Origin: Cyanothece sp. BG0011
GTDB lineage: Bacteria; Cyanobacteriota; Cyanobacteriia; Cyanobacteriales; Microcystaceae
NCBI RefSeq assembly: GCF_003013815.1
Contig: NZ_PRLH01000191.1
Span: 1-39,372 of the forward strand
Direction of reading: 5' to 3'
DNA length: 39,372 nt
Positions 1 to 39,372 of the stretch are shown here, piece after piece. A program made the position numbers and the translations under genes. A model generated the notes under the pieces. That model saw only the letters and a program-made list of their open reading frames with translations, searched no databases and was not told the DNA's origin. How positions within the stretch are numbered: the first letter of the stretch is position 1; each line of letters opens with the position of its first letter.

Positions 1-381
1 TTTTTGTTTTTGCCAGTCTTTATTAAGTGAATTAAGAAACTCTTGAGGAAAAGACCAATAAAAAATTTTCTTTTGCCAGTCAACAACAATTAAAAAAGTT
101 GGATTAGATTGAATTAACCAATAATTAAGAGTCGTTACTTTAATAGGAACTATCATAGAATTCTTTTTGATTTTTACTTCTTCTGTTCCTTTACATTGAA
201 TATTAAATAATTTTCCAGTTGGATATTCTCCTTCCATAACTTCACAAATAAAGTCAATCCCTAAATCTCTATCTTGAGGAACAGGAATTACATTACAAAA
301 TTTACTAAAAACCGAACAAAAAAAATCAGCAGCGTTGATACCAATTTTTTGAGAGTTAGTACGTTTAGGTAACTTTATCAT
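1..381 (-). CDS. DUF4365 domain protein, C-terminus cut by window edge
   Basis: An open frame runs from an ATG at 381 to the window edge (127 codons, no stop). The translation begins MIKLPKRTNSQKIGINAADF and continues with QDRDLGIDFICEV, then GEYPTGKLFNIQCKG. This matches the start of DUF4365 proteins, a family with a predicted nuclease-like fold whose D...D and QCKG motifs resemble PD-(D/E)XK enzymes. Such genes often occur in accessory or defence contexts, and their substrate is unknown. It points the same way as nrdA but lies downstream of it, past a hairpin, so it is probably transcribed separately. The family assignment is by recognition. Nuclease activity is only an inference from the family. 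Confidence 0.75.
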   Translation of the reverse strand, partial: MIKLPKRTNSQKIGINAADFFCSVFSKFCNVIPVPQDRDLGIDFICEVMEGEYPTGKLFNIQCKGTEEVKIKKNSMIVPIKVTTLNYWLIQSNPTFLIVVDWQKKIFYWSFPQEFLNSLNKDWQKQK

Positions 382-437
382 CAAACTTATTTAACCTTAT
401 TTATACTTATTATTTTAGCTAATTATAAGCTAATTAA

Positions 438-462
438 TAAGGTGGACATTTAGCCCACCTTA
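438..462 (-). terminator. Hairpin after nrdA
   Basis: An inverted repeat (TAAGGTGGAC / GCCCACCTTA with a 5-nt loop) sits just after the nrdA stop codon. It is followed on the minus strand by a T-rich but interrupted tract. It shares the GGTGGGC core with three larger palindromes at 14586, 20781 and 37483. Probably a 3'-end or terminator structure. Confidence 0.5.
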
Positions 463-468
463 AACGAA

Positions 469-2778
469 TTAATTAGCACAAGCAGTACAATTATTATCAG
501 ACTCTTTAAAATCGTCTTTCTGCACCGTCCTAACGTAATATATCGCCTTACAACCTTCTTTCCACGCTAACAGTAACGTCTCAAAAATATCCTTCGCGGT
601 TAAACAGCGTTCTGGTTCATTAGGGAAGTAAACACCCTGATTCAAATTAAACAACAATTCCATGGATATTCCTGTATCTATCCATTGTTGAATCGTCGAA
701 ACCGCTTTGACTACTTTTTGTTGTTCTAAGGTCTTATTTTCGTGATAAAACCAGAAAGAATCTTTAATAAATGGGGGTGCAATAGGGACGGTTCCCTTAG
801 CCCATTTATCATAGAAAAAACGACTATAAACGGGTAGAATACTGGCAGTACAACCCTGTACTAAAGATGAAGACGTATTAGGAGCGATCGCAGTAATATG
901 GGAGTTACGAATACCATAGGTTTTAATGTCCTCTGATAATTGTATCCAACGGTCTTTTTGATTGGCATTTTCTACGAACCAATCAACCGGTTTAGACCCT
1001 ATTAATAACCCTTTACTCCAGTCACTTCCCTCGAACGCATCGTAAGGACTTCTTTCCTTTGCTAACTCCATAGAAGTCTGGGTACACCAATAACCTACCT
1101 CTTCAAATAAGTTACTAATTTCTGTTAGATTTTCGTAGGTTAAACCCTGTTTAGCTAACCAGTCAGCTAACCCCATACAACCCACTCCAATAGTCCGATA
1201 TCTATCATTATGACTCTTAGCATCGTCAAAAGGAGGATTAGTAATATCGATGGTATTATCCAGAATACGAACCGCAATTTTACACAGATAATTGAGTTCA
1301 TCTGCTTCAATATTTGCTAAATTTAAGCTTACTAAATTACAGCAATGACTATACTTTCCAGGAGACACATTGGAAAAGCTCTCCGTACAAAGGTTTACAC
1401 CCGGAATGTAGCCATCATGCTTATTAGGATTCGCTTTATTAATAGTATCTTTAAACGCTAAATAAGGCATCCCCGTTTCTACCTGCGATCGCATAATCGT
1501 TTTAAACAAGTCACGGGCATTCACACGCTTATATAAGGTAATTTCTCGATCTATTTCTGCCTCAATTAAACGATAGGCTTCTTCAAATTTTTCGCCCCAT
1601 AATTCGGCTAATTCAATGCCTAATTTTTCTCGGACTTCATAAGGATCAACTAATGTCCATTGTTCTTTATTTTCCACCCGACGCATAAATTCATCGGTCA
1701 ATATTAACTGAGGAAAAACATCATAAGCTTTCCGTCTTTGATCCCCGTTTTCTGTTTGTATTTCCAAAAATTCCGGGACATCTAAATGCCAAATATCCAC
1801 CCCAACGGTAACGGCCCCGGCCCGTCGTCCCCCTTGGTTAACGGCGATCGCGGTATCATTTAATAACTTAATCCAGGGAATAATTCCCCCAGAGGCGTTA
1901 TTTTTCCCCATCACCCAGCTACCGGTTGCCCGAATACGACTGACATTGACCCCGACACCACCGCCATTTTTAGAGATTCTCGCCGTGTTGGTAATTTCTT
2001 CAAAAATGCTCTCTAGGTTGTCGTCAATGGACAAAATGAAACAACTGGTCAAGGACCCCCCCGGAACCCGTAAATTAGCTAAAATGGGGGTAGCTAGAGA
2101 CACTTTACGACTGGCGATGGCTTCGTAAAATCGTTTCGCCCAAGGTAATCTATTTTCAGGACTTTCGACGGTGGCCAGAAGTAAAGCACAACTTAATAAA
2201 GCTTCTTGGGGTAATTCTTGGGGTAAAAGATAACGACTGGTTAATAAAACAGCCCCGGCATAATCATAGTCCGTATCCCAGTCTGGATTAATCCATGATC
2301 CGGCTTCTTTTAATTCTGTCTTAGAATAGGTTAAAAGACGATTATCATATTGACCCGTTTCCACTTTAGTCTCAACGGTGGTTTCATAGTTCCCGTATTG
2401 ATAACCTCGGTTAACGAGGGTATCTTTCCAAAGACTCCAAATATGGAGTCTACCAGCTACATAACGCCAGTCTGGTTCGGTGGGACTACACATTTCCAAA
2501 GCGCAGTTAATTAGGTTATCCTGGATCTCTCTGGTGGTAATACCGTCACGGAGACGAGTGGTTAACCCGGCTTCTAAGGCAATACTATTCACGTCTTTTT
2601 CGGCACAAGCCCAGTTGACAACAGCCCGTATCTTCCCGATATTTAATGCTGTCCACGACCCATCCCGTCGTCTTACTCGAATTTTACTTTCTCCTAGCTG
2701 TGAATGGTAGCTAGGGGTGGTGTGAGTGTCGCTGTGATGGGTTTGCTGAGGGGAAGTTATGACAGTGGGTTGCATCAT
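469..2778 (-). CDS. nrdA: Class I ribonucleoside-diphosphate reductase, alpha subunit
   Basis: Reduces ribonucleotides to deoxyribonucleotides for DNA synthesis in the cytoplasm, together with a radical-generating beta subunit (NrdB) not in this window. The 769 residues show an N-terminal ATP-cone (about 33-115). The 10-stranded barrel has the first redox Cys in SCF (C246), the finger-loop NLCTES (N462, C464, E466) and the second redox Cys in HCCNLVSLNLA (C480). PNTSSSLVQG forms the phosphate-binding loop. A YY pair near the C-terminus (AIYYVRT) marks the class I radical pathway, and the CTAC tail is the shuttle cysteine pair. All key residues are intact and there is no intein. Start: two Met codons in tandem (2778 and 2775). 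The upstream region carries NrdR-box-like palindromes and is duplicated 501 bp further out. Confidence 0.96.
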   Translation of the reverse strand: MMQPTVITSPQQTHHSDTHTTPSYHSQLGESKIRVRRRDGSWTALNIGKIRAVVNWACAEKDVNSIALEAGLTTRLRDGITTREIQDNLINCALEMCSPTEPDWRYVAGRLHIWSLWKDTLVNRGYQYGNYETTVETKVETGQYDNRLLTYSKTELKEAGSWINPDWDTDYDYAGAVLLTSRYLLPQELPQEALLSCALLLATVESPENRLPWAKRFYEAIASRKVSLATPILANLRVPGGSLTSCFILSIDDNLESIFEEITNTARISKNGGGVGVNVSRIRATGSWVMGKNNASGGIIPWIKLLNDTAIAVNQGGRRAGAVTVGVDIWHLDVPEFLEIQTENGDQRRKAYDVFPQLILTDEFMRRVENKEQWTLVDPYEVREKLGIELAELWGEKFEEAYRLIEAEIDREITLYKRVNARDLFKTIMRSQVETGMPYLAFKDTINKANPNKHDGYIPGVNLCTESFSNVSPGKYSHCCNLVSLNLANIEADELNYLCKIAVRILDNTIDITNPPFDDAKSHNDRYRTIGVGCMGLADWLAKQGLTYENLTEISNLFEEVGYWCTQTSMELAKERSPYDAFEGSDWSKGLLIGSKPVDWFVENANQKDRWIQLSEDIKTYGIRNSHITAIAPNTSSSLVQGCTASILPVYSRFFYDKWAKGTVPIAPPFIKDSFWFYHENKTLEQQKVVKAVSTIQQWIDTGISMELLFNLNQGVYFPNEPERCLTAKDIFETLLLAWKEGCKAIYYVRTVQKDDFKESDNNCTACAN

Positions 2779-2990
2779 TTATACTACTAAGTCTAATCAG
2801 AAAACTAATAATTTTGTACTTAATTTTCGTCGAAATTTATGCCAACTTGATAAGGACACTTTTTGGTTATACCACAGATATGGTGTCATGTCTGGGAGAA
2901 TTTTCCATTGATTACCCTATATATAGATCATGGGGATTTTTAGGATAACTGCTTTTTCTCAGAATGATTGTGATTTCGACTACAGTTACA
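2753..2990 (-). repeat. nrdA leader, copy A of a 238-bp direct repeat
   Basis: Covers the first nine codons of nrdA, its untranslated leader and its promoter region. It matches 3254-3491 at a constant offset of 501 bp, with scattered substitutions and no net indels. Homology stops abruptly at both ends. On the 5' coding side the copies diverge after the codons for MMQPTVITS. Confidence 0.9.
2871..2929 (-). promoter_or_regulatory. Two NrdR-box-like palindromes upstream of nrdA
   Basis: The 16-mer at 2871-2886 (minus strand ACACCATATCTGTGGT) and the one at 2914-2929 (GATCTATATATAGGGT) each resemble the NrdR consensus ACACWATATATWGTGT at about 11-12 of 16 positions. Their starts are 43 bp apart, about four helical turns. 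A TATAAC -10-like hexamer on the minus strand overlaps the proximal box. NrdR represses nrd genes in many bacteria. Its action here is inferred, supported by conservation of both boxes in the duplicate copy. Confidence 0.45.
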
Positions 2991-3046
2991 AAATAGTGGG
3001 AACTTCAATAATATTAATTCCAAATATGTTTTCAGATTTTTGGGTT

Positions 3047-3081
3047 AAAAAAATGTGAACAATAATAGAATTGCTCACATT
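3047..3081 (-). terminator. Rho-independent terminator of the 59-codon gene
   Basis: On the minus strand an 11-bp stem (AATGTGAGCAA / TTGTTCACATT, fully paired if one G-U is allowed, 8-nt loop) is followed directly by seven T residues. It lies 18 nt beyond the stop codon at 3100. It therefore separates the small gene from nrdA. Confidence 0.8.
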
Positions 3082-3099
3082 ACTTAATTTTTTTGTATC

Positions 3100-3279
3100 C
3101 TATTGCCTTCCTTCATTAGTAGCTTTTATTACTTCAATCATGCTCTTTGTCAGAACATAAATTAAAAGTGATATCGCTAAAATAATAGAGACGGGAACGC
3201 CTCCATTATCAAGTATTACCTTCAGCGTTTCTTCACTAAGAAGAGACACTGAGGAAGTTATGACAGTGGGTTGCATCAT
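3100..3279 (-). CDS. 59-aa single-span membrane protein with an nrdA-derived N-terminus
   Basis: A 59-codon frame starts MMQPTVITS, the same nine residues as NrdA, from a duplicated copy of the nrdA leader. It then continues SVSLLSEETLKVILDNGGVP, followed by a hydrophobic helix (about residues 29-43, VSIILAISLLIYVL) and a short charged tail ending NEGRQ. It is predicted to be a one-pass membrane microprotein with no recognised family. Its promoter region carries the same NrdR-box-like palindromes as nrdA, and a strong hairpin with a T-run follows its stop. It therefore has the parts of a complete transcription unit. An nrd-like expression pattern is inferred. A chance open frame is possible but unlikely given the terminator. 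Confidence 0.65.
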   Translation of the reverse strand: MMQPTVITSSVSLLSEETLKVILDNGGVPVSIILAISLLIYVLTKSMIEVIKATNEGRQ

Positions 3280-3491
3280 TTATATTACTAAGTCTAATCA
3301 GAAAACTAATAATTTTGTACTTAATTTTCGTCGAAATTTACGTCAACTTGATAAGGACACTTTTTGATTATACCATAGATATGGTGTAATGTCTGCTAGA
3401 ATTTTTCATTGATTACTCTATATATAGATGATATGGATTTTTACGATAACTGCTTTTGGTGAGGATGATTGTTATCTGAACTACAGTTACA
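3254..3491 (-). repeat. nrdA leader, copy B of the 238-bp direct repeat
   Basis: The upstream duplicate of 2753-2990. It retains the tandem ATG ATG start, the TATAAC-like -10 and both NrdR-box-like palindromes. It drives the 59-codon gene at 3100-3279. The palindrome at 3372 is more symmetrical than the one in copy A (ACCATA-GA-TATGGT). Confidence 0.9.
3372..3430 (-). promoter_or_regulatory. NrdR-box-like palindromes, copy B
   Basis: The palindromes at 3372-3387 and 3415-3430 occupy the same relative positions as those before nrdA. The second is TCTATATATAGA at its centre. Their survival in both copies despite surrounding substitutions favours function. Confidence 0.4.
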
Positions 3492-3656
3492 CGCTTATTT
3501 GATAATTAGTAATTAATAATTAATAATTGCTTTTGGTAAATTATTGAGAAATATGATGATAGCATAATTAATCAGGTAATTTGATACTATGGGTAAATAT
3601 CAGTAACATGACATAGGCAGTCGTTACTAAATAGTAAGGGTAAAAAAAGGAAAAAC
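3492..3656. other. Gap before the SNF2 gene with a 7-bp array
   Basis: AT-rich spacer holding four heptamers of the TAATTAA type at 3503-3530. A purine-rich AAAGGA lies shortly before the ATG at 3657 and can serve as its ribosome binding site. No gene was seen. Confidence 0.6.
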
Positions 3657-6600
3657 ATGACAGTTTTACACGGAACTTGGATAGACGATAGACAAGAAAA
3701 ATATTTTTTTATCTGGGGAGAAAATTGGCGATCTTTATCCGATGATCTTGAATTTCAAGATTCTATTTTAGTTCATCCTTTTGCGGTTAATAAAGATGAA
3801 ATTGTTGAGAAATTAAACAGCAACAATATCACCATTCAGTTTAAAAAAGATATTCAATCAGTGTCAGGAATATTCTATTTACCGAGTCAATCAATTCCTA
3901 AGTCTAAACAAAACATTCCTTTATTATCAACACAATTAGAAGAAAATTTTTTTGAGCCAAAAGATATTAATTTGATTCCTTGTCAAGTGCAAGGAATAGC
4001 CTTAACCCTTGACAATACATTACAAATGTTAAGACAATTACCGTTAGGATTAACAGAGACAAGTGAAAACTTTATCGGAGAAGATTTACAATTTTGGACA
4101 CATATTTATCGTTGGAGTCTTGACTTATTAACCAGGGGAAAATATTTACCAGGAATTGAACAAGAAGAAAATAAAACTTATGGACAATGGTATCCTTTAC
4201 TCGATAGTTTAGTCGATCAGCAAAGATTCTCTAAATTTATGCAAACAATGCCCAATAGTTGTCTTGCTTATTATAACTTAATTGATGAGCAAATCTCCTA
4301 TTCTTTGATTAAACAAACGATTATTCTTGATTTCTTTTCTACTATTATTGATCAACAAGTTCGGCAATTCGTTGATATTTCTATTACGTCTCATTCTTTT
4401 ATTCAAAAGTGGTTACAATCTCTAACCCATGATTCGTCTCAATTTGAAGCCTCAGAAGTTGAAATTAAGGGATTAAAAAATGCCCTCAGTAACTGGACAT
4501 CTTCTTTAGAAGAATATATTATTAGTTCTGATAATCAGCAACTAGGAATTAATCAGTTTAGAGTCTGTTTTCAACTTGAAACACCACAAAAAGATGAGAA
4601 GACATCAGAACAAACCAACTGGCGTTTAAACTATTGTTTACAAGCATTAGATGATCCTAATGTTTTAATTTCTGCTCAAGTTATTTGGTCTAATCCTGTT
4701 ACTCAATTAGTCTGGACAAATAGAACCATTGATTACCCCCAAGAAACCCTATTAAAAGGACTAGGTTTAGCTTCACGATTATATTATATTATCGAAGATA
4801 GCTTACAAGAAGCTGATCCGAGCTATTGTGAATTAGATCCCATACAAGTGTATGAATTTATTCGCTCTATTGCCAATATTCTTAAAGATAACGGATTAGG
4901 AGTTGTCTTACCAGCTAGTTTAGAAAAAGGAGTAGAAGAGAAACGGTTAGGAATCAGTCTAAACGCCGAAGTTAAAGCCAAAAAAGGACAAAGACTGAGT
5001 TTAAAAAGTCTATTAAACTATAAGCTAAATTTGGCGATCGGGGATAAAACCATCTCTAAAAAAGAATTTGAGAAACTATTAGCTCAAAAATCCCCTTTAG
5101 TGGAAGTTAAAGGAGAATGGATCGCCCTACAACCGGCTGATGTCAGGGCAGCTCAGGAAATTTTAAATAAGTCTTATGATCCCCTAGAATTATCTGTCGA
5201 AGATGCTTTAAGATTCAGCACGGGGGATAGTTCAACCATTGCCAAACTACCCATTACTAACTTTGAAGCAACAGGCGACTTAGCCAATTTAATTAATGCT
5301 ATAAATAATAATGAATCTATCCCAATGATCGAAAATATACCAGGATTTAAAGGTCAATTACGTCCCTATCAACAGCGAGGCGTGGGTTGGTTAGCATTCT
5401 TAGAAAAATGGGGCTTAGGTGCTTGTTTAGCCGATGATATGGGACTCGGAAAAACACCGCAATTAATTGGCTTTTTATTACACTTAAAAAGCGAAAATAT
5501 GTTAGAACAACCGACATTAGTAGTGTGTCCTACATCAGTGTTAAATAACTGGGAAAGGGAGGTTAAAAAATTCGCCCCCAGTCTGTCTACTTTAATTCAT
5601 CATGGAGATAAGCGAAGTAAAGGGAAAGCCTTTGTAAAAGCAGTTAACCAAAAAAATGTTATCATTACCAGCTATTCTTTAATCTATCGAGACATCAAAA
5701 GTTTTGAATCAGTAGAATGGCAAGGTATTGTATTAGATGAGGCACAAAATATTAAAAATCCTCAAGCCAAACAATCTCAAGCAGTGCGTCAACTTTCTAC
5801 ACAATTTCGTATTGCTTTAACCGGTACTCCAGTCGAAAATCGCTTAAGTGAATTATGGTCAATTCTCGACTTTCTCAACCCAGGATTTTTAGGAACCCAG
5901 CAATTTTTCCGCCGTCGTTTTGCCACTCCCATTGAAAAATATGGGGATAAACAATCATTACAAATTATGCGTTCTTTGGTACAACCTTTTATTTTAAGAC
6001 GCTTAAAAACCGATAAAACCATTATTCAAGATTTACCCGAAAAACAAGAAATGACTGTCTTTTGTGGTTTATCCTCAGAACAAGCACAACTTTATCAAGA
6101 ATTAGTCGATAATTCTCTCATTGAAATCGAAGAAAAAACAGGAATTCAACGAAAAGGCTTAATTTTAAGTTTACTACTCAAACTCAAACAAATTTGTAAC
6201 CATCCCGATCACTTTCTCAAGAAAAAGACCCTAAAAAAAGCCGAACAATCTGGTAAATTATTAAGACTAGAAGAAATGTTAGAAGAATTAATTCAAGAAG
6301 GAGATCACGCTTTAATCTTCACTCAATTTTCTGAATGGGGAAAACTCTTAAAACCCTATTTAGAAAAAAAATTTCATCAAGAAGTTCTCTTTTTATATGG
6401 TGCAACTCGTAGAGTTCAAAGACAAGAAATGATTGATCGCTTTCAACACGATCCCAATGGACCGAGAATTTTTATTCTCTCCTTAAAAGCAGGAGGAACC
6501 GGACTCAATTTAACCCGCGCTAACCATGTTTTTCATATTGATCGTTGGTGGAATCCTGCCGTAGAAAATCAAGCCACCGATCGCGCATTTCGTCTCGGAC

Positions 6601-6797
6601 AAAAAAGGAATGTTCAAGTGCATAAATTTGTCTCTACCGGAACCTTAGAAGAAAGAATTAATGAGATGTTAGAAAGTAAACAAAAATTAGCCGAACAAAC
6701 CGTTGATTCTGGCGAACAATGGTTAACAGAATTAGATACCGATCAACTACGAAACCTATTATTATTAGATCGAGAGGCCATTATTGATGAACAATAA
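3657..6797 (+). CDS. SNF2-family DEAD/DEAH-box helicase
   Basis: A 1046-residue Swi2/Snf2-type ATPase, expected to translocate on double-stranded DNA and remodel protein-DNA complexes. The N-terminal ~550 residues are the poorly conserved bacterial SNF2-associated region. The motor begins at LRPYQQRGVGWL (about 569). Walker A is DDMGLGKT (about 594-601), motif II is DEAQ (about 692) and motif III is LTGTP. The C-terminal helicase lobe contains SLKAGGTGLNL and the arginine-finger motif VI in ATDRAFRLGQ (about 975). All motor motifs look intact. Start: ATG with AAAGGA about 6 nt upstream. The physiological role of bacterial SNF2 proteins is poorly defined. HepA/RapA-like transcription recycling is possible, but the RapA-specific domains are not obvious. 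Confidence 0.93.
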   Translation: MTVLHGTWIDDRQEKYFFIWGENWRSLSDDLEFQDSILVHPFAVNKDEIVEKLNSNNITIQFKKDIQSVSGIFYLPSQSIPKSKQNIPLLSTQLEENFFEPKDINLIPCQVQGIALTLDNTLQMLRQLPLGLTETSENFIGEDLQFWTHIYRWSLDLLTRGKYLPGIEQEENKTYGQWYPLLDSLVDQQRFSKFMQTMPNSCLAYYNLIDEQISYSLIKQTIILDFFSTIIDQQVRQFVDISITSHSFIQKWLQSLTHDSSQFEASEVEIKGLKNALSNWTSSLEEYIISSDNQQLGINQFRVCFQLETPQKDEKTSEQTNWRLNYCLQALDDPNVLISAQVIWSNPVTQLVWTNRTIDYPQETLLKGLGLASRLYYIIEDSLQEADPSYCELDPIQVYEFIRSIANILKDNGLGVVLPASLEKGVEEKRLGISLNAEVKAKKGQRLSLKSLLNYKLNLAIGDKTISKKEFEKLLAQKSPLVEVKGEWIALQPADVRAAQEILNKSYDPLELSVEDALRFSTGDSSTIAKLPITNFEATGDLANLINAINNNESIPMIENIPGFKGQLRPYQQRGVGWLAFLEKWGLGACLADDMGLGKTPQLIGFLLHLKSENMLEQPTLVVCPTSVLNNWEREVKKFAPSLSTLIHHGDKRSKGKAFVKAVNQKNVIITSYSLIYRDIKSFESVEWQGIVLDEAQNIKNPQAKQSQAVRQLSTQFRIALTGTPVENRLSELWSILDFLNPGFLGTQQFFRRRFATPIEKYGDKQSLQIMRSLVQPFILRRLKTDKTIIQDLPEKQEMTVFCGLSSEQAQLYQELVDNSLIEIEEKTGIQRKGLILSLLLKLKQICNHPDHFLKKKTLKKAEQSGKLLRLEEMLEELIQEGDHALIFTQFSEWGKLLKPYLEKKFHQEVLFLYGATRRVQRQEMIDRFQHDPNGPRIFILSLKAGGTGLNLTRANHVFHIDRWWNPAVENQATDRAFRLGQKRNVQVHKFVSTGTLEERINEMLESKQKLAEQTVDSGEQWLTELDTDQLRNLLLLDREAIIDEQ

Positions 6798-6809
6798 TTA
6801 CATTGAGCC

Positions 6810-6833
6810 GTCTACTATACTGGAATAGTAGAC
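6810..6833 (+). other. Perfect 9-bp hairpin between SNF2 and DUF4168 genes
   Basis: GTCTACTAT and ATAGTAGAC flank a 6-nt loop. No T-run follows, so it is not a classical terminator. It lies just before the AAGGA ribosome binding site of the next gene, which argues for the ATG at 6857 rather than a TTG at 6803. Confidence 0.6.
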
Positions 6834-6856
6834 TGAGAAGATCAAGGAAAATTTTT

Positions 6857-7351
6857 ATGTTTAAATCTCTTGTGGTGGGAGGTGCGATCGCCATTGTGGG
6901 AATAACCCTACCTACGACTGCTTATGGTCAATTTAATGCCGGTTCTATATCGCCAACCATAGAAACCGAAACCGTTGCTAACCCTGAAGTTAGTCCCATC
7001 GAGTTACAACAGTTTGTGCAGGTAATTAAGCAGTTTCAACGGATTGAACGGTATATGCAAATGCAAATGGCTAAAGCAATCAAGAAAGAAGGATTAACCC
7101 CCGAAAAATTCATGGAAATTAATGAGAGTCAAAGACAGTTGCGATCGCAGTCGGTTAATTCCTCAGAAGACTTAGAAAAATTCAGAAAAGTGGTGGTAGA
7201 ATTTCAAGACATCATGGATGAAGCTGAGGAAAGACGACAAAGTACCGTAGAAAATCAGGGATTAGAACTAGATAGATTTCTAGAAATTGAGAAAATTGTC
7301 GCCGGAAACAAACAATTACAAAGCAAAGTAGAGCAAATGTTAGGTAATTAA
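6857..7351 (+). CDS. DUF4168 domain secreted/periplasmic protein
   Basis: 164 residues from the ATG at 6857, preceded by AAGGA at a good distance. An upstream in-frame TTG would add 18 basic residues and bury the signal peptide. The N-terminus MFKSLVVGGAIAIVGI...TTAYGQ is a signal peptide with a likely cut after AYG. The rest is helical, with two related segments: QFVQVIKQFQRIERYM...GLTPEKFMEI and KFRKVVVEFQDIMDEA...GLELDRFLEI. Each has the hydrophobic/F-x-x-I spacing of DUF4168. The family is common in cyanobacteria and proteobacteria, and its function is unknown. It lies close behind the SNF2 gene on the same strand but is separated by a hairpin. Confidence 0.8.
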   Translation: MFKSLVVGGAIAIVGITLPTTAYGQFNAGSISPTIETETVANPEVSPIELQQFVQVIKQFQRIERYMQMQMAKAIKKEGLTPEKFMEINESQRQLRSQSVNSSEDLEKFRKVVVEFQDIMDEAEERRQSTVENQGLELDRFLEIEKIVAGNKQLQSKVEQMLGN

Positions 7352-7357
7352 TGGCTT

Positions 7358-7401
7358 TAGGGGTCAGGAAACTGTTACCATATCTAAATTCTGACTCCCT
7401 A
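7358..7401 (+). other. Imperfect hairpin before the DUF4332 gene
   Basis: TAGGGGTCAG (7358-7367) pairs with CTGACTCCCTA (7391-7401) with one bulge and a 23-nt loop. It ends 13 nt before the ATG at 7415. It could be a 3' end of the upstream gene or a leader element. There is no T-run on the plus strand. Confidence 0.45.
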
Positions 7402-7414
7402 AAAATTATAATGT

Positions 7415-7828
7415 ATGAAATCCTTTTATTGGCCAATTGAACAGTTACCTGGGTTAAGTAAAGCCAATCAACAACAGTTAAAATCTTTAGGGATTAATCA
7501 TACTCAAGATTTACTCAGGGTAACTAAAACTCAAGCAAATAAACAAGATTTAGCGAATCAATTAAAATGTCAACTACAATTAATCAATAAATGGGTGGCT
7601 TTAGCGGATTTAGCTAGGGTTCCTACTGTCGGATGTGATTATTGTGGGGTTGTTCTACACTCAGGTATTATATCAGTCAACCAATTAGCTCAAACTACTG
7701 TGAGTTCTTTACATCGACAAATTCTTAAGTTACAAGTTGCCACGTTACAACGAAAAGATTTATGTCCCTCTCCTGATGTGGTCAAAACCTGGATTAATGA
7801 AGCAAAAATAATTAATCATGAATCCTAG
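7415..7828 (+). CDS. DUF4332 domain protein
   Basis: 137 residues. The N-terminal stretch PIEQLPGLSKANQQQLKSLG is a helix-hairpin-helix-like motif of the kind seen in DUF4332 and in DNA-binding HhH proteins. A second similar unit follows (LADLARVPTVGCDYCGVVLHSG). No catalytic motif or membrane segment is visible. The family is widespread in cyanobacteria without assigned function, and nucleic-acid binding is an inference from the HhH resemblance. ATG start. An overlapping ATG four bases upstream is in another frame. Confidence 0.75.
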   Translation: MKSFYWPIEQLPGLSKANQQQLKSLGINHTQDLLRVTKTQANKQDLANQLKCQLQLINKWVALADLARVPTVGCDYCGVVLHSGIISVNQLAQTTVSSLHRQILKLQVATLQRKDLCPSPDVVKTWINEAKIINHES

Positions 7829-7892
7829 GAGTAATTAACCCTACTATCGCACTACTCATATCTTGCACCTTCGTTTAAACTAGCTAGTTTAG

Positions 7893-7920
7893 GAGGCAAG
7901 AGGCAAGAGGCAAGAGGCAA
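7893..7920 (+). repeat. Heptamer array, GAGGCAA x4
   Basis: Four perfect tandem copies of GAGGCAA, a short tandemly repeated repetitive sequence typical of cyanobacterial intergenic DNA. Directly followed by the dispersed repeat at 7931. Confidence 0.9.
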
Positions 7921-7930
7921 AAGTATTTCA

Positions 7931-8006
7931 TTTTGATGCTAACTTATTCAAAATTGACTACTTTTTCATAATTATTTAGTTTTTATGTACTGATGCAAGA
8001 TGTCAG
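7931..8006 (+). repeat. Dispersed intergenic repeat, copy 1
   Basis: Runs from TTTTGATGCTAAC to GCAAGATGTCAG and resembles 39240-39316 across its length with substitutions and one indel. Both copies follow a heptamer array. Non-coding, possibly a small non-autonomous mobile element. Confidence 0.6.
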
Positions 8007-8076
8007 ACTACAAAAAATAGTTAGGACACTGGTTAACCTTGAAACTGTTATCTAATCAAGCATTGCCCATTGCCTA

Positions 8077-8137
8077 CCCCCCTGCCCCTAACCCCCCCTG
8101 CCCCCCTTATAAAGGGGGGTGTGGGGGGTGTGGGGGG
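8077..8137 (+). other. C-tract/G-tract palindrome with quadruplex potential
   Basis: Four C-tracts (8077-8106) face three six-base G-tracts at 8114, 8123 and 8132, spaced by TGT. CCCCCC-TTATAAA-GGGGGG at 8101-8119 forms a local hairpin. Each G6 run can supply two short G-tracts, so a G-quadruplex is possible on the plus strand. Confidence 0.6.
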
Positions 8138-8294
8138 TGCAAGCTGTGAGTATATAAAAATATCTATGTAAAGACAATTTAAAATAAATCATAGTCTATG
8201 GTTATTAGATAAATTAAATTTTTTTATATTTTTTTTCTTAAAACATAAGTTTTTGTTAAATAAAGATGATAAACTGATCTATTAAGTCAACCGA

Positions 8295-8307
8295 TTAACT
8301 TAGTTAA
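8295..8307 (+). promoter_or_regulatory. Possible CmpR-type LysR site (TTA-N7-TAA)
   Basis: TTAACTTAGTTAA fits the TTA-N7/8-TAA pattern reported for CmpR, the activator of cmp genes under low CO2. It lies about 145 bp before the cmpA start. The surroundings are AT-rich and chance matches are likely. Confidence 0.2.
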
Positions 8308-8451
8308 CTAACTCAAAATCTCAAATAATAACAGCCATTAACATAACAGCTTAAAGTAGTATAACGTTTATTTATAACAACTTTCTGCTTTCTTATTAAT
8401 TTTATTAATCAATATCTTTTCTGCTTAAATGATAGGCAGTCGGAGGTTTTT

Positions 8452-9810
8452 ATGTCCAATTTTTCTCCCGTAACCCGTCGTAAGTTCTTACGCAATTCAG
8501 CTTTATCGGCTGCTGGAGCAATACTATTAAAAGGATGTGGCGGTAATTCTGTTGAACAGGGCGGTACTAACGCATCAACCATTCAACCTGTAGCAGATAT
8601 CAGCCCTGAGATGCAACCAGAAACCACAAGTATTCAATTGGGCTATATTCCTATTGTCGAGGCTGCCGCCTTGGTTGTCGCTAAAGAGCAGGGATTTTTC
8701 GCTAAATATGGCATGACAGACGTACAATTGTCCAAGCAAGCAAGTTGGGCCTCGGCTAGGGATAACCTCACCATTGGTTCTGACGGTGGGGGTATTGATG
8801 GGGGACAGTGGCAAATGCCTATGCCTCACTTAATTACCGAGGGTATCATCACCAATGGTCAAAAAGTTCCTATGTATGTTTTAGCACAGTTAAACACCCA
8901 AGGGAATGGAATTGCTGTTGCACCGATGCACGAGGGAAAAGGAGTCTCCTTAGACATCGCCCAAGCAGCGGAGTATATTAAGCGTTTCCCCTCTACCAAC
9001 GGTAGAAAGTTCAAAGCGGCGCATACTTTCGCCAATGTTAACCAAGATTTCTGGATTCGCTATTGGTTCGCTGCCGGAGGCATAGATCCGGACACAGACA
9101 TCGATTTACTCGCCGTTCCTCCTGTTGAAACCGTTAAAGGGATGCGTAACGGGACTATCGACGCATTTAGTACAGGAGATCCTTGGCCCTATCGTATTAT
9201 TGCCGAAAATATTGGTTATATGGCGGGTTTAACCTCACAAATTTGGCAATTTCATCCTGAAGAATATTTGGCGATTCGTGCCGACTGGGTAGATAAAAAT
9301 CCCAAAGCAACCAAAGCGTTATTAAAAGGATTAATGGAAGCACAACAGTGGATTGATAACAACAATAATCGGGCCATGGCTGTGAAGATGTTAGCCGGAA
9401 ACAACTACTTTGATGTACCGGTTGATATTCTAGAAGCTCCCTATAAAGGTAACTATAAGATGGGGGATGGCAAAGCAACGATTAAAGATATCAACATGGG
9501 GCCATTATATTGGAAAGATGGCAAAGGGAACGTTTCTTATCCTTATAAGAGTCACGATCTTTGGTTTTTAACAGAAACATTACGATGGGGTTTTCATAAC
9601 GATCAAATATCCGATTTTGATACGGTACAAAAAATTATCGATAAGGTAAACCGTGAGGATATTTGGAGAGAAGCCGCTACCGAAGCAGGGTTTACGGCCG
9701 ATATTCCTGCTGATACCTCCAGAGGCGTCGAAACCTTCTTTGATGGCGTTACCTTTGATCCCCAAAATCCACAAGCTTACTTAAATAGTCTGAAGATTAA
9801 ACGAGTGTAA
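8452..9810 (+). CDS. cmpA: Bicarbonate-binding lipoprotein of the BCT1 ABC transporter (CmpA type)
   Basis: 452 residues. It captures HCO3- in the periplasm for the BCT1 (CmpABCD) importer of the CO2-concentrating mechanism. The N-terminus has a twin-arginine motif TRRKFL (9-14), a hydrophobic stretch and the lipobox LLKGC, predicting Tat export and lipidation at C29. The body is a CmpA/NrtA-type binding protein. Segments such as [43 protein letters not shown] and [12 protein letters not shown] match CmpA rather than NrtA, which lacks them. CGGAGG precedes the ATG by 7 nt. Unlike the usual operon, no cmpB, C or D follows. A terminator lies 61 nt downstream and the next gene is on the other strand. 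It may work with permease subunits encoded elsewhere. Confidence 0.9.
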
Positions 9811-9870
9811 ATCAGTCCAATAGGACGATCTTCTCTATCAGTCATTTAAGCGTTATTTGCATGACTATCG

Positions 9871-9894
9871 GGTGCGTTTTCGACGCACCTTTTT
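9871..9894 (+). terminator. Rho-independent terminator of cmpA
   Basis: A perfect 7-bp stem GGTGCGT/ACGCACC with a 5-nt loop, followed by TTTTT. Confidence 0.9.
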
Positions 9895-9923
9895 ATTGTC
9901 CTAGAATACTCTCAAATATTGAG

Positions 9924-9967
9924 AAAAGCATCTGGGAGTCTTGCCGTGTTTCGACCCCAAATGCTTT
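9924..9967. other. Imperfect 15-bp inverted repeat
   Basis: AAAGCATCTGGGAGTC pairs with GACCCCAAATGCTTT around an 11-nt loop, with two imperfections. It lies after the cmpA terminator. Function unknown: a structured RNA or a relic palindrome. Confidence 0.5.
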
Positions 9968-10113
9968 CCTACTAGCTCTCTCACACCACACTTTATCGAT
10001 AATTCATCGACTTACCCATAAATTAAAATATTTATCTTAAAGTAGCAATAGGTAATGGACAGTTTAATAACTGTCACCTTAATTAAAGATTTCTGAGATC
10101 AACATTAGACAAC

Positions 10114-10141
10114 AAAAAATCCCCGTACTGATGACAGGGAT
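10114..10141 (-). terminator. Terminator of the 64-aa membrane protein gene
   Basis: On the minus strand ATCCC-T-GT pairs with AC-G-GGGAT and is followed by TTTTTT. It lies 29 nt after the stop at 10170. Confidence 0.75.
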
Positions 10142-10169
10142 ATAGCAAGAGGAAACCAAATAAACTTAA

Positions 10170-10364
10170 TTACCGTCCTAGAGTTTGAGAATAGGAAACC
10201 AATCCAGCACTTAACACTTGTCCAAAGTTGTTAATGCGATCTTGTTGTCCTATCCGTGTGGGGGCCGAAAATGTGTCGGTTAAGCCCATGGCAGTAAACA
10301 TAACGGTAGCAGTGAGAATGATATAGTTACGAATAATAATAGTGTTGTTGGTGGTGTTTAACAT
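10170..10364 (-). CDS. 64-aa hypothetical membrane protein
   Basis: No family recognised. MLNTTNNTIIIRNYIILTAT opens into one hydrophobic segment (about residues 9-28, ending TVMFTAMGL). A polar tail follows with APTRIGQQDRINNFGQVLSA. AGAGGTC about 7 nt upstream of the ATG acts as ribosome binding site. A clear terminator follows. It is the last of three small minus-strand genes that include an HLIP, so a thylakoid role is conceivable but is only inference. The chlorophyll-binding ExxNxR motif is absent. Confidence 0.7.
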   Translation of the reverse strand: MLNTTNNTIIIRNYIILTATVMFTAMGLTDTFSAPTRIGQQDRINNFGQVLSAGLVSYSQTLGR

Positions 10365-10499
10365 TGGTTTGACCTCTTGTCCTCTTCTTACCCTTATCTT
10401 ATGAGGCCATCACAGGTGATGTCAGTCCCAAAAGTTAGGCATATTAAGGGTTTTGGCGATTTTCATAGGTGGTATAAAGTGGAAATAAGTAGAAGTGGT

Positions 10500-10769
10500 T
10501 TAGTTATTCATGGTCAGCATCCAACTATAAACCACTGTGAGGACGAAAACTAAAGTAACTAAAAGTTCTGTATGGTCAGATACCCAATGAGAGAAACTTT
10601 CTGTTAAAAATAGTAAACTTTCTTTTCTTTTACGTCCTAGTTGCTTCATTAATATTTCTACTTCTCGATCAACTTCTTCTATGGAAAGTTTTCCTTGTTG
10701 ATAAAGGGATTCGATTTCATCAAGTTGTTGCCAATATTCTTTTGTTGCTTCAAACAAATCAGGAAACAT
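10500..10769 (-). CDS. 89-aa tail-anchored coiled-coil protein
   Basis: No family recognised. Residues 1-55 are strongly charged and helical (YWQQLDEIESLYQQGKLSIE, then EVDREVEILMKQLGRKRKES), likely a short coiled coil. Residues 69-85 (LLVTLVFVLTVVYSWML) form one membrane helix close to the C-terminus. It looks tail-anchored, with its soluble part probably cytoplasmic. It sits between the HLIP and the 64-aa membrane protein, with about 130 bp on each side. Confidence 0.7.
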   Translation of the reverse strand: MFPDLFEATKEYWQQLDEIESLYQQGKLSIEEVDREVEILMKQLGRKRKESLLFLTESFSHWVSDHTELLVTLVFVLTVVYSWMLTMNN

Positions 10770-10898
10770 AAAGGATTATCTTTTAACTCTTCTCAAACGT
10801 AGATTAATAAAGTTCAGTTAATAAATAGTGGAAGAGGGAGCATTTTGCCCCCCCATTCAGTTTTTCAGTAACTTTGGAAACTGAAAGGGATTTTATGA

Positions 10899-11042
10899 TT
10901 ACATAATGCCGAGTTGGGAGAGAATTCCTTGTCCGGTGAAGTATTCAACTGCAACACCAATGACGAATCCTAGCATGGCTAAACGACCATTCCAAGTTTC
11001 TGCAAATTCGGTAAATCCTAGTTTTGTTTCTTGGTTATCCAT
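10899..11042 (-). CDS. High-light-inducible protein (HLIP/SCP), one-helix chlorophyll-binding protein
   Basis: 47 residues from MDNQETKLGF. The start at 11042 is set by GGAGGT 8 nt upstream; a longer reading would begin before that site. The single helix carries ETWNGRLAMLGFVIG, with the E15-N18-R20 chlorophyll-binding signature (ExxNxR) of the LHC/HLIP family. HLIPs bind chlorophyll and beta-carotene in thylakoid membranes, associate with photosystem assembly complexes and dissipate excess light energy. They are normally induced by high light, nutrient stress or cold. An HLR1-like site lies about 45-64 bp upstream. Which of the several HLIP paralogues this is cannot be told from the window. 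Confidence 0.93.
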   Translation of the reverse strand: MDNQETKLGFTEFAETWNGRLAMLGFVIGVAVEYFTGQGILSQLGIM

Positions 11043-11086
11043 AAGAGTGACCTCCGTGATTGAATGTAAATTTTCATTACTTAAAT

Positions 11087-11106
11087 CATACAAAAGTTTA
11101 CAAAGA
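11087..11106. promoter_or_regulatory. HLR1-like element upstream of the HLIP gene
   Basis: CATACAAAAG-TTTACAAAGA reads as two 10-bp units close to the RpaB-binding HLR1 consensus (G/T)TTACAWWNN repeated. The second unit matches fully and the first has two mismatches. The position, about 45-64 bp before the start codon, suits light-responsive control. Confidence 0.35.
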
Positions 11107-11284
11107 AGTCACAGGGGGGAAAACCGTAATTAACCGAATTTACGCCTTTAGAGAGAGATGACTAAAATGAAATCTAAAAAAAATATTAAGAAAATCTGAA
11201 ATCCCGACACATAACTTTACAATGAAATTGTCATCATAAAAGCCGTCAGCCACTTTTATATAAGGCTGGCATATAAATAAGTCT

Positions 11285-11308
11285 CCCCAAGAATTGTAAT
11301 TCTTGGGG
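11285..11308 (-). terminator. 10-bp perfect hairpin after the carotenoid oxygenase gene
   Basis: CCCCAAGAAT / ATTCTTGGGG with a 4-nt loop, 27 nt past the oxygenase stop. The tract after it on the minus strand is only moderately T-rich. It may act as a terminator or as a 3' stabiliser. Confidence 0.6.
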
Positions 11309-11334
11309 ATAATTTTTGTCTTGCAACTATTAAA

Positions 11335-12714
11335 TTATTGAGCTAACCACATACCATGAAACCCATAGGGAACCCGTTGAGGTATTTCTATGGTGGCCAC
11401 AGGAGAAGCAGTAAAGTCTTGAGCATCAATAATCACTAATTCTGAGGTATTTGACCCTTCATCATGGACAAAAGTCAGTAACCATCCCTCATCTTCTTTA
11501 TCTGCATCAGGGTTAGGAGCAAAAATGGGTTCACCTCCGTATCGATGACCACCAAAATGATGAATATCAAAGCCTCCTTTCTCAAAATCATGTTTAATAA
11601 TGCCATCAAATTTAGGCTCAGAAGACTCTGCCATTTTCCCTGAATAACCATAACAGTTTTTTCTGCCTGTATATTGTTCATTAATACGAGGAAATTCTGA
11701 AGGCAAATCACACAAACCTTGTTCTTGAACCTGACCCGTTTTAAGATTAAAACGCCATTCATGAAGACGGGGAATATCGGATTCTTTAGTTTCCTCCCTT
11801 ACTTCTCCTAATACCGTCGTAGCATTCATCCGACAAGCAATTAAAACAATTTCGTCCCCTTCTTCATAGGCATTTAAGGTATGGAAAATATAACAAGAAT
11901 TACTTTCAAACCAGCGCACATCTTCATTATTGCCTTGTCTTGGAACAATCCCAAAACGCGACGGGGTATCATGTTCAAACTGTAAGGGAGATTCTCCTTT
12001 TTGCATTCTTTCCGGGCGAAAGGTGAAAGGCAGATCGAGAAAAATGGTATAGTTTTCTGTAATGGCAAAATCGTGCATCATCACCCCAACCGGTAAGTCA
12101 ATGGGAACCGTTTTTAATAAGTCTCCTTGTGGGGAAATAATCCCGTATTGTAAATAGGGAGGTTGAACCATTGAGTAGCCGAAAAACATCATTTCCCCCG
12201 TCATAGGATCGATTTTTGGATGGGCCGTAAAAGGAGACATTAACTTACCATCAAAATTATGAGAGCCTAAAGTATCTAATTCAGGAACCGTTAAAGCGTG
12301 GGGTTCACCCCCTTCCCAAAGTGCCAGGAGACGGTCAGCATGATACACTAGAGCCGTGTTAGCGGTGTTTTTGACAGGTCCATAGGGGTTATCCATTTGG
12401 GGCGGTTCTAGCATCCCTGTCCATAGGGGTTGATTGGCTTCTTTTTCTAAGCAATAGCCACGAGTTTGAACAAAGCGGTTACGGTAAGACGCTTTGCCAT
12501 CTTCGATGTGTACCCCATGAATCATCCCATCCCCATCAAACCAATGATACTCACCGATGGGGCTAAATTGGGGGTTAGGACCATTTCTGAGGAACATTCC
12601 CCTTAAATTTTTGGGAATTTCTCCAGTCACTGTTAAATTATGAGTGGTTATTTCTCGACTAACAGGAGCAAAATTACCTGAAAGATAAGGATTGATTTTG
12701 ATGGTTGTGGTCAT
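11335..12714 (-). CDS. Carotenoid oxygenase (apocarotenoid-cleaving, RPE65 family)
   Basis: 459 residues, the usual length. A seven-bladed beta-propeller dioxygenase that cleaves carotenoid or apocarotenoid double bonds using a non-heme Fe(II). The four iron-binding histidines are visible: H165 (FTAHPKIDP), H214 (MMHDFA), H278 (FHTLNA) and H453 (GFHGMW). RNGPNP and HWFDGDGM near the N-terminus are family hallmarks. The closest match I recognise is the cyanobacterial apocarotenoid-15,15'-oxygenase (Diox1/ACO), which makes retinal from beta-apocarotenals. Substrate is inferred only. No obvious Shine-Dalgarno sequence. It is divergent from the DUF4058 gene and has its own 3' hairpin. Confidence 0.92.
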   Translation of the reverse strand: MTTTIKINPYLSGNFAPVSREITTHNLTVTGEIPKNLRGMFLRNGPNPQFSPIGEYHWFDGDGMIHGVHIEDGKASYRNRFVQTRGYCLEKEANQPLWTGMLEPPQMDNPYGPVKNTANTALVYHADRLLALWEGGEPHALTVPELDTLGSHNFDGKLMSPFTAHPKIDPMTGEMMFFGYSMVQPPYLQYGIISPQGDLLKTVPIDLPVGVMMHDFAITENYTIFLDLPFTFRPERMQKGESPLQFEHDTPSRFGIVPRQGNNEDVRWFESNSCYIFHTLNAYEEGDEIVLIACRMNATTVLGEVREETKESDIPRLHEWRFNLKTGQVQEQGLCDLPSEFPRINEQYTGRKNCYGYSGKMAESSEPKFDGIIKHDFEKGGFDIHHFGGHRYGGEPIFAPNPDADKEDEGWLLTFVHDEGSNTSELVIIDAQDFTASPVATIEIPQRVPYGFHGMWLAQ

Positions 12715-12819
12715 TTTAAAATTTAATTATTTTCTATTTTTTGATCATAACAAATTGAGTATTTTTTTCGTAAACTAATAGCATCAAGTTGACTTAAATT
12801 TCGTTTAATTAATCAATAT

Positions 12820-13602
12820 ATGTCTTCTCCTTTCCCTGGAATGAACCCCTATCTAGAACACCCAGAAATTTGGCCAGGTTTTCATCTCTTACTCATTGCT
12901 ACCCTAGCAGAATCATTATCCCCTCAACTCCGTCCCAACTATTCGGTATCAGTTGAAGTGCGAATGTACGAAACCACTGGAGAACAATCTCTTTTAGTCG
13001 GAATTCCTGATGTATCGATTCAGAATAATTTAACAGATGAAACAAAAAAACAAACCGATAGAGTTGCCGTTTCTCCTCCTCCGAGTCAACCAATGAGGGT
13101 TATGGTTCCCATTCCTGAGACGATTAAACAAGGGTATTTAGAAGTTCGAGAGGTAACAAGCAAAGAAGTGATCACAGTGATAGAAGTGCTTTCCCCTGTT
13201 AATAAGCGGCCAGGGAAAGGAAGACAAGCATATATCAGCAAACGAGAACGAATTTTAGGAAGTTCTAGCCATTTAATCGAAATTGACCTATTGAGAGCTT
13301 GGCAACCCATGCCACTTATTGGCAATACGCCTGTTAGTGATTATCATATCTTAGTTAGTCGGGAAGATTGTCGTCCAACAGCCGATCTTTACGGGTTTAA
13401 TTTACAAGATCCCATTCCTTGTTTTTCCTTACCTTTGCGTAGAGGAGATTCTGAACCGATTATTGATTTACAAAAATTGTTAAATGATATTTACGATCGC
13501 ACTGCCTATGATCTCAAACTTAATTATAATAGTGATCCAGTGCCACCCTTATCAATAAAAGATCAAGGTTGGGTCAATGATTTATTAACAGAAATTAATT
13601 GA
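12820..13602 (+). CDS. DUF4058 family protein
   Basis: 260 residues opening MSSPFPGMNPYLEHPEIWPG, the signature start of DUF4058, a family abundant and often multi-copy in cyanobacteria. The central segments VREVTSKEVITVIEVLSPVN and KRERILGSSSHLIEIDLLR resemble a PD-(D/E)XK-like core (E...E-x-L). Catalysis is unproven. No signal peptide or membrane span. Function unknown. Its 3' end overlaps the convergent methyltransferase gene by 8 bp. Confidence 0.85.
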   Translation: MSSPFPGMNPYLEHPEIWPGFHLLLIATLAESLSPQLRPNYSVSVEVRMYETTGEQSLLVGIPDVSIQNNLTDETKKQTDRVAVSPPPSQPMRVMVPIPETIKQGYLEVREVTSKEVITVIEVLSPVNKRPGKGRQAYISKRERILGSSSHLIEIDLLRAWQPMPLIGNTPVSDYHILVSREDCRPTADLYGFNLQDPIPCFSLPLRRGDSEPIIDLQKLLNDIYDRTAYDLKLNYNSDPVPPLSIKDQGWVNDLLTEIN

Positions 13603-14536
13603 TAATTTTCCTTATATTTTCAGCAATACGACGAATAAGAGCAACAGTCACAGAATTGCCAATTTGATAATAAAGCTTACTGTCTGCTAATTTAGGGAAT
13701 TTAAAGCTATCAGGAAACCCTTGAAACCTGGCGCATTCTCTAGGGGTTAATTTGCGAATACCATAGTCATCTAAAATGATAGGCACATTGTGTCCTCCTG
13801 TCCCCATATTTGCTGTTAAAGTCGGACAAACATTACTTTGATTTTCTCGAACATAAACCCGTCGCCATTGATAAACGGTATCCCAAGAAGTCATGGCTTT
13901 TTTTAGTTTCGGATAATATTTATGAGTTTTTTGATAATAATATTTGTCTGGTTTTTTGTCAGTATCAATTAAATCTCTGATAGTGGTTTTTAGTGTAATG
14001 GGTTTAGGAAACTTAAACGAGGTTGCCTTTTCAACCTTATCCCGATTAAACCCTACAATAAAAATTCTTTCTCTATTTTGGGGAATGTTAGCATGAGTCA
14101 TGGTATTAATAACTTGATGATGAACACAATAACCTAATTCATCTTCTAAGATAGTTTGCATCTTTGAAAAAGTTCTACCCTTATCGTGTCTAGCTAAATT
14201 TTTGACATTTTCTAATAAAAAACTATTGGGTCGATGATAATCTAAAATACGAGCAATATCAAAAAATAGGGTTCCTCTGGTATCTTCAAACCCTTTGCGA
14301 TAACCAGCAACTGAAAACGCTTGACAGGGAAACCCTGCTAATAAGATATCATGAGGGGGGATACTGGGGGGTGCAATTTTAGTAATATCTCCCTGGGGTA
14401 CTTCGTTAAAGTTAGTAAAATATGTTTTTTGAGAGTTGGTATCCCATTCGGAACTAAACACACATTTATCCAGTTCCTTAACTTCAAAACCGAGTCTTAA
14501 ACCACCGATTCCTGCAAATAGATCAACTATTTTCAT
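13595..14536 (-). CDS. DNA (cytosine-5) methyltransferase
   Basis: 313 residues with all C5-methyltransferase motifs in order. Motif I is DLFAGIGGLRLGF (5-17) for SAM binding. Motif IV is FPCQAFS with catalytic C71. Motif VI is LLENVKNL (E109), motif VIII is QNRERIFIVGF and motif IX is LTPRECARFQGFP. Motif X is QIGNSVTVALI. The target-recognition region (about 175-255) contains YQWRRVYVREN and CPTLTANMGTGGHNVP, so it is a complete monospecific enzyme. No restriction endonuclease gene is adjacent, so it is either a solitary modification enzyme or its partner lies elsewhere. Target site unknown. It overlaps the DUF4058 gene tail to tail. Confidence 0.95.
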   Translation of the reverse strand: MKIVDLFAGIGGLRLGFEVKELDKCVFSSEWDTNSQKTYFTNFNEVPQGDITKIAPPSIPPHDILLAGFPCQAFSVAGYRKGFEDTRGTLFFDIARILDYHRPNSFLLENVKNLARHDKGRTFSKMQTILEDELGYCVHHQVINTMTHANIPQNRERIFIVGFNRDKVEKATSFKFPKPITLKTTIRDLIDTDKKPDKYYYQKTHKYYPKLKKAMTSWDTVYQWRRVYVRENQSNVCPTLTANMGTGGHNVPIILDDYGIRKLTPRECARFQGFPDSFKFPKLADSKLYYQIGNSVTVALIRRIAENIRKIIN

Positions 14537-14585
14537 ATAATGTATCTTAGAGACTATTCTTAAAGAAATAATAATAAGGAATTTT

Positions 14586-14649
14586 GTAGGGTGGGCAAGG
14601 TTTCCAAGGATAAAGTCAGTTTAAATCAGTCTTTAACTTGCCCACCCTT
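14586..14649. repeat. GTAGGGTGGGCA palindrome between LOG and methyltransferase genes
   Basis: GGGTGGGCAAG (14590-14600) and CTTGCCCACCC (14637-14647) face each other across about 36 nt, flanked by GTA and TTA. Same family as 20781-20845 and 37483-37553. It lies right after the LOG stop on the minus strand and may act as a terminator or be a miniature mobile palindrome. Confidence 0.8.
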
Positions 14650-14651
14650 AA

Positions 14652-15716
14652 CTATTTCCATTCGGGATGGGGTTCCATGGGTAAACAAGTGCCAAACTTA
14701 TTAATTTGATTAATCATTTGATACAGTCGTCCCGAATTTTGTCGATTAAAGTGTAAGGTTAAACGGGGAAGATTAGCCGTTTCTTCTTCAGTTTCTTGGG
14801 GTAATGCTGCGCTTTTTTCGATCTTTCCTTTAACCAAAATATCTGAATAGTTTTCATTCAGTTGTTCAACTTGTTCATCGGTTAATTCAGAATTTAGTCG
14901 TAACACTAATAAATTATCAATATAACGACTGGAATGATAGACACAATAAAATTCACGAATGGCATTACAAGCAGTGGCTAAACTATCCGTAATGGTGTAA
15001 AGACTCGAATCTTCTGAACTAATTAAACCCCGTGACAATAGGTTATTATAATTATATTCATGCCAAGTTTTCCAATAGTCTCCGCCCGGTTCATCAATTA
15101 AGACTAAAGGACAAGGGCCATATTTTCCAGTTTGACATAAGGTTAAGGTTTCAAATGCTTCATCTTGGGTTCCAAACCCTCCAGGAAATAAAGCAACTGC
15201 GTCACTTTCTCTTAAAAAGAAAAGTTTACGAGTAAAGAAGTATTTAAACTGAATTAATTTCTCATCTCCAGCAATAAAAGGGTTGGTTCCTTGTTCAAAG
15301 GGTAAATCAATATTTAAGCCAAAAGAATGCTCTCTTCCAGCCCCCTCGTTTCCTGCTTCCATGATACCTCCTCCTGCCCCGGTGAGGACCATAAAGCCAA
15401 ATTGAGTGATATAACGGGCAAATTCTACGGCGAGGCGATATTCTGAACTTTGAGGGGATAAACGGGCTGACCCAAAAATGGTAACTTTACGAATGTGACG
15501 ATAGGGATAAAATACCTGAAACCCTTTTTCTAAGTCTTCTAAGGTGGTGGTTAATATTTTCCAATCTAACCGATCAACTTCTTCCCCTGCAATGCGTAAT
15601 AAGACTCCTAATGCCCGTTCTATCAATTTACCATGTTCATGTTCGGCTAAATTGTCTATTAGTTTTTCTATGTCTGAGGAAAAAGAAAATTGTTGGTTAT
15701 TGGCAGATAAGGTCAT
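14652..15716 (-). CDS. LOG family protein (cytokinin phosphoribohydrolase-like)
   Basis: 354 residues, longer than the ~180-residue plant LOG. The core (about 75-250) is the Rossmann-like LOG fold with LTGAGGGIMEAGNEGA (111-126) and PGGFGTQDE (178-186), which bind the phosphoribosyl moiety and supply the catalytic Glu/Arg set. Members hydrolyse nucleoside 5'-monophosphates to the base plus ribose 5-phosphate. Older annotations as lysine decarboxylase are misnomers. The N-terminal ~70 residues and the C-terminal ~100 residues are extensions of unknown role. No Shine-Dalgarno sequence is apparent at the ATG. Divergent from the small membrane-protein gene at 15871. Confidence 0.9.
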   Translation of the reverse strand: MTLSANNQQFSFSSDIEKLIDNLAEHEHGKLIERALGVLLRIAGEEVDRLDWKILTTTLEDLEKGFQVFYPYRHIRKVTIFGSARLSPQSSEYRLAVEFARYITQFGFMVLTGAGGGIMEAGNEGAGREHSFGLNIDLPFEQGTNPFIAGDEKLIQFKYFFTRKLFFLRESDAVALFPGGFGTQDEAFETLTLCQTGKYGPCPLVLIDEPGGDYWKTWHEYNYNNLLSRGLISSEDSSLYTITDSLATACNAIREFYCVYHSSRYIDNLLVLRLNSELTDEQVEQLNENYSDILVKGKIEKSAALPQETEEETANLPRLTLHFNRQNSGRLYQMINQINKFGTCLPMEPHPEWK

Positions 15717-15870
15717 AATTAGGATAATAGAGTCTGTTAGGAGAAAATTATCGATAGATTAAGAAATTGAAAAAGTCTGATTATTTCATAGCATTGTGTT
15801 GAAGACTACTTCTATTTTACCTAAAATTTTGCTACATTATTATCATTATGCCTTAATTTCTGAAAAAATT

Positions 15871-16086
15871 ATGATAATTTCTTTCCTAAAGCGTTTTAGC
15901 ACAGGTGCATTGCTCGGTTTAATATTAGGGGGTTTATCTTGGTATAATAGCAAATTTTTTGGTCATTCAATCCCTTTGAGTATAGGAATTTCAGGTTGTT
16001 TGCTTCTCAGTCTTTTGTGTGGTTTAATCATCGCTAAATTTGGTTACAAAGGGTTAGAATCTTTATTAAATAGTTTTTATGAATAG
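15871..16086 (+). CDS. 71-aa hypothetical two-span membrane protein
   Basis: Starts MIISFLKRFSTGALLGLILG at the ATG at 15871. A GTG at 15796 in the same frame would add 25 residues, but nothing supports it. Two hydrophobic helices (about 11-27 and 36-55) are joined by a loop SWYNSKFFGHSIPLS. The second helix ends GLIIAKFGYKGLESL. No family with known function was recognised; similar short proteins are common in cyanobacteria. It lies 77 bp before the DUF457 gene on the same strand. Confidence 0.65.
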   Translation: MIISFLKRFSTGALLGLILGGLSWYNSKFFGHSIPLSIGISGCLLLSLLCGLIIAKFGYKGLESLLNSFYE

Positions 16087-16163
16087 GTAGCATTAAATAG
16101 GTCGTTTAAAACTAAGCAATTCAGCTTTATTAAGACACATCAAGAATCGTTAATTGTTTTCAA

Positions 16164-16721
16164 ATGGCATCTCCTATCGGTCACAGTTTAGCAGGATGTT
16201 TCGGCTTTTTGTTAGTTCGGGAAAATCCTCAATTTTTGAAATATTTTTCATCAAAACAATTACTTATTACTGGGATTATTATGGCTAATTTACCTGACAC
16301 TGATTTTCTGTTAGGTTATTTATTCTATCAAAATTTTAATGCCATTCATCGTCAGTTTACTCATAGTTTCTTTGTGGGTTTTGTTGTTTGTATTGTTATC
16401 TTTGTTTGTCTCAGATTTTTTAAACCAATACCCTTATCTTTTTTAGTTTGGTTTTGGGGACTATATTTTAGTCACATTCTATTAGATATGTTAGCCTACG
16501 ATCGCTATCTTCCTGCTGGTGTACAATGTTTTTTGCCCTTCAGTTCTAATTATTTTGCTTTTCCTATTTCTATTATTGGGGGACTGAGTTTGACAGGGGG
16601 AATTATCCAATTGAATAATTTTCTAACTATCTTACAGGAAATTGTGGTTATTCCTCTTTTGTTTTGGGCTATTTTATTTTTAACTAAAACAATTTATAAA
16701 AATGTACAAAGTCACAATTAA
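16164..16721 (+). CDS. DUF457 / YdjM-like membrane-bound metal-dependent hydrolase
   Basis: 185 residues with four to five membrane helices. Family hallmarks are the N-terminal SPIGHSLAG (H7), ANLPDTDFLLG (acidic pair), HRQFTHSFF (H residues) and FSHILLDML. These supply the His/Asp metal ligands typical of the DUF457 (LexA-regulated YdjM) group. The substrate is not known; phospholipase C-like chemistry is suggested for the fold. The last codon is 5 bp from the 3' end of the convergent histidine kinase gene. Confidence 0.85.
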   Translation: MASPIGHSLAGCFGFLLVRENPQFLKYFSSKQLLITGIIMANLPDTDFLLGYLFYQNFNAIHRQFTHSFFVGFVVCIVIFVCLRFFKPIPLSFLVWFWGLYFSHILLDMLAYDRYLPAGVQCFLPFSSNYFAFPISIIGGLSLTGGIIQLNNFLTILQEIVVIPLLFWAILFLTKTIYKNVQSHN

Positions 16722-16726
16722 AATTA

Positions 16727-17899
16727 CTAACAGGGAAGTTTGACCGTAAAAGTTGCCCCTTGACCTTCCCCCCGACTTTCAGCCTGTACTGTTCCACCAT
16801 GTAATTCCACCAACTGGCGAACGATGGCCAAACCTAAACCCAGGCCACCAAAGGAACGACTCGTAGAACTATTGGCCTGCCGAAAACGTTCAAAGACATA
16901 GGGCAAAAATTCTGCACTGATCCCTTGACCTGTGTCAGCCACCACAATTTCTACGTGAGAGTTAATCCGTTGTAGAACAATGGTTACCTCTCCCTGTTTC
17001 GGTGTGAATTTGACGGCATTGCTGAGTAAATTCCAGACAATCTGCTGTAATCGCTCAGAATCTCCTAAAATGGGGCTGGCTGCTGGATCGAGAGCCGATT
17101 GCAGTCGGATATTTTTTGCATCTGCAGCCGGTTTAAGGGTATCGATCGCTGCTTTAATCACTGGTAATAGTTCCATAGCTCGAATCTGAAGGCGCATCTT
17201 ACCAGTAATAATTCGGGAAACATCGAGGAGATCATCAATCAAATGTGCCTGAGATATGGCATTGCGTTCGATTATTTGCAAACCCCGATTTAGTCCTGCT
17301 TCATCTAAATTTTTGCTTTGCAAAATCCCAGACCAACCTAGGATGGCATTGAGGGGAGTCCGAAGTTCATGGGAAATAGTTGAGAGAAATTCGTCTTTCA
17401 AGCGATTCATCTTCTCAGCTTCGGCCCGTGCTTTTTGTTCTTGCACCAGAAGTTTAGCTCGCTCTTCTTCTAGTTGCTGACGCAGTCGGATTTCTTTTGC
17501 CAATTCGTCGATCTTCTTGTTAAGGAGAATAAATCGGGTACTGGCAGATTCCCGTTGTTTTAATCGTAATAAAATCAGTGCAGGGAATTCGGGGGAGGAA
17601 GGGCGCACGGTTGCCCCTTCGCAGCGACATAAGCAAGTTTCTCCGTTGTTGGTAGTCCAGGCTAATGCTCCGATCACCATTTCTCCGCTGCTCGAACAAT
17701 TGCGCAGATATTGCTTAACCTGATGCGGAGGATTGGTGACCAACTCAAAGAGGGTTTTTCCTTGTACTATCTGAGGGGATAGCCCCAATAACTTGGAGAA
17801 GGACGGGTTAACTGCCAGTATTTGACCTTTTTGTGCCATCAGGAGCATCGGCTCCGGCAAAACTTTAGCAAATTCTAGGAACTGTTCGGGACTTACCAA
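16727..17899 (-). CDS. PAS-domain sensor histidine kinase
   Basis: 390 residues. A PAS domain (about 8-110) is followed by a coiled-coil linker (125-168), a HisKA dimerisation domain with H177 in [14 protein letters not shown], and a HATPase_c domain. The HATPase has the N box ([16 protein letters not shown]), G1 (DTGQGIS) and G2 ([10 protein letters not shown]). It has no membrane segments and should be a soluble cytoplasmic kinase. The start is a TTG at 17899 inside the last codons of the upstream MetOD1 gene (7-bp overlap), with GGGAGA just upstream. This indicates translational coupling. The partner protein is probably its signal input. No response regulator is adjacent. Confidence 0.92.
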
Positions 17900-18441
17900 T
17901 CATTTTCTCCCTTAAAATATTCTCTTCCTTGACTGGCTTGGGCCTCGGCAGTGGGTTGCAAATAAATCACCACTCGGCAACCCGATGCACCCATGGCAAT
18001 GGTCTCTTGTAATTCTACCTTGGCATAACCGAGATTGTCCGCTGCAATGGAACCAAAAACATTTGAGGTCATCATGCACATGGCAGGGCGATCAATCACT
18101 TTGTCCCCAAAGGGACAAGCATTATTCCCTAAGACAATCTTTTCATCGGTTTGTTCGATAATATAAAAGTCGCCCTGAATGCGCTTTTTTAAGTCTACTA
18201 AAACCTCACCTACTTGCTCTGGAGTTAGGCGAGATACCTTTAAAGCTGCTTTATAGTCTTGGTCTATGTGTTTTCCCATGTTTTGACCCACCACACTAAT
18301 AAACCCTGAAGTTTCTTCTAAACCGACAACATCCTGTAATGTACCGGCTAACTCGTGAATTAAGGTCCGCAAAAATCTATCTCGCTCCAAAGGTATTGTC
18401 AAATTTTTCACGGGTATTTTAGACTCAAGAGGACTATTCAT
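17893..18441 (-). CDS. MetOD1 (methanogen output domain 1) sensor protein
   Basis: 182 residues. The N-terminal helical segment ([20 protein letters not shown]) leads to a domain with three cysteines: C109 in NNACPFGD, C122 in RPAMCMMTS, and C155 in [11 protein letters not shown]. This arrangement fits the MetOD1 domain, first described in methanogen signalling proteins and related to V4R/heme-NO-binding folds. The cysteines could bind a metal, cofactor or redox signal (inference). It overlaps the downstream histidine kinase by 7 bp, strongly suggesting a two-protein signalling module in which this protein senses and the kinase transmits. Confidence 0.75.
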
Positions 18442-18724
18442 GGCAATATCTAATAAACATAGTTCAGTAAAAATTTACCCAAACCATAACTATAATGCTA
18501 TTGGGGGACTTATACAATCTAACTAAAGATTGACTTAACTCAAAAGCAAATAGTCGTTGAAGATGGCAAATGAAGAGCGATCGCTTAGGAACCCTTTTGC
18601 TTTGCCCCCTCTTTTTTAGCCGACTCTTATTATACTGCTTTTTTTGGCTATAATTATTATTTTAACATAAATTTTTGTTGTTTATTTACTATTATTCTCG
18701 GTCTTGTCAGGAATATTAAAAGAT

Positions 18725-19174
18725 ATGAGCAAAGCCACGATTCAAATTACTAACTATCAAGAACAAATAGAATCAATTAAACAAATTAGAGTCAATGTAT
18801 TTCAAAAAGAACAAGGGGTTGATCCTGCTTTAGAATTTGATGGTTATGATGATAATTGTCTTCATTTTCTTGCTTATTTAGATGGAAAACCAGTAGGAAC
18901 CACAAGAATTAGATATTTAGATGAAAGTACCGCAAAAATAGAACGATTAGCCGTTTTAAATCATGCAAGAGGCCAAGGTATTGGTAAAGCATTAATGAAA
19001 GCAGCGATCGCTTTTATTCAAGAACAAAAAACTTACCAAAAAATTATTATTCATGCTCAAGTTTATATTCAAAGTTTATATGAAAAATTAGACTTTGAAC
19101 CCATAGGCAATCGCTTTATTGAAGCAGATATTGTTCATATTAAAATGGTTAAGTTATTAGGGAATAGGGAATAG
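18725..19174 (+). CDS. GNAT family N-acetyltransferase
   Basis: 149 residues from the ATG at 18725; an upstream in-frame TTG would add seven residues. Motif A, the acetyl-CoA pyrophosphate loop, is LNHARGQGIGKALM. Upstream strands read FLAYLDGKPVGTTRIRYLDE, and YEKLDFEPIGNRF is motif B. It resembles the ElaA/YjcF-like branch (FQKEQGVDPALEFDGYD). The acceptor is unknown. Its last four codons and stop are formed by the heptamer array that starts at 19159. Confidence 0.88.
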   Translation: MSKATIQITNYQEQIESIKQIRVNVFQKEQGVDPALEFDGYDDNCLHFLAYLDGKPVGTTRIRYLDESTAKIERLAVLNHARGQGIGKALMKAAIAFIQEQKTYQKIIIHAQVYIQSLYEKLDFEPIGNRFIEADIVHIKMVKLLGNRE

Positions 19175-19200
19175 GGAATAGGGAATAGGGAATAGGGAAC
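19159..19200 (+). repeat. Heptamer array, AGGGAAT x5 plus AGGGAAC
   Basis: Five perfect tandem heptamers and one imperfect. The first two contribute the C-terminal GNRE and stop codon of the GNAT gene. Confidence 0.95.
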
Positions 19201-19262
19201 AGTTAAGTAAATTATTGAATATAATTAAAATAATGAAATTTTTATAAATAAACGTTTAATCA

Positions 19263-20774
19263 ATGTCTAAAGAAGTTATCGTTATAGGAGCAGGAATCGG
19301 TGGATTAACCGCCGGGGCATTACTCGCTCGTCGGGGTTATGATGTTACCGTGTACGAACAGGCTTACGTACCGGGGGGTTGTGCTTCAACCTTTAAACGT
19401 CGTGGGTTTACCTTCGATGTAGGGGCGACACAAGTGGCAGGGTTAGAACCCGGTGGCATTCATCACCGCATCTTTGCAGCATTAGACATTGACTTACCCC
19501 CTGTAACCCCTTGTGATCCCGCTTGTGCCGTCTTTTTACCAGGGGAAACCCAAGCGATTAATGTGTGGCGCGATCGCAAAAAATGGCAACAAGAAAGACA
19601 AAAACAGTTCCCCGGCAGTGAACCTTTTTGGCAGTTATTAGCTAAACTATTTCAAGCGAGTTGGAAGTTTCAAGGGCGAGATCCGGTTTTACCTCCTCGT
19701 AATCTTTGGGATGTGTGGCAACTCACCACTGCTTTGCGCTTAGATACCTTGATCACGGTTCCCTTTACCTTGATGACAGTGGGGGATGCCTTACGCTTAT
19801 ATGGATTATACGATAATCAAAGACTGAAAACCTTTTTAGATTTACAATTAAAACTCTATTCTCAAGTCAACGCCGACGAAACCGCCTTATTGTATGCAGC
19901 CACCGCGTTAGGGGTATCCCAGGAACCCCAAGGATTATATCATTTACAAGGAAGTATGCAAGTATTAAGCGATCGCTTGGTGGAAGGGTTAGAACAACAT
20001 GGGGGAAAACTATTCACCGGCCATTCTGTTGAGAAAATAGAAACCCTTGAAAATCATCAAACTAAAGTGATTATCCGTCAGCGTAAAACAGGGAAAACCT
20101 TCACCAAAACCGCCGATCACGTTGTTGCTAATGTTCCTGTGCAAAATTTAGTTAAAATGATTGATGGTCTTAGGAAACCTAGGTTAAACCTCTATCAGCA
20201 ACGGGTGGATAAACTTCCCGAAGCATCCGGGGCCTTTGTTATTTACTTAGGAGTAACAGATGAAGCTATTCCGAAAAATTGTCCCCCTCATCTACAATTT
20301 TTGTATGATTATGACGGAGTAATTGGGGAAAATAATTCTTTATTTGTTTCAGTGAGTAAACTTGGAGATGGTCGGGCCCCAGACGGACAAAGAACCCTTA
20401 TCGCTTCAAGTTTCACCGATACGCAGATATGGAATAATATCAGTGAAGAAAAATATCAACAATTAAAACAAGAATATAGCATTGAAGCGATCGCCCGTTT
20501 AAGCAACTATTTTCAGCTTAATTCTAATACGATTATTCACCAAGAAGCAGCCACCCCTCGCACCTTTGCTTATTATACGGCCAGGGATAAGGGTATTGTC
20601 GGAGGGATTGGTCAACGGGTGTCGACCTTTGGTCCGTTTGGTATTGCCACCCGTACCCCAGTTAAAAATCTCTGGTTAGTCGGAGACTCAACCCATCCCG
20701 GAGAAGGAACTGCAGGGGTTAGTTATTCAGCATTAACCGCAGTCAGACAGATCGAAAATAAGAACTCTATTTAA
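19263..20774 (+). CDS. crtD: Carotenoid C-3',4' desaturase (CrtD type)
   Basis: 503 residues. FAD-dependent desaturase of the CrtI/CrtD/CrtH group. The N-terminal Rossmann motif is VIGAGIGGLTAGALLARRG, followed by PGGCASTFKRRGFTFDVGAT. The C-terminal FAD motif includes LWLVGDSTHPGEGTAGVSYS. The segment TPCDPACAVFLPGE and the overall length match the cyanobacterial CrtD subgroup, which introduces the 3',4' double bond in myxoxanthophyll synthesis. CrtH isomerases begin differently (PGGSAGYF). The enzyme should be membrane-associated. Monocistronic: a GTAGGGTGGGCA palindrome lies 7 bp after the stop. Confidence 0.85.
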   Translation: MSKEVIVIGAGIGGLTAGALLARRGYDVTVYEQAYVPGGCASTFKRRGFTFDVGATQVAGLEPGGIHHRIFAALDIDLPPVTPCDPACAVFLPGETQAINVWRDRKKWQQERQKQFPGSEPFWQLLAKLFQASWKFQGRDPVLPPRNLWDVWQLTTALRLDTLITVPFTLMTVGDALRLYGLYDNQRLKTFLDLQLKLYSQVNADETALLYAATALGVSQEPQGLYHLQGSMQVLSDRLVEGLEQHGGKLFTGHSVEKIETLENHQTKVIIRQRKTGKTFTKTADHVVANVPVQNLVKMIDGLRKPRLNLYQQRVDKLPEASGAFVIYLGVTDEAIPKNCPPHLQFLYDYDGVIGENNSLFVSVSKLGDGRAPDGQRTLIASSFTDTQIWNNISEEKYQQLKQEYSIEAIARLSNYFQLNSNTIIHQEAATPRTFAYYTARDKGIVGGIGQRVSTFGPFGIATRTPVKNLWLVGDSTHPGEGTAGVSYSALTAVRQIENKNSI

Positions 20775-20780
20775 AGTTTT

Positions 20781-20845
20781 GTAGGGTGGGCAAACTTTTG
20801 TACTTTATAGGTAGTCCAGATCAATCTCTGATTTGCCCACCTTAC
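20781..20845. repeat. GTAGGGTGGGCA palindrome after crtD
   Basis: GTAGGGTGGGCAAA (20781-20794) faces TTTGCCCACCTTAC (20832-20845) across about 37 nt. Same ends as the element at 14586, with a different interior. Confidence 0.85.
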
Positions 20846-20915
20846 CGTCTTAAAATTTTGTGTATAAACAGTCTCTTAATTGGCCTTGGTTGACTATTGA
20901 TTTATAGTAGTTAAT

Positions 20916-20957
20916 GAGAAAAAACACGACTAAGGAAATTTCGCCTTTAGCCGTGTT
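20916..20957 (-). terminator. Terminator of the 82-aa membrane protein gene
   Basis: On the minus strand AACACGGCTAAAGG pairs with CCTTAGTCGTGTT (one G-U, one bulge) and runs into a T-tract read from the A-run at 20919-20924. Confidence 0.8.
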
Positions 20958-20983
20958 CATACACTTTAATTTACTGTTTGAGT

Positions 20984-21232
20984 TTATTTGGAGTTTGTAG
21001 ATGTTTTAGTCTCGGACTCCAGTTGACTCTCAAGTCTAGGTAGTTGTTCTCGATGTGGGATATCTTCTGTTCTGAAAGCTGGACCCACACCTAACCCAAA
21101 AATAGCGGCAATAATGGCAAGAATCATCATAAATTCTTCTTTGGTCAAGCTAAACTTGAAATTCAGGTTTCCACTAAAACGAAATTTATTGTCATTTTCT
21201 GTTGACTTTCTTTCTGGCTTTTTATTACCCAT
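20984..21232 (-). CDS. 82-aa hypothetical membrane protein
   Basis: No family recognised. A basic, polar N-terminus (MGNKKPERKSTENDNKFRF) leads to one hydrophobic helix, MMILAIIAAIFGLGVGPAF (about 35-53). The acidic-polar tail contains REQLPRLESQLESETK. Probably one-pass, with the tail outside or in the lumen. It has a strong terminator and is divergent from the VMAP operon, sharing a 120-bp intergenic region with it. Confidence 0.65.
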   Translation of the reverse strand: MGNKKPERKSTENDNKFRFSGNLNFKFSLTKEEFMMILAIIAAIFGLGVGPAFRTEDIPHREQLPRLESQLESETKTSTNSK

Positions 21233-21352
21233 AATTGATTACTTCTCTGTATCTGTTCGTGTCTCTTTTATCATCCCCTATCCCTCTATATACCTGCATT
21301 CCCAGGATATTGCTTTAAACACCAGGTATTGACAAAATAAAGTTTTTATGAT

Positions 21353-23185
21353 ATGCCAAAATTGACCGCAGTTGGAAAAACAAAAATCATTTCAATTCTT
21401 TGTCAAAGCATACAAAGGTTGAATCGTTGGCCTGACTCAGAAACCATTTTAGTCAGTGGTTTCTCGTGTAGAAAAATAACAATTACCGTCGCAGAAATTC
21501 AAAAAAAATTATCTTATAATGATAATTTATCTGGTTATGAAATAGACTATTTAGCTAAACTTTTGTGGAAAGAGTTGATTTTTCAAAAAATAACTAAAAA
21601 TCGCAAAATTAATTCTTTGAAACAGCTTCAACTTCAATTTGCTCGTGATACTAATGAAGAAGAGAGAAATAGAATCAATTATTCTTTGGATACAATAATT
21701 AAAACTAATAATAAAAGCAATAATCATCAACAAAATGACTCTGATTTGATTAATTTTCTCAATGATGAAGCCTGTTATGAAGCCTATAAAACTTTTTATA
21801 TTACTAATGGTTCTTTTCGGACTTGCCAAAGATTTTTACAAGCATCAGCAAAAGAAAGTCAAAGTTCGACAACAGTAAAATATCTGGTTAACACAGTTAA
21901 TAATTTAGCCCAAAGCTTAAAAATTGATATTTTTGACATCAATGATTTATTTTTATTTGAATATCAACAAAAAGATTTGAAGCCTGAAGTTATTCTATCT
22001 ATTAAAAAAGAATCTTTACAAAATTTGAGAAACATTTTACAAAATCTTAGAAAAATTTTCTCTAACGATAATAACTTACCTGATATTAGTAAGATTCAGC
22101 AATATTATCTTGAGAAAAGTGGATGGAATACTCTAAAAAGAGGTAAAAAACCTGATCTTCTTACCTATTTATCAGAAAGAAAAGAAAATACTTTGTTAAG
22201 GTTTATCGCACATTTGATTAAATCAACTAATAATGATTTAGCAGAAGAACTGACTAATTGGTTGACAGTAAAAGGATGCTTTTTTGCTCAAACTCCTCAA
22301 GAATTTGATGCTGATCAATTTTTACGTCAATTTACTATACTTCTTGATATGAATGATAATCTTCCTCATTCTCAATCGTCACCTCAATCATTTCTCATGA
22401 TTAGCTTTAAAAAATCAAATAACAATTATAAAATTAGTTGTTGGTTTGCTTCAGAAAATCAATCAACACCAAGAAATATCCATCAATCAACCTTAACTAA
22501 TTTGAGAGAAATTAACCAAGAATTAGATAATACAGTTCAAAATTGCATGAATCAAATTATAGAGAAGGAATGGTTAGGATTTCACGAAGCTATTTCTTCT
22601 ATGAGAATAGAACTTTTCGTAGATTATAATTTAATTAATCTAGATTATTATGCTTGGGAATTTAAAATAGGAAGAAAAAAGAGAAGATTGCCTAATATTA
22701 TTTTACGGTTACAAGAAAGACAAGAATTAGTACAAATGCTTAATGATAAAAAATCACTATCAAGTAGTACGAGGCAAGAACTAACAGAACAGAATGAACA
22801 ATGGAATCAGAAATGGAATCAGTTAAATAATAATCAAGGAAATTTTGGATTAAAAAGTCAAATGCCAAGTCCTTATATTGGACTAAAATCTTGGAATTCT
22901 TTAACTCACTATTGTCTTGAATATTTAATTGATGATAGCTTACCAGCAGCGATTTGGTATAGAAATAAAAATGATCAATTTCGTCAAGAAATGATAGAAA
23001 CTACCATCAATAATTTACTGAAAAATAATATTAATCAGCTTCCTGATAAGTTGAGTAAAATTCGTAAACAAGCGAATGGAAATCCCACAGAAGTTGCTTC
23101 TCATTTATCATTACTGTGGGACCCTCCGAATCGTCCCCTTCCCCCCGAACCTGACAGTGAAAATTATCCCCTTGGACTTTTTTAA
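21353..23185 (+). CDS. VMAP-like protein (vWA-MoxR-associated) of a ternary conflict system
   Basis: 610 residues, very rich in Asn, Gln, Lys and Ile. The C-terminal half (about 330-610) fits the VMAP-C domain: SMRIELFVDYNLINLDYYAW, RLPNIILRLQER, WNQKWNQL, DSLPAAIWYR, and the closing HLSLLWDPPNRPLPPEPD typical of VMAP. The N-terminal ~320 residues are helical. They include a possible small effector-associated domain (1-80) and a segment around FRTCQRFLQASAKES, with no catalytic motif I recognise. Known ternary systems combine VMAP, a MoxR ATPase and a vWA protein as a signal-gated device coupled to an effector. It is separated from the MoxR gene by 2 bp. The VMAP call rests on motif recognition plus neighbourhood. 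Confidence 0.75.
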   Translation: MPKLTAVGKTKIISILCQSIQRLNRWPDSETILVSGFSCRKITITVAEIQKKLSYNDNLSGYEIDYLAKLLWKELIFQKITKNRKINSLKQLQLQFARDTNEEERNRINYSLDTIIKTNNKSNNHQQNDSDLINFLNDEACYEAYKTFYITNGSFRTCQRFLQASAKESQSSTTVKYLVNTVNNLAQSLKIDIFDINDLFLFEYQQKDLKPEVILSIKKESLQNLRNILQNLRKIFSNDNNLPDISKIQQYYLEKSGWNTLKRGKKPDLLTYLSERKENTLLRFIAHLIKSTNNDLAEELTNWLTVKGCFFAQTPQEFDADQFLRQFTILLDMNDNLPHSQSSPQSFLMISFKKSNNNYKISCWFASENQSTPRNIHQSTLTNLREINQELDNTVQNCMNQIIEKEWLGFHEAISSMRIELFVDYNLINLDYYAWEFKIGRKKRRLPNIILRLQERQELVQMLNDKKSLSSSTRQELTEQNEQWNQKWNQLNNNQGNFGLKSQMPSPYIGLKSWNSLTHYCLEYLIDDSLPAAIWYRNKNDQFRQEMIETTINNLLKNNINQLPDKLSKIRKQANGNPTEVASHLSLLWDPPNRPLPPEPDSENYPLGLF

Positions 23186-23187
23186 TT

Positions 23188-24219
23188 ATGACTTGGAAAC
23201 TATTTGAAGGCAACGGAACCCCTAAACCTGATAATTATTGGCCCAAACCCGAAGAAGACAAAAAAAATCCCCTTCCACCCCCTCCAACTTGGCGAGATTT
23301 TAGTGATCAAAAAGCAATGGATGAACGCAGGGGAAGAACCTTTCAAATTCCCAAAGACGATAAAATTATTGATTTAATCAATGCTGCCCTTTATTTACGT
23401 CGTCCCTTATTAGTTGAAGGTGAACCAGGAAGTGGCAAAAGTTCTTTGGCCTATGCAGTTGCTTATGAATTAGGTCTAGGAGAGGTCTTAAAATGGTCGA
23501 TTACTACCCGTTCTACCCTAACAGAAGGGTTATATTATTATGATGCTATTGGACGATTACGGGATACTCAACTAATGGGAAAAGAAAAAAACCCAGATGT
23601 TTTAGACCCCATTAAAAATATTGGAAACTATATTACTTTGGGACCCTTGGGAACAGCTTTTTTACCTCCGAAGAAAGGAGAAGCAAAAAAACCCAGAGTT
23701 TTGTTAATTGATGAAATCGATAAGAGTGATATTGACCTTCCTGACGATTTATTACAGATTTTTGAGGAAGGACGCTTTGAAATACCTGAATTAAAAAGAA
23801 TTGCTAAACAAAAGCGTTTAGTCGATGTTCGTACTTATGATCAGAAGATACGAACAATTGAGAATGGTTTTGTTCCTTGTGAAGTCTTTCCTTTTGTTGT
23901 TTTAACTAGCAACGGTAAACGAGACTTTCCTCCTGCATTTTTGAGACGTTGTTTACGAATTCAAATGAAAAAACCGACAAGAGATCATTTAGAAAACATT
24001 GTCAAAGCACATTTTGATGAAACAATAGTTACTAAAGCTGATCCCTATATTAAGGAATTTCTTGATTTAATTGAAGACGGGAATAAGTTGGCCATCGATC
24101 AATTATTGAATACTATTTTTTTGTTAACAAATGGCAACATAGATGAAAAGAATTTGAAAGCCCATCTTTTACAATCGTTAGATAGTTCAATGATGCCTGA
24201 AGATGAGAGTAACGGGTAA
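23188..24219 (+). CDS. MoxR-type AAA+ ATPase of the ternary system
   Basis: 343 residues. Walker A is GEPGSGKSS (about 78-86), Walker B is VLLIDEIDK (about 172-180), sensor 1 is VVLTSNGKRDFPPAF, and the arginine motif is FLRRCLRI. A proline-rich N-terminus (NPLPPPPTWRDF) precedes the ATPase core. MoxR ATPases act with vWA proteins as chaperone-like switches that drive conformational change in partner proteins. The gene is wedged between the VMAP gene (2-bp gap) and the vWA/FGE gene (5-bp gap), so the three are almost certainly co-translated. ATP hydrolysis should be intact. Confidence 0.92.
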   Translation: MTWKLFEGNGTPKPDNYWPKPEEDKKNPLPPPPTWRDFSDQKAMDERRGRTFQIPKDDKIIDLINAALYLRRPLLVEGEPGSGKSSLAYAVAYELGLGEVLKWSITTRSTLTEGLYYYDAIGRLRDTQLMGKEKNPDVLDPIKNIGNYITLGPLGTAFLPPKKGEAKKPRVLLIDEIDKSDIDLPDDLLQIFEEGRFEIPELKRIAKQKRLVDVRTYDQKIRTIENGFVPCEVFPFVVLTSNGKRDFPPAFLRRCLRIQMKKPTRDHLENIVKAHFDETIVTKADPYIKEFLDLIEDGNKLAIDQLLNTIFLLTNGNIDEKNLKAHLLQSLDSSMMPEDESNG

Positions 24220-24224
24220 AAATA

Positions 24225-26945
24225 ATGTCTAGATTAACTGATTTAATTGAACAATTAAAGCGTGAATATCCATCAGAATTAGACCTAAATGTTGAAGAAC
24301 TTTTAGACGCACTTTGGTTTACTATTGTTACATCACAATCAGAAGAAAAGCCAACAGTCAATCAATCACGTGATACACCTTCTTTATCCCAGTCAGAACC
24401 CTCATTAAACACTCCCTCTCAACCTCCCCCACCAATTAAAACAGAAGCAGAAAACTATCCCCCTGAGCGTAAATTTCCTAGTTATGCTAACACGGATAAA
24501 ATAGATTCAAAAAGTAAGTCAAAAGGGATTTTTTTTGATGTTCAAGATCCCCCTGCAATTCCTGACTTTTGGAAACAAGAAATTTGTCGTACTTTGCAAA
24601 CTTTACGGCGAAAAATACCGAGCAATAAAAGCCAAGAAATAGACGAAGAAGCCACCGTTCAATTTATCGGAGAAACAGAACTTTATGAACCTATTTTTAA
24701 GCCTAAATTTAAGCGATCGCTTTCTATTTCCCTTATTATTGAATTAGAAAAATCTGTTTTAATTTGGTACAAAGTTGTAAAAGAAATAGAAGCAATATTT
24801 AAAAAGATTGGAGTGTTTCATGAAATTAATATTTTCTGGATAAAAACTAATGATGAAAACCAAGTAATTTTACAATCATCTTATAAAGATAATTCAGTAA
24901 AATATAAGCCGGAACAAATTATTAATAATTCCCCTGCTGAACAATTAATCATAATTATTAGTGATTTTTCTTCAGTCCGTTGGTATCAAAATTATTATAC
25001 AAATATTCTAGATAAATGGAGTCAAAAAGCCCTTGTTACCCTCTTACAATTATTTCCTAAACGCCTTTGGAATAGAACAGCTTTAGATCGTAAAAACCCA
25101 GTTATTTTACAATCTCCTTCAATGGGAGAAACTAATTCACCCTACACACTCAATCAACAATTAACTATCAAAGATTCATTATTATCTCATCAACAAAACT
25201 ATTTAAAACTTCCTATTATTACTTTAGACCCTCAATCCCTACAAAAATGGGTTAATTTAGTTAGTGGACAAAAGCAAGTTAACTTACCAGGAATTTTAGT
25301 TAAGAAAACTAATTTATCTAATTTACATACCGAATCTAAACCTTCACAAATCATTCAATCTTTATCCTCTGAACAAATCTTAAACCGTTTTTATGAAAAT
25401 GCCTCAGAAAAAGCTCAAGAATTAGCCCATCGTCTCAGTGCTGTTCCTGTGACTTTCCCTATTATTCGTCTCATTATTCAAGCAGTTCCTTCTTTATCTT
25501 CTGAAAATTTCAAAACAAAAAAAGTAAAAAAGGCATCATTTTTAAATTCAATTGTTAACTTGAATCATGACTATGAACTTCCTGCCGTAATTATTGCCGA
25601 AGTTTTAATGGGGGGACTGTTTAACCCCTTATCAAGTCCGATTAACTCTCTAAGTTCTGACTCTTTTAATCTCATTGAATTAGAATTTAAACCAGAGATT
25701 CGAGAAGCTTTAGAACAAGAAGCCACAGAAGAAGAATTAGTAGATACTATCACCCTAATTTCTGATTATATTTCTCAATATTTAGGAGAGGATCAAGATA
25801 TTTTTGAAGCTCTTTTATTAGACTCTTCTTTAAAAGCTGAATTACCAGAGTCAGTTCGTCATTTTGCCGAAATATCTGCTTCAACTTTACAGAATTTAGG
25901 GGGTGTTTATAGTGAATTTGTGAAGCAATACACCACAGCAGAATCGTCTGTTTCTCAACCTTCTGAAATTCCCCTATTAGAAACATTAGAAACATTTGAA
26001 TTTGAAGCAGAAGTCGCCATCATTGTCTTTGAAGAAGAACCTTTACAACAATGGACTTTTGAAACCCCCACAGTAAACCGTCGTGGCGAAATCATCAAAA
26101 CCACTACCCATACCGCCTCCTACTTCAACGAACCTTTGACGGATAACGTTATACTCACAATGGTAGCGATCCCTGGTGGCACTTTTACAATGGGTTCTTC
26201 CGAAAATGAAGGTTATAGTAATGAACAGCCTCAACATAATGTTACTCTTTCTGCTTTTTTCATGGGTAAATATCCCATTACTCAAGCTCAATGGAAAGCG
26301 ATCGCTTCTCAAACTAATCTAAAAGTTAACATCGACTTAGACGAAGATCCCTCAAACTTTAAAGGGGATAACCGACCTGTTGAACGAGTTAATTGGTACG
26401 AAGCGGTAGAATTCTGTCAACGCCTCTCTAAGCTTACAGGAAGGCACTATCAGCTACCCTCAGAAGCCCAATGGGAATACGCTTGTCGTGCTGTCTCAGA
26501 ACCTCTAGACCTCGAAAAAGGTGAATCCTACCCACCCTTCTACTTTGGAGATACCATCACAGGAGAACTAGCTAATTATGATGCTTCTAACACTTATGCT
26601 GATGAACCATCAGGAGAAGAAAGCCAAGAAACAACCTCGGTCGGTCAATTCCCCCCTAATGTCTTTGGATTGTACGATATGCACGGGAACGTCTGGGAAT
26701 GGTGTGCTGACGACTGGCATGATAATTATGAAGACGCACCTAATGATGGTAGTGCTTGGATGGAATTTGAAGCCTCATATTTAGCCAAAAATAAGCAAAA
26801 TTATTCAAAATCAGTATTTCGGGGCGGTTCTTGGGGCAACAATCCTTATTACTGCCGTTCCGCTTATCGCCTCAACTACGATTCGCGCGACTACCACCTC
26901 GGCAATATCGGTTTTCGGGTAGTATGTGTGTTCGGGAGTGAATGA
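24225..26945 (+). CDS. SAV_2336-type degenerate vWA protein fused to an FGE-sulfatase domain
   Basis: 906 residues. Residues 105-290 match the SAV_2336-related N-terminal module: LRRKIPSNKSQEIDEEATVQ, then SISLIIELEKSV, IIIISDFSSVRWY, and LLQLFPKRLWNRTAL. This module is a vWA-like fold, but the expected DxSxS MIDAS reads ELEKS, so metal binding is probably lost. A helical linker (290-640) follows. Residues 646-906 are a formylglycine-generating-enzyme/C-type-lectin domain (VAIPGGTFTMGS, YPITQAQWKA, LPSEAQWEYACRA, MHGNVWEWCADDW, GFRVVC). The catalytic cysteine pair of true FGE is absent, suggesting ligand binding. The end of the gene (26835-26909) is a candidate DGR variable region. Confidence 0.85.
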   Translation: MSRLTDLIEQLKREYPSELDLNVEELLDALWFTIVTSQSEEKPTVNQSRDTPSLSQSEPSLNTPSQPPPPIKTEAENYPPERKFPSYANTDKIDSKSKSKGIFFDVQDPPAIPDFWKQEICRTLQTLRRKIPSNKSQEIDEEATVQFIGETELYEPIFKPKFKRSLSISLIIELEKSVLIWYKVVKEIEAIFKKIGVFHEINIFWIKTNDENQVILQSSYKDNSVKYKPEQIINNSPAEQLIIIISDFSSVRWYQNYYTNILDKWSQKALVTLLQLFPKRLWNRTALDRKNPVILQSPSMGETNSPYTLNQQLTIKDSLLSHQQNYLKLPIITLDPQSLQKWVNLVSGQKQVNLPGILVKKTNLSNLHTESKPSQIIQSLSSEQILNRFYENASEKAQELAHRLSAVPVTFPIIRLIIQAVPSLSSENFKTKKVKKASFLNSIVNLNHDYELPAVIIAEVLMGGLFNPLSSPINSLSSDSFNLIELEFKPEIREALEQEATEEELVDTITLISDYISQYLGEDQDIFEALLLDSSLKAELPESVRHFAEISASTLQNLGGVYSEFVKQYTTAESSVSQPSEIPLLETLETFEFEAEVAIIVFEEEPLQQWTFETPTVNRRGEIIKTTTHTASYFNEPLTDNVILTMVAIPGGTFTMGSSENEGYSNEQPQHNVTLSAFFMGKYPITQAQWKAIASQTNLKVNIDLDEDPSNFKGDNRPVERVNWYEAVEFCQRLSKLTGRHYQLPSEAQWEYACRAVSEPLDLEKGESYPPFYFGDTITGELANYDASNTYADEPSGEESQETTSVGQFPPNVFGLYDMHGNVWEWCADDWHDNYEDAPNDGSAWMEFEASYLAKNKQNYSKSVFRGGSWGNNPYYCRSAYRLNYDSRDYHLGNIGFRVVCVFGSE
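26835..26909 (+). other. Candidate DGR variable region 1 (25 codons)
   Basis: Aligns without gaps to 28531-28605 at an offset of 1696 bp. There are 27 mismatches in 75 bp, 14 at codon position 1, 10 at position 2 and only 3 at position 3. The flanking 14 bp 5' (GGGGCGGTTCTTGG) and 31 bp 3' are identical in both copies. Variable codons keep a fixed C or T third base, as expected if template AAC/AAT codons were randomised at adenines. Confidence 0.8.
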
Positions 26946-26978
26946 AGTCAGAAGTCAGAAGTTTGAAGTCAGAAGTGT
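26944..26978 (+). repeat. Heptamer array (GAAGTCA type) after variable region 1
   Basis: Five tandem heptamers (GAAGTCA, GAAGTCA, GAAGTTT, GAAGTCA, GAAGTGT) start at the stop codon. Near-identical to 28640-28674 and an exact 20-bp inverted match to 27733-27752. Confidence 0.9.
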
Positions 26979-27031
26979 TTTTAAACAGTCTTAAAGTGAA
27001 ATAAAATTAAATTAGTATATTATCCAATAAG

Positions 27032-27388
27032 ATGATAAATAAACCGAAGGTTTCGATTCAGGAAAAAACTAAAAAGTTTGCTGTTAGAATAATAAAAGCT
27101 TGTGTTTGGTTAGAAAAACAATCAAACGTTAGTCGAACTTTAGCTAATCAATTATTAAGGTCTGGAACTTCTATTGGAGCAAATTGTAGTGAAGCCAAAT
27201 CTGCACAATCAACAAGAGATTTTATCAGTAAATATGAAATTGCTCTCAAAGAAGCAAGAGAAACATTATACTGGTTAGAAATTCTTATAGAAGCCGAATT
27301 AGTACCATTAGAAAAGTTTAAAGGACTCATGCAGGAAACAGAAGAGATCATCAAAATATTAGTTTCCAGTCTAAAAAAACTAAAATAA
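27032..27388 (+). CDS. Four-helix-bundle protein (23S IVP / Avd-like)
   Basis: 118 residues, mostly charged helices. The motif SRTLANQLLRSGTSIGANCSE, with AKSAQSTRDFISKYEIALKE and ARETLYWLEILIEAEL, defines the TIGR02436 four-helix-bundle family. That family contains the 23S rRNA intervening-sequence proteins and is structurally related to Avd, the accessory subunit of DGR reverse transcriptases. It is basic and may bind RNA. It lies between two genes with candidate DGR variable regions, which makes an Avd role attractive. However, most family members are not linked to DGRs and no reverse transcriptase is in the window. It is bracketed by inverted heptamer repeats. Confidence 0.85.
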   Translation: MINKPKVSIQEKTKKFAVRIIKACVWLEKQSNVSRTLANQLLRSGTSIGANCSEAKSAQSTRDFISKYEIALKEARETLYWLEILIEAELVPLEKFKGLMQETEEIIKILVSSLKKLK

Positions 27389-27428
27389 TAAGCTTCTGAC
27401 TTCATTAAAGACTATATCTTAAAATCTC

Positions 27429-27656
27429 ATGAAAACAATTCAATTAAGTAAACTAAAACAAGAAGATTTATTAACTCAAAAAGAAACAATTTCCATAGCC
27501 TATAATAATGAAATTATAGGCTATTACAATCCTGTTATTGATTACTATGAAGCCAAAAAAGCAAAAGAAGAACTTGATATAGTTATGGAAAAAGTATTAA
27601 AAGAAACAGGTTTAACAGAAGAAGAATATGTGTCAATGTTTATGAATAAAGTTTAA
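27429..27656 (+). CDS. 75-aa antitoxin-like small protein
   Basis: MKTIQLSKLKQEDLLTQKET leads into ISIAYNNEIIGYYNPVIDYY, reminiscent of the Phd/YefM beta-hairpin (xISxxxNxxxVGxxxP) that binds operator DNA. The C-terminal helix KKAKEELDIVMEKVLKETGL could be the toxin-binding part. No toxin gene follows. The next frame (27657) is only a remnant of a four-helix-bundle gene, overlapping as TAAATG. Probably an orphan antitoxin-type regulator; assignment is tentative. Confidence 0.5.
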   Translation: MKTIQLSKLKQEDLLTQKETISIAYNNEIIGYYNPVIDYYEAKKAKEELDIVMEKVLKETGLTEEEYVSMFMNKV

Positions 27657-27734
27657 ATGACTCATGAAAGAAAAGAAAAAATTATCAAAATTTTAGTATC
27701 AATCCTAAAAAAGCTCAAAAAACAAAACTTCTAA
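27657..27734 (+). pseudogene. 3' remnant of a second four-helix-bundle gene
   Basis: A 25-codon frame encodes EKIIKILVSILKKLKKQNF, matching the tail of the intact protein (EEIIKILVSSLKKLK). The nucleotide sequences also align (CTCATG...ATCAAAAT.TTAGT...CTAAAAAA). The rest of that gene is missing, replaced upstream by the antitoxin-like gene. It indicates that a four-helix-bundle plus FGE unit was duplicated and then partly lost. Confidence 0.7.
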
Positions 27735-27752
27735 CTTCTGACTTCTGACTTC
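27733..27752 (-). repeat. Inverted copy of the heptamer array
   Basis: The exact reverse complement of 26944-26963 (20 of 20). It closes an ~810-bp segment that holds the four-helix-bundle gene, the antitoxin-like gene and the remnant. Confidence 0.9.
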
Positions 27753-27762
27753 AAAAACGGCC

Positions 27763-28641
27763 ATGGCTGAAAAAATGATAATCAAACGTCCAAAACAAAA
27801 GTTTAGAGGGTATAGAGATTATATCGATGATGTTCCTTTAGAACTGGCTTTAATCCCCCATGGTACCTTCACGATGGGCGCACCAGAAGATGAAGAAGGC
27901 ACTCGTGACAACGAAAGACCCCAACATGACGTAACCATCTCCTCCTTTCTCATGGGACGTTACCCTGTCACCCAAGCTCAATGGAAAGCGATCGCTCTTC
28001 ATACAGACTTAAAGGTAAACATAGACTTAGAAGAAGATCCCTCTCATTTTAAAAAACCGTATGAAGGCATAGATCGATGGCTTAGACCCGTTGAACAAGT
28101 TAACTGGTATGAAGCCGTAGAGTTCTGTCAACGCCTCTCACAACTAACAGGAAGGGACTATCAACTCCCCAGTGAAGCGCAATGGGAATATGCTTGTCGG
28201 GCTGGAACCACCACCCCCTTTCATTTTGGAGACACCATCACCACCGACTTAGCTAACTATAATGGTGCAAGTGAAAATTATGGATCTTATGGTAAAGGTC
28301 CCAAAGGAGAGTTTCGAGAACAAACCACCCCAGTCGGGTGTTTTGATGTGGCCAATGCTTTCGGCCTAAGTGATATGCACGGGAACGTCTGGGAATGGTG
28401 TCTTGATGACTGGCATAATAATTATGAAAATGCGCCTAATGATGGTAGTGCTTGGATGGAATTTGAACCCTCATATTTAGCCAAAAATAAGCAAAATAAC
28501 TCAAATTGCGTGATGCGGGGCGGTTCTTGGCTCGACCTTCCTAATTACTGCCGTTCAGCGATCCGCTACGACGGCGATGGGCGCGTCGTCCTCAGCAGCG
28601 ATCTCGGTTTTCGGGTAGTATGTGTGTTCGGGAGTGGATGA
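27763..28641 (+). CDS. Stand-alone FGE-sulfatase / C-type-lectin-fold protein
   Basis: 292 residues, essentially the FGE domain alone: LALIPHGTFTMGAPEDEEGT, GRYPVTQAQWKAIA, LPSEAQWEYACRAGTT, MHGNVWEWCLDDW, VMRGGSW and GFRVVCVFGS. It is a close paralogue of the domain at the end of the 906-residue vWA protein, including long identical nucleotide stretches. The paired catalytic cysteines of true formylglycine-generating enzymes are missing, so a binding role is more likely than sulfatase activation. No clear ribosome binding site precedes the ATG, since a heptamer repeat occupies that space. Codons at 28531-28605 form candidate variable region 2. Confidence 0.88.
   Translation: MAEKMIIKRPKQKFRGYRDYIDDVPLELALIPHGTFTMGAPEDEEGTRDNERPQHDVTISSFLMGRYPVTQAQWKAIALHTDLKVNIDLEEDPSHFKKPYEGIDRWLRPVEQVNWYEAVEFCQRLSQLTGRDYQLPSEAQWEYACRAGTTTPFHFGDTITTDLANYNGASENYGSYGKGPKGEFREQTTPVGCFDVANAFGLSDMHGNVWEWCLDDWHNNYENAPNDGSAWMEFEPSYLAKNKQNNSNCVMRGGSWLDLPNYCRSAIRYDGDGRVVLSSDLGFRVVCVFGSG
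28531..28605 (+). other. Candidate DGR variable region 2 (25 codons)
   Basis: Partner of 26835-26909. Diverged codons alternate with invariant ones: the CCT, TAC-TGC-CGT, CGC, GAT and CGC codons are unchanged. The pattern is that of NNC/NNT randomisation in a C-type-lectin ligand loop. Confidence 0.8.
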
Positions 28642-28674
28642 AGTCAGAAGTCAGAAGTTTGAAGTTTGAAGTGT
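28640..28674 (+). repeat. Heptamer array after variable region 2
   Basis: GAAGTCA, GAAGTCA, GAAGTTT, GAAGTTT, GAAGTGT, a near-copy of 26944-26978. The rest of the gap to 28869 holds another CAGAAGTCAGAAG fragment and AT-rich sequence, with no gene. Confidence 0.9.
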
Positions 28675-28869
28675 TTCATTCGTTGCGGCTCTAGCGAACA
28701 GAAGTCAGAAGTATAATTCACTATTCACCGTTCCTTGTTCCCTATAAAAAAATATAGACTCAATGAACTAAATAGATTATCCGACCTTGATAAAATCAGA
28801 ACGATGAATTAACACAGAGATAACCTCAATTATTTTTGTGATTAATCCTTACTGTTAGGAGATAATTCT

Positions 28870-29286
28870 GTGAAACTAAATCCTACTCTTATTTTGCTAT
28901 CCTTAGCAACCACAGGACTGAGTTTATTAGTCCCAGTGAAAGCTAACGCGCAACTGCGTAATATTGGGCCGAATATTTCTGTTCCCCCCAGACAATGTAT
29001 TGCTGGAGCCGTAGACTGTGACGCTGAAATTCACCGCGAAAATATGCGTCATAACCGTCAATTGTATTTTCAGACCCCGGAAAAGATTTTGCAACATTTC
29101 CACCGAGAACGCACGGAAAGAGCCTGTTTAGAGCGTACCATTACCACTCCTCCCCCCGCCATTGATCGCAACTGTGGTCAGTATCTTCAACAAATTGAAA
29201 CCCTAAACCAACAAGATGCACTCATCGATCAACGGATACTGCAACAGCAAGAAATTGATCGGTTATACCCTAACGTCCCTAGATAA
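28870..29286 (+). CDS. 138-aa secreted hypothetical protein
   Basis: GTG start at 28870 with TAGGAGA upstream. The signal peptide MKLNPTLILLSLATTGLSLL ends at VKANAQ, with a likely cut after ANA. The mature part has four cysteines (RQCIAGAVDCD, RACLERT and RNCGQYL), which may form disulfides in the periplasm. A Gln-rich helical end follows (LNQQDALIDQRILQQQEIDR). No family recognised. It lies 48 bp before the lytic transglycosylase gene on the same strand, so a cell-envelope role is plausible. Confidence 0.75.
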   Translation: MKLNPTLILLSLATTGLSLLVPVKANAQLRNIGPNISVPPRQCIAGAVDCDAEIHRENMRHNRQLYFQTPEKILQHFHRERTERACLERTITTPPPAIDRNCGQYLQQIETLNQQDALIDQRILQQQEIDRLYPNVPR

Positions 29287-29334
29287 CTTTTAGGCTTATA
29301 ATGTATCTTTAAAACTGTTGTGTGTGGGAATGGA

Positions 29335-31518
29335 ATGCTTAAGCCACTAAAACATAAACGTCCTCTGATCATTGCTTCTAGTATCCTGTTAGCCGGTGCC
29401 ATTAGCACTGTGGTTGTAACACCGAGAATAGTCGAATGGCTTGAACAAAGACAACAGGCTAAAATCGAAACTGCTCTACAAGAGGATATTAACAAACCTT
29501 CGGTGGTCTTCACCTTAGCAGAAATTCCTGCCCAACAACGCAGAGAACAACTACAAGCGATCGCCTCTGCTGAAACCCTCTCCCTCGAAAGAAGTCGGGC
29601 CCGTTATTTACTGGCTAACGATCTCCTGGCAGAATACGAAGGCGGCCCCGCCTTAAGACAACTCGAAGGGTTAGAAAACGAATATCCCACCTTAGTCCCC
29701 TATATTCTCCTCAAACGGGGTCGAGGCTACGAATTAACCAATGAGACGGCATTGGCCCAGGAAACCTGGCAAGAACTCATAGAAACCTATCCCGACTCTT
29801 TAGCCTCAGCAGAAGCCTTATATCAACTGGGAAAATATGACCCAAGTTACTGGGATCAAGGGATCGAAGCATTTCCCCAACATCCCAGTATTCAAAAAGT
29901 GATCCGGGAACGGTTAAAAGAAAACCCCAAACAACCCAAATTATTATTATTGTTAGCTCAATATGCAGCCAATGACCCCCAAACCAACCCCATCCGCGAT
30001 CGCCTCGTAGACGAATATGCAGGGGAACTCACCCCCGAAGACTGGCAAGCGATCGCCGACGGTTACTGGGACGTTAATGACTTCTATAAAGGGGCCATGG
30101 CTTACAAAAAAGCCCCCAAAACCCCCCAAAATTATTACCGCATCGCTAGGGGGCAACAAGTCCAACCCCAAGGCAATAATAAAGAAACCGTCATCGCTGC
30201 CTATCGTCAGTTAATGTTCGGTTTCCCTAAAGCCGAAGAAACAGCCCTCGGTTTAAAACGATTGGCTCAATTATCCCCACCACAGACCGCAATTACCTAT
30301 CTTGACGAAATTATCCAAAAATTCCCCGAACAGGCTCCAGAAGCTCTTCTAGATAAGGCTGAATTGCTCGATAAATTGAATAGGAGGGCAGAAGCGGCCC
30401 AAGTCCGTGAAACCCTGTTATCTAAATATCCCAACTCTGACGCAACGGCGGAATATCGTTGGCAAGTCGCCCAAGAAGCAGCCGAACAAGGGGACGCGCT
30501 GAAAGCTTGGACCTGGGCCCAACCCATCACTACCAATAATCATGACAGTTCCATCGCCCCGAAAGCAGCCTTTTGGGTCGGAAAATGGGCGCAACAGTTA
30601 GGCAGAATCGAAGATTCTCAAGCGGCTTTTGAACACGTAGTGGCCCGTCATCCTGAATCTTACTATGCTTGGCGATCGGCTGTACAGTTAGGCTGGAATG
30701 TAGGAAATTTTAACAATATTCGTCAAACCTTACCCCAAGTTAATAAATCTAACACCCGTCCCCTTCCCCCGGCGGGTTCAGAAATGTTTAAGGAGTTGTA
30801 TCGTTTAGGACAAGATGAGGATGCAATTACGTTATTTCAAGCAGAAATGGGCGATCGCGAAACCTTAACGGTTAATGAAGGATTTACCGATGCCCTATTA
30901 AAGTTAGTTCAAGGGAAAAATCTTCAAGGGATTAATCAGGTTTGGTATCTGCAAAATAAAGATGATCCTGAACAGGAAAAAGAATGGCAAGAACTCAGAG
31001 AAACGGAAAAATATTGGCACGCTTTATTCCCTTTTCCTTTCTACGATAACATCATTGAATGGTCGGGTCGTCGTCAATTAAATCCCCTATTAGTGACCTC
31101 TTTAATGCGCCAAGAATCCCGGTTTGAACCCGAAATTAAGTCACCGGTTGGGGCAACGGGTTTAATGCAGGTAATGCCAGCAACTGGGGAATGGGTGGCC
31201 AATAAAATTAATTTAACAGACTATTCTTTAACCGATCCTGATGATAGCATTAATTTAGGAACTTGGTACTTAAATTATACTCATTCTAAATATAGTAATA
31301 ACTCGTTATTAGCCATTGCTAGTTACAACGCAGGACCGGGCAATGTCTCAAAATGGGTTAAAAGATATCGAGTCAGTGATCCCGATGTCTTTGTAGAAAA
31401 AATACCCTTTGGAGAAACGAAAGGTTATGTAGAAGCGGTGTTTGGGAATTATTGGAATTATCTCAGGATTTATAACCCAGAAATCTCTGAATTATTGCAA
31501 AGATATGCCAATAAATAA
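29335..31518 (+). CDS. Slt-type soluble lytic murein transglycosylase
   Basis: 727 residues from the ATG at 29335; an upstream GTG would add five. A membrane anchor (about 10-29, LIIASSILLAGAIS) is followed by a long alpha-superhelical region of TPR-like units, such as SLASAEALYQLGKYDPSYW and ARHPESYYAWRSAVQLG, reminiscent of the Slt70 doughnut. The C-terminal SLT domain (about 570-715) has MRQESRFEPEIKSPVGATG with the catalytic Glu, then GLMQVMPATG, NLGTWYL and SYNAGPGNV. It cleaves the MurNAc-GlcNAc bond of peptidoglycan with formation of 1,6-anhydroMurNAc. Active-site motifs are intact. Confidence 0.93.
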   Translation: MLKPLKHKRPLIIASSILLAGAISTVVVTPRIVEWLEQRQQAKIETALQEDINKPSVVFTLAEIPAQQRREQLQAIASAETLSLERSRARYLLANDLLAEYEGGPALRQLEGLENEYPTLVPYILLKRGRGYELTNETALAQETWQELIETYPDSLASAEALYQLGKYDPSYWDQGIEAFPQHPSIQKVIRERLKENPKQPKLLLLLAQYAANDPQTNPIRDRLVDEYAGELTPEDWQAIADGYWDVNDFYKGAMAYKKAPKTPQNYYRIARGQQVQPQGNNKETVIAAYRQLMFGFPKAEETALGLKRLAQLSPPQTAITYLDEIIQKFPEQAPEALLDKAELLDKLNRRAEAAQVRETLLSKYPNSDATAEYRWQVAQEAAEQGDALKAWTWAQPITTNNHDSSIAPKAAFWVGKWAQQLGRIEDSQAAFEHVVARHPESYYAWRSAVQLGWNVGNFNNIRQTLPQVNKSNTRPLPPAGSEMFKELYRLGQDEDAITLFQAEMGDRETLTVNEGFTDALLKLVQGKNLQGINQVWYLQNKDDPEQEKEWQELRETEKYWHALFPFPFYDNIIEWSGRRQLNPLLVTSLMRQESRFEPEIKSPVGATGLMQVMPATGEWVANKINLTDYSLTDPDDSINLGTWYLNYTHSKYSNNSLLAIASYNAGPGNVSKWVKRYRVSDPDVFVEKIPFGETKGYVEAVFGNYWNYLRIYNPEISELLQRYANK

Positions 31519-31584
31519 AACTTAATCATTAAAATTTGGGGAAAATAAAAGGGTTAATGATCAATTACCCGTTAAAATCATAGG

Positions 31585-31640
31585 TCACTGATTACTGATC
31601 ACTGTTTACTGTTCACTGATCACTGATCACTGTTTACTCA
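31585..31640 (+). repeat. Heptamer array (TCACTGA type) abutting a start codon
   Basis: Eight tandem heptamers of TCACTGA/TTACTGT type; the last base of the eighth is the A of the kinase ATG. No Shine-Dalgarno sequence is present in the array. Confidence 0.9.
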
Positions 31641-34600
31641 TGACTCTTTTAACTCCCCTCTTTTCCTATCTTGTCTTGGGGTTAATGCCTCATGGTTACT
31701 GTTATCTGTGGCAAACCCCCTTAGTGGGCCTTCATGTGGTTGCTGATGGGTTAATTACCCTAGCTTATTATTCCATTCCCCTCACCCTCGTTTATTTTGT
31801 CCGAAAACGTCACAATTTTCCTTATAATTGGGTTTTTCTGTTATTTGGGGCGTTTATTGTTTCCTGTGGAACCACTCATCTGATGGCCATCTGGACCCTG
31901 TGGCATCCTGATTATTGGCTTTCTGGCATCATTAAAGCCATCACTGCTATCAGTTCCATTTATACCGCGATTATTCTGATTCCCCTCCTGCCTAAACTAT
32001 TAGCCCTCCCCAGTACCGAAGCATTAGAGGCAGAAATCAAACAGCGTCAAACCGTAGAAACGTCCCTGCGAACCACCCAAAGGCGTTTAAAGAGTGTTTT
32101 AGACATGGCAGAAGATGCCATTATTTCCCTCAATACTCAGCAAGAAATTACCCTTTTTAATCGAGGGGCTGAAAACATCTTTGGTTGGAAGGCTTCAGAG
32201 ATGATGGGAAAATCTCTAGACTGCTTGCTGCCTGAGCGTTTTGTCACTTCGCATCAACATCATGTTAATCAGTTTCAACAGTCCCCTGATACAACAAGAA
32301 AAATGGGACAACGACGAGAAATTATCGGTTTACGCAAGGACAAAACCGAGTTTCCGGCAGAAGCATCCATTGCGAAATTAGATTTATCCGAAGAAACCAT
32401 TGTTACCGTGTTTTTGCGAGATATTAGCGATCGCCGACAGCGAGAACAAGCGATCTATGAACATCAACAAAGGTTTCGCAAAGTGTTTGAAGAGGGCCCC
32501 TTAGGAATGGCTATTGTGGGGTTAGATTATCGATTTATTGCTGTTAATCAGACGTTATGTGAAATGTTGGGCTATTCAGCCTCAGAATTACAACAATTGA
32601 CCTTTGTCGACATTACCCATGCTGATGATATTGATAAGGATATACAGTTAGCTCAACAATTATATCAACAAGAAATTCCCTTTTATTCCCTAGAAAAACG
32701 CTACCTAACGAAAGAGGGCAAGATGCTTTGGATTATATTAACAGCATCCTTGCTCAAAGACGAACAGGAAAAACCTCGTTATGGGTTTGCCATGATTGAA
32801 GATATTAGCGATCGCAAAGCGGCAGACGAAAAATTACAACAATATAAGCGCATTATTTCAGCGGCCAGTGACGCAATTGTTTTATTAGATCGTCATTATA
32901 ACTATCAATTAGCCAATCAATCCTATTTAGACTTACATCACAAAACCTATCCAGAAGTGATCGGTCATTCTGTGGCTGAAATTTTAGGAGAAACGGTTTT
33001 TCAAACCAAAGTCAAGCCCTATATTGATCGCACGCTTTTAGGCATTAGCCAAGACTTTCAAAATTGGTTTGAGTTACCGGGGTTAGGAAAACAGTTTATT
33101 AGTGCTAATTTTTCCCCCTATTTTGAAGCCGATAAAACTATTTCTGGAGTGGTGATTAGTCTTCGTAACATTACCCACCTCAAAGAAATAGAAGCCTCTT
33201 TACAAGAAAGTAAGCTCAAGTTTCGTCAATTAATCGATAATGTCAAAGATGTTTTATATATTCATGATGCTCAAACCTATGAAGTTCTTTATATTAGTCC
33301 CGCCTTTGAACAAGTTTGGGGAATATCTTGTGAAACTGTCTATAAAAACCCCTATGCGTGGATAGATTGTATTCATCCTGATGATCGTCAACGGGTGACC
33401 ATTGCCTTTGAAAATAGGATGTCACAGGGTCAATATAACGAAGAATATCGAATTATTCGACCCAATGGAGAAATGCGCTGGATTTGGTCAAGAAGTTATC
33501 CTGTTTTTGATGAATCAGGTAACATTTATCGAGTGGCTGGTATTGCTGAAGATATTACCGAAAGAAAAGCCATTCAAAAAACCTTAGAACTACAAGATGT
33601 TATCGTCAAAAATATGGCCGAAGGGGTTTGTTTAGTGAGTGCTGATACGGGAGAATTAGTTTATGTCAATCCTAAGTTTGAACGGATGTTTGGCTATGAA
33701 ATGGGGGAATTAAAAGGACAGCACGTTTCTATTATTAATTATGAGGATAAAGACCAGAAAAATAAACAAGTTTATCAAGAAATTAGACAAAATATCTTAG
33801 AAAAAGGAGAATATACCTATGAAGTCTATAACGTCAAAAAAGACGGTACAGGCTTTTGGTGTCGCGCCACTACCAGTTATTTTAACCACCCTGATTATGG
33901 CAAAGTTTTGGTTGCTGTTCAAGAAGATATTAACGAGAGTAAACAAATAGAAGAAGCCTTAATTAATAGTGAACAAAGACTACAATATTTAATTAGTTCT
34001 TCCCCTGTAGTGATCTTTAGTTGTCACCCCTATGATGATTTTCCAGCCACTTATATGAGTGACAATGTAACTAATTTGTTAGGGTATAAACCAGAGGATT
34101 TTTTAGGGGATTCTAAGTTTTGGATACAACGGGTTCATCCTGATGATCGTGACCGTATTTTATCCAATTTATCCCAACTCTTTGAACAGGAGTTTTATAA
34201 CCATGAATATCGCTTTTTACACGCTGATGGTCATTACCGTTGGTTATTAGTGCAACTGCGTTTAATCCGAGATAAAAAAGGAAAACCCAGGGAAAGTTTA
34301 GGCTATTTAGTGGATATCAGCGATCGCAAACAAGCAGAAGAGAAAATAACCGCATCTCTTCAAGAAAAAGAAGTGTTACTCCGAGAAATTCATCATCGGG
34401 TTAAAAACAATTTACAAATAATTTGTAGTTTACTTAATTTACAATCTCGCTCTGTAGAAGATAGTCAAATTAAACAACTTTTAGAGGAAAGTAAAAACAG
34501 AGTTCGATCCATGGCACTTGTTCATGAAAAACTTTATCGCTCTGAAAATCTTGCCAGTATTAATTTAGCCGATTATTTAAAAGATTTAGTTAAAAATATT

Positions 34601-34975
34601 GCTAATTCCTACAAAAGTGAGAAAAATAAAATAACGTTAAAAGCAGACATTGATCCCATGATTACTTTGAATGTTAATACAGCTATTTCCTGCGGTTTAA
34701 TTCTTAATGAGTTAATTTCTAATGCTTATAAATATGCTTTTGATTTAGGAGAAAAAGGAGAAATCTTTATACAATCAGTTACTAATGAACAACAAGACCT
34801 TATTTTAATTGTTAAAGATAATGGCAAAGGATTGCCAAAAGATTTTAATCTAGAAGAAGTAAAAACCTTAGGGTTACAATTAGTAAAGAACCTAACCAAG
34901 CAACTACGAGGACAGCTTATAATGAAGAGAGAAAAAGGAACCCAGATTGAAATCACTTTGACTAAAATAACCTAA
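31640..34975 (+). CDS. Ethylene-receptor-like (ETR1-type) multi-PAS sensor histidine kinase
   Basis: 1111 residues. Residues 25-120 form the three-helix ethylene-binding domain of plant ETR1 and Synechocystis SynEtr1. D36 lies in VADGLITLAYYSIPLTLVYF. C76 and H80 lie in VSCGTTHLMAIW, with exactly the D-C (40) and C-H (4) spacing of ETR1 D25, C65 and H69, the copper/ethylene ligands. Six PAS modules follow (about 140-905), several ending in ISDRK/ITERK PAC-like borders. The kinase is HisKA_2 type: EIHHRVKNNLQIICSLLNLQ near residue 917, then an HATPase with NELISNAYKYAF and DNGKGLP. No receiver domain. The next gene is a likely output partner. Ligand binding is inferred from the conserved residues. 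Confidence 0.92.
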   Translation: MTLLTPLFSYLVLGLMPHGYCYLWQTPLVGLHVVADGLITLAYYSIPLTLVYFVRKRHNFPYNWVFLLFGAFIVSCGTTHLMAIWTLWHPDYWLSGIIKAITAISSIYTAIILIPLLPKLLALPSTEALEAEIKQRQTVETSLRTTQRRLKSVLDMAEDAIISLNTQQEITLFNRGAENIFGWKASEMMGKSLDCLLPERFVTSHQHHVNQFQQSPDTTRKMGQRREIIGLRKDKTEFPAEASIAKLDLSEETIVTVFLRDISDRRQREQAIYEHQQRFRKVFEEGPLGMAIVGLDYRFIAVNQTLCEMLGYSASELQQLTFVDITHADDIDKDIQLAQQLYQQEIPFYSLEKRYLTKEGKMLWIILTASLLKDEQEKPRYGFAMIEDISDRKAADEKLQQYKRIISAASDAIVLLDRHYNYQLANQSYLDLHHKTYPEVIGHSVAEILGETVFQTKVKPYIDRTLLGISQDFQNWFELPGLGKQFISANFSPYFEADKTISGVVISLRNITHLKEIEASLQESKLKFRQLIDNVKDVLYIHDAQTYEVLYISPAFEQVWGISCETVYKNPYAWIDCIHPDDRQRVTIAFENRMSQGQYNEEYRIIRPNGEMRWIWSRSYPVFDESGNIYRVAGIAEDITERKAIQKTLELQDVIVKNMAEGVCLVSADTGELVYVNPKFERMFGYEMGELKGQHVSIINYEDKDQKNKQVYQEIRQNILEKGEYTYEVYNVKKDGTGFWCRATTSYFNHPDYGKVLVAVQEDINESKQIEEALINSEQRLQYLISSSPVVIFSCHPYDDFPATYMSDNVTNLLGYKPEDFLGDSKFWIQRVHPDDRDRILSNLSQLFEQEFYNHEYRFLHADGHYRWLLVQLRLIRDKKGKPRESLGYLVDISDRKQAEEKITASLQEKEVLLREIHHRVKNNLQIICSLLNLQSRSVEDSQIKQLLEESKNRVRSMALVHEKLYRSENLASINLADYLKDLVKNIANSYKSEKNKITLKADIDPMITLNVNTAISCGLILNELISNAYKYAFDLGEKGEIFIQSVTNEQQDLILIVKDNGKGLPKDFNLEEVKTLGLQLVKNLTKQLRGQLIMKREKGTQIEITLTKIT

Positions 34976-35096
34976 GTGGGCTGTTAGAAGTTCAAAGGTC
35001 AGAGTTAAATGATATTTGACCTTATACTCAATTCAATTTAAAATTTTCTAGACGATAATTTTATTGTTATATTAAACCCAAAAAACTCAGTAAATT

Positions 35097-37196
35097 ATGA
35101 CCGCTAATATCCTAATTGTTGAAGATGAAAGCATCGTTGCCCAAGATATTAAAATGACCTTGGAGGAGTTAGGATATAAGGTGTGTGAAATTGTCGATTC
35201 AGGAGAGTTAGCCATAGAAAATGCCATGAAATTTAAACCCAATTTGATCCTCATGGATATTCGTTTAATTGGGGAAATGGACGGCATTGAAGCATCGACT
35301 ATTATTAATCAAAGCCTTAATATTCCTATTGTTTATTTAACCGCTCACGGAGACGAGCAAACCCTAGCAAAAGCCAAACTGACCAGTCCTTTTGGCTATT
35401 TAATTAAACCCTTCGTTGAACAAGATTTAAGAATTATTCTCGAAATTGCTCTCTACAAACATGAAATTCAAAAAGAACTAATCGAACAAAAACAATGGTT
35501 ATCGACCATTTTAGCAAGTATAGGAGATGGGGTACTCACCACAGATACCAACCAAAACATTACCTATCTAAATCCAACCGCAGAAAAATTGACCGGATGG
35601 ACCTTATCAGAAGCCAAGGGAAAACCCGTCACTGAAGTCTTGAAACTCATTCATGAAACCACCCGTCAACCCCTTAGTTGTCCCATTAAACAAGTTCTAG
35701 AAGATCATCAACTGATCAATTTACCCAGTCATACCCTATTAATTAAAAAAGATGGTCAAGAAATTGCTATCGGGGATAATGCAGCCCCCATTTATGAATA
35801 TCCACAGACACCTTCCCCCAGTCAAAATGGCGATCAATGTACTGGCGTTGTCTTAGTGTTTCGAGACATCACAGACTATAAAATAGTCACTCAAAAACTA
35901 CATCGACAAGCCTTTTATGATTCTTTGACCAATTTACCTAATCGTCGTTGGTTTCAAGAACGATTAATCGATGCCATTGAACGGGTCAAACGAAACTCAG
36001 ACTATTTATTTGCGGTCTTATTTTTAGACTTAGACCGCTTTAAAGCTATTAATGATAGTTTAGGCCATTTAATGGGCGATCGCCTCTTACAAGAGGTATC
36101 TCGTTGTTTAATCCGTCTCGTGCGTTCCTTTGATACCGTAGCCCGTTTTGGCGGAGACGAATTTGCCATTTTGCTTGAAAATATCCATTCCCGTGAGGAT
36201 GCCATTAATGTGGCTGAACGAATTAATGATAATCTGAATGCTCCTTTTATTATCGATGGCAAAGAGATTTTTACCAATAGTAGTATTGGCATTGTTTTAA
36301 GTTCCAATGGTTATTTTTCAATCGATAACTTAATTCGAGATGCGGATATTGCTATGTATCGGGCCAAAGCAAAAGGAAGGGGTTGTTACGCCATTTTCGA
36401 TCCCATTGTCGCTCAAGAAGTTATCTCGGCTTCCCGTTTAGAAAATGACCTCAAAAGAGCCATTGAAAAAGAAGAATTAAGAGTTTATTATCAACCTATT
36501 TTTGATTTAGAAACCCAAACCATTCAAGGGGTAGAAGCGTTAGTGCGTTGGCAACATCCCCAACAAGGTTTAATTTCTCCTCAATTGTTTATCCCTATTG
36601 CAGAAGAAACCGGCTATATTTTAGCCATCGATAATTGGGTGTTAGAAACCGCTTGTCATCAAATGAAACAATGGTTAATTCTCAGGGAAAATTCTACATT
36701 GTCTAAAGTGAGTATTAATCTATCGAGTTATCAGTGTTTACAGAAAAATTTAAGCCAAAAACTGAGTAATATTTTATCAAAAACGGGATTAAATCCCAGT
36801 AATATAACCTTAGAAATTACAGAAACGGCTTTAATTAAAGATCCTAATTCCGCGATTATTATTCTCAATGAATTAAAAGATTTAGGGATTACATTATCCC
36901 TCGATGATTTTGGAACCGGTTATTCATCCTTGAGTTATTTACATTCGTTTCCCGTTGATATTCTTAAAATTGATCGCTCATTTATCAACAATTTAACCAA
37001 AAATAAAGAAGGTTTAGAAATTGTTAAAACCATCATCAATTTAGGAAAAAATTTAAATATGGATATCGTTGCCGAAGGGATTGAAACTAATGAACAATTA
37101 GAATTACTCAAGCAATTAAACTGTCAATATGGTCAAGGTTATTTCTTTTCTCGACCGTTACCTCCTAATGAGATTAACCATTTAATTAATGGTTAA
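35097..37196 (+). CDS. REC-PAS-GGDEF-EAL response regulator (c-di-GMP turnover)
   Basis: 699 residues. Receiver domain 1-118 has the acidic pair D10/E11, phosphoacceptor D54 (LILMDIRL) and the Lys in YLIKPF. A PAS domain follows (about 135-260). The GGDEF domain carries RFGGDEFAIL (about 353-362) with an I-site RSFD five residues before, so diguanylate cyclase activity and product inhibition look intact. The EAL domain has GVEALVRW (about 478), LEITETAL, LDDFGTGYSS and VAEGIET, the full set for phosphodiesterase activity. The protein may switch between making and degrading c-di-GMP. It is 121 bp after the ETR1-like kinase on the same strand, the probable phosphate donor. Confidence 0.95.
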   Translation: MTANILIVEDESIVAQDIKMTLEELGYKVCEIVDSGELAIENAMKFKPNLILMDIRLIGEMDGIEASTIINQSLNIPIVYLTAHGDEQTLAKAKLTSPFGYLIKPFVEQDLRIILEIALYKHEIQKELIEQKQWLSTILASIGDGVLTTDTNQNITYLNPTAEKLTGWTLSEAKGKPVTEVLKLIHETTRQPLSCPIKQVLEDHQLINLPSHTLLIKKDGQEIAIGDNAAPIYEYPQTPSPSQNGDQCTGVVLVFRDITDYKIVTQKLHRQAFYDSLTNLPNRRWFQERLIDAIERVKRNSDYLFAVLFLDLDRFKAINDSLGHLMGDRLLQEVSRCLIRLVRSFDTVARFGGDEFAILLENIHSREDAINVAERINDNLNAPFIIDGKEIFTNSSIGIVLSSNGYFSIDNLIRDADIAMYRAKAKGRGCYAIFDPIVAQEVISASRLENDLKRAIEKEELRVYYQPIFDLETQTIQGVEALVRWQHPQQGLISPQLFIPIAEETGYILAIDNWVLETACHQMKQWLILRENSTLSKVSINLSSYQCLQKNLSQKLSNILSKTGLNPSNITLEITETALIKDPNSAIIILNELKDLGITLSLDDFGTGYSSLSYLHSFPVDILKIDRSFINNLTKNKEGLEIVKTIINLGKNLNMDIVAEGIETNEQLELLKQLNCQYGQGYFFSRPLPPNEINHLING

Positions 37197-37211
37197 TAGT
37201 TCTGTTGTTAT

Positions 37212-37400
37212 TTACTCTTGATAATCAGTATGAATGGTCACTTCTAGGGTATTTTCATCCACTTCTAAATATAAGATATTAGGACGACAACACACTTGAC
37301 AATCTTCGATATAAGATTGATAGTTACCCGCACTAATATCAATAAAGGTTGTATTAGATTCTCCACAAAAGGCACAAGTATATTCTGCTGTTGTTTGCAT
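37212..37400 (-). CDS. CPXCG-motif cysteine-rich protein
   Basis: 62 residues from MQTTAEYTCAFCGESN. A longer frame from 37481 would add 27 basic residues that are unlike the family. CxxC (TCAFCG) and CxxCC (DCQVCCRPN) form a zinc-ribbon-like centre, and IEDCQVCCRPNILYLEVDE is typical of the CPXCG family, here with A for P in the first motif. Small soluble protein, function unknown. Convergent with the c-di-GMP gene (15-bp gap). Confidence 0.85.
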   Translation of the reverse strand: MQTTAEYTCAFCGESNTTFIDISAGNYQSYIEDCQVCCRPNILYLEVDENTLEVTIHTDYQE

Positions 37401-37482
37401 CGGTTTTTTGACTCTCTTGAAAGCACTAATTTTAGTATACTTAAATTTTATGCTTTGTTTATGTAGGTGCTTATAAATCAAA

Positions 37483-37553
37483 GTAAGGTGGGCAATGGTA
37501 AGAAAAAGCTGACAAACCTAAATTAGAAACCATTTGAGACATTGCCCACCCTT
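37483..37553. repeat. GTAGGGTGGGCA-type palindrome
   Basis: GTAAGGTGGGCAATG (37483-37497) faces CATTGCCCACCCTTT across about 42 nt. It lies right after the SAM-methyltransferase stop on the minus strand, like its relatives. Confidence 0.8.
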
Positions 37554-37560
37554 TTTCAAA

Positions 37561-38640
37561 TTAGTCAGTGTTTTTTTGAACAATATAAAAATTGTTCATG
37601 GGATCGTGAGGAAGTTGTTTGACAGAAATGTCTTGAAATCCAACATCTTGTAACATTTCTAACGCCGTTTCTTCTCCCCAAACCGTTCCTAAACCAGCCC
37701 CATTATTGGCTAAAGAAACCGACATACAATGTAAACAAGAAACAGTATAAAGAAACGTTCTGGCCGGGTGATCTAAGTTTTGATGAACATCACGAGAAGC
37801 ACGAATATCTTGCATTAAAAAGATGCCTTGATCCTTTAAATTTTCATAGATATTCTTGAGAACTTGATCAGGATAAGCTTGATCATGAATGGCATCAAAT
37901 GCTGTAATTAAATCAAACGGTTGCTGAAAATTAAGATTCGCTGCGTCTTGCACTTCAAACGTCAGATTATGTAACCCCAAGGCCTCAGTGTGAGACTTAG
38001 CCAAAGCGATCGCCTCTTCAGAAACATCTACCCCAACAAACTGACTCCGAGGGTAAAGTTGTGCGAGTTTCGTGATGGCCTTTCCCCCACCACATCCTAC
38101 GTCTAACACGGTAATCCCCTCGGACAAGTTTGCAGTTAATCTTGGAACTAAGGGCAAAATTCCTTCATCTAATACCGCTACCACACTTTGCCCGCTATCT
38201 TCTGCCATTACCTCATGAAACCTGGGATAAGCAGTATAAGGCAACCCTCCACCCTGTTGAAAACAACGAATAATCTCATCTTCGACTTGGGCCAAAACAG
38301 GAATAAACTGCATGGCCACCGCCATATTATTGGGGGTTGCTTGACGAGTCAAAAAGGCTGCATATTCAGAGGGTAACTCATAGGTGCGATCATTCGGATG
38401 ATAGGTGATGATGCCTCCCATTACCATCGCCCCTAACCATTCTCTAACATAACGCTCATTTAACCCTGCGGCCTCGGCAATGGTGTCGCTAGTGCTAGGG
38501 GGTAAGTTGGCCATGACATCAAACAGTTGGGTACGATGGCCAATAGAAATCATTAAGGATAAGGCCCCATGATTGAGAATATCCAATAATTCTGAAGCAA
38601 TAGCGAGAGGATCTTTGGGTTTTAAGATATTTGTCGTCAT
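37561..38640 (-). CDS. Class I SAM-dependent methyltransferase with N-terminal winged helix
   Basis: 359 residues. The N-terminal ~90 residues form a winged-helix/dimerisation domain (STSDTIAEAAGLNERYVREW), as in O-methyltransferase-like and UbiE-like fusions. The Rossmann core starts at TVLDVGCGGGKAITKLAQ (about 176-193), the SAM glycine loop. The second acidic residue follows in FVGVDVSEEA, and DAANLNF and LITAFDAIHD are further motifs. The C-terminal part contains SCLHCMSVSLANNG. The substrate is unknown. AAGG lies about 8 nt before the ATG. Preceded by a small VOC-protein gene on the same strand (111-bp gap), which may be co-transcribed. Confidence 0.88.
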   Translation of the reverse strand: MTTNILKPKDPLAIASELLDILNHGALSLMISIGHRTQLFDVMANLPPSTSDTIAEAAGLNERYVREWLGAMVMGGIITYHPNDRTYELPSEYAAFLTRQATPNNMAVAMQFIPVLAQVEDEIIRCFQQGGGLPYTAYPRFHEVMAEDSGQSVVAVLDEGILPLVPRLTANLSEGITVLDVGCGGGKAITKLAQLYPRSQFVGVDVSEEAIALAKSHTEALGLHNLTFEVQDAANLNFQQPFDLITAFDAIHDQAYPDQVLKNIYENLKDQGIFLMQDIRASRDVHQNLDHPARTFLYTVSCLHCMSVSLANNGAGLGTVWGEETALEMLQDVGFQDISVKQLPHDPMNNFYIVQKNTD

Positions 38641-38751
38641 TGGTGATACCTTGAATTTTTTTCATCTATGTTCAAGGTACAGAAAAATCCATTAACTGTC
38701 GTTACAGAAAATGTCAGGTGATGACATCTGCTATATTAGAAAGTCCTTCCA

Positions 38752-39117
38752 CTAGACACGGGTGAGTAATTCCAGGTTATGACCATCGAGATCATAGAAA
38801 TAGAAACCACGTCCTCCTTTGCGGTGATTAATTTCTCCAACATTGTTGTGCATGGGATCGCTACTATATTCTAGGCCCGCTTGTTGAACCCGTGCAAAAA
38901 TTAAGTCAAATTCGTCATCATTGACATGAAAGGCATAATGATGGGACTCGAAGGCATCCCGTTCGGCAAAATCAAACGTTAAAGTATCATTGATAGGCAC
39001 CACCGCAAAATGACCTCTAACCGATTCTACTTTGAGTCCGAAAAGATGGGCAAAGAACTCGGCTGAAGCTTGTTTATTCTTGGTTGGTACGATGGTGTGA
39101 TTGAGATTAATGGTCAT
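38752..39117 (-). CDS. VOC superfamily (glyoxalase-like) protein
   Basis: 121 residues with the two beta-alpha-beta-beta-beta modules of the VOC fold. Candidate metal ligands are H7 (NLNHTIVP), the His residues in SHHYAFHV, and the Glu in HNLELLTRV. The segment GRGFYFYDLDGHNLEL is typical of glyoxalase/bleomycin-resistance/dioxygenase members. The substrate cannot be assigned. AGGAGGTG 5 nt before the ATG gives a strong ribosome binding site. Confidence 0.9.
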   Translation of the reverse strand: MTINLNHTIVPTKNKQASAEFFAHLFGLKVESVRGHFAVVPINDTLTFDFAERDAFESHHYAFHVNDDEFDLIFARVQQAGLEYSSDPMHNNVGEINHRKGGRGFYFYDLDGHNLELLTRV

Positions 39118-39202
39118 CTCACACCTCCTAAAAGACAGTTATCTACTTTCTTAATCTTAACAATTTTCCTCTCGAAATCGTTAAAATTTAGCTAGTAGTC
39201 AA

Positions 39203-39235
39203 AGGGTATAGGGTGTAGGGGGTGGGGTGTAGGGG
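39203..39235 (+). repeat. G-rich heptamer array (AGGGTGT type)
   Basis: AGGGTAT, AGGGTGT, AGGGGGT, GGGGTGT, then AGGGG. A degenerate heptamer array directly before the dispersed repeat at 39240. Confidence 0.75.
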
Positions 39236-39239
39236 TTTA

Positions 39240-39316
39240 TTTTGACTCTAACTATCTGAGAATTGATTGTTTTTGTTTTCTCATTTAGTTTTTTCGTAAG
39301 GCGTGCAAGATGTCAG
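39240..39316 (+). repeat. Dispersed intergenic repeat, copy 2
   Basis: Starts TTTTGACTCTAAC and ends GCAAGATGTCAG. It aligns with 7931-8006 along its length with substitutions. Again preceded by a heptamer array. The window ends 56 bp later with no recognisable gene. Confidence 0.6.
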
Positions 39317-39372
39317 TTTAAATTCATCCCTTCATAAGGACCGATGACTATTGATTTCATGAGCTTGTTGAT

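Follow-up and report, generated by a model that had tools for sequence, protein, structure and literature searches.

Variable regions of DGR origin at a probable VMAP ternary conflict locus of Cyanothece sp. BG0011, in a draft assembly that lacks the mutator

Among the closest described counterparts of the locus analysed here are the VMAP ternary conflict systems. According to Kaur et al. (2020, PMC7159879), a diversity-generating retroelement (DGR) accompanies about 80% of those in cyanobacteria and gammaproteobacteria, and the template repeat (TR) of the DGR-associated systems lies nearby or elsewhere in the genome. As in their description of these systems, a VMAP gene, a MoxR-like gene and a target whose FGE-type domain is variable occur together here; unlike in that description, the present assembly has no DGR reverse transcriptase (RT), no Avd and no TR, and the long target, T1, has no vWA Pfam match. 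Two layouts that Dore et al. (2024, PMC10907252) describe for cyanobacterial DGRs are also similar, since a MoxR-like gene lies upstream as in clade 5E and one long and one short C-type-lectin (CLec) target are present as in clade 5A. However, the 5E and 5A loci in that account come with a DGR whereas this locus does not, and the likeness noted is one of layout. Inactivated DGRs that have lost function but kept their variable regions (VRs) were described by Schillinger et al. (2012, PMC3521204), although in the cases set out there the RT is broken and VR and TR are intact, whereas here RT, TR, Avd and the 3' flanks are all missing. Finally, the short target, T2, appears by profile comparison to belong to the same family as Treponema denticola variable protein 1 (PDB 2y3c; E 3e-26, aligned through the VR), a protein from another organism and another gene context; in sequence, T2 matches PvdO (5hha) more closely (E 7e-47). 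I found no report of this particular locus in the literature searched, which is not proof that none exists.

The window, that is, the whole stretch of 39,372 nucleotides analysed, comes from Cyanothece sp. BG0011 (G000), a draft genome of 227 contigs listed as 99.96% complete. The VMAP and MoxR-like genes upstream of the two targets mark this as a probable VMAP ternary conflict locus, a type already described. Its features, in window positions, are as follows.

21353 to 23185, + strand: VMAP gene, 610 aa (PF20028 VMAP-C, E 4e-14, above cut-off)
23188 to 24219, + strand: MoxR-like AAA ATPase, 343 aa (AAA_5 and AAA pass the cut-off, bpMoxR matches only below it)
24225 to 26945, + strand: T1, the longer DGR target, with an N-terminal domain of SAV_2336 type and, fused to it, an FGE/C-type-lectin domain at the C-terminus
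26821 to 26940, + strand: variable region 1 with its fixed borders (variable core 26835-26909)
26944 to 26976, + strand: (GAAGTCA)n heptamer repeat, at the site where the DGR targets of relatives have a conserved 3' flank
27032 to 27388, + strand: four-helix-bundle gene, 23S rRNA IVP family (TIGR02436 E 1e-28; PF05635), in the DGR cassette's place
27405 to 27647, + strand: DGR cassette relic, 243 bp, 87% identical to the Avd-RT intervening stretch of G014
27675 to 27719, + strand: remnant, 3' end of another four-helix-bundle gene (tblastn E 7.5e-4, 87% over 15 aa)
27726 to 27752, - strand: heptamer repeat, inverted, before T2
27763 to 28641, + strand: T2, short DGR target, 292 aa, FGE/C-type-lectin domain alone (PF03781 E 6e-52)
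28517 to 28636, + strand: variable region 2 with its fixed borders (variable core 28531-28605)
28639 to 28672, + strand: (GAAGTCA)n heptamer repeat downstream of T2, replacing the 3' flank

In the congener G010 the VMAP and MoxR-like genes have syntenic counterparts (67% and 76% identical), and the place and order of the ATPase gene fit a VMAP ternary system; T2 is 82% identical to T2 of G010. The N-terminus of T1 matches NF041121 (E 8e-83, above cut-off) and PF03781 covers residues 645-900. PF03781 and PDB profile matches together predict a C-type-lectin (FGE) fold for the target domain. The cassette relic spans most of a 75-aa ORF (27429-27656) without a known Pfam family. The four-helix-bundle gene at 27032 to 27388 was considered as a stand-in for Avd and rejected, as it has no similarity to the Avd of G010 and falls outside the Avd-model matches of G000.

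The original prediction was that the 3' ends of the two FGE genes are a DGR-like pair of variable regions. They do align without gaps (26821-26945 against 28517-28641, offset 1696), and realignment confirmed that the first 14 bp and the last 31 bp are identical while 27 of the 75 bp between them differ. A recount returned the same skew in codon position, with 14, 10 and 3 differences at positions 1, 2 and 3, and the codons of the VRs mostly end in C or T as claimed (24/25 and 22/25, against 116/200 and 117/200 upstream). Differences are enriched in the core relative to the rest of the repeat (Fisher p 4e-8), where 16 of 159 bp differ before it and 1 of 60 bp after it. The claim of sharp borders holds in that the fixed 14 bp and 31 bp flank the core, but the 5' border is not fully sharp: 8 of the 16 upstream differences lie in the 19 bp directly before the fixed 14 bp, at a density like that of the core. 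Five of these eight are at codon position 3, unlike what is seen in the core.

The template adenines at which the VRs were predicted to have been rewritten are present in the TRs of two congeners, G010 and G014, whose syntenic locus reads T1-Avd-RT-TR-T2. Against the G014 TR, the VR of T1 is changed at 15 of 32 adenines and 3 of 43 other sites (p 8e-5) and the VR of T2 at 22 of 32 and 2 of 43 (p 2e-9). The differences between T1 and T2 fall on adenines at 22 of 27 sites with the G014 TR and 21 of 27 with the G010 TR, the five that are off-template against G014 being judged by a congener's TR and not by the lineage's own. All four VRs of G010 and G014 differ from their own TR at adenines only (other sites 0/44, 0/44, 0/43 and 0/43). 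The TR of G032 agrees less closely with the VRs of the window, which are changed at 13/28 and 17/28 of its adenines and at 7/47 and 8/47 other sites. G011 gave no count of its own because its TR core is 78 nt and its VRs are 75 nt, and G025, which carries an insert, was left out. By the differences at TR adenines, the fixed borders and the position at the end of a CLec-fold gene, the 3' ends of T1 and T2 are DGR variable regions by origin. The three odd position-3 changes had been ascribed tentatively to template adenines or ordinary mutation; they fall in TCC-GCG-TAC, and since this segment varies from one species' TR to another's, the best reading keeps ordinary mutation and adds template drift.

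The absence of both a TR and a DGR RT from the genome had been named in advance as evidence against the prediction. Both are absent from the draft assembly; thus, this assembly no longer contains the DGR, but the claim of origin is not thereby refuted. The DGR motif (I/V/L)GxxxSQ, found at 8 of 10 DGR RT loci in the comparison set (one genome per species), occurs at none of the 16 RVT_1 loci of G000, of which nine carry the group-II-type QGxxxSP and seven neither motif, several being partial; the closest matches to a DGR RT are 25-26% identical. No TR was found in the G000 draft by DNA search or by a TR pattern that, among the genomes tested, hits all five in which the DGR RT is complete and none of the eight others, the pattern having been designed on such TRs. 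With the G010 TR as query, the only matches in G000 are the two VRs, a 27-bp stretch of the C186 gene and three short segments (15-22 bp, E 3-6), and a VR as query gives weak DNA matches of 16-34 bp elsewhere in its own genome. For Avd, G000 has no NF033474 match above cut-off and two below, with matches above cut-off in three of nine genus genomes (G010, G011 and G014). In these three a conserved 3' flank, which may be needed for homing, follows six of six VRs; it follows neither VR of the window. The interval between T1 and T2 is contiguous in the assembly and contains no DGR cassette. An active DGR in this assembly is not supported.

The likeliest reading, and probably the right one, is that T1 and T2 are a DGR-built sensor pair that became fixed after the loss of the mutator. 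Both would have been targets of a DGR serving the VMAP ternary conflict system, whose RT, by copying an adenine-rich template, would formerly have rewritten the 75-bp cores into binding surfaces of differing specificity. Avd, RT, TR and the 3' flank of both targets would have been lost later in this lineage, the order of loss being a reconstruction, and a rearrangement at the heptamer repeats may have been the cause. As the reading frames of T1 and T2 are still open, their products are expected to be fixed-specificity sensors, which would bind ligands and report to the MoxR/VMAP partners, presumably in defence. With the mutator apparently lost, these presumed defence sensors look locked in their last shape.

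Across the genus, the DGR is intact in G010 and G014, has an interrupted RT at the locus in G011, and is lost in G000, G015 and G016; G012 has T1 and a fragment of T2. Two RTs of DGR-like length, L105 (G013) and L127 (G018), were not counted as DGR RTs because they carry QGxxxSP, and the distant RT matches L106, L118 and L119, in VR-bearing genomes, have no readable motif. G000 and the RT-less G015 have non-template letters in common at 9 (T1) and 12 (T2) of the 14 sites changed in both. A permutation test of this sharing, which initially took no account of site preferences, was repeated using the site frequencies of 39 VRs (46 distinct 75-nt cores, minus one by a skeleton filter and six TR-like ones with at least 25 A). 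The G000-G015 pairs then rank first (T2) and third (T1) of 741, with p-values that are per pair and uncorrected, and G000_T2-G011_T2 dropped to p 0.035. Rank 2 goes to the pairing of G000 T2 and a VR from Trichodesmium (L139), for which descent would not be expected. By count of identical sites, G000-G015 T1 is first (22) and T2 (20) is joint second with three other pairs.

In the unrooted rpoB tree, however, G000 pairs with the DGR-bearing G010, so a single late loss in G000 is insufficient to explain the letter sharing with G015, and either recombination or ancient VR alleles must be invoked. The remaining differences between G000 and G015 VRs favour TR adenines (10/14 and 12/14), suggesting that rewriting or selection continued after those VRs parted. 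Simple freezing since the ancestor of G000 and G015 is weakened by the rpoB tree and by these adenine-biased differences. RT-less G016 is also at odds with it, having no such letter sharing: its VRs, unread by the core pattern or 78 nt long, are 0.547 and 0.640 identical to those of G000 (0.52-0.64 against G000 and G015 together).

A variant of the preferred reading, overlapping it so that the confidences do not sum to one, is that an RT-less relative, for example G015, donated the VR-bearing ends through homologous recombination; the DGR would then have been lost elsewhere and an RT-less block inherited. The FGE part of T1 groups with G014/G015 (support 0.98) whereas its N-terminus is G010-like, and T1 of G000 and G015 have VR letters and the 3' junction TGAATGAAGTCAGAA in common. 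However, T2 of G000 outside the VR is closer to G010 (0.884) than to G015 (0.855), and G015 T2 retains part of the normal flank, and I consider such an import rather unlikely. It is improbable that a DGR is still active, with RT, Avd and TR hidden in a gap between contigs or on a plasmid missing from the assembly, and both VRs rewritten in trans. Although the draft is in 227 contigs, remote targets are described in cyanobacteria (in PMC7517822) and the G000-G015 differences remain adenine-biased, the T1-T2 interval is contiguous without a cassette, both targets have lost the conserved 3' flank, and RT, Avd and TR were not found in a genome listed as 99.96% complete. That there never was a DGR, only ordinary paralogue divergence with diversifying selection on the binding face, is scarcely credible: selection on surface codons would likewise concentrate changes in the first two codon positions, five differences do not fit the template, no TR was found in the draft genome, and the 19 bp directly upstream of the block are equally divergent, but the adenine match to the TRs of two congeners already disfavours it, as do the excess of C/T-ending codons in the VRs over upstream and the cassette relic in place.

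DGRs have mostly been studied with the mutator present; one genus here allows mutator and targets to be compared across intact, interrupted and lost states, and makes it possible to test what value sensors built by a DGR retain when they no longer vary. A complete RT of this clade is missing from 18 of the 25 family genomes that contain VR-type DNA, and the comparison suggests that surveys with the RT as their entry point can overlook many genomes that encode DGR-made proteins. If selection keeps orphan VRs, these represent binding problems already solved and are evidence that the sensors are useful beyond their variability. It is possible, and I put it forward tentatively, that DGR-made sensors routinely outlive their mutator, with RT and TR dropped and fixed, inherited receptor variants spreading by descent and recombination. 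Such a set could conceivably resemble a germline receptor repertoire, to which RT-bearing relatives might supply new variants. Outside its VR, T2 is 0.809 identical to T2 of G010 at third positions against 0.884 overall, which indicates that the gene is still constrained.

The long target gene T1 and the short target gene T2 both end in an FGE/C-type-lectin domain, at a locus of the following content:

upstream of the pair: VMAP gene (PF20028)
upstream of the pair: MoxR-like AAA ATPase gene
24225-26945, forward strand: T1, with an N-terminus matching NF041121
27763-28641, forward strand: T2, an FGE domain without other domain

The locus has the VMAP ternary layout that Kaur et al., 2020 (PMC7159879) and Dore et al., 2024 (PMC10907252) describe together with diversity-generating retroelements (DGRs), and their proposals are the basis for the putative sensor and defence function of T1 and T2. 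The T1 N-terminus (24225-26144) is 78.5% identical to that of Unicellular cyanobacterium SU3 (G010), a congener, and about 28% identical to those at the same place in the congeneric Crocosphaera MAGs G011, G014 and G015, save for the last 40-90 residues. The FGE end, unlike the N-terminus, is alike in all compared genomes (L074-L077), and sensor heads appear to have been shuffled among different N-termini.

The 3' ends of the two genes (26821-26945 and 28517-28641) align without gaps, and fixed borders of 14 bp and 31 bp flank a 75-bp core that differs at 27 positions (14, 10 and 3 at codon positions 1, 2 and 3). The original prediction, of a pair of DGR-like variable regions (VRs), had counted all of this correctly. 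Over the rest of the repeat, differences number 16 in 159 bp before the core and 1 in 60 bp after it (core versus rest, p = 4e-8). The upstream border is not fully sharp: 8 of the 16 differences on that side, mostly at codon position 3, are packed into the 19 bp directly before the 14-bp block.

The syntenic locus of SU3 and G014 reads T1, accessory protein (Avd), reverse transcriptase (RT), template repeat (TR), T2; the SU3 Avd matches NF033474 and its RT carries IGNLTSQ, the SQ motif of DGR RTs as defined in an excerpt of PMC3521204. Relative to their own TRs, the VRs of these two genomes are changed at 11/31, 19/31, 18/32 and 13/32 A sites and at none of the 43-44 others. The window VRs are changed at 15 and 22 of 32 A sites of the G014 TR (others 3/43 and 2/43), at 15 and 21 of 31 of the SU3 TR (others 6/44 and 7/44), and at 13 and 17 of 28 of the TR of G032, from another genus (others 7/47 and 8/47). 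Template adenines, which had been deduced from the window pair itself, are present in the TRs of both congeners: 22 of the 27 T1/T2 differences sit on those of G014 (p = 4e-7) and 21 on those of SU3. Four of the five misfits to the G014 TR fall in TCC-GCG-TAC, a segment that itself varies among TRs. T1 and T2 carry VRs by origin and are a DGR-made pair in a probable VMAP ternary system.

An active DGR is not supported: a search of the strain's own genome (G000) for a TR and a DGR RT found neither in this assembly, where the T1-T2 interval is contiguous and the putative sensor pair is DGR-less. None of 16 RVT_1 matches (E 0.001) has the SQ motif (nine have QGxxxSP, seven neither motif), although this test recovered only 8 of 10 DGR RT loci, missing the interrupted RT of G011 and a complete frame in G024, and so can by itself overlook a DGR RT. 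With the SU3 RT as query the best matches are only 25-26% identical, and two Avd matches both fall under the cut-off. No TR was found by blastn with VR or TR as query, nor by a pattern built from known TRs, which, where a complete DGR RT is present, matches all five genomes tried (G010, G014, G025, G026, G032; G011 and G024 were left out) and, where it is not, none of eight (G000, G015, G016, G017, G023, G027, G029, G034).

Traces of a cassette remain. A 243-bp stretch (27405-27647) shares 87% identity with the Avd-RT interval of the G014 cassette and covers most of a 75-aa ORF also present in the RT-less Crocosphaera MAGs G015 and G016. In G010, G011 and G014 each of the six VRs is followed by GAACTC, then a pyrimidine tract and a GC hairpin (read by eye), where both window VRs run into (GAAGTCA)n; by analogy, such a flank may aid homing. 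At the syntenic locus of G011, which has two complete DGR RTs elsewhere, the RT is split into residues 1-198 and 275-351 by a four-helix-bundle gene that shares 56% identity with the window gene at 27032-27388. The interrupting gene (IVP family; L075 7751-8074) has a window relative in the former place of the cassette, and a four-helix-bundle fragment adjoins a T2 piece in another Crocosphaera MAG, G012 (L082 4351-4473). The G011 TR core (L075 7256-7136) is 78 nt long against 75 nt in both adjacent VRs, the length match being lost.

In an unrooted rpoB tree of nine genomes, two RT-less genomes each have an RT-bearing partner, G010 for G000 (support 1.000) and G014 for G016 (0.999), which implies repeated losses if there was no regain; G015 is weakly placed (0.448). 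G000 and G015 have in common 9/14 (T1) and 12/14 (T2) non-template VR letters, their weighted sharing scores rank third and first among 741 pairs of VRs (per-pair p by simulation, 1e-4 and <5e-5), and their T1 genes have the same 3' junction. Caution about these ranks comes from the second-ranked pair, which joins G000 T2 to a VR of Trichodesmium although recent descent is unexpected there. Identity between G000 and G015 is 0.813 and 0.813 in the VRs versus 0.863 and 0.855 outside; for RT-bearing G010 and G014 it is 0.707 and 0.640 versus 0.827 and 0.849. Against a clean freeze, the VRs of RT-less G016 are only 0.547 and 0.640 identical to those of G000 (0.520 and 0.640 to G015), and 10/14 and 12/14 leftover G000-G015 differences sit on TR adenines. 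An old VR pair may have been handed down by descent or recombination, then partly rewritten and finally fixed, in an order that I infer.

VR-type DNA matches occur in 25 of 50 family genomes, G000 included. All seven with a complete DGR RT at at least 65% identity (G010, G011, G014, G024, G025, G026, G032) are among them, so 18 of the 25 bear such DNA without one, although some may have an RT of a more distant DGR clade among their RVT_1 matches, of which a part was read. RT fragments persist in G013 and G029. Of the more distant RTs, two with lengths like those of DGR RTs, one in G013 and one in G018, carry QGxxxSP and were rejected as DGR RTs. Single-contig G023 has six RVT_1 matches, of which five are frames measuring 586-620 aa and the sixth is partial; G027 and G029 have no RVT_1 match. 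A DNA match alone is not proof of a VR, and 20 of the 21 matches of G023 and G034 were fetched for checking: 19 yielded a VR, with 441/460 codons ending in C or T, a count biased upwards by a script that took the reading richest in C/T when several were possible. The corresponding counts in four other FGE paralogues of G000 are 18/24, 19/25, 20/25 and 19/24, which makes for a clear contrast though not an extreme one.

Of the 12 genomes in genus g9, eight share one VR allele at their best-match locus (L056, L057, L059-L062, L066, L067), with at most one codon different. Two of the eight, G024 and G026, have a DGR RT, so VR stability is possible without RT loss. G000 itself has a third VR-type FGE gene (contig C186, L084 9506-9680), which still matches the constant 3' segment of the SU3 TR at 27/27 bp and has an unusual downstream flank, and another FGE gene near the end of contig C203 (L093), whose frame ends directly after the GF of a VR-like end. 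Elsewhere in the window lies a 239-bp direct repeat (2752-2990 and 3253-3491, 91% identical).
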